Source of the DNA: Candidatus Omnitrophota bacterium
Lineage (GTDB): Bacteria; Omnitrophota; Gorgyraeia; Zapsychrales; JANLHA01
Direction: 5' to 3'
Assembly: GCA_023139575.1 (NCBI GenBank)
Contig: JAGLNJ010000080.1
Location: 1-50,615 of the forward strand
DNA: 50,615 bases
Shown here piece after piece: positions 1 to 50,615 of this stretch. Both the position numbers and the translations under genes were made by a program. The notes beneath the pieces were generated by a model, which searched no databases, had not been told where the DNA came from, and worked only from the letters and a program-made list of their open reading frames with translations. The first letter of the stretch is position 1; each line of letters begins with the position of its first letter.

Positions 1-278
1 ATATGGAAGCTTGCCGTATTGTCTGCGCACGGAAGATGCAGGGAGCCGGAAAATTGTGGATCAAGGTTTTTCCCAACAGGCCAATTTCAAAAAAACCGGC
101 TGAAACACGAATGGGTAAGGGAAAGGGCGATTTGGATCATTGGGTGTGCCAGGTTAAGCGCGGCAAGGTTTTATTCGAGATTGGCGGTATCCCTGAAGGT
201 TTTGCCAAGCAGATTTTTCGATTGGTTTCTTTTAAGCTTCCGGTTAAAACAAAGTTTGTAACGAGGGGCGGCCATTAA
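1..278 (+). CDS. rplP: 50S ribosomal protein L16, C-terminal part (5' end outside window)
   Basis: L16 sits near the peptidyl-transferase centre and helps position tRNA in the A and P sites. The visible 91 residues match the C-terminal two thirds of the family: the EACRIVCARK helix, GAGKLWIKVFP, the RMGKGKG loop and the closing LPVKTKFV. The gene is open to the left edge. The Met encoded at position 3 aligns with an internal residue of L16 and is not the start. It is the first visible gene of the S10/spc run, 23 bases before rpmC. Confidence 0.97.
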   Translation, partial: MEACRIVCARKMQGAGKLWIKVFPNRPISKKPAETRMGKGKGDLDHWVCQVKRGKVLFEIGGIPEGFAKQIFRLVSFKLPVKTKFVTRGGH

Positions 279-301
279 TTTAGGCTGAGAGAGGTTTTCA
301 G

Positions 302-508
302 ATGAAGACAAAAGAATTAAGAGCGTTGAGTAGCGAAGATTTAATTGTAAAGGAGAAATCCTTGAAAAAGGATTTATTCAATTTGAAATATCAACGTAAA
401 ATCGGCCGTGTTGAGAAGCCATCACAGTTTAAACTGATCAAACGCGATGTTGCCAGGATTCTAACGATTTTAAATGAGAGAGAAAAAGATGGAACAAAGA
501 CCAAATAG
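302..508 (+). CDS. rpmC: 50S ribosomal protein L29
   Basis: Small two-helix protein at the exit of the nascent-peptide tunnel, where it contributes to the docking site for trigger factor and SRP. The 68-residue product has the family hallmarks: MKTKELR start, the FNLKYQ segment and a C-terminal helix with IKRDVARILTILNER. Its position between rplP and rpsQ is canonical. Its 3' end overlaps the start of rpsQ by 20 bases, which suggests translational coupling. Confidence 0.96.
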   Translation: MKTKELRALSSEDLIVKEKSLKKDLFNLKYQRKIGRVEKPSQFKLIKRDVARILTILNEREKDGTKTK

Positions 509-755
509 AAGGAAATATTTAACAGGGGAAGTTGTCAGCGACAAGATGGACAAAACACGCGTTGTTCAAATACGAAGGTTAACGCGCCATGTCAAATACG
601 GAAAGATTGTCAGACGTGCTAACAAATACAAGGCACATGACGAGAAGAACGAAAGCAAGCTGGGCGATGTTGTAAAAATTATGGAAACTCGGCCGTTGTC
701 GAAAGATAAACGTTGGATTATTCAAGAAATTGTAAAATCAAGCCAAGAGGTCTAG
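489..755 (+). CDS. rpsQ: 30S ribosomal protein S17
   Basis: Primary 16S rRNA-binding protein of OB-fold type. The 88-residue product shows the family pattern: LTGEVVSDKMDKTRVV, a basic KYGKIVRRANKYKAHDE segment and GDVVKIMETRPLSKDKRW. I prefer the ATG at 489 because the GAGAGA run at 476-481 lies 7 bases before it. The ATG at 474 has no ribosome-binding site and would add five residues. Either start overlaps rpmC. Confidence 0.96.
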   Translation: MEQRPNRRKYLTGEVVSDKMDKTRVVQIRRLTRHVKYGKIVRRANKYKAHDEKNESKLGDVVKIMETRPLSKDKRWIIQEIVKSSQEV

Positions 756-756
756 C

Positions 757-1125
757 ATGTTATACATGAAAACATTATTTAATGTTGCAGATAATTCAGG
801 GGCGCGCAAGGCATCAATGATCGGCGTGTTAAACAGTAAAGGCCGGCGCTGGGCCCAAGTCGGTGACATTGTCCGTGTGAATGTTAAAGAGTCTGCGCCT
901 GATGCAGCTATCAAAAAAGGAGAAAAGGAAAAAGGGGTTGTTGTCAGGTCTAAATTTCCTATCAAGCGGGCCGATGGCACGACCGTGAAGTTTGATAGTA
1001 ATGCGATTGTGATTATTGATGATGCCGGCAACCCTAAAGGGACGCGCGTTTTTGGTCCTGTGGCAAGAGAATTGCGCAATTTAGAGTTTATGAAAATTAT
1101 TTCTTTAGCTCCCGAGGTGGTTTAA
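757..1125 (+). CDS. rplN: 50S ribosomal protein L14
   Basis: L14 lies at the subunit interface, contacts 16S rRNA in bridge B8 and is the docking site of the silencing factor RsfS. The 122-residue product carries the FNVADNSGARKA motif, GDIVRVNVKES, the VVRSKFPIKRADG loop and GTRVFGPVARELR, all family signatures. A GAGG at 747-750 six bases before the ATG supports the start. One base separates it from rpsQ and one from rplX. Confidence 0.97.
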   Translation: MLYMKTLFNVADNSGARKASMIGVLNSKGRRWAQVGDIVRVNVKESAPDAAIKKGEKEKGVVVRSKFPIKRADGTTVKFDSNAIVIIDDAGNPKGTRVFGPVARELRNLEFMKIISLAPEVV

Positions 1126-1126
1126 G

Positions 1127-1438
1127 ATGTTACGAATTAAAAAAAATGATAAGGTTATTGTTATTGCCGGCAAAGATAAAGGGAAGATCGGCAAGGTGCT
1201 GAGAGTTGTGCCGGCGGCCGAACGTATTGTTATCGAAAAGGTGAATGTTGTTAAAAAGGCGAAACGGCGAACACAACAGGACCAGCAGGGCGGTTTTGTG
1301 GAAATAGAAAGTCCCATTCATATTTCTAACGTTATGCTGGTTGATAAAAAAACAAGTCAACCGACACGTTTCGGCGTCACAAAATTAAAAGACGGCACGA
1401 AAGTGCGCATAAGCAAGAAAAGCGGCGAAGCTTTTTAA
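1127..1438 (+). CDS. rplX: 50S ribosomal protein L24
   Basis: Assembly-initiating 50S protein of the KOW family, located near the tunnel exit. The 103-residue product begins with MLRIKKNDKVIVIAGKDKG, the KOW motif, followed by GKVLRVVPAAERIVIEKVN and the Gln-rich QQDQQGGFVEIESPIHISNV region typical of bacterial L24. It lies one base after rplN. Confidence 0.97.
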   Translation: MLRIKKNDKVIVIAGKDKGKIGKVLRVVPAAERIVIEKVNVVKKAKRRTQQDQQGGFVEIESPIHISNVMLVDKKTSQPTRFGVTKLKDGTKVRISKKSGEAF

Positions 1439-1454
1439 GAGAGGTTAAAGACCA

Positions 1455-2000
1455 GTGGAACCAAGATTATTTACAATATATAAAGAACAAGTTATCCCGG
1501 AACTGAAGAAAAAGTTTGATGTCAAGAATGCCTTGGCTATTCCGAAGCTGCAGAAAATCGTTGTCAACATGGGGGTGGGAGAGGCTATACAAGATATTAA
1601 GCTGCTGGAGACGGCGCAGAGGGTTCTTGAAACAATATCGGGCCAAAAAACGATGGTCTGTCGATCGAAGTTAGCGATTTCAAATTTTAAATTACGCAAA
1701 GGCCTTCCCATAGGATGTAAGGTTACCTTGCGTCGTGAAAAAATGTATGAATTCTTAGATCGTTTTGTCAATATTTGCCTGCCGCGAATTCGCGACTTTA
1801 ATGGGGTGTCACGCAATTCGTTTGATAGGCAGGGTAATTACAGTGTTGGTATTTCAGACCAGTCAATTTTTCCGGAGATTGAAACAGGTGCTATTCAACG
1901 GGCACAAGGTATGGATGTCACGATGGTATTTGATGGAGGAAGTAAAGAAATTAATTTTGAACTGTTGCGTCTTCTCGGGATGCCTTTCGCGAAATCTTAA
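1455..2000 (+). CDS. rplE: 50S ribosomal protein L5
   Basis: L5 binds 5S rRNA and forms bridge B1b with S13. The 181-residue product has normal family length, with IPKLQKIVVNMGVGEA, RKGLPIGCKVTLR, the conserved DRFVNICLPRIRDFNGV and GISDQSIFPEIE. The start codon is GTG at 1455, 16 bases after rplX. No closer ATG would keep the conserved N-terminal helix. Confidence 0.97.
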   Translation: MEPRLFTIYKEQVIPELKKKFDVKNALAIPKLQKIVVNMGVGEAIQDIKLLETAQRVLETISGQKTMVCRSKLAISNFKLRKGLPIGCKVTLRREKMYEFLDRFVNICLPRIRDFNGVSRNSFDRQGNYSVGISDQSIFPEIETGAIQRAQGMDVTMVFDGGSKEINFELLRLLGMPFAKS

Positions 2001-2015
2001 AGGAGAAAATTATAA

Positions 2016-2201
2016 ATGGCCAGGAAAGCTTTAGTTTTAAGATCAAAAAAAGAGCCGAAATTCTCAACACGCACAAATAATCGTTGTCTATTGTGCGGGC
2101 GCCCCAAAGGGTATTTGAGACGATTTAGTTTATGCCGTATCTGTTTTCGCGAACTTGCTTGGCGCGGAGAAATTCCAGGAGTTAAGAAAGCTAGCTGGTA
2201 A
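2016..2201 (+). CDS. rpsN: 30S ribosomal protein S14, zinc-binding type
   Basis: S14 helps assemble the 3' major domain of 16S rRNA in the 30S head. At 61 residues this is the short C+ form with two CxxC pairs, C24-LLC27 and C40-RIC43, separated by [12 protein letters not shown]. It ends in the typical basic GVKKASW tail. The long zinc-free form is not present in the window. It carries AGGAG upstream and sits between rplE and rpsH as in other spc operons. Confidence 0.97.
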
Positions 2202-2239
2202 ATTAAACGTGATTATTAATTTATAGAGGAAAATATATT

Positions 2240-2635
2240 ATGTCATTGTCAGATCCTATTGCTAACATGTTAACTATTATTCGAAACGGTATGCAGGCTA
2301 AGAAAGATTCCGTTGATGTGCCTGCTTCCAAGTTAATAGGAAAGATTTTGGAAATTTTCAAAAATGATGATTATCTTGAAGACTTCCGTTTAATGAAGAA
2401 TAATATTCAGGGAACATATAAAATTTATTTAAGATATGAAAGCCAAAAACCTTCAATCATTGGACTGAAGAGGATTTCGAAACCGGGATTAAGAGTTTAC
2501 GCCCCGCAAGATAAAATTCCTCGTGTATTGAATGGCTTAGGGACTGCCGTATTGTCCACATCGAAGGGCGTTCTCTCGGGTACGGAAGCGAGAAAGCAGA
2601 AGGTCGGCGGCGAAGTGCTTTGTTATATTTGGTAA
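2240..2635 (+). CDS. rpsH: 30S ribosomal protein S8
   Basis: Primary 16S rRNA-binding protein. In Escherichia coli it also represses the spc operon by binding its mRNA near rplE, a control I cannot see directly here. The 131-residue product has the start SDPIANMLTIIRNGMQAKK, the SKPGLRVYAP motif and the C-terminal LSTSKGVLSGTEARKQKVGGE signature, with normal length and canonical position. Confidence 0.97.
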   Translation: MSLSDPIANMLTIIRNGMQAKKDSVDVPASKLIGKILEIFKNDDYLEDFRLMKNNIQGTYKIYLRYESQKPSIIGLKRISKPGLRVYAPQDKIPRVLNGLGTAVLSTSKGVLSGTEARKQKVGGEVLCYIW

Positions 2636-2657
2636 TTTTAAGTTTAAGGAAATAAAA

Positions 2658-3197
2658 ATGTCAAGAATTGGAAAAACACCTATTAAGCTTCCGAAAGAAG
2701 TTAAAGTTGCGATAAGCAATAATACCATCAGCCTTGAGGGGCCTAAGGGTAAATTATCACTGGATGTGCCCTTTCGTATCAAGGTGGAGCAGAAGGAAGA
2801 CCAGCTTTTGATTCAGCGTGCGCATAATAGCAAGCAGGACTGCTCCAATCATGGAACCGTGAGGGCTTTGATCAATAATATGGTAGAAGGCATAACAAAG
2901 GGACATAAGAAAGAACTTGAGATCAAAGGCGTTGGTTTTCGTGTGCAGCTTCAAGGCACGAAGCTGGTTATGAGTCTCGGTTTCAGCCACCCTGTAGAAT
3001 ATGACCTTCCAAAAGAAGTAAAGGTTACCGTTCCAAGTCTGACGCAGATTACGATTGAAGGAATTGATAAGGCAGCGGTCGGACATGTTGCGGCTAAGAT
3101 CAGAGATTTTAAAAGACCAGAGCCATATAAAGGAAAAGGCATCCGTTATGTCGGTGAAGTGGTCAAAAGAAAACAAGGTAAATCTGTAACGAAATAA
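2658..3197 (+). CDS. rplF: 50S ribosomal protein L6
   Basis: L6 lies by the sarcin-ricin loop and the factor-binding region. The 179-residue product has two homologous alpha/beta domains. It starts MSRIGKTPIKLPKEV, has the GPKGKLS turn in the first domain, and in the second GVGFRVQLQG and the family signature RRPEPYKGKGIRY, here read as RPEPYKGKGIRYVGE. Length and context are normal. Confidence 0.97.
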   Translation: MSRIGKTPIKLPKEVKVAISNNTISLEGPKGKLSLDVPFRIKVEQKEDQLLIQRAHNSKQDCSNHGTVRALINNMVEGITKGHKKELEIKGVGFRVQLQGTKLVMSLGFSHPVEYDLPKEVKVTVPSLTQITIEGIDKAAVGHVAAKIRDFKRPEPYKGKGIRYVGEVVKRKQGKSVTK

Positions 3198-3202
3198 AAA
3201 TC

Positions 3203-3574
3203 ATGAAATCTATATCACAAAAAAAAGAAGAAAAAAGAAACGCCAGGCACCAACGCATCAGGAAATCAGTTGTGGGGACCCCTGATCAACCGAGGTTATG
3301 TGTACATCGAAGTTTGAAGAATTTTTACGCGCAAGTTGTTGATGACTCGCAAGGGAAAATTTTGTTTGGATCTTCGACTTTGAATAAAGACGTGCGCAGC
3401 AAAGTAAAGTTCGGTGGCAATGTTGCAGGCGCTAAAGAGCTAGGCGTTGTCGTGGCAGGTATGGCAAAGAAAAAAGGTGTTACAAAAGTTTGTTTTGACC
3501 GGGGTGGATACATGTATCATGGTCGCGTCAAGGCCTTTGCCGAGGCGGCAAGAGAAAACGGATTAGAGTTTTAG
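3203..3574 (+). CDS. rplR: 50S ribosomal protein L18
   Basis: 5S rRNA-binding protein of the central protuberance. The 123-residue product has a basic N-terminus (KKEEKRNARHQRIRKSVVGT), the PRLCVHRSLKNFYAQVVDD strand and the C-terminal VCFDRGGYMYHGRVKAFAEAAREN signature. It starts five bases after rplF and precedes rpsE as expected. Confidence 0.97.
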   Translation: MKSISQKKEEKRNARHQRIRKSVVGTPDQPRLCVHRSLKNFYAQVVDDSQGKILFGSSTLNKDVRSKVKFGGNVAGAKELGVVVAGMAKKKGVTKVCFDRGGYMYHGRVKAFAEAARENGLEF

Positions 3575-3622
3575 GGATAAGAACAATCTTTATTGATAAC
3601 AGAAAAAGGTAACGGAGTATTA

Positions 3623-4234
3623 ATGGAGAACGAAGACATAAAACACATTAAGAATTCTGAGCGGCAAGCAGAAAAAGAAGTCAAGGCGCCTTCCAAACAA
3701 GTCAAAGCCAAAGACAGTACTCCTCCATTAAAAAAGGAGCGAGCTTTTAATAATCGAGGTGGCGATGGGGGTTCTGAATTTATTGAAAAAGTTTTATCAA
3801 TAAAGCGTGTTACCAAAGTCACCAAAGGTGGAAAGAAATTATCTTTTAGCGCCTTAGTTGTCGTTGGCGACGCTAAGGGCAATGTGGGTTATAGTTTATC
3901 CAAAGCAGGGGAAGTAGCTATTGCCATCCGCAAGGCCATTACTACGGCCAAAAAGAATATGGTTCGTATCCATTTAAAAGGGACATCAATTTCTCATGAA
4001 ATTATCGGAGTTTGCGGCGGCGCAGAAGTTTTGCTGAAACCAGCATCTGAAGGTACCGGGGTTATCGCATCAGGTCCCGTTCGAGCGGTGTGTGATGGCG
4101 TAGGCATTCATAACATTTTGACAAAGTGTCATCGGTCGAACAATCCGATCAATGTTGTGAAGGCTACTATGGATGGTTTAACGCGGTTAAAGACAATTAA
4201 ACCTAAGGAAGAGACAGCAGATGCAAATTCATGA
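3623..4234 (+). CDS. rpsE: 30S ribosomal protein S5 with extended N-terminus
   Basis: S5 takes part in decoding fidelity and mRNA unwinding at the entry channel. The double-stranded RNA-binding-like core begins near residue 51 (SEFIEKVLSIKRVTKV) and continues through VVVGDAKGNVGY and the C-terminal domain with GTSISHEIIG, GTGVIASGPVRAV and INVVKATMDGL. The first 50 or so residues are a Lys/Glu-rich tail longer than in E. coli S5. I chose ATG 3623, with GGAG at 3614-3617. A TTG at 3593 in the same frame would add ten residues but has no good ribosome-binding site. The 3' end overlaps rplO by 14 bases, leaving no room for rpmD. Confidence 0.95.
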   Translation: MENEDIKHIKNSERQAEKEVKAPSKQVKAKDSTPPLKKERAFNNRGGDGGSEFIEKVLSIKRVTKVTKGGKKLSFSALVVVGDAKGNVGYSLSKAGEVAIAIRKAITTAKKNMVRIHLKGTSISHEIIGVCGGAEVLLKPASEGTGVIASGPVRAVCDGVGIHNILTKCHRSNNPINVVKATMDGLTRLKTIKPKEETADANS

Positions 4235-4712
4235 TATAAAGGCTCCTAAGGGGGCTCGAAAAAGAAAAAGAATTGTCGGTCGAGGGCCAAGTTCCGGGAG
4301 TGGAAAGACTTCGGGACGAGGACAAACGGGACAGAAATCTCGTGCCGGTCGCGGCATGATTAATTCTCTCGAAGGCGGGCAAATGCCATTGATTCGCCGT
4401 TTGCCAAAGGTTGGATTTCGCAGCAAAAGACCGATGATCTATAAAATCATCAAACTCAGTGATTTGGCAAAATTCAAGGCAGGCGACATCGTTGATGCGC
4501 AATCTTTGAAAACAAACGGTTTAATAAAAAGTATATATCGTCCTTACAAAGTGTTAGGTAATGGAGAGATCAAATATGCCTTGACGATCAAGGCCTATGG
4601 TTTTTCCAAAAGTGCTGCGGAAAAAATTACCAAAGCAGGCGGCCAAATGGAGACGATAGATAGAAAAGCCGTTAAAGCAACTCAAGCAAAAGAGCAGGAT
4701 AAAAACAAATAA
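4221..4712 (+). CDS. rplO: 50S ribosomal protein L15
   Basis: Late-assembling 50S protein with a long basic N-terminal extension that penetrates 23S rRNA. The 163-residue product has the Gly/Arg-rich start (KRIVGRGPSSGSGKTSGRG), GGQMPLIRRLPKVGF and a C-terminal L18e-like domain ending GGQMETID, then a short Lys/Gln tail. It overlaps rpsE by 14 bases and secY by one (TAATG). rpmD, normally between rpsE and rplO, is absent. Confidence 0.96.
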   Translation: MQIHDIKAPKGARKRKRIVGRGPSSGSGKTSGRGQTGQKSRAGRGMINSLEGGQMPLIRRLPKVGFRSKRPMIYKIIKLSDLAKFKAGDIVDAQSLKTNGLIKSIYRPYKVLGNGEIKYALTIKAYGFSKSAAEKITKAGGQMETIDRKAVKATQAKEQDKNK

Positions 4713-6043
4713 TGTTGTCAGCATTCGCAAACTGTTTTAAGATCCCGGAGTTAAAGAAAAAGATTCTTTTTACTCTTGGTCTTATCGCCCTTTATAGATT
4801 AGGCTGTTTTATCCCTACTCCGGGCGTGAACGCAGCAGTCTTGACTGAATATTTCAGGAAGCTTTCGACTTCAAATACAGGATCGATCTTTGGCATCATG
4901 AACATGTTTTCCGGCGGCGCTATTGAAAAGATGACAGTATGCGCTTTAGGGATCATGCCATATATATCCAGCTCCATCATTATGCAGCTTTTGACAGCGG
5001 TTATTCCGGCCTTGGAGAAATTATCTAAAGAAGGACAAGCTGGTTATCACAAGATTAACCAATATACCCGTTACGGTACTTTGGGTTTGGCTTTTGTGCA
5101 GTCATTCTTCATAGCGCTTTGGCTGGAAAAATTCCAGGATGGTATCATTGTTAATTCTCCTGGATGGGGATTTAGATTCACTACTGTTTTGAGTATGGCA
5201 TGCGGGACATTATTGCTCATGTGGTTAGGGGAACAGATACAAGAGCGCGGAATCGGTCAGGGTATTTCGTTGATCATCACGGCTGGGATTATTTCATCAG
5301 CTCCGCAAGCTGTCAGGACATTGATCATGCTTTTGTCTTCTAAGGGAGTTGGGACAGCCCAATTACAACCGTTGACTCTGGTCATTATGGTCTTTTTTCT
5401 TGTCGGGGTGATTATAGCTATAACCATGATTACCCAGGGGCAGCGGAAAATTCCTGTGCAGTATGCCCGACGAATTGTAGGGCGCAAAGTTTATGGCGGG
5501 CAAAGCACCTATCTTCCTCTTAAAGTGGATACGGCGGGCGTTATTGCGATCATCTTTGCCCAATCAATAATTTTATTTCCGGCTACGATTGCCACTTTTG
5601 TCCCGGCGTTGCAGGGTATAGCTGCTTTTGTCCAGAGAGGCAATCCAGTTTATTACATTCTTTATGGTTTGTTGATTGTTTTCTTCTGCTATTTTTACAC
5701 GGCTATTGTTTTTAATCCGGTTGATGTTGCCGAGAACATGAAAAAACACGGCGGTTTTATTCCGGGGGTGAGACCGGGGGTGCAGACAGCCAATTATTTA
5801 GATTTTGTTTTAACCAGAATAACTCTCGCGGGGGCCGTATTTATATGTTGTATTGCCATCATGCCTGATGCGATTATGGCATCTTTTAAAGTTCCTTATT
5901 TAGTGGCTTCGTTCTTTGGGGGAACAGGGGTTCTCATTATCGTTGGAGTTATGCTGGATACCATGAAGCAGATTGAATCGCATCTTCTTATGCGTCACTA
6001 TGAAGGTTTTATGAAATCAGGACAACTAAGAGGAAGAAGATGA
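4712..6043 (+). CDS. secY: Protein translocase subunit SecY
   Basis: Channel-forming subunit of the SecYEG translocon in the inner membrane. The 443-residue product has about ten hydrophobic segments and family motifs: the N-terminal KKKILFTLGLIALYRLGCFIP, the FSGGAIEKMTVCALGIMPYI plug region, the QRKIPVQYARR cytosolic loop and the C-terminal NPVDVAENMKKHGGFIPGVRPG signature. Its start overlaps the rplO stop and its end overlaps adk by four bases (ATGA). Confidence 0.98.
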   Translation: MLSAFANCFKIPELKKKILFTLGLIALYRLGCFIPTPGVNAAVLTEYFRKLSTSNTGSIFGIMNMFSGGAIEKMTVCALGIMPYISSSIIMQLLTAVIPALEKLSKEGQAGYHKINQYTRYGTLGLAFVQSFFIALWLEKFQDGIIVNSPGWGFRFTTVLSMACGTLLLMWLGEQIQERGIGQGISLIITAGIISSAPQAVRTLIMLLSSKGVGTAQLQPLTLVIMVFFLVGVIIAITMITQGQRKIPVQYARRIVGRKVYGGQSTYLPLKVDTAGVIAIIFAQSIILFPATIATFVPALQGIAAFVQRGNPVYYILYGLLIVFFCYFYTAIVFNPVDVAENMKKHGGFIPGVRPGVQTANYLDFVLTRITLAGAVFICCIAIMPDAIMASFKVPYLVASFFGGTGVLIIVGVMLDTMKQIESHLLMRHYEGFMKSGQLRGRR

Positions 6044-6726
6044 GAATTATTCTGCTTGGTCCCCCGGGTGCGGGTAAGGGCACCTTAGCAGGGTTAATTA
6101 AGGAAAAGTCCGGAGTTGTTCATGTTTCGACGGGCGATATGCTTCGGGAAGAAATGAAAAGTGGTTCGGGATTAGGGCAGGAGGTTAAGAATTTCGTCGA
6201 AAGTGGAGGTCTTGTTCCGGATGAAGTTATCACAAAGATTTTAGAAAACCGTTTAACGCGAAAGGACGAAGTAGCCAAAGGCTACATGCTTGATGGTTTT
6301 CCAAGAACCCAACCGCAGGCCGAGGTTCTGGATGCTATTTTAGAAAAGATTAATCAGCCGATAGATTTTGCTTTTTATATGGAGGCGAGTTTGCCGGTTA
6401 TTATTCAGCGTTTAACAGGTAGACGTATTTGCCGTCAATGCGGAGCCATATTTCATATGACGAATATGCCTCCGAAAGAAGAAGGTAAATGCGATGAATG
6501 CGGTGGGGAAATATATCAGCGCGCAGATGATGCGGAGGAAACAATACGCAAAAGAATGGATGTTTATTTGGCCAGCACAACACCTGTTATTGATTACTAT
6601 GAAAAGCAGGGTAAGTTGAAGAAAGTCAATGCTGACAAAGGCACTGAAGAATTACTAAATTTTTTACTAAAAGCATTGGATGAATACAACGAATCAAATC
6701 AAGATAAAATCTCCACAAGAGATTAA
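6040..6726 (+). CDS. adk: Adenylate kinase, long form with zinc-binding lid
   Basis: Interconverts ATP + AMP and 2 ADP. The 228-residue product has the P-loop GPPGAGKGT (residues 7-15), the AMP-site STGDMLR and DGFPRTQPQAE. Its LID domain has C131-C134 and C151-C154, the four-cysteine zinc-binding variant. It overlaps secY by four bases. Its last 47 bases overlap the start of map, which is long for this operon. The C-terminus past about residue 215 looks unconserved. Confidence 0.97.
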   Translation: MRIILLGPPGAGKGTLAGLIKEKSGVVHVSTGDMLREEMKSGSGLGQEVKNFVESGGLVPDEVITKILENRLTRKDEVAKGYMLDGFPRTQPQAEVLDAILEKINQPIDFAFYMEASLPVIIQRLTGRRICRQCGAIFHMTNMPPKEEGKCDECGGEIYQRADDAEETIRKRMDVYLASTTPVIDYYEKQGKLKKVNADKGTEELLNFLLKALDEYNESNQDKISTRD

Positions 6727-7438
6727 GATATTAAGAGAAGCGGGTCAGATATTAGCTTCTGTTATTAAAGAGTTAACTTGTTCTTTAAAAATCGGAATGT
6801 CAACAGCGCAGATCGATGCTGTCACGGAAAAGCTGATTAAGAAAAATAAAGTTAAACCAGCTTTCAAAGGGTATCGCGGGTATCCTGCTTGTGCTTGTGT
6901 GTCTGTTAATGATGAGGTCGTGCATGGAATCCCTTCAGATCGCCAGGTTAAAGAAGGCGATATAGTTAGCATTGATGTGGGGATTATTTATAAAGATTAC
7001 TATTCAGATACGGCTGTAACAATCGGGATGGGAAGCATTGATCCGGATTTGGAGAAATTGCTTAAAGTAACAGAAACAGCCCTTCACCGGGGTATTGCGC
7101 AAGCGAAGGCTGGCAATCATTTGACAGATATATCCCACGCTATTCAGGAATATGTTGAGGAGCAAAATTATTCGGTTGTGCGTGAATTCGTTGGTCATGG
7201 CATTGGAAGAAAGTTACATGAAGCGCCGGAGATTCCGAACTTTGGCCCCGCTAAAGGCGGGCCGATTCTTCAAGAAGGCATGGTATTTGCCATTGAACCG
7301 ATGGTCAATATAGGAACTTGGAAAACAAAGATTGAGAATGATGGCTGGACTGTTGTTACCGCGGATGGAAAATATTCAGCACATTTTGAGCATTCAATCG
7401 TCATCACCAAAAAAAAACCGGAAATTTTAACAAAATAA
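6680..7438 (+). CDS. map: Methionine aminopeptidase, type I
   Basis: Removes the initiator methionine from nascent proteins. The 252-residue pita-bread enzyme shows all five metal ligands: D99, D110, H173, E206 and E237, plus the substrate His H82 in VHGIPSD. The start at 6680 is the only ATG that keeps the conserved first helix ([13 protein letters not shown]), and it lies inside adk, giving a 47-base overlap. It is followed one base later by infA. Confidence 0.97.
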
Positions 7439-7439
7439 T

Positions 7440-7658
7440 ATGGCTAAAGAAGAACTGATAGAAGTTGAAGGAGTAGTTGTTGAAGCTTTGCCGAACGCGA
7501 AGTTTCAAGTCAAGATAGAGAATGGACATATCGTGCATGCGCATATTTCCGGAAAAATTCGTATGCATTTTATTCGTATATTGCCCGGGGATAAGGTTAA
7601 GCTGGAATTGTCTCCTTACGATTTATCCCGGGGACGCATAACATACAGGTGTAAATAA
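7440..7658 (+). CDS. infA: Translation initiation factor IF-1
   Basis: OB-fold factor that occupies the 30S A site during initiation. The 72-residue product shows [22 protein letters not shown], the [23 protein letters not shown] core and the [13 protein letters not shown] end of the family. It overlaps rpmJ by one base. Confidence 0.97.
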
Positions 7659-7771
7659 TGAAAGTCAAATCATCAGTAAAAAGAATTTGCAGTAATTGTC
7701 GCATTATCAAAAGAAAAAATGTTGTTCGTGTTATTTGTACTAATCCTAAACACAAACAGCGCCAAGGTTAA
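7658..7771 (+). CDS. rpmJ: 50S ribosomal protein L36
   Basis: Very small zinc-ribbon 50S protein. The 37 codons from ATG 7658 encode [11 protein letters not shown], then [16 protein letters not shown] and [10 protein letters not shown]. The zinc ligands are C11, C14, C27 and H32, making this the zinc-binding (C+) form. It starts on the last base of the infA stop and precedes rpsM, the canonical order. Confidence 0.96.
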
Positions 7772-7811
7772 GGCGTGTATAAAGTTTAAGTTATTAAAAG
7801 GGAAGTGAAAA

Positions 7812-8192
7812 ATGCCAAGAATTCTAGGTGTAGATATTCCGCGAGAAAAGAGAGTTGATATTTCTTTGTCGTATCTTTATGGTGTTGGTCTGGAGAGGTC
7901 GCGAAAGATATTAGATGAGGCGAATATTGATTGCAGCAGGCGTGCTAAAGATTTGTCTGATGAAGAAATCGCCCGCATTGTGTCTGTTATCCAGAATAAT
8001 TATTTAATTGAAGGCGAACTGCGTCGAGATGTCATGCAGAATATCAAACGCCATATGGATATCGGCACATATAGAGGTTTGCGCCATAGACGAGGTCTGC
8101 CTTCCCGGGGACAAAGGACAAAAACAAATGCCCGCACTCGTAAGGGGAGAAAGGCTTCCGTTGGCGGAAAAATGCAAAGAAAGAAAAAATAA
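7812..8192 (+). CDS. rpsM: 30S ribosomal protein S13
   Basis: Head protein contacting P-site tRNA and forming bridges B1a/B1b. The 126-residue product begins [21 protein letters not shown], has the helix-two-turn-helix [12 protein letters not shown], and ends in the basic [20 protein letters not shown] tail plus a Lys-rich end. It is preceded by GGGAAG and opens the alpha-operon segment. Confidence 0.97.
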
Positions 8193-8215
8193 ATTTATTT
8201 AGAGGATGAAATTTT

Positions 8216-8623
8216 ATGGCTAAAAAGAAAACATCTGCAAAGCGTGAGAAGAAAGCAAAAAAGAAAAGTTTAAAGGGGGTAACTTCCGGGATCGTGCATA
8301 TCAAGGCAACTTTTAATAACACATTGATTTCTATCACTGATAAACAAGGGAATACTATTTCATGGTCTTCTCCTGGTAGCGTAGGTTTCAATGGCTCCAA
8401 GAAGTCAACGCCTTTTGCCGCTCAGGTTGCGGCAACAACCGCTTCCCGGGAAGCGAAGGACTTAGGGTTACAGACAGTTGAGATAATGGTGAAGGGTCCA
8501 GGTTCTGGACGTGAGTCGGCAATCCGCGCTGTTCAGGCGGCTGGTTTAACGGTCACATCGATTAAGGATGTCACGCCTATGCCTCACAACGGATGCCGGC
8601 CAAGAAAGAAACGAAGAGTATAA
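8216..8623 (+). CDS. rpsK: 30S ribosomal protein S11
   Basis: Platform protein near the E site. The 135-residue product has a very basic N-terminal tail ([17 protein letters not shown]), the [20 protein letters not shown] core, [14 protein letters not shown] and the family end [18 protein letters not shown]. It sits between rpsM and rpsD. Confidence 0.97.
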
Positions 8624-8645
8624 GATTAGAAAGGAAATTCAATAG

Positions 8646-9272
8646 ATGGCAAGAGATACAGAAGCTAGTTGTCGAAAATGTAGACGGGAAGGGGAAAAGC
8701 TGTTCCTCAAAGGAACGCGTTGCCAAACGCATCGCTGTGCTTTTGACAGACGAACTTATGCCCCGGGAGATCATGGCACGCGTCGCGTTAAGTTGTCTAA
8801 CTATGGATTGCAGCTTCGTGAAAAACAGAAAGTAAAAAGGATTTACGGCATGCTTGAAAAACAGTTCCGTCTTTATTTCGGTAAAGCTGTCCGTAATAAG
8901 GGGGTTACAGGATCAATCCTTTTGCAAATGCTGGAGCGCCGTCTTGATAATGTTATCTATCAATTAGGGTTCGCCACATCCAGGAAACAGGCTAGACAGA
9001 TGGTTAATCATGGCCTGGTATGTGTTAATGATCACCGGGTTAACATCCCATCCTGCCTTACCAAGCAGCATGATGAGATCTCTTTAAAGACGAAGTCAAA
9101 GACCGCAAAGTTACTGAAAGAAAATGTTGAGGCGACAGAGGGCAGAGCCGTGCCAGAATGGCTAAGCTCTGATAAAGAGCATCTTAAAGGGAAGATTTTA
9201 AGAATGCCGGAGAGAGAAGATATTGCTTTTCCAGTTAATGAACAGTTGATTGTTGAGCTTTATTCGAGGTAA
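8646..9272 (+). CDS. rpsD: 30S ribosomal protein S4, zinc-binding type
   Basis: Nucleates 30S assembly and, in some bacteria, represses the alpha operon. The 208-residue product has N-terminal cysteines C9, C12, C26 and C31, matching the zinc-binding S4 form, then the S4 RNA-binding domain (MLERRLDNVIYQLGFA, SRKQARQMVNHGLVCVND). Residues PGDHGTRR correspond to the conserved PGQHG loop. It sits in canonical order before rpoA. Confidence 0.97.
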   Translation: MARDTEASCRKCRREGEKLFLKGTRCQTHRCAFDRRTYAPGDHGTRRVKLSNYGLQLREKQKVKRIYGMLEKQFRLYFGKAVRNKGVTGSILLQMLERRLDNVIYQLGFATSRKQARQMVNHGLVCVNDHRVNIPSCLTKQHDEISLKTKSKTAKLLKENVEATEGRAVPEWLSSDKEHLKGKILRMPEREDIAFPVNEQLIVELYSR

Positions 9273-9306
9273 TAACCTCTTATATAACCAGAATTAGGAG
9301 GAACAC

Positions 9307-10311
9307 ATGGGAGTTAAGTGGCGAGATTTTCAGATGCCGAAAAGGCTAGATTGTAATGAATCGACTTATACATCAATGTATGGGTGTTTTATAGCTGAAC
9401 CTTTTGAACGCGGTTATGGTGTTACGTTAGGGAATTCTTTGAGGAGAATTTTGTTATCTTCAATTGAGGGTAGCGCGGTCACCTCTATCAAAATCGATGG
9501 AATACAGCATGAATTTTCTACTCTTTCGGGCGTTGTGGAGCCGGTTACAGACATTATTCTTAATGTCAAGGGTTTGGTGCTTCGTCTTCATTCAAAAGTT
9601 CCAAAAACCATTTATATCAAAAAAGACGAAAAAGGTGAGATCAAGGCCAGGGATATTATCTGTGATGAGACAGTAGAGATTGTCAACCCTGAGCATGTTA
9701 TTGCCACACTGACACAAGATATTCCTTTAAATATAGAAATGGAAGTTGCCCGCGGCAGGGGGTATGTTCCTGCTGAATTGAACAAAAAAGAAAATCTTCC
9801 TGTAGGAGCCATTGCTGTTGACTCGATTTTTACACCTATTGAAAAAGTTAACTATTATGTTGAGAACACTCGCGTCGGCCAAAGGACAGATTATGATAAA
9901 CTCAGCTTGGAAATTTGGACGAACGGCGGAATAGAGCCGAAAGAGGCTTTATTGTATGGCGCCAATATTTTACAGCGTCACTTAGACGTGTTTGTCAGTT
10001 ATGGTCAGCTTCCTGAGGAGGAAGAGGAAGAAGAAGAAATCTCCGCAGAGGAAGAAGCTGTCTACGAAAAACTGCGTTTGCCGATATCAGAGTTGGAGCT
10101 TTCCGTGCGAAGCGCGAATTGTCTTAAAGATGCAAATATCAAAACAATTGCCGAATTAGTTAAGAAGACGGAATCAGAATTGTTGAGTTTCCGAAATTTC
10201 GGTAAGAAGTCATTAACAGAAATTAACGACCTGCTGAGAGTTATGGGTTTACATCTGGGCATGAAAATTGATATGCGCAAAGTTAAGAAAACCGAAAAGG
10301 AATCTAGTTAA
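9307..10311 (+). CDS. rpoA: DNA-directed RNA polymerase subunit alpha
   Basis: Platform subunit of RNA polymerase. The 334-residue product has the N-terminal dimerisation domain ([23 protein letters not shown]), the second subdomain ([25 protein letters not shown]) and a C-terminal domain with helix-hairpin-helix motifs ([31 protein letters not shown]) that binds UP elements and activators. The interdomain linker contains eight consecutive Glu. A perfect AGGAGG at 9296-9301 five bases before the ATG marks a strong start. Confidence 0.98.
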
Positions 10312-10344
10312 TCAAACATTTTGTTTCAAGTCAGAGGATGAACA

Positions 10345-10962
10345 ATGCGCCATAAAGTATCAGGTAATAAATTAGGTAGAAATTCCAGTTTGCGAAAAGC
10401 AACCGTACGGGATATTGCTAAGGCTACTCTCATTGAAGAGCGCATTTGCACAACAAAGGCGAAGGCCAAAGAAGCCCGTAAGCTCGTCGATAAATTGATA
10501 ACGATGGGGAAGAAAGGGACATTAGCGCATAAGCGTCGCGCCTTTTCCATTCTTTGCAACCATCGTCTTGTCAAAGAATTGTTTGACAATATCACGCCTC
10601 GCTTCCTGAAAAGGGCAGGGGGGTATACTCGCATTATTCCGATGTCCTATCGTAAAGGTGATTGCGCTCAGCTTGTTTTTCTTGAGTTGACGGAGAAGAG
10701 TGAAGTAAAAATAAGTAAGCCAAAGTCCTCCTCAAAGGCCAAGATTAAGGAAACACTTAAAGAGATTGATCAAAAGGAGACTAAAAAGGCGGCTGAAAAG
10801 ACTGAGACCACTGAGACCACAGAGACCGACAGGGAAAGCAAGAAAACTTTGGCTAAAGCGAAGGCGCCATTAAAAAAATTGCATCCAACAGAAAAAGGAA
10901 AACCCGGAAAGAAGATTGTTGGGAGTATAAAAAAGATGTTCCGGAGAAAAACTGCGGAGTAA
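10345..10962 (+). CDS. rplQ: 50S ribosomal protein L17 with long C-terminal tail
   Basis: 50S protein by the tunnel exit region. The core, about residues 1-117, is typical (MRHKVSGNKLGRNSSLRKA, TTKAKAKEARKLVDKLI, RAGGYTRI, DCAQLVFLEL). It is followed by about 88 extra residues of low complexity rich in Lys, Glu, Thr and Ala, including a TET repeat (10801-10827), ending in a basic FRRKTAE. Standard L17 stops near the core end. The tail is probably disordered and may bind rRNA or the surface; its role is unknown. Confidence 0.95.
   Translation: MRHKVSGNKLGRNSSLRKATVRDIAKATLIEERICTTKAKAKEARKLVDKLITMGKKGTLAHKRRAFSILCNHRLVKELFDNITPRFLKRAGGYTRIIPMSYRKGDCAQLVFLELTEKSEVKISKPKSSSKAKIKETLKEIDQKETKKAAEKTETTETTETDRESKKTLAKAKAPLKKLHPTEKGKPGKKIVGSIKKMFRRKTAE
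10801..10827 (+). repeat. Three tandem 9-base units inside rplQ
   Basis: The unit ACTGAGACC occurs twice in a row and a third time as ACAGAGACC, encoding a repeated Thr-Glu-Thr. It lies in the non-conserved tail of L17. In-frame gain or loss of units by replication slippage would change tail length without breaking the core. Confidence 0.7.
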
Positions 10963-10965
10963 AAC

Positions 10966-12135
10966 GTGACACTAATAATCAACAAGCGCATCCAGGGTGT
11001 AGCTCCCTCTTCAACTTTAGCGATTACGGCTCGGGCTAAAGAATTAAGAGTTCAGGGATGTGATGTTGTGAATTTTGCCGGGGGTGAACCGGATTTTGAT
11101 ACGCCCGATGCTATCAAAAAGGCTGCGATCCAGGCTATGGAAAAGGGCCAAACCAAGTATACCCCAAGTATAGGGACTCCTGATCTGCGTAAGGCCATTG
11201 CAGAAAAATTTAAAAAAGACAATCAATTAAAATATGACCCTGCTCAAATCGCTGTATCCTGTGGGGCCAAACATTCTCTTTATTGTATTATTCAAGTCCT
11301 CGTTGATGCGGGGGATGAAGTCCTTATTCCGTCTCCTTATTGGGTAAGTTATCCGGAGATGGTGAAACTCGCTGGAGGAACGCCGGTATTTGTGCCTACG
11401 ACGGTTGAGACCAATTTGAAAGTGACCCCTGAGCTGCTCAATGCGCAGATCACGGCCAACACTAAAGTATTGATTCTCAATTCTCCGTCTAATCCAACGG
11501 GCATGCTGTATAGAAAAGATGAACTGACTGCTATTGTTGACGTATGTCTCAAAAACAACATTTATATTATTAGCGATGAGATTTATGAAAAGTTGATATA
11601 TGATACGACTTCTTATACTTCTGTTGCTTCGTTGAGTCCGGAGGCTTATGAGAACACCATCACGGTTAACGGTGTTTCCAAGGCCTTTTCGATGACGGGT
11701 TGGCGCATTGGCTATTGCGCGGGAAAAAAGGAAATCATTGGTTTTATTAAGAAATTTCAGGACCATTCCACTTCCAACCCTTGTTCCATCAGTCAAGCGG
11801 CGGCCCTTGAGGCGATAAAGTCTCCTGAGAAAATTATTACCGCCATGCGCGACAAGTTTAAATCTCGTCGAGAATTGATTATGTCGGGAATTGATGCCAT
11901 TGATACAGTGAGCTATATTAAGCCGGAAGGGGCGTTTTACCTGTTTTGTGATGTTTCCAAGCTGGGAAATTCCATGGATGTGGCGAAACGCATTCTGGAC
12001 GAAGTAAACGTCGCCATGATTCCCGGTGAAGGTTTCGGAGCTCCCGGTTTTGTCCGGCTCAGTTTTGCGACATCCGCAGAGCGCATCAAAGAAGGCACAA
12101 AACGCATCGCTGATTGGGTGAAAAAGAACGCGTAA
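10966..12135 (+). CDS. aspC: Aspartate-type aminotransferase, PLP-dependent class I
   Basis: Transfers an amino group between aspartate (or related amino acids) and 2-oxoglutarate. The 389-residue fold-type I enzyme has AGGEPDFDTP, the substrate-side NSPSNPTG with N176, SDEIYE with D204, the PLP lysine K239 in VSKAFSMTGWRIGY and an Arg in FVRLSFATS for the alpha-carboxylate. This pattern is closest to the Ib aspartate aminotransferases of Bacillus/Thermus, and some members also use prephenate. The GTG start at 10966 lies three bases after rplQ, so it is probably read through from the ribosomal operon. Confidence 0.9.
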   Translation: MTLIINKRIQGVAPSSTLAITARAKELRVQGCDVVNFAGGEPDFDTPDAIKKAAIQAMEKGQTKYTPSIGTPDLRKAIAEKFKKDNQLKYDPAQIAVSCGAKHSLYCIIQVLVDAGDEVLIPSPYWVSYPEMVKLAGGTPVFVPTTVETNLKVTPELLNAQITANTKVLILNSPSNPTGMLYRKDELTAIVDVCLKNNIYIISDEIYEKLIYDTTSYTSVASLSPEAYENTITVNGVSKAFSMTGWRIGYCAGKKEIIGFIKKFQDHSTSNPCSISQAAALEAIKSPEKIITAMRDKFKSRRELIMSGIDAIDTVSYIKPEGAFYLFCDVSKLGNSMDVAKRILDEVNVAMIPGEGFGAPGFVRLSFATSAERIKEGTKRIADWVKKNA

Positions 12136-12162
12136 TCCTTCCTGTATAATTCCTTCTATAAT

Positions 12163-12195
12163 TTGATAGAAATTTTTATTTCTATACGCTATAAT
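12163..12195 (+). promoter_or_regulatory. Possible promoter with overlapping small inverted repeat before pilT
   Basis: A perfect TATAAT at 12190-12195 lies 43 bases before the pilT ATG. A TTGATA at 12163-12168 is too far (21 bases) to be an ideal -35. Between them lies the palindrome TAGAAAT-TTTT-ATTTCTA, which could be a weak hairpin or an operator. No terminator follows aspC, so pilT may also be read through. Confidence 0.35.
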
Positions 12196-12238
12196 AGGGC
12201 AATTTCACAATAACCATTTTACAAATGGAGCAAACGAT

Positions 12239-13294
12239 ATGGAATTACGTGACCTTTTACTTTTAGCTATACAAAAGAAGGCGTCTGACCTGCATTTAAC
12301 GTATGATACACCCCCTATCCTGCGTATTGACGGGAAGTTGTTTCTGACGAATAAAGACCCATTATCACGGGACGAATTAAAGAAAATCATCTATAGTATC
12401 TTATCTGACACGCAAAAAGAGAAGTTTGAGCGAGACCGCGAATTAGACTTTTCTTTAGCTCTTTCCGGGATGGACCGCTTCCGGGTTAATGTCCACATTC
12501 AAAGAGGTGCCGTTGAAGCGGCTTTCCGCCGTATTCCGTTGTTTATTCCCAACATGGAAGAATTGGGTTTGCCCCCCGCTATAGCGGATTTCGCCCGAAA
12601 AGCTAATGGTCTGGTTTTATTGACTGGTCCGACGGGAACGGGGAAGACGACCACCCTGGCTTCGATGATCAATTTGATCAATGAGGAGAGGGAAAAACTC
12701 ATCATCCTTATTGAGGACCCGATTGAATATGTTCATTTTAATAAGAAATCGATTATCAAACAACGCGAGGTTTTTAGTGATACGTTATCATTTGCTGAAG
12801 CCCTGAAGCGATGTTTGCGTCAAGATCCTGATATTATAGTCGTTGGAGAAATGCGAGACTTGGAAACAATATCGACGGCTTTGACAGCGGCCGAAACGGG
12901 TCATTTGGTTCTGGCTACGCTGCACACCCCGGATGCTCCCCAAACGGTTGAGCGTATTATTGATGTTTTTCCTCCTCATCAACAAGAGCAAGTGAAACTG
13001 CAGCTTTCTTCCTGTTTGCAGGGGGTCGTTTCACAGCTTCTTCTGCCTAAGGCAGATGGTGAAGGCCGTTGTCTCGCAACTGAGATCATGGTTGCTACTC
13101 CTGGCATCAGAAATCTGATACGCGAGATGGCGATTGAGCAAATCCCCACGGCCATTCAGACAGGCAGTGCTTATGGTATGCATACTATGGACAAATGTCT
13201 GCAACGGCTTTATCAAGACGGGATGATTACTTATGAGACAGCCATGGGTTATGTAAAGAATGTTGAGGAATTCAAGCAACTATTAAGCAAATAA
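12239..13294 (+). CDS. pilT: Twitching-motility/retraction ATPase PilT
   Basis: Hexameric cytoplasmic ATPase that powers type IV pilus retraction. The 351-residue product has the N-terminal PAS-like domain (KKASDLHLTYDTPPILRIDG), Walker A GPTGTGKTTT, the Asp box (IIVVGEMRDLET in the Walker B region), the His box HLVLATLHTPDA and the C-terminal GMHTMDKCLQRLYQDG segment. No pilB, pilC or pilin is in the window, so the rest of the pilus apparatus must lie elsewhere. The AIRNLIRE-type motif of classical PilT is seen as GIRNLIREM. Confidence 0.94.
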   Translation: MELRDLLLLAIQKKASDLHLTYDTPPILRIDGKLFLTNKDPLSRDELKKIIYSILSDTQKEKFERDRELDFSLALSGMDRFRVNVHIQRGAVEAAFRRIPLFIPNMEELGLPPAIADFARKANGLVLLTGPTGTGKTTTLASMINLINEEREKLIILIEDPIEYVHFNKKSIIKQREVFSDTLSFAEALKRCLRQDPDIIVVGEMRDLETISTALTAAETGHLVLATLHTPDAPQTVERIIDVFPPHQQEQVKLQLSSCLQGVVSQLLLPKADGEGRCLATEIMVATPGIRNLIREMAIEQIPTAIQTGSAYGMHTMDKCLQRLYQDGMITYETAMGYVKNVEEFKQLLSK

Positions 13295-13327
13295 ATTCAT
13301 TGTTTTTATGAAAAGGAGAGTTTTGTA

Positions 13328-14416
13328 ATGTCGTATAATGTTACTCTTTTGCCAGGTGATGGTATAGGCCCTGAAGTATCTGAAGCGATGCGAAAATGTG
13401 TCGACGCTACCGGAATAGAAATCAATTGGGACGTTCAGTCTGTCGGAGAGCATGCCATTAAAGAGTGTGGTACACCATTACCTGACCGCGTTCTCGAATC
13501 GATAAGAAAGAATAAAGTGGCTATCAAAGGCCCTATTGTCACGCCGGTAGGAACAGGATTTCGTTCAATCAATGTGCAGTTAAGGCAGGCATTGGATTTG
13601 TATGCCTGTGTGAGGCCTGCAAAATATTATGAAGGCACGAAAGCGGTTAATCATAATGTTGATCTGGTAATATTCAGGGAAAATACCGAAGATTTATATG
13701 CCGGCATTGAGTTCGAATTAGGGGCAGATGAAACCAAAAAGTTGATTGATGATATTAACAATCTCCAGCCTGGAAAAATCCGCGATGATGCCGCCATATC
13801 CATTAAGCCCATTTCTGTGACAGGCACAAGAAGAATTGTAAAGTATGCCTTTGAGTATGCTGTTAAGAATAACCGCAAAAAAATCAGCGCGGTCCACAAA
13901 GCGAATATTATGAAGTTTACAGATGGCCTGTTTTTACACGAAGCCCGTGAGGTGGCGAAAGAGTATGAAGGACGAGTGGAATTTCAGGATGTCATCGTCG
14001 ATAATATGTGCATGCAATTGGTGCAAAGGCCGGAGGCTTATGATGTGCTGGTCTTGCCCAACCTTTACGGGGACATTGTTTCAGATCTTTGTGCGGGATT
14101 GGTGGGCGGTTTAGGTATTGCTCCGGGGGCGAATATCGGCGAAGATATTGCCCTTTTTGAGCCGGTACATGGCTCCGCGCCGAAATATGCCGGCAAAAAC
14201 AAAGTCAATCCGACAGCGACTATTCTGTCGGCGGTTTTGATGTTAAGGTATTTGAATGAGATTGATGCCGCGGATAAATTAGAACAAGCTGTGGCAGATG
14301 TGATCAAGGAGGGTAAGGACGTTACTTATGACCTGAAAGAAAATCGTGATGACCCCACAGCAGTCGGCACGCAGGAAATGGCGGAAGCAATCTGCGGGCG
14401 TTTGAAAGGAGAATAG
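13328..14416 (+). CDS. Isocitrate dehydrogenase, NAD-type (isopropylmalate dehydrogenase family)
   Basis: Beta-decarboxylating dehydrogenase of 362 residues. It has [10 protein letters not shown], the [26 protein letters not shown] substrate region, [12 protein letters not shown], the Lys-bearing [32 protein letters not shown] and the cofactor segment [13 protein letters not shown]. The [12 protein letters not shown] stretch fits isocitrate/homoisocitrate-type enzymes better than LeuB. The short length and EPVHGSAP context suggest NAD rather than NADP. It would make 2-oxoglutarate from isocitrate. It has its own GGAG and ends just before a clear terminator. Confidence 0.85.
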
Positions 14417-14433
14417 TGTTTTGGAGAAATCAT

Positions 14434-14483
14434 AAAAAACCCTGTTTCATAATTAGTTTCACGCTATGAATCGGGGTTTTTTT
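14434..14483 (+). terminator. Rho-independent terminator after the isocitrate dehydrogenase gene
   Basis: An A-run followed by CCCTGTTTCAT pairs across a loop of about 15 bases with ATGAATCGGGG and a run of seven T. The leading A-run and trailing T-run make it potentially functional in both directions. It separates the central-metabolism genes from lipB. Confidence 0.8.
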
Positions 14484-14503
14484 CATTCTAGAATGTTTTC
14501 AAA

Positions 14504-15157
14504 ATGAAAGAGGAACAAAACATATTTGAGTTTATAGATTTAGGCACTGTTGATTATGTAGAAGCTTGGGAGAAGCAGAAGCAACAGGTAGAACAGTGTC
14601 AACAGGGAGCTAAGGACACGATATTTCTGTGCGAGCACCCAGCCGTGATAACTCTGGGGCGATTGGGAAACAGAGAAAACCTGCTTTTGTTAAATGAGAT
14701 CAAAAGTCGTGGTATTAAGATTATTGATATTGATCGGGGCGGAGACGTGACGCTGCACAGTCCCGGGCAACTTGTTGTCTATCCTGTCGTCGATTTGCGA
14801 AGATTTGGCAGGGATTTGAAATTTTATCTGGTAAAATTGGAGCAAGTAGTCATTGATTTCTTTAAAGAGTTTGATATATTAACTGAGAGAAAACCGGGGA
14901 AAACCGGGGCTTGGTTTGGAGAGAAAAAGATTGCATCAATCGGTATCGGTGTAAAAAAATGGATATCTTTTCATGGGATGTCTTTGAACATGGGGAATGA
15001 TTTAACCCTTTTTTCTTTGATCAGGCCTTGTGGTCTTGATGTGCAAATGACGTCATTAGATGAAATCAAAAAAGAGCATGTGGATTTACACAAAGCAAAA
15101 GAAATGTTGGTGCATATATTCAGCAATACATTCACAAGGGAAATGGTCAATGTCTGA
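14504..15157 (+). CDS. lipB: Octanoyl-[acyl carrier protein] transferase LipB
   Basis: Transfers octanoate from ACP to the lysine of lipoyl domains, the first step of endogenous lipoate synthesis. The 217-residue product shows LGRLGNRENLL, the RGGDVTLHSPGQLVVYPV substrate loop, the catalytic K142 in KKIASIGIGV and the acyl-accepting C176 in IRPCGLDVQMTSL. LipA, which inserts sulfur, is not in the window. It overlaps the next gene, a free-standing lipoyl domain, by eight bases. Confidence 0.95.
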   Translation: MKEEQNIFEFIDLGTVDYVEAWEKQKQQVEQCQQGAKDTIFLCEHPAVITLGRLGNRENLLLLNEIKSRGIKIIDIDRGGDVTLHSPGQLVVYPVVDLRRFGRDLKFYLVKLEQVVIDFFKEFDILTERKPGKTGAWFGEKKIASIGIGVKKWISFHGMSLNMGNDLTLFSLIRPCGLDVQMTSLDEIKKEHVDLHKAKEMLVHIFSNTFTREMVNV

Positions 15158-15389
15158 TATCAAGGTTCCTGAATTGGGAGAAGGTATTGAAGCAGCTACG
15201 GTTGCTTGTTGGCATGTGCAAAAAGGCGATCATGTAAAAGCTGATGATGATATTGTTGAATTGGTCACAGATAAAGCGAGTTTTAATGTTCCGGCTGACG
15301 CCGGCGGTGTCGTTACGGAGATATTGGTTGCTGAAGGCCGGGAGGTGGAAATTGGAAAAACTATAGCGGTGATTGATTCGCAAGCATAA
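15150..15389 (+). CDS. Free-standing lipoyl-domain carrier protein
   Basis: A 79-residue protein consisting of one E2-type biotinyl/lipoyl domain: MSDIKVPELGEGIEAATV, then K42 in ELVTDKASFNVPA as the expected lipoylation site, then the symmetric second half AEGREVEIGKTIAVID. In 2-oxoacid dehydrogenases this domain is the N-terminus of the E2 acyltransferase, but here a stop follows and the next gene is a glycosyltransferase, so there is no linker, peripheral-subunit-binding or catalytic domain. Its start lies within the end of lipB, so the two are probably translated together. It may serve as a swinging arm for a complex encoded elsewhere. Biotinylation is less likely because the motif is DKA, not MKM. 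Confidence 0.85.
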   Translation: MSDIKVPELGEGIEAATVACWHVQKGDHVKADDDIVELVTDKASFNVPADAGGVVTEILVAEGREVEIGKTIAVIDSQA

Positions 15390-15416
15390 ACGAGTTGTTT
15401 TGTAAGGGGTAATATT

Positions 15417-16541
15417 TTGAAAAAAGTGCCCACAGTTTTATTAATGTATATCACAAAAGTTTCGGGCCACCGACAGGCGACAATGGCGATACAAGGGGCG
15501 ATCCGCAAGTTAAATCCCCATTCGAAAGTGCCTACGGTCAACGGGTTCGGTTATACTTATCCCCGTCTGGAGAAAGTGGTCAACCGGGCATACATGAGTG
15601 TTATAAAAAGAACCCCTAAAGTATGGGATTATTTATATGATAATCCGAAGATTGTTAAGAAATCTGAATCGATTAAGAAATTTCTGCATAAAACCAGCCA
15701 CAAAAAGTTGGAAAAATTGTTCAAGAAATACAACCCGGATACTGTTGTTTGCACACAAGCTTTTCCTTGCGGCATGGTTGCTGACTTTAAGAGGGAACAT
15801 AACCTGAATGTTAAATTGATTGGCGTCTTGACCGATTACGCCCCGCATTCTTTCTGGTTGAACGAAGGCGTGGATTACTATATTGTTCCTTCTCCTGAGG
15901 TGAGAGACCGTTTTGTTACTAAAGGGGTTTCACCGGATGCGGTAAAAGTCTACGGTATACCGATACGGCCCAAGTTCGCGAACCAATTAGATAAGGCTCC
16001 CATTGCGCAGAAATTAGGGCTTGATCTTTCTATCCCCACTATTCTTATTATGGGGGGAGGGCAAGGTCTGGGGCCCATCAAACAAGTTGTTAAATCCCTT
16101 ATTAATATTGATCACCCGCTACAAATGATCGTTATTACCGGGGTGAATAAGAAGTTAGTTAAAAAAATACACAAGCAAAACAAGAAATCGTTTAAGAAGA
16201 TCATATTTTATGAATATGCTAATAACGTCGATGAGCTGATGGAAGTGGCTAATATGATAGTCACCAAACCGGGGGGGATGACTACCAGTGAATGTCTTGC
16301 TAAGGAGCTGCCGATGGTGATCATAAACCCTATACCCGGGCAAGAAATGCGTAATACAGATTTCCTTTTAAATAAAGGAATCGCTCTACGTATTGATAAA
16401 ACCAGCGATATCGGAGAAGAAATTGAAATACTTTTAAAATCATCTGATAGGTTGGCGGATATGAGCCGGGCCGCTTTTGAGCATAGCCGTCCTCATGCCG
16501 CGCTGGATATTGCCAAGTTGATTTTAGAGGATACGAATTAA
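15417..16541 (+). CDS. MGDG-synthase/UgtP-like diacylglycerol glycosyltransferase (GT28)
   Basis: Predicted membrane-associated glycosyltransferase of 374 residues. The N-terminal domain has the MGDG-synthase motif SGHRQATMAIQGAI and VCTQAFPCGM, LIGVLTDYAPHSFW. The C-terminal GT28 domain has IMGGGQGLGP, the KPGGMTTSECLAKELPMVI donor-binding signature and PIPGQEMRNTDFL. Family members add galactose or glucose from a UDP-sugar to diacylglycerol. The TTG start at 15417 follows an AAGGGG. It is followed by an acyltransferase and a GT2, so a role in envelope glycolipid synthesis is likely; sugar and acceptor are not readable. Confidence 0.85.
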   Translation: MKKVPTVLLMYITKVSGHRQATMAIQGAIRKLNPHSKVPTVNGFGYTYPRLEKVVNRAYMSVIKRTPKVWDYLYDNPKIVKKSESIKKFLHKTSHKKLEKLFKKYNPDTVVCTQAFPCGMVADFKREHNLNVKLIGVLTDYAPHSFWLNEGVDYYIVPSPEVRDRFVTKGVSPDAVKVYGIPIRPKFANQLDKAPIAQKLGLDLSIPTILIMGGGQGLGPIKQVVKSLINIDHPLQMIVITGVNKKLVKKIHKQNKKSFKKIIFYEYANNVDELMEVANMIVTKPGGMTTSECLAKELPMVIINPIPGQEMRNTDFLLNKGIALRIDKTSDIGEEIEILLKSSDRLADMSRAAFEHSRPHAALDIAKLILEDTN

Positions 16542-16556
16542 AATTTTTTAATAGAC

Positions 16557-17435
16557 ATGTTCAAATTCATTTTCTACAAAATTGGTCAATTTTTTGTCAA
16601 TTTGCTCAGCATTAAAGGCGCCTACCATTTTGTCATGTTTGTTTCTGACCTGCAGTATCGTTTTTCTCCTAGAGACCGGTTAGCGGTCAAAAACAATCTC
16701 AAAATCATCACACAATCAGACGATAATATTGATTTTTTAGCCCGTGATGTTTTTCGGAATATGGGAAAGTACTTGATAGAGTTTTTCCGAATGGCCAATG
16801 AGATCGATGAAGAATTTGTAAGAGACCGGGTAAAAATTGTCAATAAAGAAAGCATTGATAAAGCGTTGGCCCGGAAGAAGGGAATTATTATTGCTACGGC
16901 TCACATTGGAAATTGGGAGTTGGGGGCTGTTCTGATAAGTATGTTAGGTTATCCCACGAACGCCATTGCCTTGCCGCATAAGGAAAGACCGGTAAATGAA
17001 TTGTTTAATAAGCAAAGAGAAAGCAAAGGGGTTAAGGTTATTGCAATAAAGCGGTCCTTACGGGCGAGCCTGCGGGCTTTGCAGAATAATGAGTGTGTAG
17101 GTGTTGTTGCCGATAGGGATTTTACGTCTACAGGGTTTGAGATGGATTTTCTGGGCAAGAACACCTTGATTCCTAAGGGCACGGCTGTATTATCGGCTAA
17201 GACAGGGGCCGCCATCATTCCTACGTTCTTGTTGCGGGATAAGGAGGATAGCTTCAGGTTAGTTTTTGATGACCCCATTTATCCTCCTAGAATTGTTGAA
17301 GGATCATTAGATGATGACGAATTGTTAAAAGATATTATCCAGAAATACATTTCCTCAATTGAAAAAATGATCAGGAAATACCCCTCCCAGTGGATGATGT
17401 TTCGTCAGTTCTGGATTAGCTCGTCATCCTGTTAA
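16557..17435 (+). CDS. LpxL/HtrB-type lysophospholipid (lipid A) acyltransferase
   Basis: The 292-residue product matches the bacterial lipid A acyltransferase family: an N-terminal hydrophobic anchor, FRNMGKYLIEFFRMA, the catalytic HX4E motif in ATAHIGNWELG, a GVVADRDFTSTGFEMDFLGK segment and the C-terminal PSQWMMFRQFW. LpxL/LpxM enzymes add secondary acyl chains to lipid A, and relatives in phosphatidylinositol mannoside synthesis exist. With heptose genes in the same window, lipid A or a related glycolipid is the likely substrate. Confidence 0.85.
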   Translation: MFKFIFYKIGQFFVNLLSIKGAYHFVMFVSDLQYRFSPRDRLAVKNNLKIITQSDDNIDFLARDVFRNMGKYLIEFFRMANEIDEEFVRDRVKIVNKESIDKALARKKGIIIATAHIGNWELGAVLISMLGYPTNAIALPHKERPVNELFNKQRESKGVKVIAIKRSLRASLRALQNNECVGVVADRDFTSTGFEMDFLGKNTLIPKGTAVLSAKTGAAIIPTFLLRDKEDSFRLVFDDPIYPPRIVEGSLDDDELLKDIIQKYISSIEKMIRKYPSQWMMFRQFWISSSSC

Positions 17436-17502
17436 TGGGGCAGTGTTACTGTGAATTTGAGGATTTGCGAAAATTATGGGATGATTTTTTTATGAGAGTT
17501 GA

Positions 17503-17522
17503 TATAATAAAAAACCTATAAT
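17503..17522 (+). promoter_or_regulatory. Two TATAAT boxes in the gap before the GT2 gene
   Basis: The 145-base gap between the acyltransferase and GT2 genes contains perfect TATAAT hexamers at 17503-17508 and 17517-17522 in a very AT-rich stretch. No convincing -35 lies at the right distance of either, so this is only a possible internal promoter. Confidence 0.3.
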
Positions 17523-17580
17523 AAATAATTTAAAAACATTTTTTTGTGACGTTCTAAAGTCCTTAAATGAGGTAAATTCT

Positions 17581-18255
17581 GTGAGAATCGCTATTATTAT
17601 CCCTGTACATAATGAAAGGGAAAAGATCGGATGTATTCTTGAAGGCATTCGTGAAAAAGAGATAGACGTCATCGTGATTGATGATGGTTCCAGCGACGGC
17701 TCGGGTGAGTTAGCAAAGGAAAACGGGGCTATTGTTCTGCGTAATGAACAGAAGCAGGGAAAAGGGGCTTCGCTAAGGAGGGGCTTTCAGCGGGCGCTGG
17801 ATATGCGGGTTGATGGGGTTATTACCATGGATGGTGACGGGCAGCATGCTGTTGGTGATATTGATCTTTTTTTAACTAAAATCAAAAGCGATCCAATATG
17901 TGTCGTAACCGGTAACCGCATGCATAATTCAAAAGGCATGCCCTTGCTGCGCTATACGACGAACCGGCTTATGTCATGGTTTATTTCATCATTATGTGGC
18001 CAGTCTATGCCAGACACCCAATGTGGTTATCGTTTTGTCCACAGCGATATTTTAAGACAGCTTAAGCTTACATCAAATGAATTTGAGATTGAAACCGAGG
18101 TCCTGATGCAGGCCAGCAGGCTGGGATTTAAAATATTTTCTGTTCCCATAAAAACAATTTATCGCAACGAAAAGAGTAAAATTAATCCCTTAAGAGATAC
18201 TATCCGGTTTTTCGCGTACATTTTTAAAGAAGTTCGGGCATCAAGAAAGAAATGA
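17581..18255 (+). CDS. Glycosyltransferase family 2 (dolichol-phosphate-mannose-synthase-like)
   Basis: A 224-residue GT-A enzyme: IIIPVHNEREKIGCILEG at the N-terminus, the nucleotide-sugar motif VIDDGSSDGSGE, a DGDGQH motif standing for the metal-binding DxD, and the DTQCGYRF acceptor region. No transmembrane C-terminus is seen, so it is soluble or peripherally bound. The start is GTG at 17581. Family members move sugars to polyprenyl phosphate or lipid acceptors. Its place after a lipid glycosyltransferase and an acyltransferase suggests envelope polysaccharide or glycolipid work. Confidence 0.85.
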   Translation: MRIAIIIPVHNEREKIGCILEGIREKEIDVIVIDDGSSDGSGELAKENGAIVLRNEQKQGKGASLRRGFQRALDMRVDGVITMDGDGQHAVGDIDLFLTKIKSDPICVVTGNRMHNSKGMPLLRYTTNRLMSWFISSLCGQSMPDTQCGYRFVHSDILRQLKLTSNEFEIETEVLMQASRLGFKIFSVPIKTIYRNEKSKINPLRDTIRFFAYIFKEVRASRKK

Positions 18256-18308
18256 AGCCTTTTGGGTGATTTTTCGCTAATCGTTAAGAATCTATTCATA
18301 TAGTTTTA

Positions 18309-18986
18309 ATGGAAAATAAGATATTCAAATTTGCTCTGATTACGTCTTTGATCCTTCATGTCTTCATGTTGGTTTCCCTCATTTTTACTGACAAGCTGAA
18401 TATAAAAAAGAAGCCCAAGATTATTGAAATTGTCTATCAATTTCAACAGAAAAGTCAGGCCTCAAAAGAGCGTCCGCAGAAGAAGCTGAAAAGCATCAAA
18501 GAGAAAAAGCTGACGCCGCGGCCGGAGATCTTGACGAAGAAGCAATCTGATTTCTCATCCGTCTTTGGTGACATAAAAAAAAAGACTCTTCAATTGAAGG
18601 CCCATCAAAAGCAGTCATCCCGGCCGCCTCAATTGGGAGGGGAACGGCAGATCAGCGTTCCTATGCTTAAATCAGAGAAGATTACCAATCCCAAATATGT
18701 CAATTATCATGAACGGATACGTGCAAAAATTAAAAATCGCGCCTATTTTTATGTCGACGACCCTCAGTTTCAGGCAGGTGAGGTCTACTTAACATTTGTC
18801 ATCTCTTCTGACGGCCAATTAAAAAAGGTGAAGATCCTTGATCAAAAGACCAGTGCTAATGATCATTTGCGCACGATCGGTTTAAGAAGCATTAAAGAGT
18901 CAAATCCTTTCCCTCCGTTTCCTCCGGATTTGTCGTATCCCGAATTGACTTTTAATGTGATTATTTCGTTTGAACTTGATGAATAA
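18309..18986 (+). CDS. TonB-like energy-transducer protein
   Basis: The 225-residue product has an N-terminal transmembrane anchor (about residues 8-27), a long Lys/Gln/Pro-rich periplasmic spacer, and a C-terminal TonB-type domain (about 130-225) with YHERIRAKIKNRAYF, GEVYLTFVISSDGQLKKVKIL and FPPFPPDLSYPELTFNVIISF. TonB proteins transmit the proton-motive force to outer-membrane transporters. No exbB/exbD or receptor is nearby. It is the last of the envelope group, ahead of the promoter at 19014. Confidence 0.82.
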   Translation: MENKIFKFALITSLILHVFMLVSLIFTDKLNIKKKPKIIEIVYQFQQKSQASKERPQKKLKSIKEKKLTPRPEILTKKQSDFSSVFGDIKKKTLQLKAHQKQSSRPPQLGGERQISVPMLKSEKITNPKYVNYHERIRAKIKNRAYFYVDDPQFQAGEVYLTFVISSDGQLKKVKILDQKTSANDHLRTIGLRSIKESNPFPPFPPDLSYPELTFNVIISFELDE

Positions 18987-19013
18987 AGGGTTTGGGGCCG
19001 GGCATGAGGTGCA

Positions 19014-19042
19014 TTGACAATACAATGCGGTAATGATATTCT
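19014..19042 (+). promoter_or_regulatory. Sigma-70-type promoter with extended -10
   Basis: A perfect TTGACA at 19014-19019, a 17-base spacer and TATTCT at 19037-19042 preceded by TGA (extended -10). It lies 48 bases before the DUF1844 start and begins the long co-directional run DUF1844 to amaP and perhaps beyond. Confidence 0.75.
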
Positions 19043-19089
19043 AAGCGAAACTTGATAATATAATAATATATAAGAAAGGTCTAAAGGAA

Positions 19090-19491
19090 ATGGAACACGA
19101 GAAACATGTTGATGAATCATGGAAGGAAACAGTAGAAAATGAGAAAACAGAAGGCCAGCAACCATCCGTCAGCGCTGAAACCCAGACACAAGAAGATCAG
19201 CTGGGCAAGCCGGGTATGATGGAAGTTACTTTTGTCAATTATGTAACCAGCCTGGTGTTGCAGGCTATGATATTCTTGGGAGAAATGCCGAACCCTTTAA
19301 CCAGTAAGGTTGAGAAGAATCTTGATCAAGCCAAATTCCTGATCGATACGTTAATTCTTATTCGTGAAAAGACAAAAGGCAATCTTTCCAAAGAAGAAGA
19401 GGATATCCTCAATCATTCGCTTTATGAATTGCAGATGAAATATATTGAATTCTCTCGCAGCCCCGTCATCGAGGAAGGGAAGGCATCATGA
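19090..19491 (+). CDS. DUF1844 family protein
   Basis: The 133-residue product has a polar Glu/Gln-rich N-terminus (about 45 residues) and a DUF1844 domain with VNYVTSLVLQAMIFLGEMPNP, LDQAKFLIDTLILIREKTKGNL and a closing LYELQMKYIEF. The function of DUF1844 is unknown; it is common in delta-proteobacteria, PVC bacteria and relatives. Its stop overlaps the start of the Trm112-like gene by four bases (ATGA). Confidence 0.85.
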   Translation: MEHEKHVDESWKETVENEKTEGQQPSVSAETQTQEDQLGKPGMMEVTFVNYVTSLVLQAMIFLGEMPNPLTSKVEKNLDQAKFLIDTLILIREKTKGNLSKEEEDILNHSLYELQMKYIEFSRSPVIEEGKAS

Positions 19492-19643
19492 TAGACGAAG
19501 AATTGTTGGCGATTCTTGCTTGTCCCGCGTGTCAGGGAGAGGTGCAGTTAAAAGAAGATAAAATTATTTGTTGTAAATGCGGACTCAAGTATCCCGTTAG
19601 AGAAGGCATTCCTGTTATGTTAACTGATGAGGCGGAAAAGTAA
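19488..19643 (+). CDS. Trm112-like zinc-ribbon protein (UPF0434)
   Basis: A 51-residue protein from ATG 19488: it begins with MIDEELLAILACPACQGEVQ and has a second pair CCKCGL followed by YPVREGIPVML, the standard Trm112/YcaR pattern with two zinc-binding cysteine pairs (C12-C15 and C29/C31 region). Eukaryotic and archaeal Trm112 activates methyltransferases; the bacterial role is open. It is translationally coupled to DUF1844. Confidence 0.88.
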   Translation: MIDEELLAILACPACQGEVQLKEDKIICCKCGLKYPVREGIPVMLTDEAEK

Positions 19644-19657
19644 GTGTCCTTCAATAA

Positions 19658-19873
19658 TTATTAATCGGAGGATATATCATTGAAAAAAGTGTTGCGATTC
19701 ACGATGCTGTATCATCCGTCGACATACCTACAATTGAGGTTTATCTGTCAAATGTATATGCCTGTGAAGAATTCCGGCATAAGTCTTTAATTGCCCCTGT
19801 CAGTCATGGCCAGATTATCGGCTTTGGGGCGCATAGTTATGTGTTGGGTCTCAGGCCATCATCGAATTATTAA
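19658..19873 (+). pseudogene. aroQ: Remnant of type II 3-dehydroquinate dehydratase (aroQ), N-terminal half deleted
   Basis: The open frame encodes a recognisable AroQ C-terminus from about 19679: [33 protein letters not shown] and [13 protein letters not shown]. The first 75-80 residues, with the catalytic Tyr and Arg, are absent, and only 14 bases separate the fragment from the Trm112 stop. The conserved EVHLSN motif reads EVYLSN, so the active-site His is also lost. No ATG, GTG or TTG opens this frame ahead of the homology; a fine GGAGG at 19667-19671 stands seven bases before an ATT codon, probably the original ribosome-binding site joined to the distal part by deletion. Intact aroQ stands at this place before pepP-efp in many bacteria. 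Confidence 0.85.
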
Positions 19874-19930
19874 AATAATAAAGATATCCCCTTCTGACCT
19901 TTCTTTCATGATTTTTTGGAGAAAAGAAAA

Positions 19931-20983
19931 GTGATTTCACGCATAAAGCAATTTCAAAAGCAGTTTGCACAAAATAAGATCGACGCCTATTTGGTGACCT
20001 GCGATAAGAATATATCCTACCTCACGGAGTTCCCCGCCGCTGAATCATGGTTGTTAGTATTACCAAACAAGGCTTATTATATTACCGATTTCCGCTATGT
20101 GGCTGAGGCGCGAAAAAACATAAAAAACGCCAAGGTTGTTGAATATAAAGACTCAATTCTGGGCAAATTTTCCGATTTAATCAAGCTTAATAAAGCTAAA
20201 CGCATAGGTTTTGATGATCGATATGTATCCGTTTCACTGTTTTTGAAAATAAAGAAGGCTTGTTCCGAGAAGATCTCTTTTGTCAGCTGCCAGAATCTCA
20301 TTGAGTACCGGCGATCTATCAAAGAACAAAAAGAAATCAGACAGATCAAGAAATGCCTTAATCTGAATCTCAAGGCTTTTGATTATATAAAAAGGGTCAT
20401 GAAACTCGGGATGACGGAACATGATGTCTATTTGCGTCTTGACAGGTATCTGAAATCACATGGGGCATCGTTTTCTTTCGATCCGATTGTGGCTAGTGGG
20501 CCTAATTCAAGCTTTCCCCATGCCAAGGTCACAAACAGGAAAATCCGCACTGATGATGTTGTCATGATCGATATGGGCGTCGATATAGCGGGATATAAGT
20601 CTGACTTGACACGTATGTTCTTTTTAGGTAAAATAACTCCTCTTATGAAAAGGATTTATGAATCTGTTCGAGTAGCGCAAGAGAAGGCCATTAGCCGTAT
20701 TCGCCCGGGAGTTAAGGCTGCCGACATTGATCAAGAGGCGCGTAAGCACTTGGAAAGTAATAAGTTAGCAAAATATTTTGGTCATTCTTTGGGGCATGGT
20801 GTTGGGCTTGAGATACATGAAGATCCCTGCATATCACAGAAAAATACAAACTTGATTGAAGAGAACATGATCTTTACAGTTGAGCCAGCCGTTTATATTC
20901 CGAATAAATTTGGTATACGTATTGAAGATATGGTTTTGGTTACCAAGCAAGGATGTAAAATTATTTCAAATAAACTGTATTAA
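19931..20983 (+). CDS. pepP: Xaa-Pro aminopeptidase/dipeptidase (M24B)
   Basis: Metallopeptidase removing residues before proline. The 350-residue product has a creatinase-like N-terminal domain (IDAYLVTCDKNISYLTEFP) and a pita-bread domain with the metal ligands seen in VMIDMGVDIAGYKSDLTRMF (two Asp), GHSLGHGVGLEIHE (His), FTVEPAVYIP (Glu) and GIRIEDMVLV (Glu). I take GTG 19931 as start because GGAGA at 19918-19922 lies eight bases upstream; a TTG at 19916 in frame would add five residues and sit on the ribosome-binding site. It precedes efp as in the Bacillus yqhT-efp arrangement. Confidence 0.92.
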   Translation: MISRIKQFQKQFAQNKIDAYLVTCDKNISYLTEFPAAESWLLVLPNKAYYITDFRYVAEARKNIKNAKVVEYKDSILGKFSDLIKLNKAKRIGFDDRYVSVSLFLKIKKACSEKISFVSCQNLIEYRRSIKEQKEIRQIKKCLNLNLKAFDYIKRVMKLGMTEHDVYLRLDRYLKSHGASFSFDPIVASGPNSSFPHAKVTNRKIRTDDVVMIDMGVDIAGYKSDLTRMFFLGKITPLMKRIYESVRVAQEKAISRIRPGVKAADIDQEARKHLESNKLAKYFGHSLGHGVGLEIHEDPCISQKNTNLIEENMIFTVEPAVYIPNKFGIRIEDMVLVTKQGCKIISNKLY

Positions 20984-21006
20984 TATAAATATAAGGTTTT
21001 ATAATA

Positions 21007-21573
21007 TTGACAATTTCAATTAACCAGCTTTCATCAGGAATGGCATTAAACATTAATAATGACATTTTTCTAGTAGGAGAATACCATCACGTTAAGCCGG
21101 GAAAGGGAAGTTCATTTGTTCGTGTCAAGCTTCGCAATATTAAGACAGATGCTGTAATTGAGAGGACATTCAAATCCGCCGAAAAATTGGAAGATGCGCC
21201 CCTGGAAGAAAAGGAACTTGAATATCTGTATTCCTCAGGAGATGGATTTCATTTTATGGATCATAATACGTATGAACAGATTGAGCTGTCCTCGGAAGAT
21301 GTCGGGGAAGGAGCAAAGTTCCTTTTAGAAAATTTGACAGTGACTGGATTATCCCTGGGGAAAAGGATTTTGAAGGTTATTTTACCGATTTTTATTATTG
21401 CTAAAATTACTCAGACGGAGCCCGGTATTAGGGGTGACTCCACCAAAGCAGGCACGAAACCTGCACGGATTGAAACGGGAACAACAATTCAGGTCCCACT
21501 TTTTGTGGGGATAGATGATGTCGTTAAAATTGATACTCGAAGTGGTCAATATGTCGAAAGGGTTAAAAAATGA
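21007..21573 (+). CDS. efp: Elongation factor P
   Basis: Relieves ribosome stalling at polyproline stretches. The 188-residue protein has three beta domains. The functional lysine is K33 in VKPGKGSSFVRVKLRN, the residue beta-lysylated by EpmA in some bacteria. TETEPGIRG-type sequence (TQTEPGIRGDSTKAGTKPA) and RSGQYVERV mark domain III. EpmA/EpmB are not in the window, so modification cannot be judged. The start is TTG at 21007; the stop overlaps accB by four bases. Confidence 0.96.
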   Translation: MTISINQLSSGMALNINNDIFLVGEYHHVKPGKGSSFVRVKLRNIKTDAVIERTFKSAEKLEDAPLEEKELEYLYSSGDGFHFMDHNTYEQIELSSEDVGEGAKFLLENLTVTGLSLGKRILKVILPIFIIAKITQTEPGIRGDSTKAGTKPARIETGTTIQVPLFVGIDDVVKIDTRSGQYVERVKK

Positions 21574-22034
21574 ATTTAAAAGAAATCAAAGAAATTATCA
21601 AATTGATGAATGAGAATGATCTGGGTGAGATTGAAGTTGAGCGCGAAGGGTCGAAACTGAAAGTGAAGAGATCATCTTCAGGAAGCGATGAGACGGTTTA
21701 TCACCCTATGCCGCAGCGAAGTATTGAGCCGGTTTCCGCTTTGCAATCATCGTCTGCCCCTGCAGCTTCGACGCCGTCGGTTATCGATGCTCATCTTAAA
21801 CAGATAACATCGCCAATGATCGGAACTTTTTATCGCGCGCCCTCCCCGGAAGCCCCGCCATTCGTTGAAGTGGGCCAGATTGTTGAAGTAGGTCAGGTTG
21901 TTTGCATTGTTGAAGCCATGAAACTGATGAATGAAATTAAGTCGGAAGTTAGGGGTAAGGTGACACAGTCCCTTGTTAACAATGCTGAACCGGTCGAATT
22001 TGGTCAGCCGTTATTTGCGGTTGAACCTGTATAA
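21570..22034 (+). CDS. accB: Biotin carboxyl carrier protein of acetyl-CoA carboxylase
   Basis: Carries the biotin that shuttles carboxyl groups in the first step of fatty-acid synthesis. The 154-residue product has an N-terminal helix (LKEIKEIIKLMNENDLGEIE), a Ser/Ala/Pro-rich linker (about 45-75) and the biotinyl domain with the thumb loop YRAPSPEAPPFVEVG and the biotinylated K118 in VEAMKLMNEI. It is translationally coupled to efp and followed by accC. Confidence 0.97.
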   Translation: MNLKEIKEIIKLMNENDLGEIEVEREGSKLKVKRSSSGSDETVYHPMPQRSIEPVSALQSSSAPAASTPSVIDAHLKQITSPMIGTFYRAPSPEAPPFVEVGQIVEVGQVVCIVEAMKLMNEIKSEVRGKVTQSLVNNAEPVEFGQPLFAVEPV

Positions 22035-22074
22035 TTAACGCTTGAATAATTTTTACTAGGAAAAGATAGACGTT

Positions 22075-23436
22075 ATGTTCTCAAAAATACTTATAGCCAA
22101 TAGAGGGGAAATTGCCTTAAGAATTATCCGGGCCTGCCGTGAGATGAATATCCAGACAGTCGCAGTTTATTCAGAGGCCGACCGGGATTCATTGCACGTG
22201 CGTTTCGCGGATGAAGCCGTTTGTATCGGGCCGGCACAGAGTTCAGAGAGTTATCTCAATATTCCGGCGATCATTTCTGCTGCTGAAATCACCGACGTTG
22301 AAGCGATTCATCCGGGATACGGATTTTTGGCCGAGAATGCACACTTCGCGGAGATTTGTGAATCTTGCAATGTTGTTTTTATCGGCCCGACACCTGAGAC
22401 AATTCGTTTGATGGGGGATAAGGTTCAAGCACGCGAAACGATGCGTAAGATTGGTGTCCCGTTAACGCCGGGGGGTAAAGGAATTATCAAAACCCCTGAA
22501 GAGGCTTTGGCCATAGCCAAAAAGATCAAATATCCCATCATTATTAAAGCAGCCGCGGGTGGCGGTGGCAAGGGAATGCGCGTATGTCATAATGATGTTA
22601 CATTGACCAGCTCTTTCTCTATGGCGCATAAAGAGGCAGAGGCCAATTTCGGCAATGGAGCTCTTTATATTGAAAAATATTTAACCGAGCCGCGCCACAT
22701 AGAATTTCAGATTTTAGCTGATTGCCACGGAAATGTTATTCATTTAGGCGAGCGTGATTGCAGTATTCAACGCCGCCACCAGAAGTTGATTGAAGAGTCG
22801 CCCTCACTGGCCTTGAATAACAAGCTCCGCAAAAAAATGGGTGATATCGCGGTAAAAGCGGCTAAGGCTGTTAATTATCATGGCGTGGGAACCATTGAAT
22901 TTTTGTTGAATGCTAACGGGGAATTTTATTTTATGGAGATGAATACCCGTATACAGGTTGAACACCCCGTGACAGAAATGGTAACAGGAATAGATCTGAT
23001 TAAAGAGCAGATTCTGGCGGCGGCCGGAAAGAGATTGAAAATAAAACAAGAAGATGTCAAAATAAATGGGGTAGCTATCGAATGCCGTATTAATGCTGAG
23101 GATCCGAATAATAATTTTATTCCTTCCCCTGGAAAAATTGATGAAATGAACCTCCCTGGAGGGTATGGTGTCCGCGTTGATACGCATATTTATTCTTCTT
23201 ATGTTATTAGCCCTTACTATGACTCAATGGTTGCGAAGCTAATTGCTCATGGTAAAAATCGTTTTGAGGCTATTCAGACAATGCGGCGCGCTTTAGATGA
23301 GTTTTATATCAGCCCGATTAAGACGACCATTGACTTGCACAGCTCGATTTTAGAACATCCGCATTTTATCAAAGGTGATATTTCGACGCATTTCCTGGAA
23401 AAGATGATGAAAAATGACCTGGAGACTCTTCCGTGA
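22075..23436 (+). CDS. accC: Biotin carboxylase subunit of acetyl-CoA carboxylase
   Basis: ATP-grasp enzyme that carboxylates biotin on AccB. The 453-residue product shows [20 protein letters not shown], the ATP-binding [12 protein letters not shown] loop, [36 protein letters not shown] with the catalytic Glu and Arg, and the C-terminal ECRINAEDP. Carboxyltransferase subunits AccA/AccD are not in the window. It overlaps the Asp23 gene by four bases (GTGA). Confidence 0.98.
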
Positions 23437-23786
23437 GAGAAAAAGACAATGTTGATTTAGGTTTTATCAAAATACATAAAAAAGTTATTGCTGAAATTGT
23501 CAATGCCGTAATCGATGAATTTGAAGGTGTGGGGCCGGTTGAGAAAGATTTTGCCGGTAATTTAAAAGACATATTGGGTGATAAGAATTTTCCGGGCACA
23601 CGTATTATCGTTGACCGAAACAATAAAGTCGCTATTGACGTAAAGATCAAAGTTCAATATGGCCTTAATATTCCTGAAGTCGCCCGGTCGACACAGGAAG
23701 CCATTCGTAAGGCTGTAGAAAAAACAGTTGATGTTGATTTAAAAAATGTCAATGTTAACGTACAGGGAATAGAGAGGGGTGAGTAA
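23433..23786 (+). CDS. Asp23/Gls24 family protein (YqhY-like)
   Basis: A 117-residue protein of the alkaline-shock Asp23 family: [22 protein letters not shown] at the start and the repeating [20 protein letters not shown], then a C-terminal [13 protein letters not shown] strand. In Bacillus, YqhY follows accC and modulates fatty-acid synthesis; this is exactly the same position. The start is GTG at 23433, coupled to accC. The neighbour is its likely membrane anchor AmaP. Confidence 0.88.
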
Positions 23787-24409
23787 TGAAAATCTTTTCA
23801 CGGTTAGCCGTAAGAGTATATGTCCTTTTAGTCATTGGTATTTCATGCCTATTGATTCTTGCAACTTTGGATCTTATTGACATTTCCTATGAACAGGTTA
23901 AGGGATTGTTATATAATATTTTTTATGATGGTCAAACTAGAATAGCTGTTGCCTCGACGGCCGTTATTGCACTGGTCATAAATTATCTTTTTATGCGATC
24001 AATTTTAGGGGGCGGCGAGAGAGGGAGGACCATAGCGTTCGATAATCCTGCGGGAAGGGTAAGTGTTTCTTTGACAGCTCTGGAGGATATGACGCGACGC
24101 GTTGTCCTTCGCGTCCCCGAAGTTAAAGAAGTGCGTTCGGCTATTAAAGCGGGGAAGAATAAGGTTCTTGAAATTGATGTGCGCATTGTATTGAAAGGTG
24201 ATATTAATATTCCCGAAATGACTTCAAGCTTGCAAGATTTGGTGAAACATAAAGTGGAAGATACAATCGGTATTGAAAAATCGCCCGTTGTTCGTGTTCA
24301 TGTATCAAAGATATTCCCCAAGGATACAAAAATTAAAAAACAAAAAGAATCTGAGGAATTAGGACCAGAAGAGGAAGCTAACATTCCTTTTCAGGGATAT
24401 CGGGCGTAG
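23786..24409 (+). CDS. Alkaline-shock membrane-anchor (AmaP-like) protein
   Basis: The 207-residue product has two hydrophobic segments (about residues 8-30 and 52-72) and a cytoplasmic Asp23-like domain (about 84-175) with GRVSVSLTALEDMTRRVV, VLEIDVRIVLKGDINIPEMTSSLQDLVKHKV and VVRVHVSKIF. AmaP anchors Asp23 to the membrane in Staphylococcus. It ends in a charged KKQKESEELGPEEE tail. The start overlaps the asp23 stop by one base. Confidence 0.85.
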   Translation: MKIFSRLAVRVYVLLVIGISCLLILATLDLIDISYEQVKGLLYNIFYDGQTRIAVASTAVIALVINYLFMRSILGGGERGRTIAFDNPAGRVSVSLTALEDMTRRVVLRVPEVKEVRSAIKAGKNKVLEIDVRIVLKGDINIPEMTSSLQDLVKHKVEDTIGIEKSPVVRVHVSKIFPKDTKIKKQKESEELGPEEEANIPFQGYRA

Positions 24410-24446
24410 TTCCTTAAATGATTCCAAAAGATAGGCAGGGGTTCTT

Positions 24447-25475
24447 ATGAAAAAAATTGGTATTTTAACAGGAGGGGCAGATTGCCCGGGATTAAATTCG
24501 GTTATCCGTTCCGTAGTTCGGAAAGCTATGCAGGAAGGGTATGTCATCACAGGGATCAAAAATGGATGGAGCGGTTTGATAGAGAATGATACGCGTATTT
24601 TAGATTTGCGCATGACATCAGGGATTTTGGATAAGGGCGGTACGATATTAGGTACGAGTCGTGCGAAGCCGCATGAAGATCCCAAACAAGTGAAGCAGGT
24701 TATAGAGAACTATAAAAGGAGCGGTATTGATGCCTTGATTGTTGTGGGAGGTGAAGAGACCTTAAAGGTGGCGCGATATTTTGATCAGAAGGGTTTAATG
24801 AAAATTGTCGGGGTTCCAAAATCCATTGACAATGCGCTGTTCGGTACAGATTATGCCTTTGGTTTCGATACGGCTGTTAACATTGCTACGGAATGTATTG
24901 ACCGGTTGCATACCACCGCCGAGAGTCATCACCGTATCATTGTTATTGAGGTTATGGGTCAGCATACCGGATGGATTGCGTTGGAGGCGGGAATCGCCGG
25001 TGGTGCAGATATTATTCTTGTTCCGGAAATCCCTATCAATCTTAAGAAAGTATGCTGTGATATTAAGGCGCGGCATCGACGGGGAAAGAATTTTACTATC
25101 ATGGTTGTATCAGAGGGGGCCAAGATTGAAGGCGAAGAGAGCAAAGATGCATTGAAATCTATTTCTGAGCGCAGAAGGGGCAATATCGGTGATTTGTTGG
25201 CCAAAACGATCGAAGGGCAGACCGGTTATGAAACGCGTGTCAGTGTTTTAGGTCACATTCAGCGGGGCGGGACACCGACGGCTTATGACCGACTGATCGG
25301 CACGCAGTTTGGGGTATTTGCTGTTCAGCTTGTTAAGGAAAATAGATTTGGACAGATGGTGAGTCTTTTTGATAACAAGCTCCGCAGTGTTAGTATCGAA
25401 GAGGCTGTTAAAAAACGTAAAACAATCGATATGGATTTGTACAATATGGCAAAGGTATTCTTCGCCGGAGAATAA
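24447..25475 (+). CDS. Phosphofructokinase (PfkA superfamily) with several altered active-site residues
   Basis: The 342-residue product is a full-length PfkA-type protein: N-terminal TGGADCPGLN, FGFDTAVNIATECIDRLHTTAESH, GHIQRGGTPTAYDR. Against the usual family, GGDGS is GGEETLKVA (E103, E104) and the PGTIDND region is PKSIDNA, giving K125 and D128 but Ala at the second Asp; MGRH is MGQH. Acidic residue at 104 and Lys after Pro are hallmarks of PPi-dependent enzymes, so PPi rather than ATP may be the donor; the missing second Asp is unusual in either type. It lies four bases before gmhA. Whether it acts on fructose-6-phosphate or sedoheptulose-7-phosphate cannot be read from sequence. Confidence 0.8.
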   Translation: MKKIGILTGGADCPGLNSVIRSVVRKAMQEGYVITGIKNGWSGLIENDTRILDLRMTSGILDKGGTILGTSRAKPHEDPKQVKQVIENYKRSGIDALIVVGGEETLKVARYFDQKGLMKIVGVPKSIDNALFGTDYAFGFDTAVNIATECIDRLHTTAESHHRIIVIEVMGQHTGWIALEAGIAGGADIILVPEIPINLKKVCCDIKARHRRGKNFTIMVVSEGAKIEGEESKDALKSISERRRGNIGDLLAKTIEGQTGYETRVSVLGHIQRGGTPTAYDRLIGTQFGVFAVQLVKENRFGQMVSLFDNKLRSVSIEEAVKKRKTIDMDLYNMAKVFFAGE

Positions 25476-25479
25476 ACTC

Positions 25480-26049
25480 ATGAAAAAAACTATTAAAGAT
25501 ATTTTTAAAGATTCCATAGCCGTAAAAGAAGCCTCTCTGGATTGTAATATGGATGCCATTATCCAAGCTGTTAAAGAAATTACCAGGGCCTTAAAAAAGA
25601 ATAAGAAGGTCATCCTTTTTGGGAATGGGGGGTCCGCAGCCGACAGTCAGCATATTGCCGCGGAATTCGTCGGGAGATTTCAAAGAGAAAGGCCAGCGTT
25701 GCCTGCTATATCTTTGACTACGGACACCTCCGCTTTAACGGCCTTAGCGAATGATTATGGGTTTGACATTGTCTTTGCCCGTCAGCTTGAGGCTCTCGGG
25801 AGCAAAGGCGATGTGGCGATAGGTTTGTCGACCAGCGGGAACTCACCTAATGTCCTGTTAGCACTGAAGCAGGCCAAGAAAATGGGCTTAAAGACCATCT
25901 CCTTTACCGGGGGCAAAGGGGGGAAGATGGCTCCTGTGACGGATATAAAGATAGTTGTCCCTTCCCAAATAACAGCGCGCGTTCAAGAAACGCATATTTG
26001 CATCGCTCATTGTATCTGCGAACTCGTAGAAAACCAATTTGCTAAATAA
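25480..26049 (+). CDS. gmhA: Phosphoheptose isomerase (SIS domain)
   Basis: Converts sedoheptulose-7-phosphate to D-glycero-D-manno-heptose-7-phosphate, the first step to ADP-heptose for the LPS core. The 189-residue product has FGNGGSAADSQHIAAEFVGRF, LTTDTSALTALANDYGFD, the GLSTSGNSPNVL phosphate-binding loop and the C-terminal QETHICIAHCICELVE. The alternative reading DiaA cannot be excluded for SIS proteins, but the HIAAEF and HIxIxH motifs and the downstream hldC support GmhA. ATG 25480 follows pfk by four bases. Confidence 0.92.
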   Translation: MKKTIKDIFKDSIAVKEASLDCNMDAIIQAVKEITRALKKNKKVILFGNGGSAADSQHIAAEFVGRFQRERPALPAISLTTDTSALTALANDYGFDIVFARQLEALGSKGDVAIGLSTSGNSPNVLLALKQAKKMGLKTISFTGGKGGKMAPVTDIKIVVPSQITARVQETHICIAHCICELVENQFAK

Positions 26050-26089
26050 ACTTTTTTGCCGGCGGTTTTCGGCAGAAATCCATTGTCAT

Positions 26090-26608
26090 ATGAATAGCAA
26101 AAACGATAGTGTTTTAAGATCCCGCAGGAAAGTTGTTACTCTTTCCACATTAAAAAGAAAGTTGCCGGCTTTAAGAAAGTCGGGCAAAGAAATTGCCTTC
26201 ACCAACGGGTGTTTTGATATCATTCATTATGGTCATGTCTGTTATCTTCAAAAAGCTAAAAAAAATGAACGCGTTCTCATCATCGGTCTCAATAGTGATA
26301 TTTCCATAAGAAAAATTAAGGGCCCAAGCCGTCCGATTAATAAACAGAATCATCGGGCAGGTGTTTTAGCCGCCTTATCATGTGTGGATTATATTGTTTT
26401 GTTTGATGAGTCAACGCCTTATCATTTGATCAAATCCGTCAAGCCGGATGTGATGATAAAGGGGTCGGATTGGAAAGGTAAGGATGTTGCCGGCAGTGAC
26501 ATCGTACAAGGATATGGAGGCAATTTGGAACTGATTTCATTTGTTCCAAATTGTTCGACAACGAAAATTATTGAGAAGATTAGGAAAAGTGACGCCAAAA
26601 AAAGATAA
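26090..26608 (+). CDS. hldC: D-glycero-beta-D-manno-heptose-1-phosphate adenylyltransferase, single-domain
   Basis: The 172-residue protein corresponds to the C-terminal domain of E. coli HldE (RfaE2), here on its own: FTNGCFDIIHYGHVCYLQKAK with the HxGH nucleotide-binding motif (H46, H49), the RPINKQNHRAGVLAAL segment and PDVMIKGSDWKGKDVAGSDIV. It makes ADP-heptose from heptose-1-phosphate and ATP. The kinase half (HldA) and GmhB are not in the window. The ATG at 26090 has no clear ribosome-binding site; a TTG at 26039 in frame would overlap gmhA. It overlaps the next gene by 20 bases. Confidence 0.9.
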   Translation: MNSKNDSVLRSRRKVVTLSTLKRKLPALRKSGKEIAFTNGCFDIIHYGHVCYLQKAKKNERVLIIGLNSDISIRKIKGPSRPINKQNHRAGVLAALSCVDYIVLFDESTPYHLIKSVKPDVMIKGSDWKGKDVAGSDIVQGYGGNLELISFVPNCSTTKIIEKIRKSDAKKR

Positions 26609-27008
26609 AAATGTTTATCGCGTACTGGATGCAAATTTTAACCGGGCTAAGGAAGGTTTGCGGGTGTGTGAAGATGTGTGCCGATTTTTATTCAATAAGC
26701 CCGGCTTAACGAGAAAATATAAAGATATTCGTCACCAACTGTCGGAAAACCTTGCCAAGATAGGGGCAGAGGATGTTATAAAGGCCAGGAATATCGATGG
26801 GGATGTCGGAAAAGGCTCCACAAAGATTGAATTCAAAAGAACAGATTGTCGTGATATATTTTATGCGAATTCGCAACGCGTAAAGGAATCTATCAGGGTG
26901 TTGGAAGAATTCAGCAAACTGATAGATGAAAAAAGAGCCCAAAATTTTAAAGGGCTTAGGTATAAAATTTATGCTTTGGAAAAAGAGATTGTGCAGTTAA
27001 AATTATGA
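26589..27008 (+). CDS. Free-standing ThiD2-type protein (predicted HMP-phosphate kinase)
   Basis: The 140-residue product (GTG start at 26589) carries NVYRVLDANFNRAKEGLRV, CEDVCRFLF, RHQLSENL, DVIKARNIDGDVG and ANSQRVKESIRVLEEFSK. I recognise this as the N-terminal domain that precedes ThiE in many fused bacterial proteins, called ThiD2 and assigned as an alternative hydroxymethylpyrimidine-phosphate kinase. Here it is a separate gene 13 bases before thiE, which supports the assignment. It overlaps hldC by 20 bases. The activity is inferred from the family and not from catalytic residues that I could identify. Confidence 0.75.
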   Translation: MTPKKDKNVYRVLDANFNRAKEGLRVCEDVCRFLFNKPGLTRKYKDIRHQLSENLAKIGAEDVIKARNIDGDVGKGSTKIEFKRTDCRDIFYANSQRVKESIRVLEEFSKLIDEKRAQNFKGLRYKIYALEKEIVQLKL

Positions 27009-27021
27009 GTGTTATGAAGCC

Positions 27022-27663
27022 ATGCCTGCCTGTAAAATCCTGAAAGAATCAAGATTATACCTTGTTTTAGACAGACAGGTTGTGTCTTATGATCGGTTAT
27101 TTGACATCATTAATGAAAGTGTTGCCGCAGGTATGGATGTCGTGCAAATTCGTGACAAGGAAGGGACGAGCTGCGAGCTGTTGGATTTCTGCATCAAAGC
27201 AAAAGAAATCATTAATGGAAGGGCCACTTTTATTGTTAATGACCGCTTAGATTTGGCTTTGGCAGCAGAAGTTGACGGTGTTCATTTAGGCCAGGATGAT
27301 TTGCCGATTGTTCAAGCTCGAAAAATTGCCGGAGAGAAGCTGTCCATAGGGGTTTCTTGTCAAAAGCTTGAGCAGGCGATCCAGGCGCAAAAAGAGGGGG
27401 CGGATTATATCGGTTTTGGTTCTGTCTACAAGACATTAACAAAACCTGACCGTTGTGAGATGGATTTTGATTTAATCAAAGAGGTTCTTTCGCAAATTAA
27501 GATTCCGGTGTTTTTCATTGGCGGAATCAATTTAAATAATGTCGGCCGGCTTTGTCAGGCAGGTGTTGAGCGTGTTGCTGTGACGCGGGCGGTTTGTTTT
27601 GCAGAAAATGTGGCGGATACGGTTAAAGATTTTTTTAAAATTCTGGATAATAAATATAATTGA
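27022..27663 (+). CDS. thiE: Thiamine-phosphate synthase
   Basis: Joins HMP-PP and thiazole phosphate to give thiamine phosphate. The 213-residue TIM-barrel has GMDVVQIRDKEG, the pyrophosphate-binding FIVNDRLDLALAAEVDGVHLGQDD, GVSCQKLEQA, YIGFGSVYKTLTKPD and VFFIGGIN. All are standard ThiE motifs. It follows the ThiD2-type gene by 13 bases, so the two probably act in sequence. Confidence 0.95.
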   Translation: MPACKILKESRLYLVLDRQVVSYDRLFDIINESVAAGMDVVQIRDKEGTSCELLDFCIKAKEIINGRATFIVNDRLDLALAAEVDGVHLGQDDLPIVQARKIAGEKLSIGVSCQKLEQAIQAQKEGADYIGFGSVYKTLTKPDRCEMDFDLIKEVLSQIKIPVFFIGGINLNNVGRLCQAGVERVAVTRAVCFAENVADTVKDFFKILDNKYN

Positions 27664-27665
27664 GC

Positions 27666-27671
27666 TATAAT
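27666..27671 (+). promoter_or_regulatory. Possible -10 box for tRNA-Gly
   Basis: A perfect TATAAT lies 43 bases before the tRNA gene, immediately after the thiE stop. No good -35 is visible at 16-18 bases (nearest TTCTGG at 27641, 19 bases away). A weak promoter for the tRNA/lipoprotein unit is possible. Confidence 0.3.
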
Positions 27672-27714
27672 TCTAGTTTCAAATAGTTGGCTCATAATAA
27701 TTTATGAAAATCAA

Positions 27715-27788
27715 GCGAGGGTGATTCAATGGTAGAATATCAGCTTCCCAAGCTGAATACGCGGGTTCGATTCCCGTCCCTCGCTCCA
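27715..27788 (+). tRNA. tRNA-Gly, anticodon CCC, CCA encoded
   Basis: The 74 bases fold into a full cloverleaf: acceptor GCGAGGG with CCCTCGC, D stem ATTC/GAAT, anticodon stem TCAGC/GCTGA around loop TTCCCAA (anticodon CCC), T stem GCGGG/CCCGT with loop TTCGATT, discriminator T and encoded CCA. U73 is typical for bacterial tRNA-Gly. The anticodon reads GGG. The ATG that opens the following lipoprotein gene lies inside its D arm. Confidence 0.97.
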
Positions 27789-28463
27789 AATTATTTTAAG
27801 AGAAATATATTAGTTGCTGGTTGTGTTCTTTCTTTATTGTCCGGATGCGCTACAGTTGAAGATCATTCTCATATTATTGACCGGGTAGCGAAAAAGGGTG
27901 TTTATCATAAGGTTCAAGAAGGGGAGACGATCTGGCGGATTGCGAACACCTATCAAGTTAAAATTTTTGACATTATTGAAAGCAATAATATTCCCAATGT
28001 CGCACATATTGAAGAGAATCAGCTGATTTTTATTCCCGGGGTTGAACAGATTTATGATATTGCTTCTGTTGCCGCTGATGCCAATGTTGATGATGGTGGT
28101 TTTTCTTGGCCGTTAAGGGGAAAGGTTTCGCCATATTACGGAGAGAGAAAAGGACGGGAGATCAGTAAGGGCATTGGTATTATGGCACAGCCGGGGGAGA
28201 AGGTTAAGGCTGCCCGAACGGGTGATGTGGTATTTGCGGATCAGTTGGCTGGTTATGATTACATGATCATATTAGATCATTTGGACGGATATTTTTCTGT
28301 TTATGCGAAGAATTCAAAATTGTTGGTTAAGTTAGGGCAGCGTGTTAATAAAGGCGATCCTGTTGCTGTTATTGCAGAATCGGGACGTTCGAATTGTTTG
28401 TATTTTGAAATACGAAAAAACGGGAAAACGGACAACCCGTTGTTTTATTTGCCTAAGTTGTAA
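27729..28463 (+). CDS. NlpD-like lipoprotein: LysM plus degenerate LytM (M23) domain
   Basis: The frame encodes, after 19 residues translated from the tRNA, a short basic segment (NYFKRN), a hydrophobic stretch and a lipobox LLSGC (C40), then a LysM domain (about 59-104; YHKVQEGETIWRIAN) and a LytM-like domain (about 124-245; FSWPLRGKVSPYYGERKGR, YDYMIILDHLDGYFSVYAK). The M23 zinc ligands are missing: the HxGID motif reads SKGIGI and HLHFE reads CLYFE. Like E. coli NlpD/EnvC, it is probably a non-catalytic activator of cell-wall amidases. The only in-frame ATG, GTG or TTG before the lipobox is at 27729, with a GAGG eight bases upstream, inside the tRNA. The true start may be a non-standard codon near 27807 or this one. 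Confidence 0.8.
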   Translation: MVEYQLPKLNTRVRFPSLAPNYFKRNILVAGCVLSLLSGCATVEDHSHIIDRVAKKGVYHKVQEGETIWRIANTYQVKIFDIIESNNIPNVAHIEENQLIFIPGVEQIYDIASVAADANVDDGGFSWPLRGKVSPYYGERKGREISKGIGIMAQPGEKVKAARTGDVVFADQLAGYDYMIILDHLDGYFSVYAKNSKLLVKLGQRVNKGDPVAVIAESGRSNCLYFEIRKNGKTDNPLFYLPKL

Positions 28464-28472
28464 GGGATAATA

Positions 28473-30125
28473 ATGAGTATTAATGAATTTGAATCATTCT
28501 TTGGGCGGCAGGACATTCTTGATCTATTGCGGAAGCGTGTCGTGGACCTCAAAGAAGGATACCGCCAGAATATTGCTTTTATCGGCGATTCATATTTAGG
28601 TAAAAGCACGATATTGAAGAAGTTTATTTCGGATCTAGATGAAAAAAATATCGTTCCTATTTATCTCAACCTTGAGAATAAAGATATTGAATATTTTTAT
28701 CAGCGCTTTGTCGGAAGTATTCTTTATCATTTTTCAAAAATTAAGAAATTGCCCCTCCAGCAGGATATCAATCTCCTCATGGAGTCAACATATTCGTTTA
28801 TTCCCCAGACTATAAAGTTGATTAAAAGAATTAAGATGTTGAAGAACCACGGCCGTCAGGAAGAGGCTATTATGGATATGTTGTCGTTGCCGCTGAATTT
28901 TGGCAAAGAAGCGGATGCTTTTGTTCTGATCGTTCTTGATGAATTTCATCATCTGCAGGATTTTAACATGCCGGACATTTTTCAGGAATTAGGGAAACGC
29001 ATCATGACCCAGAAGAGGTGTTTGTATGTTGTCACGAGCTCGCAGCCGGTTGTGGCGGAGAACATATTGTCAGAAAAATTGTCACTGCTTTTCGGCAATT
29101 TTGAAAAAGTGAAGATTAAACCCTTTGATTTGAAGACTAGCCGTGAATTTATTCACTTCATCTTAAAAGGCATAAAAATCAGCGATCATTTATCTGATTT
29201 TCTGATTGATTTTACCGGAGGCTTTCCTTTATATCTCCAGCTTCTTTGCCACGAAATAATTCATTTGTGCACGCATCACAAGCAATCGGAGGTTTTTGTC
29301 CCGATTTTGTCCCAGGCTATCGAAGATGTCCTTTTCAATCACTGGGGCGTTCTAAGCCGTCATTTCGATTTGACCCTGCAGCAGTTATCAGCGGGTAAAG
29401 GCAATACCATCACGTCCCCGCTTTTATTCTCCTTGTCGGAGGGGAAGAAGAAAATTAATGATTTAGTTAAAGAAGTTTCTGTTAAACAAAATCAGATAAC
29501 TCAAAAAATTAACCGTTTGAATGAATTGGGTGTTGTTGTCAAAAACGGAAAGTTTTATTATATTCGGGATAAACTCTTTAAATACTGGTTAAAATATGTT
29601 TGCCGGAAGATATTGTACGCTATGGAGCTTGATCCCGCCAAAGAAAAAAATTTATTGCAAGAGGATATCCAAAAGGCCATTGATAATTTTATCTGCACTT
29701 TGCAAAAAGATTTTTCTACGCGAATTGTTGAGCTGCTTTACTGCTTTGAAAACGAAGCGTTTCAGATTAACGGGCGCAGGTACAAACTTCCGCTTTTTCA
29801 AGAGGTTGTCCCGAAGAAAATCCGTAAGCGGACGGGAGAGTATTTTGATGTGATAAAGGCGTCCTCCGCCGAAGGAGATTGGTTCATTGTTTTAAAGAAA
29901 GATAATATCGGTGAAAATGATATTAATCAATTTCTGGCCGAGGCCAAGAAATCGAAACAAAAGTCTCAGCGATGCGTTCTCATTTCACTGGCTGACTTGG
30001 ATGAAAATACGCGTGTGAAGGCCCTCCAGGAAAGAATGTGGATCTGGAATGAGCGGGAGTTGAACACCCTGCTCAATCTTTATGATAAGCCTTTTATCAC
30101 AGCACCAAATTCCGTGACGGCCTAA
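28473..30125 (+). CDS. ATPase (AAA, archaeal-type/STAND-like) with degenerate nuclease-like C-terminus
   Basis: A 550-residue protein that I can place by architecture but not by name. Residues 38-46 are the Walker A IGDSYLGKST and VLIVLDEFHHL is the Walker B, as in the archaeal ATPase family (PF01637 type). A winged-helix-like region follows (about 325-370: ITQKINRLNELGVVVKNGKFYYIRDKLFKYWLKY). The C-terminal 120 residues resemble the PD-(D/E)xK fold of DUF234-type partners, with YFDVIKAS and DWFIVLKKDNIG, but the acid-x-Lys site is L-x-K-K, so it is probably not catalytic. It follows the NlpD-like gene by nine bases; its substrate is unknown. Confidence 0.7.
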   Translation: MSINEFESFFGRQDILDLLRKRVVDLKEGYRQNIAFIGDSYLGKSTILKKFISDLDEKNIVPIYLNLENKDIEYFYQRFVGSILYHFSKIKKLPLQQDINLLMESTYSFIPQTIKLIKRIKMLKNHGRQEEAIMDMLSLPLNFGKEADAFVLIVLDEFHHLQDFNMPDIFQELGKRIMTQKRCLYVVTSSQPVVAENILSEKLSLLFGNFEKVKIKPFDLKTSREFIHFILKGIKISDHLSDFLIDFTGGFPLYLQLLCHEIIHLCTHHKQSEVFVPILSQAIEDVLFNHWGVLSRHFDLTLQQLSAGKGNTITSPLLFSLSEGKKKINDLVKEVSVKQNQITQKINRLNELGVVVKNGKFYYIRDKLFKYWLKYVCRKILYAMELDPAKEKNLLQEDIQKAIDNFICTLQKDFSTRIVELLYCFENEAFQINGRRYKLPLFQEVVPKKIRKRTGEYFDVIKASSAEGDWFIVLKKDNIGENDINQFLAEAKKSKQKSQRCVLISLADLDENTRVKALQERMWIWNERELNTLLNLYDKPFITAPNSVTA

Positions 30126-30146
30126 CCTTCTTGGAGTTAGTTGACT

Positions 30147-30629
30147 ATGAAAATCGGAGTGATTTCTGACACTCATTCTAAAGCGCTTCCAAAACAGCTG
30201 CTCAATGATTTCAAAGATGTGAATTTTGTTATACATGCCGGAGATATATGTGATTTAGAGGCCTACCAGAGTATGAAAAAGTGGAAGGATCTCAGGGCTG
30301 TTTATGGCAACATGGATGACCACGTTATCAAAGACACCTTGCCTCGACGTCTTATTCTTGATTGTGAGAATTGTCGTATTGGCGTGTTTCATGGTGAGGG
30401 CGCGCCGAAGGGTATATTAGATAAGGTTAAAAACGAGTTTAAAGGTGAAAAAGTCGACGCGGTCGTCTTTGGCCATTCGCATCACCCTTTTAATGAAACT
30501 ATTGATAACATGCTTTTTTTTAATCCGGGAAGCCCTAATGACGAAATATTTGCACCGTACCGTTCTTATGGAATTCTCGAAGTGAATGAGAATAGGGTTA
30601 CCGGTGAAATTATAAAAATAAAGGAATGA
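30147..30629 (+). CDS. YfcE/MJ0936-type metallophosphoesterase
   Basis: Small calcineurin-like phosphodiesterase of 160 residues. The dinuclear metal site is complete: GVISDTHSK (D8, H10), HAGDICD, VYGNMDDH, FHGEGAPKG and FGHSHHP. Family members hydrolyse phosphodiesters in vitro and their physiological substrates are mostly unknown. I chose ATG 30147; a TTG at 30141 in frame is also possible because GGAG at 30132-30135 favours it in spacing. Confidence 0.88.
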   Translation: MKIGVISDTHSKALPKQLLNDFKDVNFVIHAGDICDLEAYQSMKKWKDLRAVYGNMDDHVIKDTLPRRLILDCENCRIGVFHGEGAPKGILDKVKNEFKGEKVDAVVFGHSHHPFNETIDNMLFFNPGSPNDEIFAPYRSYGILEVNENRVTGEIIKIKE

Positions 30630-30630
30630 A

Positions 30631-31140
30631 ATGGAAAAGATCAAGCGAATTTGGGCGCCCTGGCGGGTTCCATATATTACGCAAATTATTAAAAAGGAAA
30701 AAGGCTGTATTTTTTGCAAGCTGGGCAAAAGTAAAAAAGATAAAAATAATCTCATTTTTATCCGTACTGAACATTGTTTTGCAGTTTTGAATCTTTATCC
30801 CTATAATAATGGCCATACCTTGGTGGTGCCTAATCGTCATGTTAAAGATTTGAGCAAGTTACGCTCCGATGAGACGACTGATTTATTCGCGCTATTGAAT
30901 TATACGAAGTCATTACTTGATGCCGTGATGCATCCGGATGGTTATAATATCGGCATGAACATCGGACGGGCCGCGGGAGCAGGTGTCCCGGGGCATATCC
31001 ATATTCATATTGTTCCCCGCTGGAGCGGGGATGCAAACTTTATGCCGGTTGTATCAAATACGAAAGTTATCTCACAGTCACTAAAGGCTCTGCACACAAT
31101 GTTGTGTCGAGAACATAAAAGAAAGAATGCTAAACGATAA
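30631..31140 (+). CDS. HIT-family hydrolase/phosphorylase (Ap4A-type)
   Basis: The 169-residue product has an N-terminal IWAPWRVPYI and a C26-xx-C29 pair (GCIFCKL), then LNLYPYNNGHTLVVPNRHV, MNIGRAAGAGVPGHIHIHIVPRW with the histidine triad HIHIHIV. Such extended HIT proteins cleave or phosphorolyse dinucleoside tetraphosphates. It starts one base after the phosphoesterase gene. Confidence 0.9.
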   Translation: MEKIKRIWAPWRVPYITQIIKKEKGCIFCKLGKSKKDKNNLIFIRTEHCFAVLNLYPYNNGHTLVVPNRHVKDLSKLRSDETTDLFALLNYTKSLLDAVMHPDGYNIGMNIGRAAGAGVPGHIHIHIVPRWSGDANFMPVVSNTKVISQSLKALHTMLCREHKRKNAKR

Positions 31141-31154
31141 TTGGTGATTGTCTC

Positions 31155-32327
31155 ATGAATATGCGTAAACGTGTTGATATTGAAAAAGATGAAGAACAGT
31201 TGCTGGCTCCTTATGCGATGAAAAGTAAAGATTCGCGCCCGCGGGATTATGATGAGCCGAGCCATGAATACCGGACATGTTATCAGCGTGACCGTGATCG
31301 TGTAGTGCATTGTGAGCATTTTCGTAAATTGGAATATAAGACGCAGGTTTTTATTATTTTTGAGGGGGACTATTACCGCACGCGTTTGACGCATACCTTG
31401 GAAGTGGCGCAAATAGCCCGCACTATCGGACGTAGTTTGCGCTTGAACGAAGACTTGATCGAGGCGATAGCGTTGGCGCACGATTTGGGTCACCCGCCTT
31501 TCGGGCATGCTGGAGAAGAGGCCTTAAATCAAATCATGTCCGGAGGATACAGCGGGACATTTAACCATAATGTGCGAAGTTTTGAGATTGTCACGAAGTA
31601 TGAAAAACGTTATCCGAATTTTGATGGTTTGAATCTTACGCCGGAGGTTCTCGTCGGGATACTCAAACATCAGTCTGAGTATGATCTCCCCGGCACTTGT
31701 AAAAAATATCGGGATATCAATCCTTCTTTGGAAGCGCAGGTTGTTGATTTTGCTGATTCACTGGCCTATCTTAATCATGATATTGATGATGGATTAAAAG
31801 CAAAATGCCTGTTTATTGAGGATTTAAAGGATAGTGCCCTGTGGCAAAAAGCTATTGATAATATCAAAAATACTATTAACATCAATGACCTGGATATGCT
31901 GAGGTATCAGGTGGTTAAACAACTGATCGATATGCAGATAAAGAATTTTCTGGCCGCGACCTATCAGCATCTAAAGGATCTTGATTTTAAAACGTCCCAG
32001 GATGTGCAGAATTTTCACGAGCAGGTCATCTGTTTCAGTCCCGAGATGAAAAAAGAAAGAGATGACCTGCAGGAACTGTTAAATCAAAAGCTGTATCATC
32101 ATTACCGGGTAGTGCGGATGACATCTAAGGCCCACCGCATCATTAATGATCTTTTCAAGGTTTATTTGGATGAGCCGAATCAGCTGCCGCCATCTATCTA
32201 TCCTCGAGAGATGGCGCATGATTTGAAGGAGAAATATGAGACGATCTGCAATCATATCGCTTCTATGACTGATCGATTCGCTTTGGATGAACACAAGAAA
32301 TTATTTAATCCTTATACGATAGTGTAA
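31155..32327 (+). CDS. Deoxyguanosinetriphosphate triphosphohydrolase-like HD protein
   Basis: The 390-residue product is of the dGTPase family: FRKLEYKTQVFIIFEGDYYRTRLTHTLEVAQIAR (metal His), ALAHDLGHPPFGHAGEEAL (HD pair) and VDFADSLAYLNHDIDDGL (last Asp). These enzymes remove tripolyphosphate from dNTPs and can limit phage replication. It matches the shorter Dgt-like clade rather than E. coli Dgt. It starts 14 bases after HIT and ends four bases before the HD-GYP gene. Confidence 0.92.
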   Translation: MNMRKRVDIEKDEEQLLAPYAMKSKDSRPRDYDEPSHEYRTCYQRDRDRVVHCEHFRKLEYKTQVFIIFEGDYYRTRLTHTLEVAQIARTIGRSLRLNEDLIEAIALAHDLGHPPFGHAGEEALNQIMSGGYSGTFNHNVRSFEIVTKYEKRYPNFDGLNLTPEVLVGILKHQSEYDLPGTCKKYRDINPSLEAQVVDFADSLAYLNHDIDDGLKAKCLFIEDLKDSALWQKAIDNIKNTININDLDMLRYQVVKQLIDMQIKNFLAATYQHLKDLDFKTSQDVQNFHEQVICFSPEMKKERDDLQELLNQKLYHHYRVVRMTSKAHRIINDLFKVYLDEPNQLPPSIYPREMAHDLKEKYETICNHIASMTDRFALDEHKKLFNPYTIV

Positions 32328-32331
32328 TGAA

Positions 32332-33399
32332 ATGAAACCAGCCAAGACAACTTATGCCAAACAATATCGTTTGATCCTTTCCGCCGTGCACATGGTCTAT
32401 CGTCTAGTGAACTCGACTTATAATGTGCGTGAGATGTCATTGCGATTAACGCGGTTATTATGCCAATTTATCAAGGCCAATTCCGCCAGCATTCATATCC
32501 TTGATCCGGAAAAGAAGAAGCTGAAACTCATCGCCCTTTATAATAACAAAATCAACATTCTCCATGAAAAGCAGAAGGATTTAAAAAAGGTCACGCCAAA
32601 AGAAAAAAAAGTGACGGCTGGGTATTCGGTTTTTGAAAAGAGATTTATAGGCCTTCCGCTCGTCGCTGAAGATAATGTCGGGGCGGTATTTATCGCGCGT
32701 GGACGAAAAGATCCAGAGTTTACGGAATTTGACCGGGATATGTTGGCTGTCTTTGCTGAGCAATCTGTTACCGCCATGAAGAACTTGCAGCTTTATGAAC
32801 AACAACAACGAACGATTTTGAGCAGTATCCGTTTAACAAAGAATTTGCTTGAGAAGAAAGGGCATTGGCTCTCGACGCACACCCCGGACTATTTTAATAT
32901 TGTTAAGTCTATTGCCGAGCAATTAAAAATTGGGGAAGAGGGCATCGAGAATCTTTACTATGCCAGCATCCTGCACGATGCCGGAGCGATCGATGTGCCT
33001 TATGAGATACTCTCTAAGACGAGTCAGCTTAGCTCGGAGGAGTTTAAGGTTATCAGGGACTTACCCGCCAAGAGCGTCGATCTTATTCGCCCGGTAGAAT
33101 TTCTAAAGCCGGTTTTGCCGATTATCCTTTATCATCATGAACAGTATGACGGCTCGGGATATCCGTCAGGGCTGAAGAAGGAGCAGATACCGCTCGGAGC
33201 GCGTATCATGGCTGTTGTGGATGCGTTTGAGGCCATGACACGAGGACGGCCTTATCGTCAGCAGCTTTCCATTGCTGAGGCTATAAGCGAATTGATGAAA
33301 AACAGCGGCACACAGTTTGATCCGAAAGTGGTTGCAGCTTTTCAAGCTCTTTCGAAGAGAAAAAAGTTCAGAAACTGCTTGAGTAAAATCAAGGGTTAA
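32332..33399 (+). CDS. GAF and HD-GYP-type protein with incomplete metal site
   Basis: The 355-residue product has a GAF domain (about 25-155; SIHILDPEKKKLKLIALYN, FIGLPLVAEDNVGAVFIARG) and an HD-GYP domain (about 180-350) with H183, the HD pair H215-D216, H268-H269 and YDGSGYPSGL, and DAFEAMTRGRPYR. HD-GYP proteins hydrolyse cyclic di-GMP. Here HDIGKI reads HDAGAI (Lys lost) and the His of the ...HPxxG motif is Leu244 (IRDLPAKSV), so activity may be lost or changed. PilZ genes 5 kb on show c-di-GMP binding proteins in the same chromosome. Confidence 0.85.
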   Translation: MKPAKTTYAKQYRLILSAVHMVYRLVNSTYNVREMSLRLTRLLCQFIKANSASIHILDPEKKKLKLIALYNNKINILHEKQKDLKKVTPKEKKVTAGYSVFEKRFIGLPLVAEDNVGAVFIARGRKDPEFTEFDRDMLAVFAEQSVTAMKNLQLYEQQQRTILSSIRLTKNLLEKKGHWLSTHTPDYFNIVKSIAEQLKIGEEGIENLYYASILHDAGAIDVPYEILSKTSQLSSEEFKVIRDLPAKSVDLIRPVEFLKPVLPIILYHHEQYDGSGYPSGLKKEQIPLGARIMAVVDAFEAMTRGRPYRQQLSIAEAISELMKNSGTQFDPKVVAAFQALSKRKKFRNCLSKIKG

Positions 33400-33415
33400 A
33401 CATATAATAAAGTTT

Positions 33416-34075
33416 ATGAAAACTTATACTAATAAATATTTCCAGTTTGAGCTGTTTCCAACCAAAGCAAATCAACACAGCGATAAACCCCGATCCAAAA
33501 TTCGATTTACCAATATCCAGTTATCTTTAGAAAATATGGTAGTATTAGGAATTGTTATCATTATGAGTATGGTTGTTTCCTTCTCCTTAGGGGTCAAAAG
33601 AGGCAGAATTGCCAATCGCGGCCAAGACACCCCCCAAAAACCGGTTTTTCAGGCTCAGCCAGTCTCGGCTTCCGAGCCGGCTCCGCTGCAAAGCAGTGAT
33701 TCGGCTCCTGATGAAAGAGGACTTGCGGTTTTAGAAAAAAATGGTACAATTGACCAAAGTGTTGAAGTCCTTACGATAGTGGAGGCAGGGCTGTCTCTTC
33801 CTATAAATGAGGAGCCCCCTGTTATGGCTCCCTTTGTGAATTCTTCTCGAACGGCAGACAGAGTCTATACTATTCAGGTCGCATCTTTTAAGAAAGAAAA
33901 ACACGCGCAAAAGGAGGCGATGAATTTAAAGGAAAAAGGTTATGAGATACGTGTCATGTCTAAAGGAAGTTATTCGATTGTATGCGTGGGAAAATTTAGC
34001 CACAAAGACGAAGCGAAAAAATTTTCAAAGAAGTTGAAGAAAAAATATAAAGATTGTCTGATAAGGAGATTATAA
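33416..34075 (+). CDS. Inner-membrane protein with SPOR domain
   Basis: The 219-residue product has a cytoplasmic N-terminus (about 40 residues), one transmembrane segment (about 41-62), a Pro/Ser/Ala-rich linker and a C-terminal SPOR domain (about 142-219) with YTIQVASFKKEKHAQKEAMNLKEKG and GKFSHKDEAKKFSKKLK. SPOR domains bind denuded peptidoglycan at the division site. The gene abuts the small basic protein gene without a gap. Partners in division (ftsN type) are possible but not shown. Confidence 0.85.
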   Translation: MKTYTNKYFQFELFPTKANQHSDKPRSKIRFTNIQLSLENMVVLGIVIIMSMVVSFSLGVKRGRIANRGQDTPQKPVFQAQPVSASEPAPLQSSDSAPDERGLAVLEKNGTIDQSVEVLTIVEAGLSLPINEEPPVMAPFVNSSRTADRVYTIQVASFKKEKHAQKEAMNLKEKGYEIRVMSKGSYSIVCVGKFSHKDEAKKFSKKLKKKYKDCLIRRL

Positions 34076-34297
34076 ATGTCATTACATCCTTCATTGAAAG
34101 TTGATACGGCCGGGGCGCAGCAGAGAACGGTGTTGACCCGTATTGAACGCATAAAAGACTTGATGAAAAAAGGGCTTTGGGAAGAAGGTTGCGGTGTTAC
34201 CGCTCTACCAAAGACAAAAATAATTAAGGTAAAGGCCAAGAAGCGTGAGAAGAAGGAAGACGAAGCGCCTGCTGCTGAAGCAAAAGAGCAAAAGTAG
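34076..34297 (+). CDS. PVC-type small basic protein
   Basis: The 73-residue product begins MSLHPSLKVDTAGAQQRTVL and continues TRIERIKDLMKKGLWEEGCGV, TALPKTKIIKVK, the pattern of the small basic protein family (as I recall TIGR04137, 'Chlamydiae/Verrucomicrobia small basic protein') found in PVC bacteria. The rest is a Lys/Glu/Ala-rich tail. AGGAG lies seven bases before the ATG at the end of the SPOR gene. Its molecular role is unknown; similarity to ribosome-associated basic proteins is suggestive. It is the best lineage marker in the window. Confidence 0.85.
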   Translation: MSLHPSLKVDTAGAQQRTVLTRIERIKDLMKKGLWEEGCGVTALPKTKIIKVKAKKREKKEDEAPAAEAKEQK

Positions 34298-34376
34298 AAC
34301 CCTCATCATTTACTTGCCGTTTATTTGTTCGTTTAATCCATTGCGGTTTTCTTATTCTGTACCCTGTGTTTTTATA

Positions 34377-35225
34377 ATGAAAATGAACAAACAAATTCGA
34401 ACGTCAATCTCATTGATTATGTTAGTTGCCTCCTTTATGGCAGGTCCTTTGTGTGCGCAAGCACAAGCTCCCAGTGCAGAAAAATTTCCATATTCAGGGG
34501 AAGTGATTCAAGATAAAATCAATGTTCGGGCTGGTCAAAGCGCAAATTTTGAAAAACTGGCACAGTTAAAAAAAGGTGAAAACATCGTCGTCGTAGACAG
34601 GAGCTATAGTTGGTATAAAATTAAGCTTCCTGTATATGCCCGCAGTTTCATCAGTCTTGATTTTGTTAATATGTTAAGTGATGATGTCGGCGAGATTACC
34701 GGCAATCGCGTTAACGTCAGAGCGGGGCGGGGTATCAACTATTCTGTGTTGGGCCAGCTGAATAAAGGGAATTTGATCAAAGTCGTGGAAAAGAGTGAAG
34801 GCTGGTGCCGCATTGAGCCGATCAATGACAGTTGGGGATGGGTTTTGGCCAAGTACATAAAATTTAAATCTCAAAAAACTCCGCCCTCAAGAATTGTTTT
34901 TGCGCCGACCAAGAATGTTTACAAGAAAAGGCAACAGCAGCGCGTAAAGGAAGAAAGTTTACCGGAACCGCCAAAAAAATTTTCTGTTGAAGAAATGGTA
35001 TCTGCTACGGGTGTGATCGCGACGATAGGAGGCGATAAGGCCATTGGCCGCAACATCCGTCATAAAATTGTTGTCGATGGCCAGACAAAATATTTTCTGC
35101 AAGGTTATCGAACGATTACTGATTCATTCCTTCGCCAGCAAGTAAAGATCGAAGGAAAACCCCTACCCCAAATCAAAGCAGATCACCCTGTCATATTGAT
35201 TACAAAGATCCAATTAGTGTTATAA
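34377..35225 (+). CDS. Exported protein with two bacterial SH3 domains
   Basis: The 282-residue product has a signal peptide (MKMNKQIRTSISLIMLVASF to about residue 31, AQA) and two SH3_3-type domains: DKINVRAGQSANFEKLAQLKKGE (about 45-95) and NRVNVRAGRGINYSVLGQLNKGN (about 105-162), each with the conserved N-V-R-A-G and W. A C-terminal domain (about 205-282) carries GVIATIGGDKAIGRNI and has no recognised family. Such SH3 repeats bind peptidoglycan or proteins in the periplasm. I chose ATG 34377; the frame is open further upstream but overlaps the small basic protein gene. Confidence 0.82.
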   Translation: MKMNKQIRTSISLIMLVASFMAGPLCAQAQAPSAEKFPYSGEVIQDKINVRAGQSANFEKLAQLKKGENIVVVDRSYSWYKIKLPVYARSFISLDFVNMLSDDVGEITGNRVNVRAGRGINYSVLGQLNKGNLIKVVEKSEGWCRIEPINDSWGWVLAKYIKFKSQKTPPSRIVFAPTKNVYKKRQQQRVKEESLPEPPKKFSVEEMVSATGVIATIGGDKAIGRNIRHKIVVDGQTKYFLQGYRTITDSFLRQQVKIEGKPLPQIKADHPVILITKIQLVL

Positions 35226-35309
35226 TTTCATCTATTGAGAAAAGAAAATTCTAAAGAGGGATATTTTTTAGTGTTTTATAGGAAGATAATTTTTTAAAAA
35301 AGGAACATC

Positions 35310-35927
35310 ATGGTCATTGAAGTTGCACAATTTATTTTTATACTATTATTTTCTGTTGTCTTGCATGAGTGCTCACATGGGTGGGTAGCCCTTAAATGCG
35401 GTGATCCGACAGCAAAAATATCCGGCCGCTTGACATTAAATCCATTGAAGCATATTGACCTCATTGGAACGATCATTGTGCCCACGGTATTACGTTTAAT
35501 GGGATACATGCCCTTCGGTTGGGCCAAAGCTGTCCCGGTCAATTTTAGTTTATTACGAAATCCTAAACGCGATATGATATGGGTGGCCTTGGCAGGGCCG
35601 GCCATGAACCTGTTTCTGGCCGTTGTTTGCAGCACATTATTGAAGTTTTCGATGGGTTCGGTGTTTTTAGTTAGATTTTTTTCCTTGGGGATCTTCATAA
35701 ATATATTGTTAGCCGTATTCAATTTAACGCCTATCCCGCCGCTTGACGGCTCAAGAATTGTGATGGGGGTGCTCCCCGATCAGTTAGCGAGAAAATATCG
35801 CCAATTAGAGCCGTTTGGTATTATAATTGTTTTGGTTTTGGTGAATGTGGGTTTATTGGGTTATATCTTGCCGCTCATTCTCTTTATGGCTATGTTGTTG
35901 GGTGTGAATGCTGACATGCTGATGTAG
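35310..35927 (+). CDS. M50 (site-2) membrane protease
   Basis: Integral membrane metalloprotease of 205 residues. It has the HExxH motif (VLHECSHGWVALKCGD) in the first transmembrane segment, a conserved LAGPAMNLFLAV and NLTPIPPLDGSRI with the third metal ligand Asp. It is the short Rip3-less, PDZ-less class of M50B proteases, which cleave transmembrane substrates; its target is unknown. It precedes aroB by 38 bases. Confidence 0.9.
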   Translation: MVIEVAQFIFILLFSVVLHECSHGWVALKCGDPTAKISGRLTLNPLKHIDLIGTIIVPTVLRLMGYMPFGWAKAVPVNFSLLRNPKRDMIWVALAGPAMNLFLAVVCSTLLKFSMGSVFLVRFFSLGIFINILLAVFNLTPIPPLDGSRIVMGVLPDQLARKYRQLEPFGIIIVLVLVNVGLLGYILPLILFMAMLLGVNADMLM

Positions 35928-35965
35928 AAATAAAAATTATTTATTAAACAAGGAACAAGAGCGCC

Positions 35966-37060
35966 ATGCAAACGGTAAATGTGAATTTAAAGGACAGAGC
36001 TTACGACATTGTTGTTGGTCAGAATATTTTAAAGAGTCTGGGCCGTAAATTAAAGACGCTTGATGTCGGGCAGAATGTGGTGGTGGTTACGCATCCGATA
36101 ATAAAGAAATATCATGGTAAGGCGCTCAGCCAGGGTTTGAAAGAACATGGCTATACCGTGAAATTTATTGAAGTGCCTTCCGGCGAAGAAAGCAAGTCAG
36201 CAGAAGTCGCTTTTGATGTCATTGGCAAGATTGTTTCCTATAGTGCGAATAAAAACCTTACCATTTTGGCTTTTGGTGGTGGTGTTGTGGGAGATTTAGC
36301 AGGTTTCATCGCCGCGACCTACCGACGGGGCGTTCCCTATATCCAGGTTCCGACAACTTTTTTAGCCCAAGTTGACTCGGCTATCGGCGGCAAGACAGCT
36401 ATTGATTTGCCGGTAGGTAAAAATTTGATCGGTGTTTTTTATCAACCAAAAGCCGTCTGGAGTGATGTGTGCGCGTTGACGACTTTAGACAAGCGCCAAA
36501 TTAAGAACGGCCTGGCTGAGGCCATCAAATATGGGGTGATCTGCGATAGATCTTTGTTCCAATATATTGAGACAAATTATAAGAAACTGCTTGGCCTGGA
36601 CCCCAAGGCCCTGACGGAAGTGATTGTTAGTTGCAGCCGCATTAAGGCAAAGATTGTTATGACTGATGAGCTGGAAACAAAGAATGTGCGCACTATATTA
36701 AATTTTGGTCATACCGTCGGGCATGCCATTGAATCAGCGAATAAATATAAAAATTATCACCACGGTGAGGCCGTGGCATTGGGCATGCGGGCGGCTAATC
36801 ATATCGCCATTAAGCTCGGCCTTTTAAAGAAATCACAAGCCCAGCGTATCAATGCGTTATTGTCGTGCGTCGGTCTGCCTGAGAAGATCAAGTATGTGAC
36901 ATTGCCGCAAATCATGCATCATATGCTGCATGATAAGAAGTTTAAAGGCAAAAAGAATAAGTTCGTTTTAGCAACGGATATCGGCAGTGTGAAAGTTGTG
37001 GAAAGTGTTGATAACAGGGTTATTCGATCGGCTATCAGGGGCGTAAAGCAAAGCACCTGA
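35966..37060 (+). CDS. aroB: 3-Dehydroquinate synthase
   Basis: Second step of the shikimate pathway, DAHP to 3-dehydroquinate, with NAD and a divalent metal. The 364-residue product has FGGGVVGDLAGFIAATYRRGVPYIQVPTTFLAQVDSAIGGKT, the metal ligands in LAEAIKYGVI (Glu), NFGHTVGHAIE (His) and HHGEAVALGM (His). It is intact, whereas the aroQ fragment for the next step (19658-19873) is broken. It converges with the gspB-like gene with only two bases between the two stops. Confidence 0.96.
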   Translation: MQTVNVNLKDRAYDIVVGQNILKSLGRKLKTLDVGQNVVVVTHPIIKKYHGKALSQGLKEHGYTVKFIEVPSGEESKSAEVAFDVIGKIVSYSANKNLTILAFGGGVVGDLAGFIAATYRRGVPYIQVPTTFLAQVDSAIGGKTAIDLPVGKNLIGVFYQPKAVWSDVCALTTLDKRQIKNGLAEAIKYGVICDRSLFQYIETNYKKLLGLDPKALTEVIVSCSRIKAKIVMTDELETKNVRTILNFGHTVGHAIESANKYKNYHHGEAVALGMRAANHIAIKLGLLKKSQAQRINALLSCVGLPEKIKYVTLPQIMHHMLHDKKFKGKKNKFVLATDIGSVKVVESVDNRVIRSAIRGVKQST

Positions 37061-37062
37061 AT

Positions 37063-37770
37063 TTATTTCTTTGACTCCAGGGTTTTGATCACCCCGCGTT
37101 TGTTTTCTAACTTAACATTATCTAATGTTATTTCCTTAATGATCATGCTATTAAGGGTGTCGCCTACCTCATAAATCTCCCCATTTATTAAAGCAACGTT
37201 TTTATTGGACATCATCATTGTGCCGTCTAGCTTAAGTCCAAACAAGCCGGCTTTTTCATTTTTCTGCGAGGAACTTCTTGTTTGGGGTTTATTAAAGAGG
37301 CGTATTCCTGTGGCGAGAGTTAAACCAAGGAAAAGGAAGCATAAAACTATGACAATAGCTGGCGTCTTTTTTTGCGGTGCGGGTTGGTCATCATTCTGGG
37401 ATTCTGCAGGAGGAGGCGCTTCATTAATGTTTGGTGTTTCCTCACTATTTTTTTTGGAGTCAAGGTTTGGCTGGATTTTCTTTGCCTTATCAGTTGATCC
37501 TTCCGGTGATGAAGGTGTTTCTTTATCAGCAGAAGGGGTTGATTTTATGGCTGGGTGTTTATGCGCCTGTTGGCTTGGGTTGTAACCGTGCATTTGGGAT
37601 GGGTCTTGAGCCGCTTGCTTTTGTTCCTGAAGCGGAGCGGCATTCTTTCCCTGCTGGATCCCTTGCGATTCTGAAGAAGGATGGGATTTATCTTCTTCTT
37701 GAGTATCCTTTTGATTTTTTTGTTCCAAGTTCTTTTGTACTTTTTTTAAGGCGTCGTTAATGATGCTCAT
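37063..37770 (-). CDS. GspB-like type II secretion/pilus accessory protein
   Basis: The 235-residue product starts MSIINDALKKVQKNLEQKN, the signature of GspB/ExeB-type proteins, followed by a low-complexity Gln/Pro/Ser stretch (about 20-135), a transmembrane segment (about 137-159) and a C-terminal domain (about 176-230; MSNKNVALINGEIYEVGDTL) typical of the family. GspA-GspB insert the secretin multimer. ATG 37770 overlaps the ExeA-like stop by four bases, so the pair is translationally coupled. Its 3' end lies two bases from the aroB stop. Confidence 0.82.
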   Translation of the reverse strand: MSIINDALKKVQKNLEQKNQKDTQEEDKSHPSSESQGIQQGKNAAPLQEQKQAAQDPSQMHGYNPSQQAHKHPAIKSTPSADKETPSSPEGSTDKAKKIQPNLDSKKNSEETPNINEAPPPAESQNDDQPAPQKKTPAIVIVLCFLFLGLTLATGIRLFNKPQTRSSSQKNEKAGLFGLKLDGTMMMSNKNVALINGEIYEVGDTLNSMIIKEITLDNVKLENKRGVIKTLESKK

Positions 37771-38588
37771 GAGTAATTCCCCACTTCTCTTGCGCATTTA
37801 TAGATGATTTCATCTGTAATGGTATCAGTTTCCGCAACATAACCGAAGAGAAGGGCCCGATCGCATAGGATGTTGATGAGGCGTGGGGTCCCCTTTGAGT
37901 TAAGATAGACGGCATCAATAGCTTCAGGTGTGAATCGGACAGGTAGGGTGCCGTTATCGGTATGAGCGGCAATTTTTAAACGATGGTGAATATAATCATT
38001 TACTTCCGGACGTTCCAGGGGCAGAATGTGATAACGTACTGTGATTCTTTGAGTTAGTTGACGCAATGAAGAGAGTCTGAGTTTTTCGATGAGTTCCGGT
38101 TGGCCGACCAGGACAATTTGCAGGAGCTTGGTTTTTTCGGTTTCCAAATTAGAAAGAAGGCGGAGTTGCTCTAATTGGGAGACTTTGAGATCCTGTGCTT
38201 CATCGACGATGAGAACAACATTATTGCCGACACTGTTTTGTTCTATGAGAAAGGCATTAAGGGCTTCGTTTAAGGCGAGCTTGTTTTTAAAGTCGCCCAC
38301 AATGCCGAGATCTTTTATAATTAATTGTAATAATTGATTTTCGGAAAAATATGGGTTCAGAAGGAGGGCCGTTTTGACATTGTCTTCCAGACGATTGATA
38401 AGAGTACGGCAGAGTGTGGTCTTGCCGGTGCCGATTTCTCCGGTGATGACCAAGATGCCTTTGCGTTGCTGGATGCCGTATAAAAGGTGGGAAAAGGCCT
38501 CGCTATGACGGGAACTGGAGAAAAAAAATTCAGGGTCAGATGTGACATTAAAGGGTGCCTCTGAAAAATTATAATATTCTTTGTACAT
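37767..38588 (-). CDS. ExeA/GspA-like AAA ATPase
   Basis: The 273-residue product begins MYKEYYNFSEAPFNVTSDPE, typical of the ExeA family, with Walker A TGEIGTGKTT (about 49-58), Walker B VVLIVDEAQDL, LLSNLETEKTKLLQIVLVGQPEL and TPRLINILCDRAL. In Aeromonas ExeA works with ExeB in secretin assembly; here no C-terminal peptidoglycan-binding domain follows, as in many GspA relatives. The start at 38588 fits the promoter at 38596-38623 on the same strand, which would give an almost leaderless transcript. ATG 38597 lies inside the -10 box and is less likely. Confidence 0.85.
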   Translation of the reverse strand: MYKEYYNFSEAPFNVTSDPEFFFSSSRHSEAFSHLLYGIQQRKGILVITGEIGTGKTTLCRTLINRLEDNVKTALLLNPYFSENQLLQLIIKDLGIVGDFKNKLALNEALNAFLIEQNSVGNNVVLIVDEAQDLKVSQLEQLRLLSNLETEKTKLLQIVLVGQPELIEKLRLSSLRQLTQRITVRYHILPLERPEVNDYIHHRLKIAAHTDNGTLPVRFTPEAIDAVYLNSKGTPRLINILCDRALLFGYVAETDTITDEIIYKCAREVGNYS

Positions 38589-38595
38589 GGGCTTC

Positions 38596-38623
38596 ATTAT
38601 AGCATGTTGATTTCCCTTGGCAA
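38596..38623 (-). promoter_or_regulatory. Extended -10 promoter driving the ExeA/GspB pair
   Basis: On the minus strand: TTGCCA (38623-38618), 16 bases, TGC then TATAAT (38601-38596). The first base about seven after the -10 falls on or next to the start codon at 38588, so the transcript would have no room for a ribosome-binding site. Confidence 0.75.
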
Positions 38624-38692
38624 ACTTTGTTTTTCGCAAGATTAATGCGCCTGGCAGGATTGCTAGGGCGATGGGCCAAGGGAAAAAAATAA

Positions 38693-38720
38693 TTGTCAGG
38701 AGGTTAGAATATGCTATAAT
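38693..38720 (+). promoter_or_regulatory. Extended -10 promoter driving the PilZ block
   Basis: On the plus strand: TTGTCA (38693-38698), 16 bases, TGC-TATAAT (TATAAT at 38715-38720). Its ATGCTATAAT (38711-38720) is identical to the one of the divergent promoter. It lies about 53 bases before the first PilZ gene. Confidence 0.75.
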
Positions 38721-38773
38721 TCTGCAAAGATAGTATTTATTAAAATATTAATATTTTTTCAGGTTCTAATAAA

Positions 38774-39136
38774 ATGAAAGATAAGAGACTCTACAAAAGG
38801 GCAGATTTTAAGGATCCCGTTCAGTTTGAACTAATTCCCGGCCAGGATTTAGGGGGCGAGGCTCCGAGGCAGTTCGGCGGCCTTTTAGGGGGTGACCTAA
38901 GTGAGGGGGGGATACGCTTTCGCACTGAAGATTTCATTCCTTTGAATACAAGATTGCACCTCAATTTTAAAGTTGATAGCGATCAAGCTGTTGATATGAC
39001 CGCTAAAGTTGTCTGGGTTCAAAAAGCCCCTCATGCTGAGAATTTTCAAGTCGGCATGGAGTTTGTTGACTCCAGCTCCAATTTCCAGCCTAAAAGAGCC
39101 CTCAAACAGTATTTAGCGAATATTGGGAATATTTGA
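38774..39136 (+). CDS. PilZ-domain protein
   Basis: The 120-residue product is a single PilZ domain: the RLYKR motif (Arg 5 and Arg 9) standing for RxxxR, and DLSEGGIRFRTED for the D/NxSxxG motif, both of which form the c-di-GMP site. It is a cytoplasmic protein with no other domain. It is transcribed divergently from the ExeA/GspB pair and heads a short run with a second PilZ gene. Confidence 0.85.
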   Translation: MKDKRLYKRADFKDPVQFELIPGQDLGGEAPRQFGGLLGGDLSEGGIRFRTEDFIPLNTRLHLNFKVDSDQAVDMTAKVVWVQKAPHAENFQVGMEFVDSSSNFQPKRALKQYLANIGNI

Positions 39137-39206
39137 TTAGGGCCCAAACCTATTCGAATATATTAGTATATAAAGGAAAACCAAAGGAAAGGAGTGTTAG
39201 AAGAAT

Positions 39207-39383
39207 ATGACAGAGCAAAATGAAGAAGAGATGAAGAAATGTGGCCACTGCAAAAAACCTGTTATGAAGGCAAAGAAATATTATCGCAACAATAAATATT
39301 ATTGCAATCAGAATTGTTGGCGTGCCGCTAAGCAGAAGGTTATCAAGGATGCGCAAGAAGTAGCTGCACAAGCCGCTGAATAA
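39207..39383 (+). CDS. Small zinc-ribbon protein of 58 residues
   Basis: ATG 39207 opens 58 codons. The product has C12-GHC15 and C33-NQNC37 separated by KKYYRNNKYY, a small treble-clef/zinc-ribbon pattern, then a Lys- and Ala-rich helix to the end. I do not recognise a named family. AGGAGT lies 11-16 bases upstream. It sits between two PilZ genes in a run of small proteins. Confidence 0.7.
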   Translation: MTEQNEEEMKKCGHCKKPVMKAKKYYRNNKYYCNQNCWRAAKQKVIKDAQEVAAQAAE

Positions 39384-39441
39384 ATTATATATTTCATTAA
39401 ATGAGTTCGCACTCATAACCTTAAAGGGAGTTTAAAATACA

Positions 39442-39831
39442 GTGATCCAAAAAAAGTTCACCAATGAGAGAAGGCGGCATCCTCGCCTATACAGTAATAT
39501 CCCTGTTAAATTATGTTGTGATGAATTTGATATTGTAACTGAAACGAAGAACCTCAGCCGTTCTGGCGCTTATTGCCGGGTTAATAAATATATTGAGCCC
39601 ATGACACGGCTTAAAATTTATCTGCTTCTGCCTTTTAAAAGGGAGGAAAAAGTTATTACCAAAAAAGTTTCCTTCAGCGGTGTTATCGTCCGAACAGAAT
39701 CTGTTCCCGGAGAGGAAGGATTTAATATCGCGGTTTATTTCAACGATATTCAGGATAAAGACGCCCTGCGGATTGAAGAATTTGTCAACACATCTATGGT
39801 TGATGACGGCAATTTTGTAAGTAATTCATAG
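39442..39831 (+). CDS. Second PilZ-domain protein
   Basis: The 129-residue product (GTG start at 39442) has a PilZ domain with ERRRHPRLYSNIPV for the RxxxR motif and NLSRSGAYCRV for D/NxSxxG. The two PilZ proteins differ in their termini. Both are likely c-di-GMP readers; their outputs may be the neighbouring membrane or secretion proteins. A likely terminator follows. Confidence 0.85.
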   Translation: MIQKKFTNERRRHPRLYSNIPVKLCCDEFDIVTETKNLSRSGAYCRVNKYIEPMTRLKIYLLLPFKREEKVITKKVSFSGVIVRTESVPGEEGFNIAVYFNDIQDKDALRIEEFVNTSMVDDGNFVSNS

Positions 39832-39836
39832 ATGAG

Positions 39837-39874
39837 CCCCTTAACCCTTCAGGCAGTGCGCCTATAGGGGTTTT
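39837..39874 (+). terminator. Probable terminator after the second PilZ gene
   Basis: CCCCT pairs with AGGGG across a loop that contains a second small hairpin (AGGC-AGTGC-GCCT), followed by TTTT. The outer stem is only five base pairs with a large interior loop, so this is weaker than the terminator at 14434. Confidence 0.45.
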
Positions 39875-39913
39875 AATTCATTAAATCGAAGTGTTCTCAA
39901 GTCGGAGTTGTTT

Positions 39914-40075
39914 ATGGAAAATATTGTGCAATTAACTCCCCTGCAGGTTTTTTTGGCATTGGTGTTTAATGTCTGGATGTTTGTTATCTTTCCGGTTCTC
40001 GTCATCAAGAAACTGAATTACATGACGGCCTTGTTAGAATCCCAATTCGAGCAGGGAGAGGAAGAAGAGAATTAA
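39914..40075 (+). CDS. Small single-pass membrane protein of 53 residues
   Basis: ATG 39914 opens 53 codons: a short N-terminus MENIVQLTPL, one hydrophobic segment about residues 10-31 (QVFLALVFNVWMFVIFPVLV), then IKKLNYMTALLESQF and an acidic QGEEEEN tail. No name is offered. It follows the PilZ genes in the same direction and may be part of the same unit despite the weak terminator between. Confidence 0.65.
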   Translation: MENIVQLTPLQVFLALVFNVWMFVIFPVLVIKKLNYMTALLESQFEQGEEEEN

Positions 40076-40103
40076 TTTTAAGTAAACGCTTACTTATCGA
40101 CCC

Positions 40104-40781
40104 ATGCAAAAAACGATCGAGGTTTTATACGATGATGATTGCCTGGTCGTTTTCAATAAACCATCAGGTTTGTTAGTAATCCCTTCTCCTAAAAAAGAGA
40201 AGACAACACTAACATCTATTGTTAATGACTCCGGGCAAGAAACAAAAGGCAAATGGCATCCCTGCCATCGTTTAGATAGGGATGCTTCCGGCCTGATCAT
40301 TTTTGCTAAAGGGAAAAAGCGGCAGCAGTTGATGATGCGGGAATTTAAAGAGAATGCTGTTGAAAAGAAATACATCGCCTTTGTCCGGGGGCAATTAGAA
40401 AAAAAGACGGGGGAGATCGCCAAGGGCATAAAAGATTTTCATCAAAATAAGTTTGCCCGGCACAGCATGCCGAAGAAAGCCGTAACCCGTTATCGCGTTT
40501 TAAAACAATCAGAAGATTTTAGCGTCGTCGAGGTTCAGCCGGTAACCGGGCGCACAAACCAAATACGCATTCATTTCAGTGATATCGGCCATCCACTTCT
40601 GGGGGAGTGTGTGTATGCCTTTCGAAAAGATTTTAAGGTTAATTTTAGACGGCTGGCTCTTCATGCCTTGTCGCTAACGTGGCAGCACCCGGAGCTGAAG
40701 AAAAAGATTGAGGTCTCATCACTGTTGCCAGAGGACATGAAGAAATTTTTAAAGAGTCATTCCTTGAAAATTACGATTTGA
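40104..40781 (+). CDS. RluA-family pseudouridine synthase
   Basis: Isomerises specific uridines in rRNA or tRNA to pseudouridine. The 225-residue product has VVFNKPSGLLVIPSP, the catalytic Asp in HRLDRDASGLIIFAKG, KKYIAFVRG and VTGRTNQIRIHF. No S4 domain is present, which points to the RluA/TruC-like subgroup; the target cannot be read from sequence. Confidence 0.9.
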   Translation: MQKTIEVLYDDDCLVVFNKPSGLLVIPSPKKEKTTLTSIVNDSGQETKGKWHPCHRLDRDASGLIIFAKGKKRQQLMMREFKENAVEKKYIAFVRGQLEKKTGEIAKGIKDFHQNKFARHSMPKKAVTRYRVLKQSEDFSVVEVQPVTGRTNQIRIHFSDIGHPLLGECVYAFRKDFKVNFRRLALHALSLTWQHPELKKKIEVSSLLPEDMKKFLKSHSLKITI

Positions 40782-40839
40782 GAGTTGTTTAGTATTTGTT
40801 TCAGGGTTTTTGTAATTTTTTAAAATGAGGAGGAATCAA

Positions 40840-41154
40840 TTGGAAGAAGTCATTATTCAGGGAAGAACACTAAATGAATTATCTGAAATGTGCCATGCCA
40901 TTGCGGTAGAAAAGGGGTTCTGGGATGAAGAACGCAATATCGGTGAGGCCCTGATGCTTATTGTAACTGAGTTGGCGGAGGCCATGGAAGCGCATCGACG
41001 GGTAGACAATGATAATTTTAAAGAAGAGCTGGCTGATGTCTTTATCAGGCTGTTTGATTTATGCGGTGGATTAAATATTGATATCGAAGATGAAATTGCC
41101 AGAAAGTCGAAAAAAAATAAAGCCAGGCCGTATAAACATGGCAAGATTTGCTGA
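40840..41154 (+). CDS. MazG-like nucleotide pyrophosphohydrolase
   Basis: A 104-residue all-alpha NTP-PPase: LNELSEMCHAIAVEKGFWDE, the metal-binding ELAEAMEAHRR (ExxE) and EELADVFIRLFDLCGGLN (ExxD). It hydrolyses non-canonical or excess nucleoside triphosphates. I take the TTG at 40840 as start because a perfect AGGAGG at 40828-40833 lies six bases before it. An ATG at 40825 overlaps that site and would add five residues. Confidence 0.85.
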   Translation: MEEVIIQGRTLNELSEMCHAIAVEKGFWDEERNIGEALMLIVTELAEAMEAHRRVDNDNFKEELADVFIRLFDLCGGLNIDIEDEIARKSKKNKARPYKHGKIC

Positions 41155-41201
41155 AGCAAAAGAGAACCACTCTGTTAACTTTCTGAACTAAGGACAGGAA
41201 A

Positions 41202-41654
41202 ATGCGCAAAGCTCTTATTTTCTTGCTAATCGGGTTAATGGGTTGCGCGAGCGTCCAGATACCTGCCTACGTTAAAGACAAAAAGCCTTACACAAAAAGA
41301 TTTTACGCCAATTATGAGCAGGCTTATGAGGCCCTGAATAAAACATTGCTGGATTTGGGGTGGGAGATTGAGGGGACGATGGATCCGGCGGTTTACGAGC
41401 AGGATAGCAGTAGCGACCTGGATGAAAAAAAGACACTTGTTTTGACGCATATACGCCAAACGCCCCTGTTCATTGGCACGAGATATGCCAAGATGAATAT
41501 TTTCTTGCGATCAAAAAAGAAAATTTCTGAGTTCGAAATCAGGTATGTGACAGTTACCAGCCTCCTGTTTAAGAATTTCACTTCTTACAGAAATGACAGT
41601 GCGGCGGAGAGAATGTTTGAATATTTGGATAAAACGATTAAAGAGAACAAATAG
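41202..41654 (+). CDS. Predicted lipoprotein of unknown family
   Basis: The 150-residue product has a short signal peptide with lipobox LMGC (MRKALIFLLIGLMGC) and a soluble part that starts SVQIPAYVKDKKPYTKRFY. There is an alpha/beta-like region with EQAYEALNKTLLDLGWEIEG; I cannot assign a family. It is read between mazG-like and uvrB. Confidence 0.75.
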   Translation: MRKALIFLLIGLMGCASVQIPAYVKDKKPYTKRFYANYEQAYEALNKTLLDLGWEIEGTMDPAVYEQDSSSDLDEKKTLVLTHIRQTPLFIGTRYAKMNIFLRSKKKISEFEIRYVTVTSLLFKNFTSYRNDSAAERMFEYLDKTIKENK

Positions 41655-41666
41655 GTTTTATTATTT

Positions 41667-41712
41667 AGCAATGCCTCAGTTTGTCGTGTTTGCGGCGGGC
41701 TGAGGCATTGCT
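41667..41712. repeat. 13-base perfect inverted repeat before uvrB
   Basis: AGCAATGCCTCAG and CTGAGGCATTGCT are perfect inverted copies around a 20-base spacer. No T-run follows on either strand, so it is not an ordinary terminator. It lies 20 bases before the uvrB start and could be a structured leader or a protein-binding palindrome. Confidence 0.8.
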
Positions 41713-41731
41713 GTTAAAGGGCGCAGGGAAA

Positions 41732-43792
41732 ATGGACAAATTTATACTCGAGAGTAAATTTCAACCGGTAGCCGAACAGACGGGCGCTATTGATCAGTTG
41801 GTGGATCAAATCAATAAGCAGACTCCCGCGCAGGTCTTGTTAGGGGTGACAGGCAGCGGTAAGACATTCACGCTGGCCAATGTCATTGAGAAAGTCAATA
41901 GACCTGCTTTGGTAATCTCGCATAATAAAACTTTGGCGGCTCAGCTTTACAGTGAGTTTAAAGAATTCTTTCCGCGCAGCGCGGTTGAATATTTTGTCAG
42001 CTATTATGATTATTATCAGCCCGAAGCCTATATTCCGCAGACGGATGTTTATATTGAAAAAGACGCATCCATCAATGATCGTTTAGACCGCCTGCGTCTG
42101 GCCTCAACAACATCGCTTTTGTCACGTCGGGATGTCCTGATCGTGGCCAGTGTGTCCTGCATCTACAATCTCGGTTCGCCGGAAGATTATTCGAATTATC
42201 TATTGTATATTGAGAAGGGACAGAAGATCGATCGTGACGAAGCCTTGATGCAGCTGATTGATATCCAATATGAGCGCAATGATTTTGAATTCACTAGAGG
42301 AAAGGTGCGTGTGCGCGGTGATGTGGTGGAGGTGTTTCCTGCTTATCGGCAGGATGCGGTGCGAATTGAATTCTTTGGAGATGAGATTGAGAAGATTTCA
42401 CAGATCGATCCTGTAACCGGCAATGAAATTAATGTCCTTTCCAAAGTTGCTATCTATCCGGCAAAACATTTTATTGTCTCCCAACCTCGAATCGATCAAG
42501 CGATAAAGGAAATTAAAGAGGAGCTTAAGGAGCGTTTGCCGCAATTAAGAAAGAAGGGCAAGCTATTAGAAGCACAGCGGCTGGAGTCGCGAACCTTATA
42601 TGATATGGAAATGCTCAAAGAGCTCGGTTATTGCCATGGCGTTGAGAATTATTCGCGCGCATTATCCGGGCGCCCAACGGGGAGCCAGCCCTATTGTCTG
42701 TTGGATTATTTCAATGACGATTTTTTGATCTTGATTGATGAGTCGCATGTGACCGTGCCGCAATTACGCGGCATGTATGAAGGGGACAAGTCACGAAAGG
42801 AAACGCTGGTCGAACATGGTTTTCGTCTGCCTTCCTGTTTGGATAATCGCCCCTTGAAATTTAAAGAGTTTGAAAACCTTGTGAAGCAATGGGTGTTTGT
42901 CTCAGCCACGCCGGGGCCGTATGAGTTGAAGCAAAGTCATGGCCATATCAGCGAACAGATCATTCGCCCAACGGGTATTGTTGATCCGCCTATTTCGGTT
43001 AAGCCCACTGCCGGACAGATCGAAGATCTCATAAATCTTATCAAAGAAAGGGCCCAAAAGAATGAACGGGTTCTTGTTACAACTTTGACCAAAAGGATGT
43101 CGGAAGATTTGACCGATTATCTTTTAGAGCAGGGGATAAAGGTGAAGTATCTGCATTCGGATATCGATACGATTGAGCGCGCCAGGATTTTGCAGAATCT
43201 GCGGATGAAGGAATATGATTGTGTGGTGGGTGTGAATCTTTTACGGGAAGGCCTGGACTTGCCGGAAGTGTCCCTGGTCGCTATATTGGATGCGGATAAA
43301 CAGGGGTTTTTGCGTTCACGTACGTCTTTGATACAGGTTTCCGGAAGGGCTGCCCGCAACATCAATGGAGAAGTGGTGATGTATGCCGACAGTGTTAGTC
43401 AGGCTATGCGCGACGCCATTGATGAATGTGATCGCCGCCGAAAGATCCAGACAGCGTTTAATGAAAAGCATAACATAACGCCGACGACCATCCGCAAAGC
43501 GATCAGACAGGGGATTGAAGAGCTGGCAGAAGAAAAGGCTCATCATATGGTGCTTGAATTTGCCGGGCAGGATGAAGAAGAGTATGCCTTTTCGAATTTC
43601 ATCGCGGAATTAGAGCGGCAGATGGAAAATGCCGCACGCAATCTGCAATTTGAGAAAGCGGCGCTGATTCGTGATAAGATAAAAGAGATGAAGGATTTAA
43701 ACAGTGGCGATGTCCCACCGCAGAATAGAAAGAAAAGATCACCCTCGTCAAATTTTAATAAGAAGGTTAAGCGAAGAATAAAGAGACAATGA
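41732..43792 (+). CDS. uvrB: UvrABC system protein B
   Basis: Helicase-like damage-verifying subunit of nucleotide excision repair. The 686-residue product has Walker A GVTGSGKTFTL, the beta-hairpin YFVSYYDYYQPEAYIPQTD, FLILIDESHVT for the DEAD-like motif, GLDLPEVSLVAILDADKQGFLRS and QVSGRAARN, and a C-terminal UVR domain (FIAELERQMENAARNLQFEKAALIRDKIKEM) for contact with UvrC. ATG 41732 has AGGGA upstream; the frame is open back to 41681 but the extra residues come from the inverted repeat. It overlaps coaX by four bases. Confidence 0.97.
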   Translation: MDKFILESKFQPVAEQTGAIDQLVDQINKQTPAQVLLGVTGSGKTFTLANVIEKVNRPALVISHNKTLAAQLYSEFKEFFPRSAVEYFVSYYDYYQPEAYIPQTDVYIEKDASINDRLDRLRLASTTSLLSRRDVLIVASVSCIYNLGSPEDYSNYLLYIEKGQKIDRDEALMQLIDIQYERNDFEFTRGKVRVRGDVVEVFPAYRQDAVRIEFFGDEIEKISQIDPVTGNEINVLSKVAIYPAKHFIVSQPRIDQAIKEIKEELKERLPQLRKKGKLLEAQRLESRTLYDMEMLKELGYCHGVENYSRALSGRPTGSQPYCLLDYFNDDFLILIDESHVTVPQLRGMYEGDKSRKETLVEHGFRLPSCLDNRPLKFKEFENLVKQWVFVSATPGPYELKQSHGHISEQIIRPTGIVDPPISVKPTAGQIEDLINLIKERAQKNERVLVTTLTKRMSEDLTDYLLEQGIKVKYLHSDIDTIERARILQNLRMKEYDCVVGVNLLREGLDLPEVSLVAILDADKQGFLRSRTSLIQVSGRAARNINGEVVMYADSVSQAMRDAIDECDRRRKIQTAFNEKHNITPTTIRKAIRQGIEELAEEKAHHMVLEFAGQDEEEYAFSNFIAELERQMENAARNLQFEKAALIRDKIKEMKDLNSGDVPPQNRKKRSPSSNFNKKVKRRIKRQ

Positions 43793-44601
43793 AGAAAAGC
43801 ACAAAAACAACATCCATTTTGGCCCTGGATATTGGTAATACCTCAATAACTTTTGCCGGTATTAGAGGCAAAAAAATTGAGGTATTAAGAAATGTAAAAA
43901 CAATCGCTAAAGAGCGTGATATCGTTAAGATTTTGAACCTTTGCCTGAAAAAGATCGCAAGCCCGATAGAAGCTGTGATCATCTGCAGCGTTGTCCCGAA
44001 GATGGAAAAAATTGTTGGGGATATTATCAAGAGGAAAACAACAGTCAAAGTTTATATTATCGGCAAAGATATCAAAGTCCCTCTAAAGAGTAAATATAAC
44101 CCGAAGCAGATCGGCCAGGACCGCCTGGTGTGCGCCTATGCAGCGGGTGTTCTTTACGGCGCACCCGCGTTGGTTGTTGATCTGGGTACGGCGACAACTT
44201 TAGATATTGTTTCCAAAAGAAATGAATATTTGGGCGGCATTATTATCCCCGGTATTGAGATGTCGGCTGAATCGCTTTTTAAAAATACCGCGCTTTTGCC
44301 GAAGATTACAATCACCCGGCCGCAAGCCTTGATTGGTAAAGACACGCAAAACAGTATTTTGAGCGGTATTTTCTACGGTTATGGCGAAATGATTCACGGG
44401 CTGATCGGCTTAATCGCCAGGAAGTCTCACATCAAACCGAAGGTTATTGTGACCGGCGGTTATTTGCGGTTGATGAAGAGTTATATTGCGGGAAAGGTAA
44501 CGGCCTTTGACAGAGACTTGGTCTTTAAAGGGCTTGGGGTATTGTGGGAAGATCGGGTGAAGCGACAACGGCTTAAGGACATGCAAAAAGGACATATTTA
44601 A
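43789..44601 (+). CDS. coaX: Type III pantothenate kinase
   Basis: First step of coenzyme A synthesis, in the type III enzyme that is not feedback-inhibited by CoA. The 270-residue product has the ASKHA motifs LALDIGNTSITFAGI, QIGQDRLVCAYAAG and VVDLGTATTLDIVS, GGIIIPGIEMSAESLF and a KVIVTGGY motif. It is coupled to uvrB by an ATGA overlap. Confidence 0.95.
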   Translation: MKKSTKTTSILALDIGNTSITFAGIRGKKIEVLRNVKTIAKERDIVKILNLCLKKIASPIEAVIICSVVPKMEKIVGDIIKRKTTVKVYIIGKDIKVPLKSKYNPKQIGQDRLVCAYAAGVLYGAPALVVDLGTATTLDIVSKRNEYLGGIIIPGIEMSAESLFKNTALLPKITITRPQALIGKDTQNSILSGIFYGYGEMIHGLIGLIARKSHIKPKVIVTGGYLRLMKSYIAGKVTAFDRDLVFKGLGVLWEDRVKRQRLKDMQKGHI

Positions 44602-44614
44602 GAGGAATAATAAT

Positions 44615-45505
44615 ATGGGGGAGAAGAATTGTAAAAGTCATTCATTCAAAGCCTTCATGGCCACGCAATTTTTAGGGGCCTTTAATGATAATGCCTTTAA
44701 GATCGTGATTTCATTATTTGCCTTGAGTGTTCTTAGCGGCCCGGCTGTTCATGCCAGGTTTATGAGCCTGATCAGCGCATTATTTATTATTCCTTTTATT
44801 GTGTTCTCACCTTATGCCGGGCAAATAGCTGACCGGTATTCCAAACGAAATATTATTGTCGGCATGAAGATCGCTGAAATCATGATCATGATTTTGGGGT
44901 TGTTTGCGTTTATGTCTGGAAAGATTTTCTGGATGTGTGTTGTTTTATTTTTAATGACTCTTCAAAGCGCGTTTTTCGGCCCGGCAAAATATGGCATTTT
45001 ACCTGAAATGCTGGGTGAACGCGAGTTGTCTAAAGGTAATGGATATATGGGGATGTGGACCTTTGTAGCTATTATCATCGGGACAGCTGTCGGAGGCCAG
45101 TTGATGACTGTTTTCACAGGAGATTTGCAGAGGATATCTTTTATTTTAATCGGTGTGGCAATTTCAGGAGCGTTAAGCAGTTTGCTGATTAGGCAGACAA
45201 AAGTTGTTTCCAATCAGCGCTCTTTTGAAATTAATCCTTTTAAGGATATCAGCAAATATTTTCTTGAGATCCGAAGGGATAGGGCCCTGTTTTTGACATT
45301 GCTGGGTGTTGGGTATTTTTGGTTTTTGGGATCAATGTTTCAAATGAATGTCATGATGTACGGCCATAATTTCCTGAATCTTTCGGATGTCAAGACAAGC
45401 TTATTGTTGGTTTCGGTTTCTATAGGGGTAGGGTTGGGGAGTTTTTTTCCGGAAAATTATCCGAAGGGAAGATTGAGTTTGGGATTGTTCCTGTCGGAGC
45501 CATAG
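44615..45505 (+). CDS. LplT-type MFS transporter half of a frameshifted Aas-like protein
   Basis: The 296-residue zero-frame product is the first half of a lysophospholipid transporter: FKAFMATQFLGAFNDNAFKI, then about seven transmembrane segments, KYGILPEMLGERELSKGNGY as in the MFS family. It ends at 45505 in an unconserved GRLSLGLFLSEP. If the reading frame moves back one base at the T-run at 45442-45448, the sequence continues as SGKLSEGKIEFGIVPVGAIG, the normal LplT sequence, and joins the next entry into one protein of about 1139 residues. In many bacteria LplT, PlsC and acyl-ACP synthetase domains are fused. So this is either a broken gene, a sequencing error or a -1 frameshift site. 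Confidence 0.8.
   Translation: MGEKNCKSHSFKAFMATQFLGAFNDNAFKIVISLFALSVLSGPAVHARFMSLISALFIIPFIVFSPYAGQIADRYSKRNIIVGMKIAEIMIMILGLFAFMSGKIFWMCVVLFLMTLQSAFFGPAKYGILPEMLGERELSKGNGYMGMWTFVAIIIGTAVGGQLMTVFTGDLQRISFILIGVAISGALSSLLIRQTKVVSNQRSFEINPFKDISKYFLEIRRDRALFLTLLGVGYFWFLGSMFQMNVMMYGHNFLNLSDVKTSLLLVSVSIGVGLGSFFPENYPKGRLSLGLFLSEP
45442..45448 (+). other. U_UUU_UUU slippery heptamer at the frame break
   Basis: Seven T follow AG; in the zero frame of the transporter the codons are AGU UUU UUU CCG, so the heptamer is exactly X_XXY_YYZ for a tandem -1 slip. After the slip the next codon is UCC, which continues the conserved LplT sequence in the downstream frame. Addition of one T by transcriptional slippage would have the same effect. 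Without it the transporter stops 57 bases later. Confidence 0.75.
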
Positions 45506-45513
45506 GGGTTAGT

Positions 45514-48033
45514 GTGTCTTGCTTAATGCTCGGTGCTCCCGCGGCCTGGTTTGCGGATGCCCTTATACGTTTGTTCTTCTTGGGGCTGTCCGCAGGGTTT
45601 TATATTGTTCCCCTTAACGCATTTTTTCAGAAAGAAAGCCCGGAGCAGGACAGGGGAAAATATCTAGCCGTTCTGAGCGTCACAAACGCCTTGTTTATCT
45701 TGCTCGGTTCAGGTGTTATGTGGTTACTGGGATCTTTTTTGCGATTTGATTCCCGTCAGATATTTTTCTTTATCGGGGTTATTTCGATTTTTGGAACGGC
45801 CTATATTTTCAAAACACTCCCGGGCGCTTTCCTGCGGCTCATCAATTGGGTAATGACGCACTCTATTTATAGTGTGCGTTCAATTGATGCGGACAATGTC
45901 CCGGAAAAGGGGGGAGCCCTTTTTGTTTCTAATCACGTATCATTTATTGATCACGCGTTGATTATGGCGTCATTAAAAAGGCATGTGCGTTTCATTATAT
46001 TGAGAAAGATGTATGAAGCGCCTTTCTTTAATATGCTTTGTAAAATTATGAAGGCCATTCCTGTGTCTATGAGCGATTCTCCTAAAAATATCGCGGCAGC
46101 CCTTCAAGCCGCAAGAGAGGCCGTTTTGAATGGAGAATTGGTTTGTATTTTTGCTGAAGGGGCCTTAAGTAAAACAGGCAACATGATGCCGTTTAATCGC
46201 GGTTTTGAGTTTATTATGAAAGGTGTTAAGGAGCCGATCATTCCGGTTAATATCGACTCGATTTGGGGAAGCGTCTTCACCTTCGAAGGAGGAAAATTTC
46301 TTTGGAAATGGCCGAAAAGGTTACTGAATCCTGTTCGTGTGAGGTTTGGAAGGCCGATGCCTGCGGCATCAAAATCCCATGAAGTGCGTCTGGCCGTGCA
46401 GGAATTGGGCGCGGAATCCTTTAAGTCGCGAGGGGATGAGCAGAAAAAGCTTCATTTAGCGTTTATTGATGAGGCCAGGAAGAGGCCGTTTAAATTTTGT
46501 ATGGCAGATTCATTGGGTATGAAGGTGAATTATATTCAGGCCTTGGGAAGCGCGTTTATGCTGGCTCAAAAGTTGTTTTCGCAGGATCAGCGGGGCGAGT
46601 CAGAGATGGTTGGTATCCTGCTGCCTTCATCGTGTATGGCGGCGGTTATTAACGGGGCATGCCTTATGGGCGGGAAAATACCGGTTAATTTGAATTTTAC
46701 GGCATCTCAGGAAAGTTTAGATTCAGCGATACAGCAATGTGAAATGAAAAGGATCATTACGTCGCGTAAATTTTTAGAGAAGTTAAAAAGGGCTGAAGAT
46801 GAACGCATGGTTTTTGTTGAGGATCTGCAAAAAGAGATCTCCCCTGTCGATAAAATTTTTTGGGTTCTAGGTGCGTTGTGCCTGCCCAAGCCCTTGATAA
46901 GGTCATTGTTTGTTAAAGGTGATAAGACGAAAGTTGGTGACGTAGCCACGGTTATTTTTTCAAGCGGCAGTACCGGAGACCCTAAAGGGGTTATGTTGAC
47001 GCATGCGAATATTTTTTCCAACATACAGGGTTTTTATCAAGCCGGGCAGGTTCAGGCTAATGATGTGGTCATGGGAGTCTTGCCATTTTTTCATTCGTTT
47101 GGGTTTACGGCATGTCTATGTTTTCCTCTTGGGACAGGTTTATCAGTTGTTTATCATGCCAATCCGCTTGACGCCTCGACGGTAGGGAAGATGGTTGAAA
47201 AATATAAAGCCACGATTTTGATAGGAACCCCGACCTTCTTTTCAGCATATATGCGAAAATGCAAGCCCGGGCAATTTAAAACATTGCGCTATGCAGCCGC
47301 AGGGGCGGAGAAGCTGAAAGAATCCATGGTTAAGGAGTTTATTGAGAAGTATGGAATGACTTTATTTGAAGGATATGGGGCGACGGAACTCTCTCCGATT
47401 GTTTCTATGGGAGTGCCGGATTTTAAAAGTAAAAATGAGAAATTATTCCAGAAAGGGCATAAATTTGGGCGTGTGGGGCATCCTATCCCCGGAGTGGCCG
47501 CGAAGGTTGTCGATCCGGACTCCGGCCAGATGCTGGGGTATAACGAGGAAGGCCTTCTTTTGATTAAAGGCGCAAATGTTATGAAAGGGTATTTAAAGAA
47601 TCCTGAAAAGACAGCGGAAGTTATTAAAGATGGCTGGTATGTTACGGGTGATATCGCGTTGATTGATGACGACGGTTTTATTAAGATCACGGATCGCTTG
47701 AGCCGATTCAGTAAGATCGGCGGGGAGATGGTGCCGCATGTCAAAGTTGAAGAGGAGATTGTCGAAGTCGTCGGCACGACAGATCCGATCTGTTCTGTCA
47801 CGGCCCTTCCGGACGCGAAAAAGGGGGAGAAGCTGGTTGTGCTGTATATCGGTGAAATTAATGTAGAAGATGTTTGCGATAAGCTGGCTGAAAAAGGATT
47901 GCCGAATCTCTGGATCCCCAAAAAAGAGAACTTCTTCCAAGTTGCTGAGATCCCATTGCTTGGCTCCGGAAAGACAGATTTAAAAGGTATCAAAAAGCTG
48001 GCAGCAGAATTAGCCCAAGGACAGGAGTTATGA
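45514..48033 (+). CDS. PlsC acyltransferase plus acyl-ACP synthetase half of the Aas-like protein
   Basis: The product from GTG 45514 (839 residues) holds the last transmembrane segments of the transporter (about 1-105), a PlsC domain (about 120-320) with NHVSFID (HX4D) and FAEGALSKTGNMMPF, and an AMP-forming acyl-CoA/ACP synthetase (about 340-839) with VIFSSGSTGDPKGVMLTHANI, YGATELSPIV, YVTGDIALIDDDGFIKITDR and a Lys in GSGKTDLKG. In E. coli, Aas and LplT re-acylate lysophosphatidylethanolamine taken up from outside. The domain order and the frame relation show that this is one protein with the preceding entry. It overlaps the hydrolase gene by four bases. Confidence 0.88.
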   Translation: MSCLMLGAPAAWFADALIRLFFLGLSAGFYIVPLNAFFQKESPEQDRGKYLAVLSVTNALFILLGSGVMWLLGSFLRFDSRQIFFFIGVISIFGTAYIFKTLPGAFLRLINWVMTHSIYSVRSIDADNVPEKGGALFVSNHVSFIDHALIMASLKRHVRFIILRKMYEAPFFNMLCKIMKAIPVSMSDSPKNIAAALQAAREAVLNGELVCIFAEGALSKTGNMMPFNRGFEFIMKGVKEPIIPVNIDSIWGSVFTFEGGKFLWKWPKRLLNPVRVRFGRPMPAASKSHEVRLAVQELGAESFKSRGDEQKKLHLAFIDEARKRPFKFCMADSLGMKVNYIQALGSAFMLAQKLFSQDQRGESEMVGILLPSSCMAAVINGACLMGGKIPVNLNFTASQESLDSAIQQCEMKRIITSRKFLEKLKRAEDERMVFVEDLQKEISPVDKIFWVLGALCLPKPLIRSLFVKGDKTKVGDVATVIFSSGSTGDPKGVMLTHANIFSNIQGFYQAGQVQANDVVMGVLPFFHSFGFTACLCFPLGTGLSVVYHANPLDASTVGKMVEKYKATILIGTPTFFSAYMRKCKPGQFKTLRYAAAGAEKLKESMVKEFIEKYGMTLFEGYGATELSPIVSMGVPDFKSKNEKLFQKGHKFGRVGHPIPGVAAKVVDPDSGQMLGYNEEGLLLIKGANVMKGYLKNPEKTAEVIKDGWYVTGDIALIDDDGFIKITDRLSRFSKIGGEMVPHVKVEEEIVEVVGTTDPICSVTALPDAKKGEKLVVLYIGEINVEDVCDKLAEKGLPNLWIPKKENFFQVAEIPLLGSGKTDLKGIKKLAAELAQGQEL

Positions 48034-48785
48034 AGGATTTGTTAAAGGAAACAAAAAGAGTCCGGGCGGAAGATGGCGTTTTTATAGAGTATGATCATTT
48101 TAAAAATGGCCACGCGAATCTGGCTGTTATAGCGCATGGTTTTTATAATAGCAAGCAATCTAAATTGCTTCAAGATATGGGGCAGAGTTTATTAGACGAA
48201 TATGATGTGATTATTATGGATTTTCGCGGGCATGGAAAAAGCCGGGGGTTTTTCCATTGGGCATCGAAAGAGCCCATGGACCTGGAAGCCGTTTTAAAAG
48301 ATGTTAGAGGTGATTATCAAAAGATTTGTGTTGTCGGGTTTTCATTCGGTGCCGGGATTAGCATGATCGTTGCCGCGACAACAGATTTGATTGATAATTT
48401 GATCTATGTCAGCGGGCCGACTGAATTTAAGAAAATTGATTTCAGATGGTGGGAACTGGATGTGGAGAATGATATTGTTTTTAATTTGGGTAAAGGCGGC
48501 AAAGGGAAAGGGGTTCGCCCGGGCCCTTTTTGGCTTCCTAAAAAGCAGCCGATTAAAATGCTTAAGCAATTGCGTGTTCCGGTTTTTTATATTCATGGCG
48601 GTGAGGATTGGATCATTAAGCCGTGGCATTCCGAAAAACTATATGAGAAAACAACAGTTAAAAAAAAGCTGAGAGTTATCAAAGGCGGCCCGCATGCTGA
48701 GTATCTGATGCGAAAACATAAAGAAGAGTTTGTTTCCGAGATAAAATCATGGCTTAACGACACCCTTACAGGAGGAGATGCATGA
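48030..48785 (+). CDS. Alpha/beta hydrolase
   Basis: The 251-residue product has the alpha/beta-hydrolase core: LAVIAHGFYNSKQSK, IIMDFRGHGKSRG, the nucleophile elbow GFSFGAG, an acid in IHGGEDWIIKPWHS and a His in IKGGPHAEYL. The fold covers lipases, esterases and thioesterases, and the substrate is unknown. It is coupled to the Aas-like gene upstream and to the acyltransferase gene downstream by four-base overlaps, so a role in phospholipid or acyl turnover is likely. Confidence 0.85.
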   Translation: MKDLLKETKRVRAEDGVFIEYDHFKNGHANLAVIAHGFYNSKQSKLLQDMGQSLLDEYDVIIMDFRGHGKSRGFFHWASKEPMDLEAVLKDVRGDYQKICVVGFSFGAGISMIVAATTDLIDNLIYVSGPTEFKKIDFRWWELDVENDIVFNLGKGGKGKGVRPGPFWLPKKQPIKMLKQLRVPVFYIHGGEDWIIKPWHSEKLYEKTTVKKKLRVIKGGPHAEYLMRKHKEEFVSEIKSWLNDTLTGGDA

Positions 48786-49528
48786 GTTGGATATTAATCA
48801 CAGTGATTCAGTTATTATTCGCCGTTTTTATGTATGCTATGGGTTCTGTGTTTTTTGGCGCCGCGATGGTTCCGGGGTTATGGTTGCTGTTTAAAGCCTG
48901 GAACATGACATTAACGGCTCCAATGCCGTTGCGGTTATTTGTATTGGGTATAACCCTGGCTGCCGGATATTTTCTTTTCGGTTTAACTTTGATTTTATTG
49001 GTCGGATTGTTCCGGTTTATTTTCCGCCTCAGGTTAAAAGAAGGAACATATCCCATGTTTTCCGGGGAATCAATCAAATGGGCGTTTTTAAGTTCGTTAT
49101 ATTTAATGATCCACTACACATTCATTGATTTTATTTTATTAACACCGTTCGCGAATTTATTATTTCGGCTGCTTGGCGCGAAATTAGGAAAAAATGTCCA
49201 ATTTAATTCTAAATATGTTTTTGACGCGAGCCTGCTTGAGATAGGTGATAACACGGTTGTCGGTGGAGGCGCGATTATTGACTGTCATATGGTTGAGCGT
49301 GGAAAATTGAAACTGAAAAAGGTGAAAATCGGAAAAAATGTAACTCTCGGATCGCATTGCACGGTTATGCCGGGGTGTGAGATAGGGGATAAGTCTATCA
49401 TCGGGGCGAGCGCTGTTGTGCTGAAAGATACTATTGTGCCGTCGCGTGATGTGTGGTTTGGTATCCCTGCGGAGTCGATGCGGGAGAAGATGCGTAAAGA
49501 GCGACAGAAAGAAGAATCCGCTGAATAA
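48782..49528 (+). CDS. Membrane-bound left-handed beta-helix acyltransferase
   Basis: The 248-residue product has two or three transmembrane segments (about 1-80 and a further one near 105-125) and a C-terminal hexapeptide-repeat domain (about 135-230): KLGKNVQFNSKYVFDASLLE, IGDNTVVGGGAIID, VKIGKNVTLGSHCTVMPGCE and IGDKSIIGASAVVLKD. Such proteins transfer acyl groups; the repeat pattern resembles acetyltransferases next to lipid-modifying genes. It is the last gene in the lipid cassette. Confidence 0.8.
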   Translation: MSWILITVIQLLFAVFMYAMGSVFFGAAMVPGLWLLFKAWNMTLTAPMPLRLFVLGITLAAGYFLFGLTLILLVGLFRFIFRLRLKEGTYPMFSGESIKWAFLSSLYLMIHYTFIDFILLTPFANLLFRLLGAKLGKNVQFNSKYVFDASLLEIGDNTVVGGGAIIDCHMVERGKLKLKKVKIGKNVTLGSHCTVMPGCEIGDKSIIGASAVVLKDTIVPSRDVWFGIPAESMREKMRKERQKEESAE

Positions 49529-49571
49529 AAAGAAGATGACGCGGTAGTATTCTAACAATATTGAATTCATC

Positions 49572-49646
49572 TGTCATTCCCGCAAGTTCTTGGCGGGAAT
49601 CCAGAGGATAATCTTGGATCCCCGATTAAAGCATTCGGGGATGACA
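49572..49646. repeat. 75-base intergenic repeat of two hairpins
   Basis: The segment starts TGTCATTCCCG and ends CGGGGATGACA, nearly inverted. Inside lie hairpin CCCGC-AAGTTCTTG-GCGGG and hairpin ATCCCCGA-TTAAAGCA-TTCGGGGAT. This kind of TGTCATTCCCGC...GGGATGACA element is widespread in bacterial genomes as a REP-like or small non-autonomous element. It stands between the lipid cassette and the convergent FRG gene and may also terminate transcription from both sides. Confidence 0.75.
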
Positions 49647-49694
49647 ATTATCTGTTTTCTAATATAGAATCCTGCCCCTCTTTCTTACCAGCAC

Positions 49695-50615
49695 TTACCG
49701 GCTGTCATTACCATATCCATCTATCTCTAATTGCATATTGGCATGCTCAACTGCTCCATAGATGTCAGGGAATAATTCGAGGTGATTAATATTCTTGAGA
49801 GAAAGTTTTTTGAGAATATCTTCTTGATTATTCTTATCATAAATATTTTTTGCTCCATCGGAACACTTCTTTAGTCTTTCCGCCGGTTTTTCAGAAGTGA
49901 TGTTTTCGTGATTGCGAAAAATAAATCTATAAATTACTGTATTTTTTTCATCTGAACAGTATTCTTTAACCCATTCCCAAATAGCCGATTTCTTCTTGTA
50001 CTGAGGTTCATCAATAATATATACATATTCCTTGTGCTCTGAAACAAGTGTTTTTTTTGAAATAACAATAATAGGACACCGGCTAAGAACTCCTTTTTGT
50101 CTTTGAAATCGCGGGTTATCCGTTTTTCTAGGTATATTAAATATTTTTACTATTGTTTTTTTAAATTTTTCTTTCTGCTTCATATCAAAAATCTTGTTGG
50201 TAAGCTCCGTATATTTTTTATCAATGATTTTTCTATTTAATCCGTAGACAATTCTGTTATTCTCGGTTTTTTCTTTCCTCCAAGCAAAAAAGAGTGCAAT
50301 GTCAGGTGATTCAGTCCAATCAAGAAAATAGGTTTTAAACCCTTGATGCTGCGCCCATGCCCAACTTTCTTGTGAATTCATCTCCTCAATGTTACATCCG
50401 TTGTTATGTTCCTCATAGTCTACCTTTTTACACGCGGATTCAATATTGCTCCAATGATTATTTCTTCTTATGTGAAGCGTTTGATCATGTTTTTCATCGG
50501 TCACCCTTGCCAGAGAAGACTGTATCGGCCAGTCGGATTCTTGGCCTCTCCATATAAAATCAGAGCGGTTTTGAATGGCTTTCAATTCATTTTGAAAATC
50601 ATCAAAATTAGACAC
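49695..50615 (-). CDS. FRG-domain protein, 5' end at or beyond the window edge
   Basis: The visible 306 residues carry the FRG domain: FIWRGQESDWPIQSSLAR at the N-terminus and AWAQHQGFKTYFLDWTESPD, then IALFFAWRKE. The FRG domain (Phe-Arg-Gly) is common in uncharacterised bacterial proteins near defence and mobile islands; the biochemical function is unknown. The gene is visibly richer in A and T than the other genes of the window. The GTG at the edge (50613-50615) may be the start, or the gene may continue outside. Confidence 0.82.
   Translation of the reverse strand: MSNFDDFQNELKAIQNRSDFIWRGQESDWPIQSSLARVTDEKHDQTLHIRRNNHWSNIESACKKVDYEEHNNGCNIEEMNSQESWAWAQHQGFKTYFLDWTESPDIALFFAWRKEKTENNRIVYGLNRKIIDKKYTELTNKIFDMKQKEKFKKTIVKIFNIPRKTDNPRFQRQKGVLSRCPIIVISKKTLVSEHKEYVYIIDEPQYKKKSAIWEWVKEYCSDEKNTVIYRFIFRNHENITSEKPAERLKKCSDGAKNIYDKNNQEDILKKLSLKNINHLELFPDIYGAVEHANMQLEIDGYGNDSR

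Follow-up and report, generated by a model that had tools for sequence, protein, structure and literature searches.

A single-copy tRNA-Gly(CCC) gene that probably also provides the translation start of an NlpD-like lipoprotein in Omnitrophota

Introduction

Where does translation of a lipoprotein gene begin when the only ordinary start codon of its reading frame lies inside a tRNA gene? This question is raised by a locus in a contig of Candidatus Omnitrophota bacterium (assembly GCA_023139575.1, contig JAGLNJ010000080.1), the analysed stretch of which, 50,615 nucleotides in length, is referred to here as the window.

Bacteria possess tRNA-mRNA operons, such as thrU-tyrU-glyT-thrT-tufB and secG-leuU of E. 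coli, in which RNase P and 3' nucleases presumably act on a single transcript and, the start codon being located outside the tRNA, release an intact message. The window locus resembles these in that a tRNA gene lies beside a protein gene on what is presumably one processed transcript, but differs in that processing would here remove the start codon. Integrase genes of archaeal SSV-type elements and of some prophages overlap a tRNA/att site as a consequence of site-specific integration, and the window likewise has a protein frame overlapping a tRNA gene, the difference being that the protein is a LysM/M23 lipoprotein rather than an integrase and that its linkage to the tRNA is class-wide. A search of openly available papers found no precedent for a housekeeping protein starting inside a bacterial tRNA. 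Ribosomes cannot translate a tRNA while it folds and is processed, which makes it unexpected to find 60-74 nt of an intact, single-copy tRNA also coding for protein on the same strand.

Results

The tRNA and the lipoprotein frame in the window

The features of the locus are collected in Table 1. The tRNA-Gly(CCC) forms a full cloverleaf with a CCC anticodon and conserved T and D arms, its predicted fold has an energy of -28.2 kcal/mol (z -3.4), and in the Rfam comparison of the window locus the tRNA alone passes, with no other structured RNA; it is also the sole copy found in the window genome. The same sequence carries a Shine-Dalgarno (SD) motif and, from the proposed start codon onwards, 20 codons of the lipoprotein precursor.

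Table 1 Features of the tRNA-lipoprotein locus in the window
Feature	Position	Strand	Basis or remark
Upstream gene, thiamine phosphate synthase (ThiE-like)	27022..27663	+	PF02581, 5.7e-56
Sigma70-like promoter TGGATA-16-TATAAT, upstream of tRNA	27644..27671	+	Consensus match only
Out-of-frame mini-ORF MKIKRG-stop, ending 4 nt before ATG 27729	27704..27724	+	SD weak, -2.1
In-frame TGA, blocking starts upstream of the tRNA	27705..27707	+	Sequence
tRNA-Gly(CCC) gene, CCA encoded	27715..27788	+	ARAGORN; Rfam RF00005, 70.1 bits
SD-like GAGGG, acceptor stem, 7 nt before ATG 27729	27717..27721	+	Sequence; anti-SD pairing
Lipoprotein precursor, 244 aa, LysM and degenerate M23, NlpD-like	27729..28463	+	Pfam
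ATG, proposed lipoprotein start, D loop, tRNA bases 15-17	27729..27731	+	Sole usable in-frame ATG/GTG/TTG
NYFKRNILVAGCVLSLLSGC, remainder of signal peptide to lipobox Cys, without usable start codon	27789..27848	+	Sequence
ATA, near-cognate alternative start, disfavoured	27807..27809	+	SD -2.9; signal peptide without K/R

The first-pass annotation of this DNA had reported that no ATG, GTG or TTG lies between the tRNA 3' end and the lipobox, that the ATG at 27729 in the D arm is the only ordinary start, and that GAGG (27717-27720) is present eight bases upstream of it, also within the tRNA. All three statements agree with our reading. The codons following the tRNA are AAT TAT TTT AAG AGA AAT ATA TTA GTT GCT GGT TGT GTT CTT TCT TTA TTG TCC GGA TGC, in which the single ATG/GTG/TTG, TTG 27837, is situated inside the lipobox LSGC (27837-27848), three residues ahead of the Cys codon (27846-27848). 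The frame that ends at 28463 is open from just 3' of the in-frame TGA, which in the window rules out starts located 5' of the tRNA. Pairing with the anti-SD sequence at ATG 27729 was calculated at -9.5 kcal/mol, while four neighbouring starts tested were weaker (-3.0 to -6.9). Translational coupling or reinitiation from the mini-ORF at ATG 27729 is possible, without SD support, and this ORF may be due to chance.

The protein combines a lipobox with a LysM domain (PF01476, 1.9e-8) and an M23 domain (PF01551, 4.6e-24), as is characteristic of NlpD-like lipoproteins, and Pfam gives only these two domains and no integrase or recombinase domain; an overlap of a mobile element with the tRNA was thus rejected. 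As judged from motif patterns only, its M23 domain has degenerate zinc-ligand positions (SKGIGI, LYFEIR), as in a non-catalytic LytM factor, and the commonest first-ligand pair across loci is N/D (100/183). Most loci lack the usual first zinc-ligand His of the M23 domain (28161-28439 in the window), the motif reading NKGID, or SKGIGI in the window protein, and this His is likewise missing in non-catalytic NlpD/EnvC-type activators. The lipoprotein gene is the sole M23 gene found in its genome, a metagenome-assembled genome (MAG) that is 89.6% complete. Downstream, a gene for an ATPase_2-type (PF01637) AAA protein (28473-30125) starts 10 nt past the lipoprotein stop and is possibly in one operon with it.

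Conserved linkage of tRNA and lipoprotein across the class

The protein was searched for in the genomes of the order (72/81 with a match) and of the class (262/293 with a match), after which the DNA flanking the matches was examined. Among the 176 class loci with a recognisable lipobox, tRNA-Gly(CCC) is located upstream on the same strand in 160, at most 150 nt from the lipobox Cys in 126, and in none of the 176 is another tRNA the nearest upstream one on that strand. The pair thus shows the conserved same-strand adjacency of a tRNA-mRNA dicistronic unit. The gene preceding it varies, being ThiE-like in the window and a different one in the family here designated f35, where its translation reads as a putative PfkB-like protein. 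The tRNA-Gly(CCC) and lipoprotein genes are presumably an old tandem unit expressed as one transcript. With regard to named relatives, a scan of the collection returned a weak Vibrio match only.

Most relatives have a start codon after the tRNA, commonly 6-15 nt past its end. At 58 loci (e.g. L028, L031 and L043) whose start is no more than 15 nt from the tRNA end, an SD is essentially lacking: the median anti-SD pairing is +1.0 kcal/mol for starts within 15 nt, versus -2.8 for starts at 25 nt or more. This lack of an SD at such short distances suggests that in ordinary members tRNA processing releases a message with a short leader, on which initiation then takes place. Relatives of this type could thus work in the manner of leaderless or short-leader processed mRNAs, from which the window differs by its strong SD and by a start that precedes the processing site.

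At the loci without a start codon of their own after the tRNA (defined below), the tRNA appears intact, with full scores of 64.6-72.8 bits in the relatives. It is single-copy in 15 genomes according to an anticodon/T-arm pattern search, and a second tRNA-Gly(CCC), which would free the overlapped one, was not found in these 15 genomes. A separate Gly-UCC tRNA is present in at least 8 of the 15, and in genomes with this tRNA redundancy in glycine decoding is possible; none was found in the window genome (89.6% complete).

Absence of a post-tRNA start is confined to one tRNA phase

Among 155 loci whose tRNA lies at most 400 nt away, a locus was termed no-start if no ATG, GTG or TTG occurs after the tRNA at least 14 residues before the Cys. 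Thirteen loci qualified, all of them with the tRNA in phase 1 (13/61, versus 0/94 in the other phases; Fisher 2.3e-6). Lowering the threshold to 8-13 residues gives 8-13 no-start loci, still in phase 1 only, and at 15-18 residues the phase bias remains significant. Phase 1 alone of the three possible phases holds the D-arm start codon (..MVEYQLPKL..RVRFPSLA..), and in the loci read the other two contain stops in the 5' half of the tRNA (e.g. GGG TAA, TGG TAG). The frame extends without a stop back to the D-loop codon in 13/13 no-start loci, compared with 21/48 phase-1 loci that have their own start (P=2e-4), and that codon is ATG in 10/13 and 16/48, respectively (P=0.01).

Two additional f35 loci, L225 and L243, bring the number of no-start loci to 15, distributed over seven families (f1, f4, f5, f7, f8, f24 and f35); unlike tRNA-mRNA operons, whose protein start lies outside the tRNA, the window and the other 14 loci have no usable start codon following it. 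Because many of these loci belong to f35 (eight of the 15), the P values overstate independence. With two separate genera in f4, at least eight lineages can be counted, for which the chance of the phase bias would be about 6e-4 by our own arithmetic, (61/155)^8. A quick gene tree requires a minimum of 14 changes for the 15 loci; this tree is weak and families are the safer count. Within one genus, L048 retains an ATG 12 nt after the tRNA, whereas L051 is without its own start in the same frame and its tRNA-to-Cys distance is 27 nt (9 codons) shorter. The no-start condition thus appears to have arisen repeatedly, always in the one permissive tRNA phase. The ancestral start was probably located after the tRNA and disappeared, on several occasions, only from loci whose frame continues uninterrupted across the tRNA.

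These counts also bear on a comparison proposed in the first-pass annotation, which had taken an ATG between tRNA and signal peptide in homologues as a sign against a start within the tRNA. Such an ATG is indeed found in most homologues, but its loss is seen in phase 1 only and it is probably ancestral.

Signal peptides that would be read from the tRNA

In most of the 15 no-start loci the tRNA 3' end is also the point at which the hydrophobic core of the signal peptide begins. Ten loci, all in phase 1, have a tRNA-to-Cys gap of less than 55 nt (30-48 nt). Since the hydrophobic core begins at or very near the tRNA end in these loci, the charged n-region must come from the T arm, as illustrated by the junctions ..RVRFPSLA|SSVVVIAVVVSGC (L037), ..RVRFPSPA|FLLFFVFWAGC (L057) and ..GVRFPSLA|IVFCLILAGC (L131), in which the vertical line marks the tRNA end.

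An in-frame ATG at most 24 nt upstream of the tRNA is present in 8/13 no-start loci versus 14/142 others. In f35 this ATG is often at or near the stop of the preceding gene, sometimes with an SD; in L229 a TAA is directly followed by ATG, and the mechanically derived ORF of 260 aa reads MSDRRERNSMVEYELPKLDTWVRFPSLAP...LAGC. The tRNA of f35 genomes with such an ATG would be wholly inside the coding frame, and the window, with its start in the D loop, would be a half-way state.

Alternative explanations for the window

Of the two options offered by the first-pass annotation, a start inside the tRNA is favoured by the phase restriction and by the 30-48 nt gaps of the relatives, while the second, a non-standard ATA/ATT start, fares poorly. 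According to the latter, tRNA 3' processing would release a message on which a near-cognate codon (ATA 27807 or another) is used, and the tRNA would never be translated. A weak SD-like AAGAG is present 5 nt upstream of this ATA (-2.9 kcal/mol), and the many relatives that begin shortly after the tRNA without an SD fit short-leader initiation on a processed message. However, ATA 27807 lies downstream of the only K/R residues and would leave the signal peptide uncharged, near-cognate initiation should be independent of phase, and a charged n-region would not fit after the tRNA in the ten short-gap relatives. We consider this explanation improbable.

A base or assembly error that destroyed a normal post-tRNA start is also improbable, and ranks behind near-cognate initiation. 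The sequence derives from a single MAG of 204 contigs, the only genome of its genus in the comparison, and the KR after the tRNA resembles the remnant of an ordinary n-region; against this, no such losses occur among the 94 loci in the other phases, although their genomes are of similar quality, the frame continues unbroken to 28463, and among the codons before KR neither TAT nor TTT is one substitution away from ATG. As KR follows the tRNA and the genus is represented by one genome in the comparison, near-cognate initiation and base error both retain some weight for the window alone.

That the gene is decaying and not properly expressed, as its lost post-tRNA start and degenerate zinc-ligand positions might indicate, is very improbable, given an intact, conserved frame of 218 aa with LysM, M23 and lipobox, the fact that no second M23 gene was found in the genome, a first ligand that is degenerate at related loci as well, and a phase bias that decay would not show.

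Proposed expression of the locus

We are fairly confident, from the sequence features and comparisons described above, that the window lipoprotein is translated from ATG 27729 in the tRNA D loop, the acceptor-stem GAGGG serving to bind the ribosome; the unit is presumably one transcript, which would be partitioned between tRNA and mRNA. Translation from tRNA sequence likewise appears well supported across the no-start loci. The n-region of the signal peptide would then consist of the tRNA-read MVEYQLPKLNTRVRFPSLAP followed by NYFKRN, and would be removed at the lipobox. Computed folds leave the AUG largely unpaired whatever the transcript length tried; the SD is only partly paired at first and becomes fully buried once the acceptor 3' strand has been transcribed. 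This behaviour favours a kinetic choice, in which a ribosome loading the nascent or unprocessed transcript before the acceptor 3' strand appears would yield protein and no tRNA; alternatively, the RNA would fold and be cut by RNase P and 3' nucleases, yielding the tRNA and removing the lipoprotein start. Processing and translation would in this manner compete for each transcript, with mutually exclusive products, as the first-pass annotation had suggested, and a small unprocessed fraction would suffice for a protein that is made many times per message. Three points weigh against the D-loop start: the SD is predicted to be completely sequestered in the folded tRNA; the window, unlike its short-gap relatives, has KR after the tRNA, so that a start of its own may formerly have been present; and in most homologues the start follows the tRNA.

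For the class as a whole, the balance of the evidence inclines towards repeated evolution of a shared tRNA/mRNA locus, in which an intact, single-copy tRNA also supplies the 5' end of the coding sequence of a conserved envelope lipoprotein, either its start codon or its entire n-region, and each transcript becomes either tRNA or lipoprotein message, an arrangement that could tie envelope remodelling to tRNA processing or growth state. Repeated origin in the permissive phase implies that unprocessed tRNA precursors are translated often enough for selection to rely on this, and competition between tRNA maturation and translation could be studied at this locus in a natural setting. Such starts may escape gene finders in which coding calls over tRNAs are excluded, and similar cases may therefore be hidden elsewhere.

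Other frames across the tRNA

At seven further loci, L228, L246 and L248 of f35 together with L004, L047, L070 and L030, the frame passes through the tRNA from an upstream ATG or a D-loop GTG; these also have a weak or late post-tRNA start, and either start may serve. In L226 (genome G347) an ATG that shares bases with the stop codon of the preceding gene opens the phase-1 tRNA frame, while the lipoprotein lies in another frame further on, the tRNA-covering frame thus being present without the lipoprotein. Just 3' of the tRNA in L030 an inverted repeat, GTATTTTGCTTGGGCT...AGCCTTAGCAAAATAC, resembles a hairpin or terminator, and the frame stays open across it.
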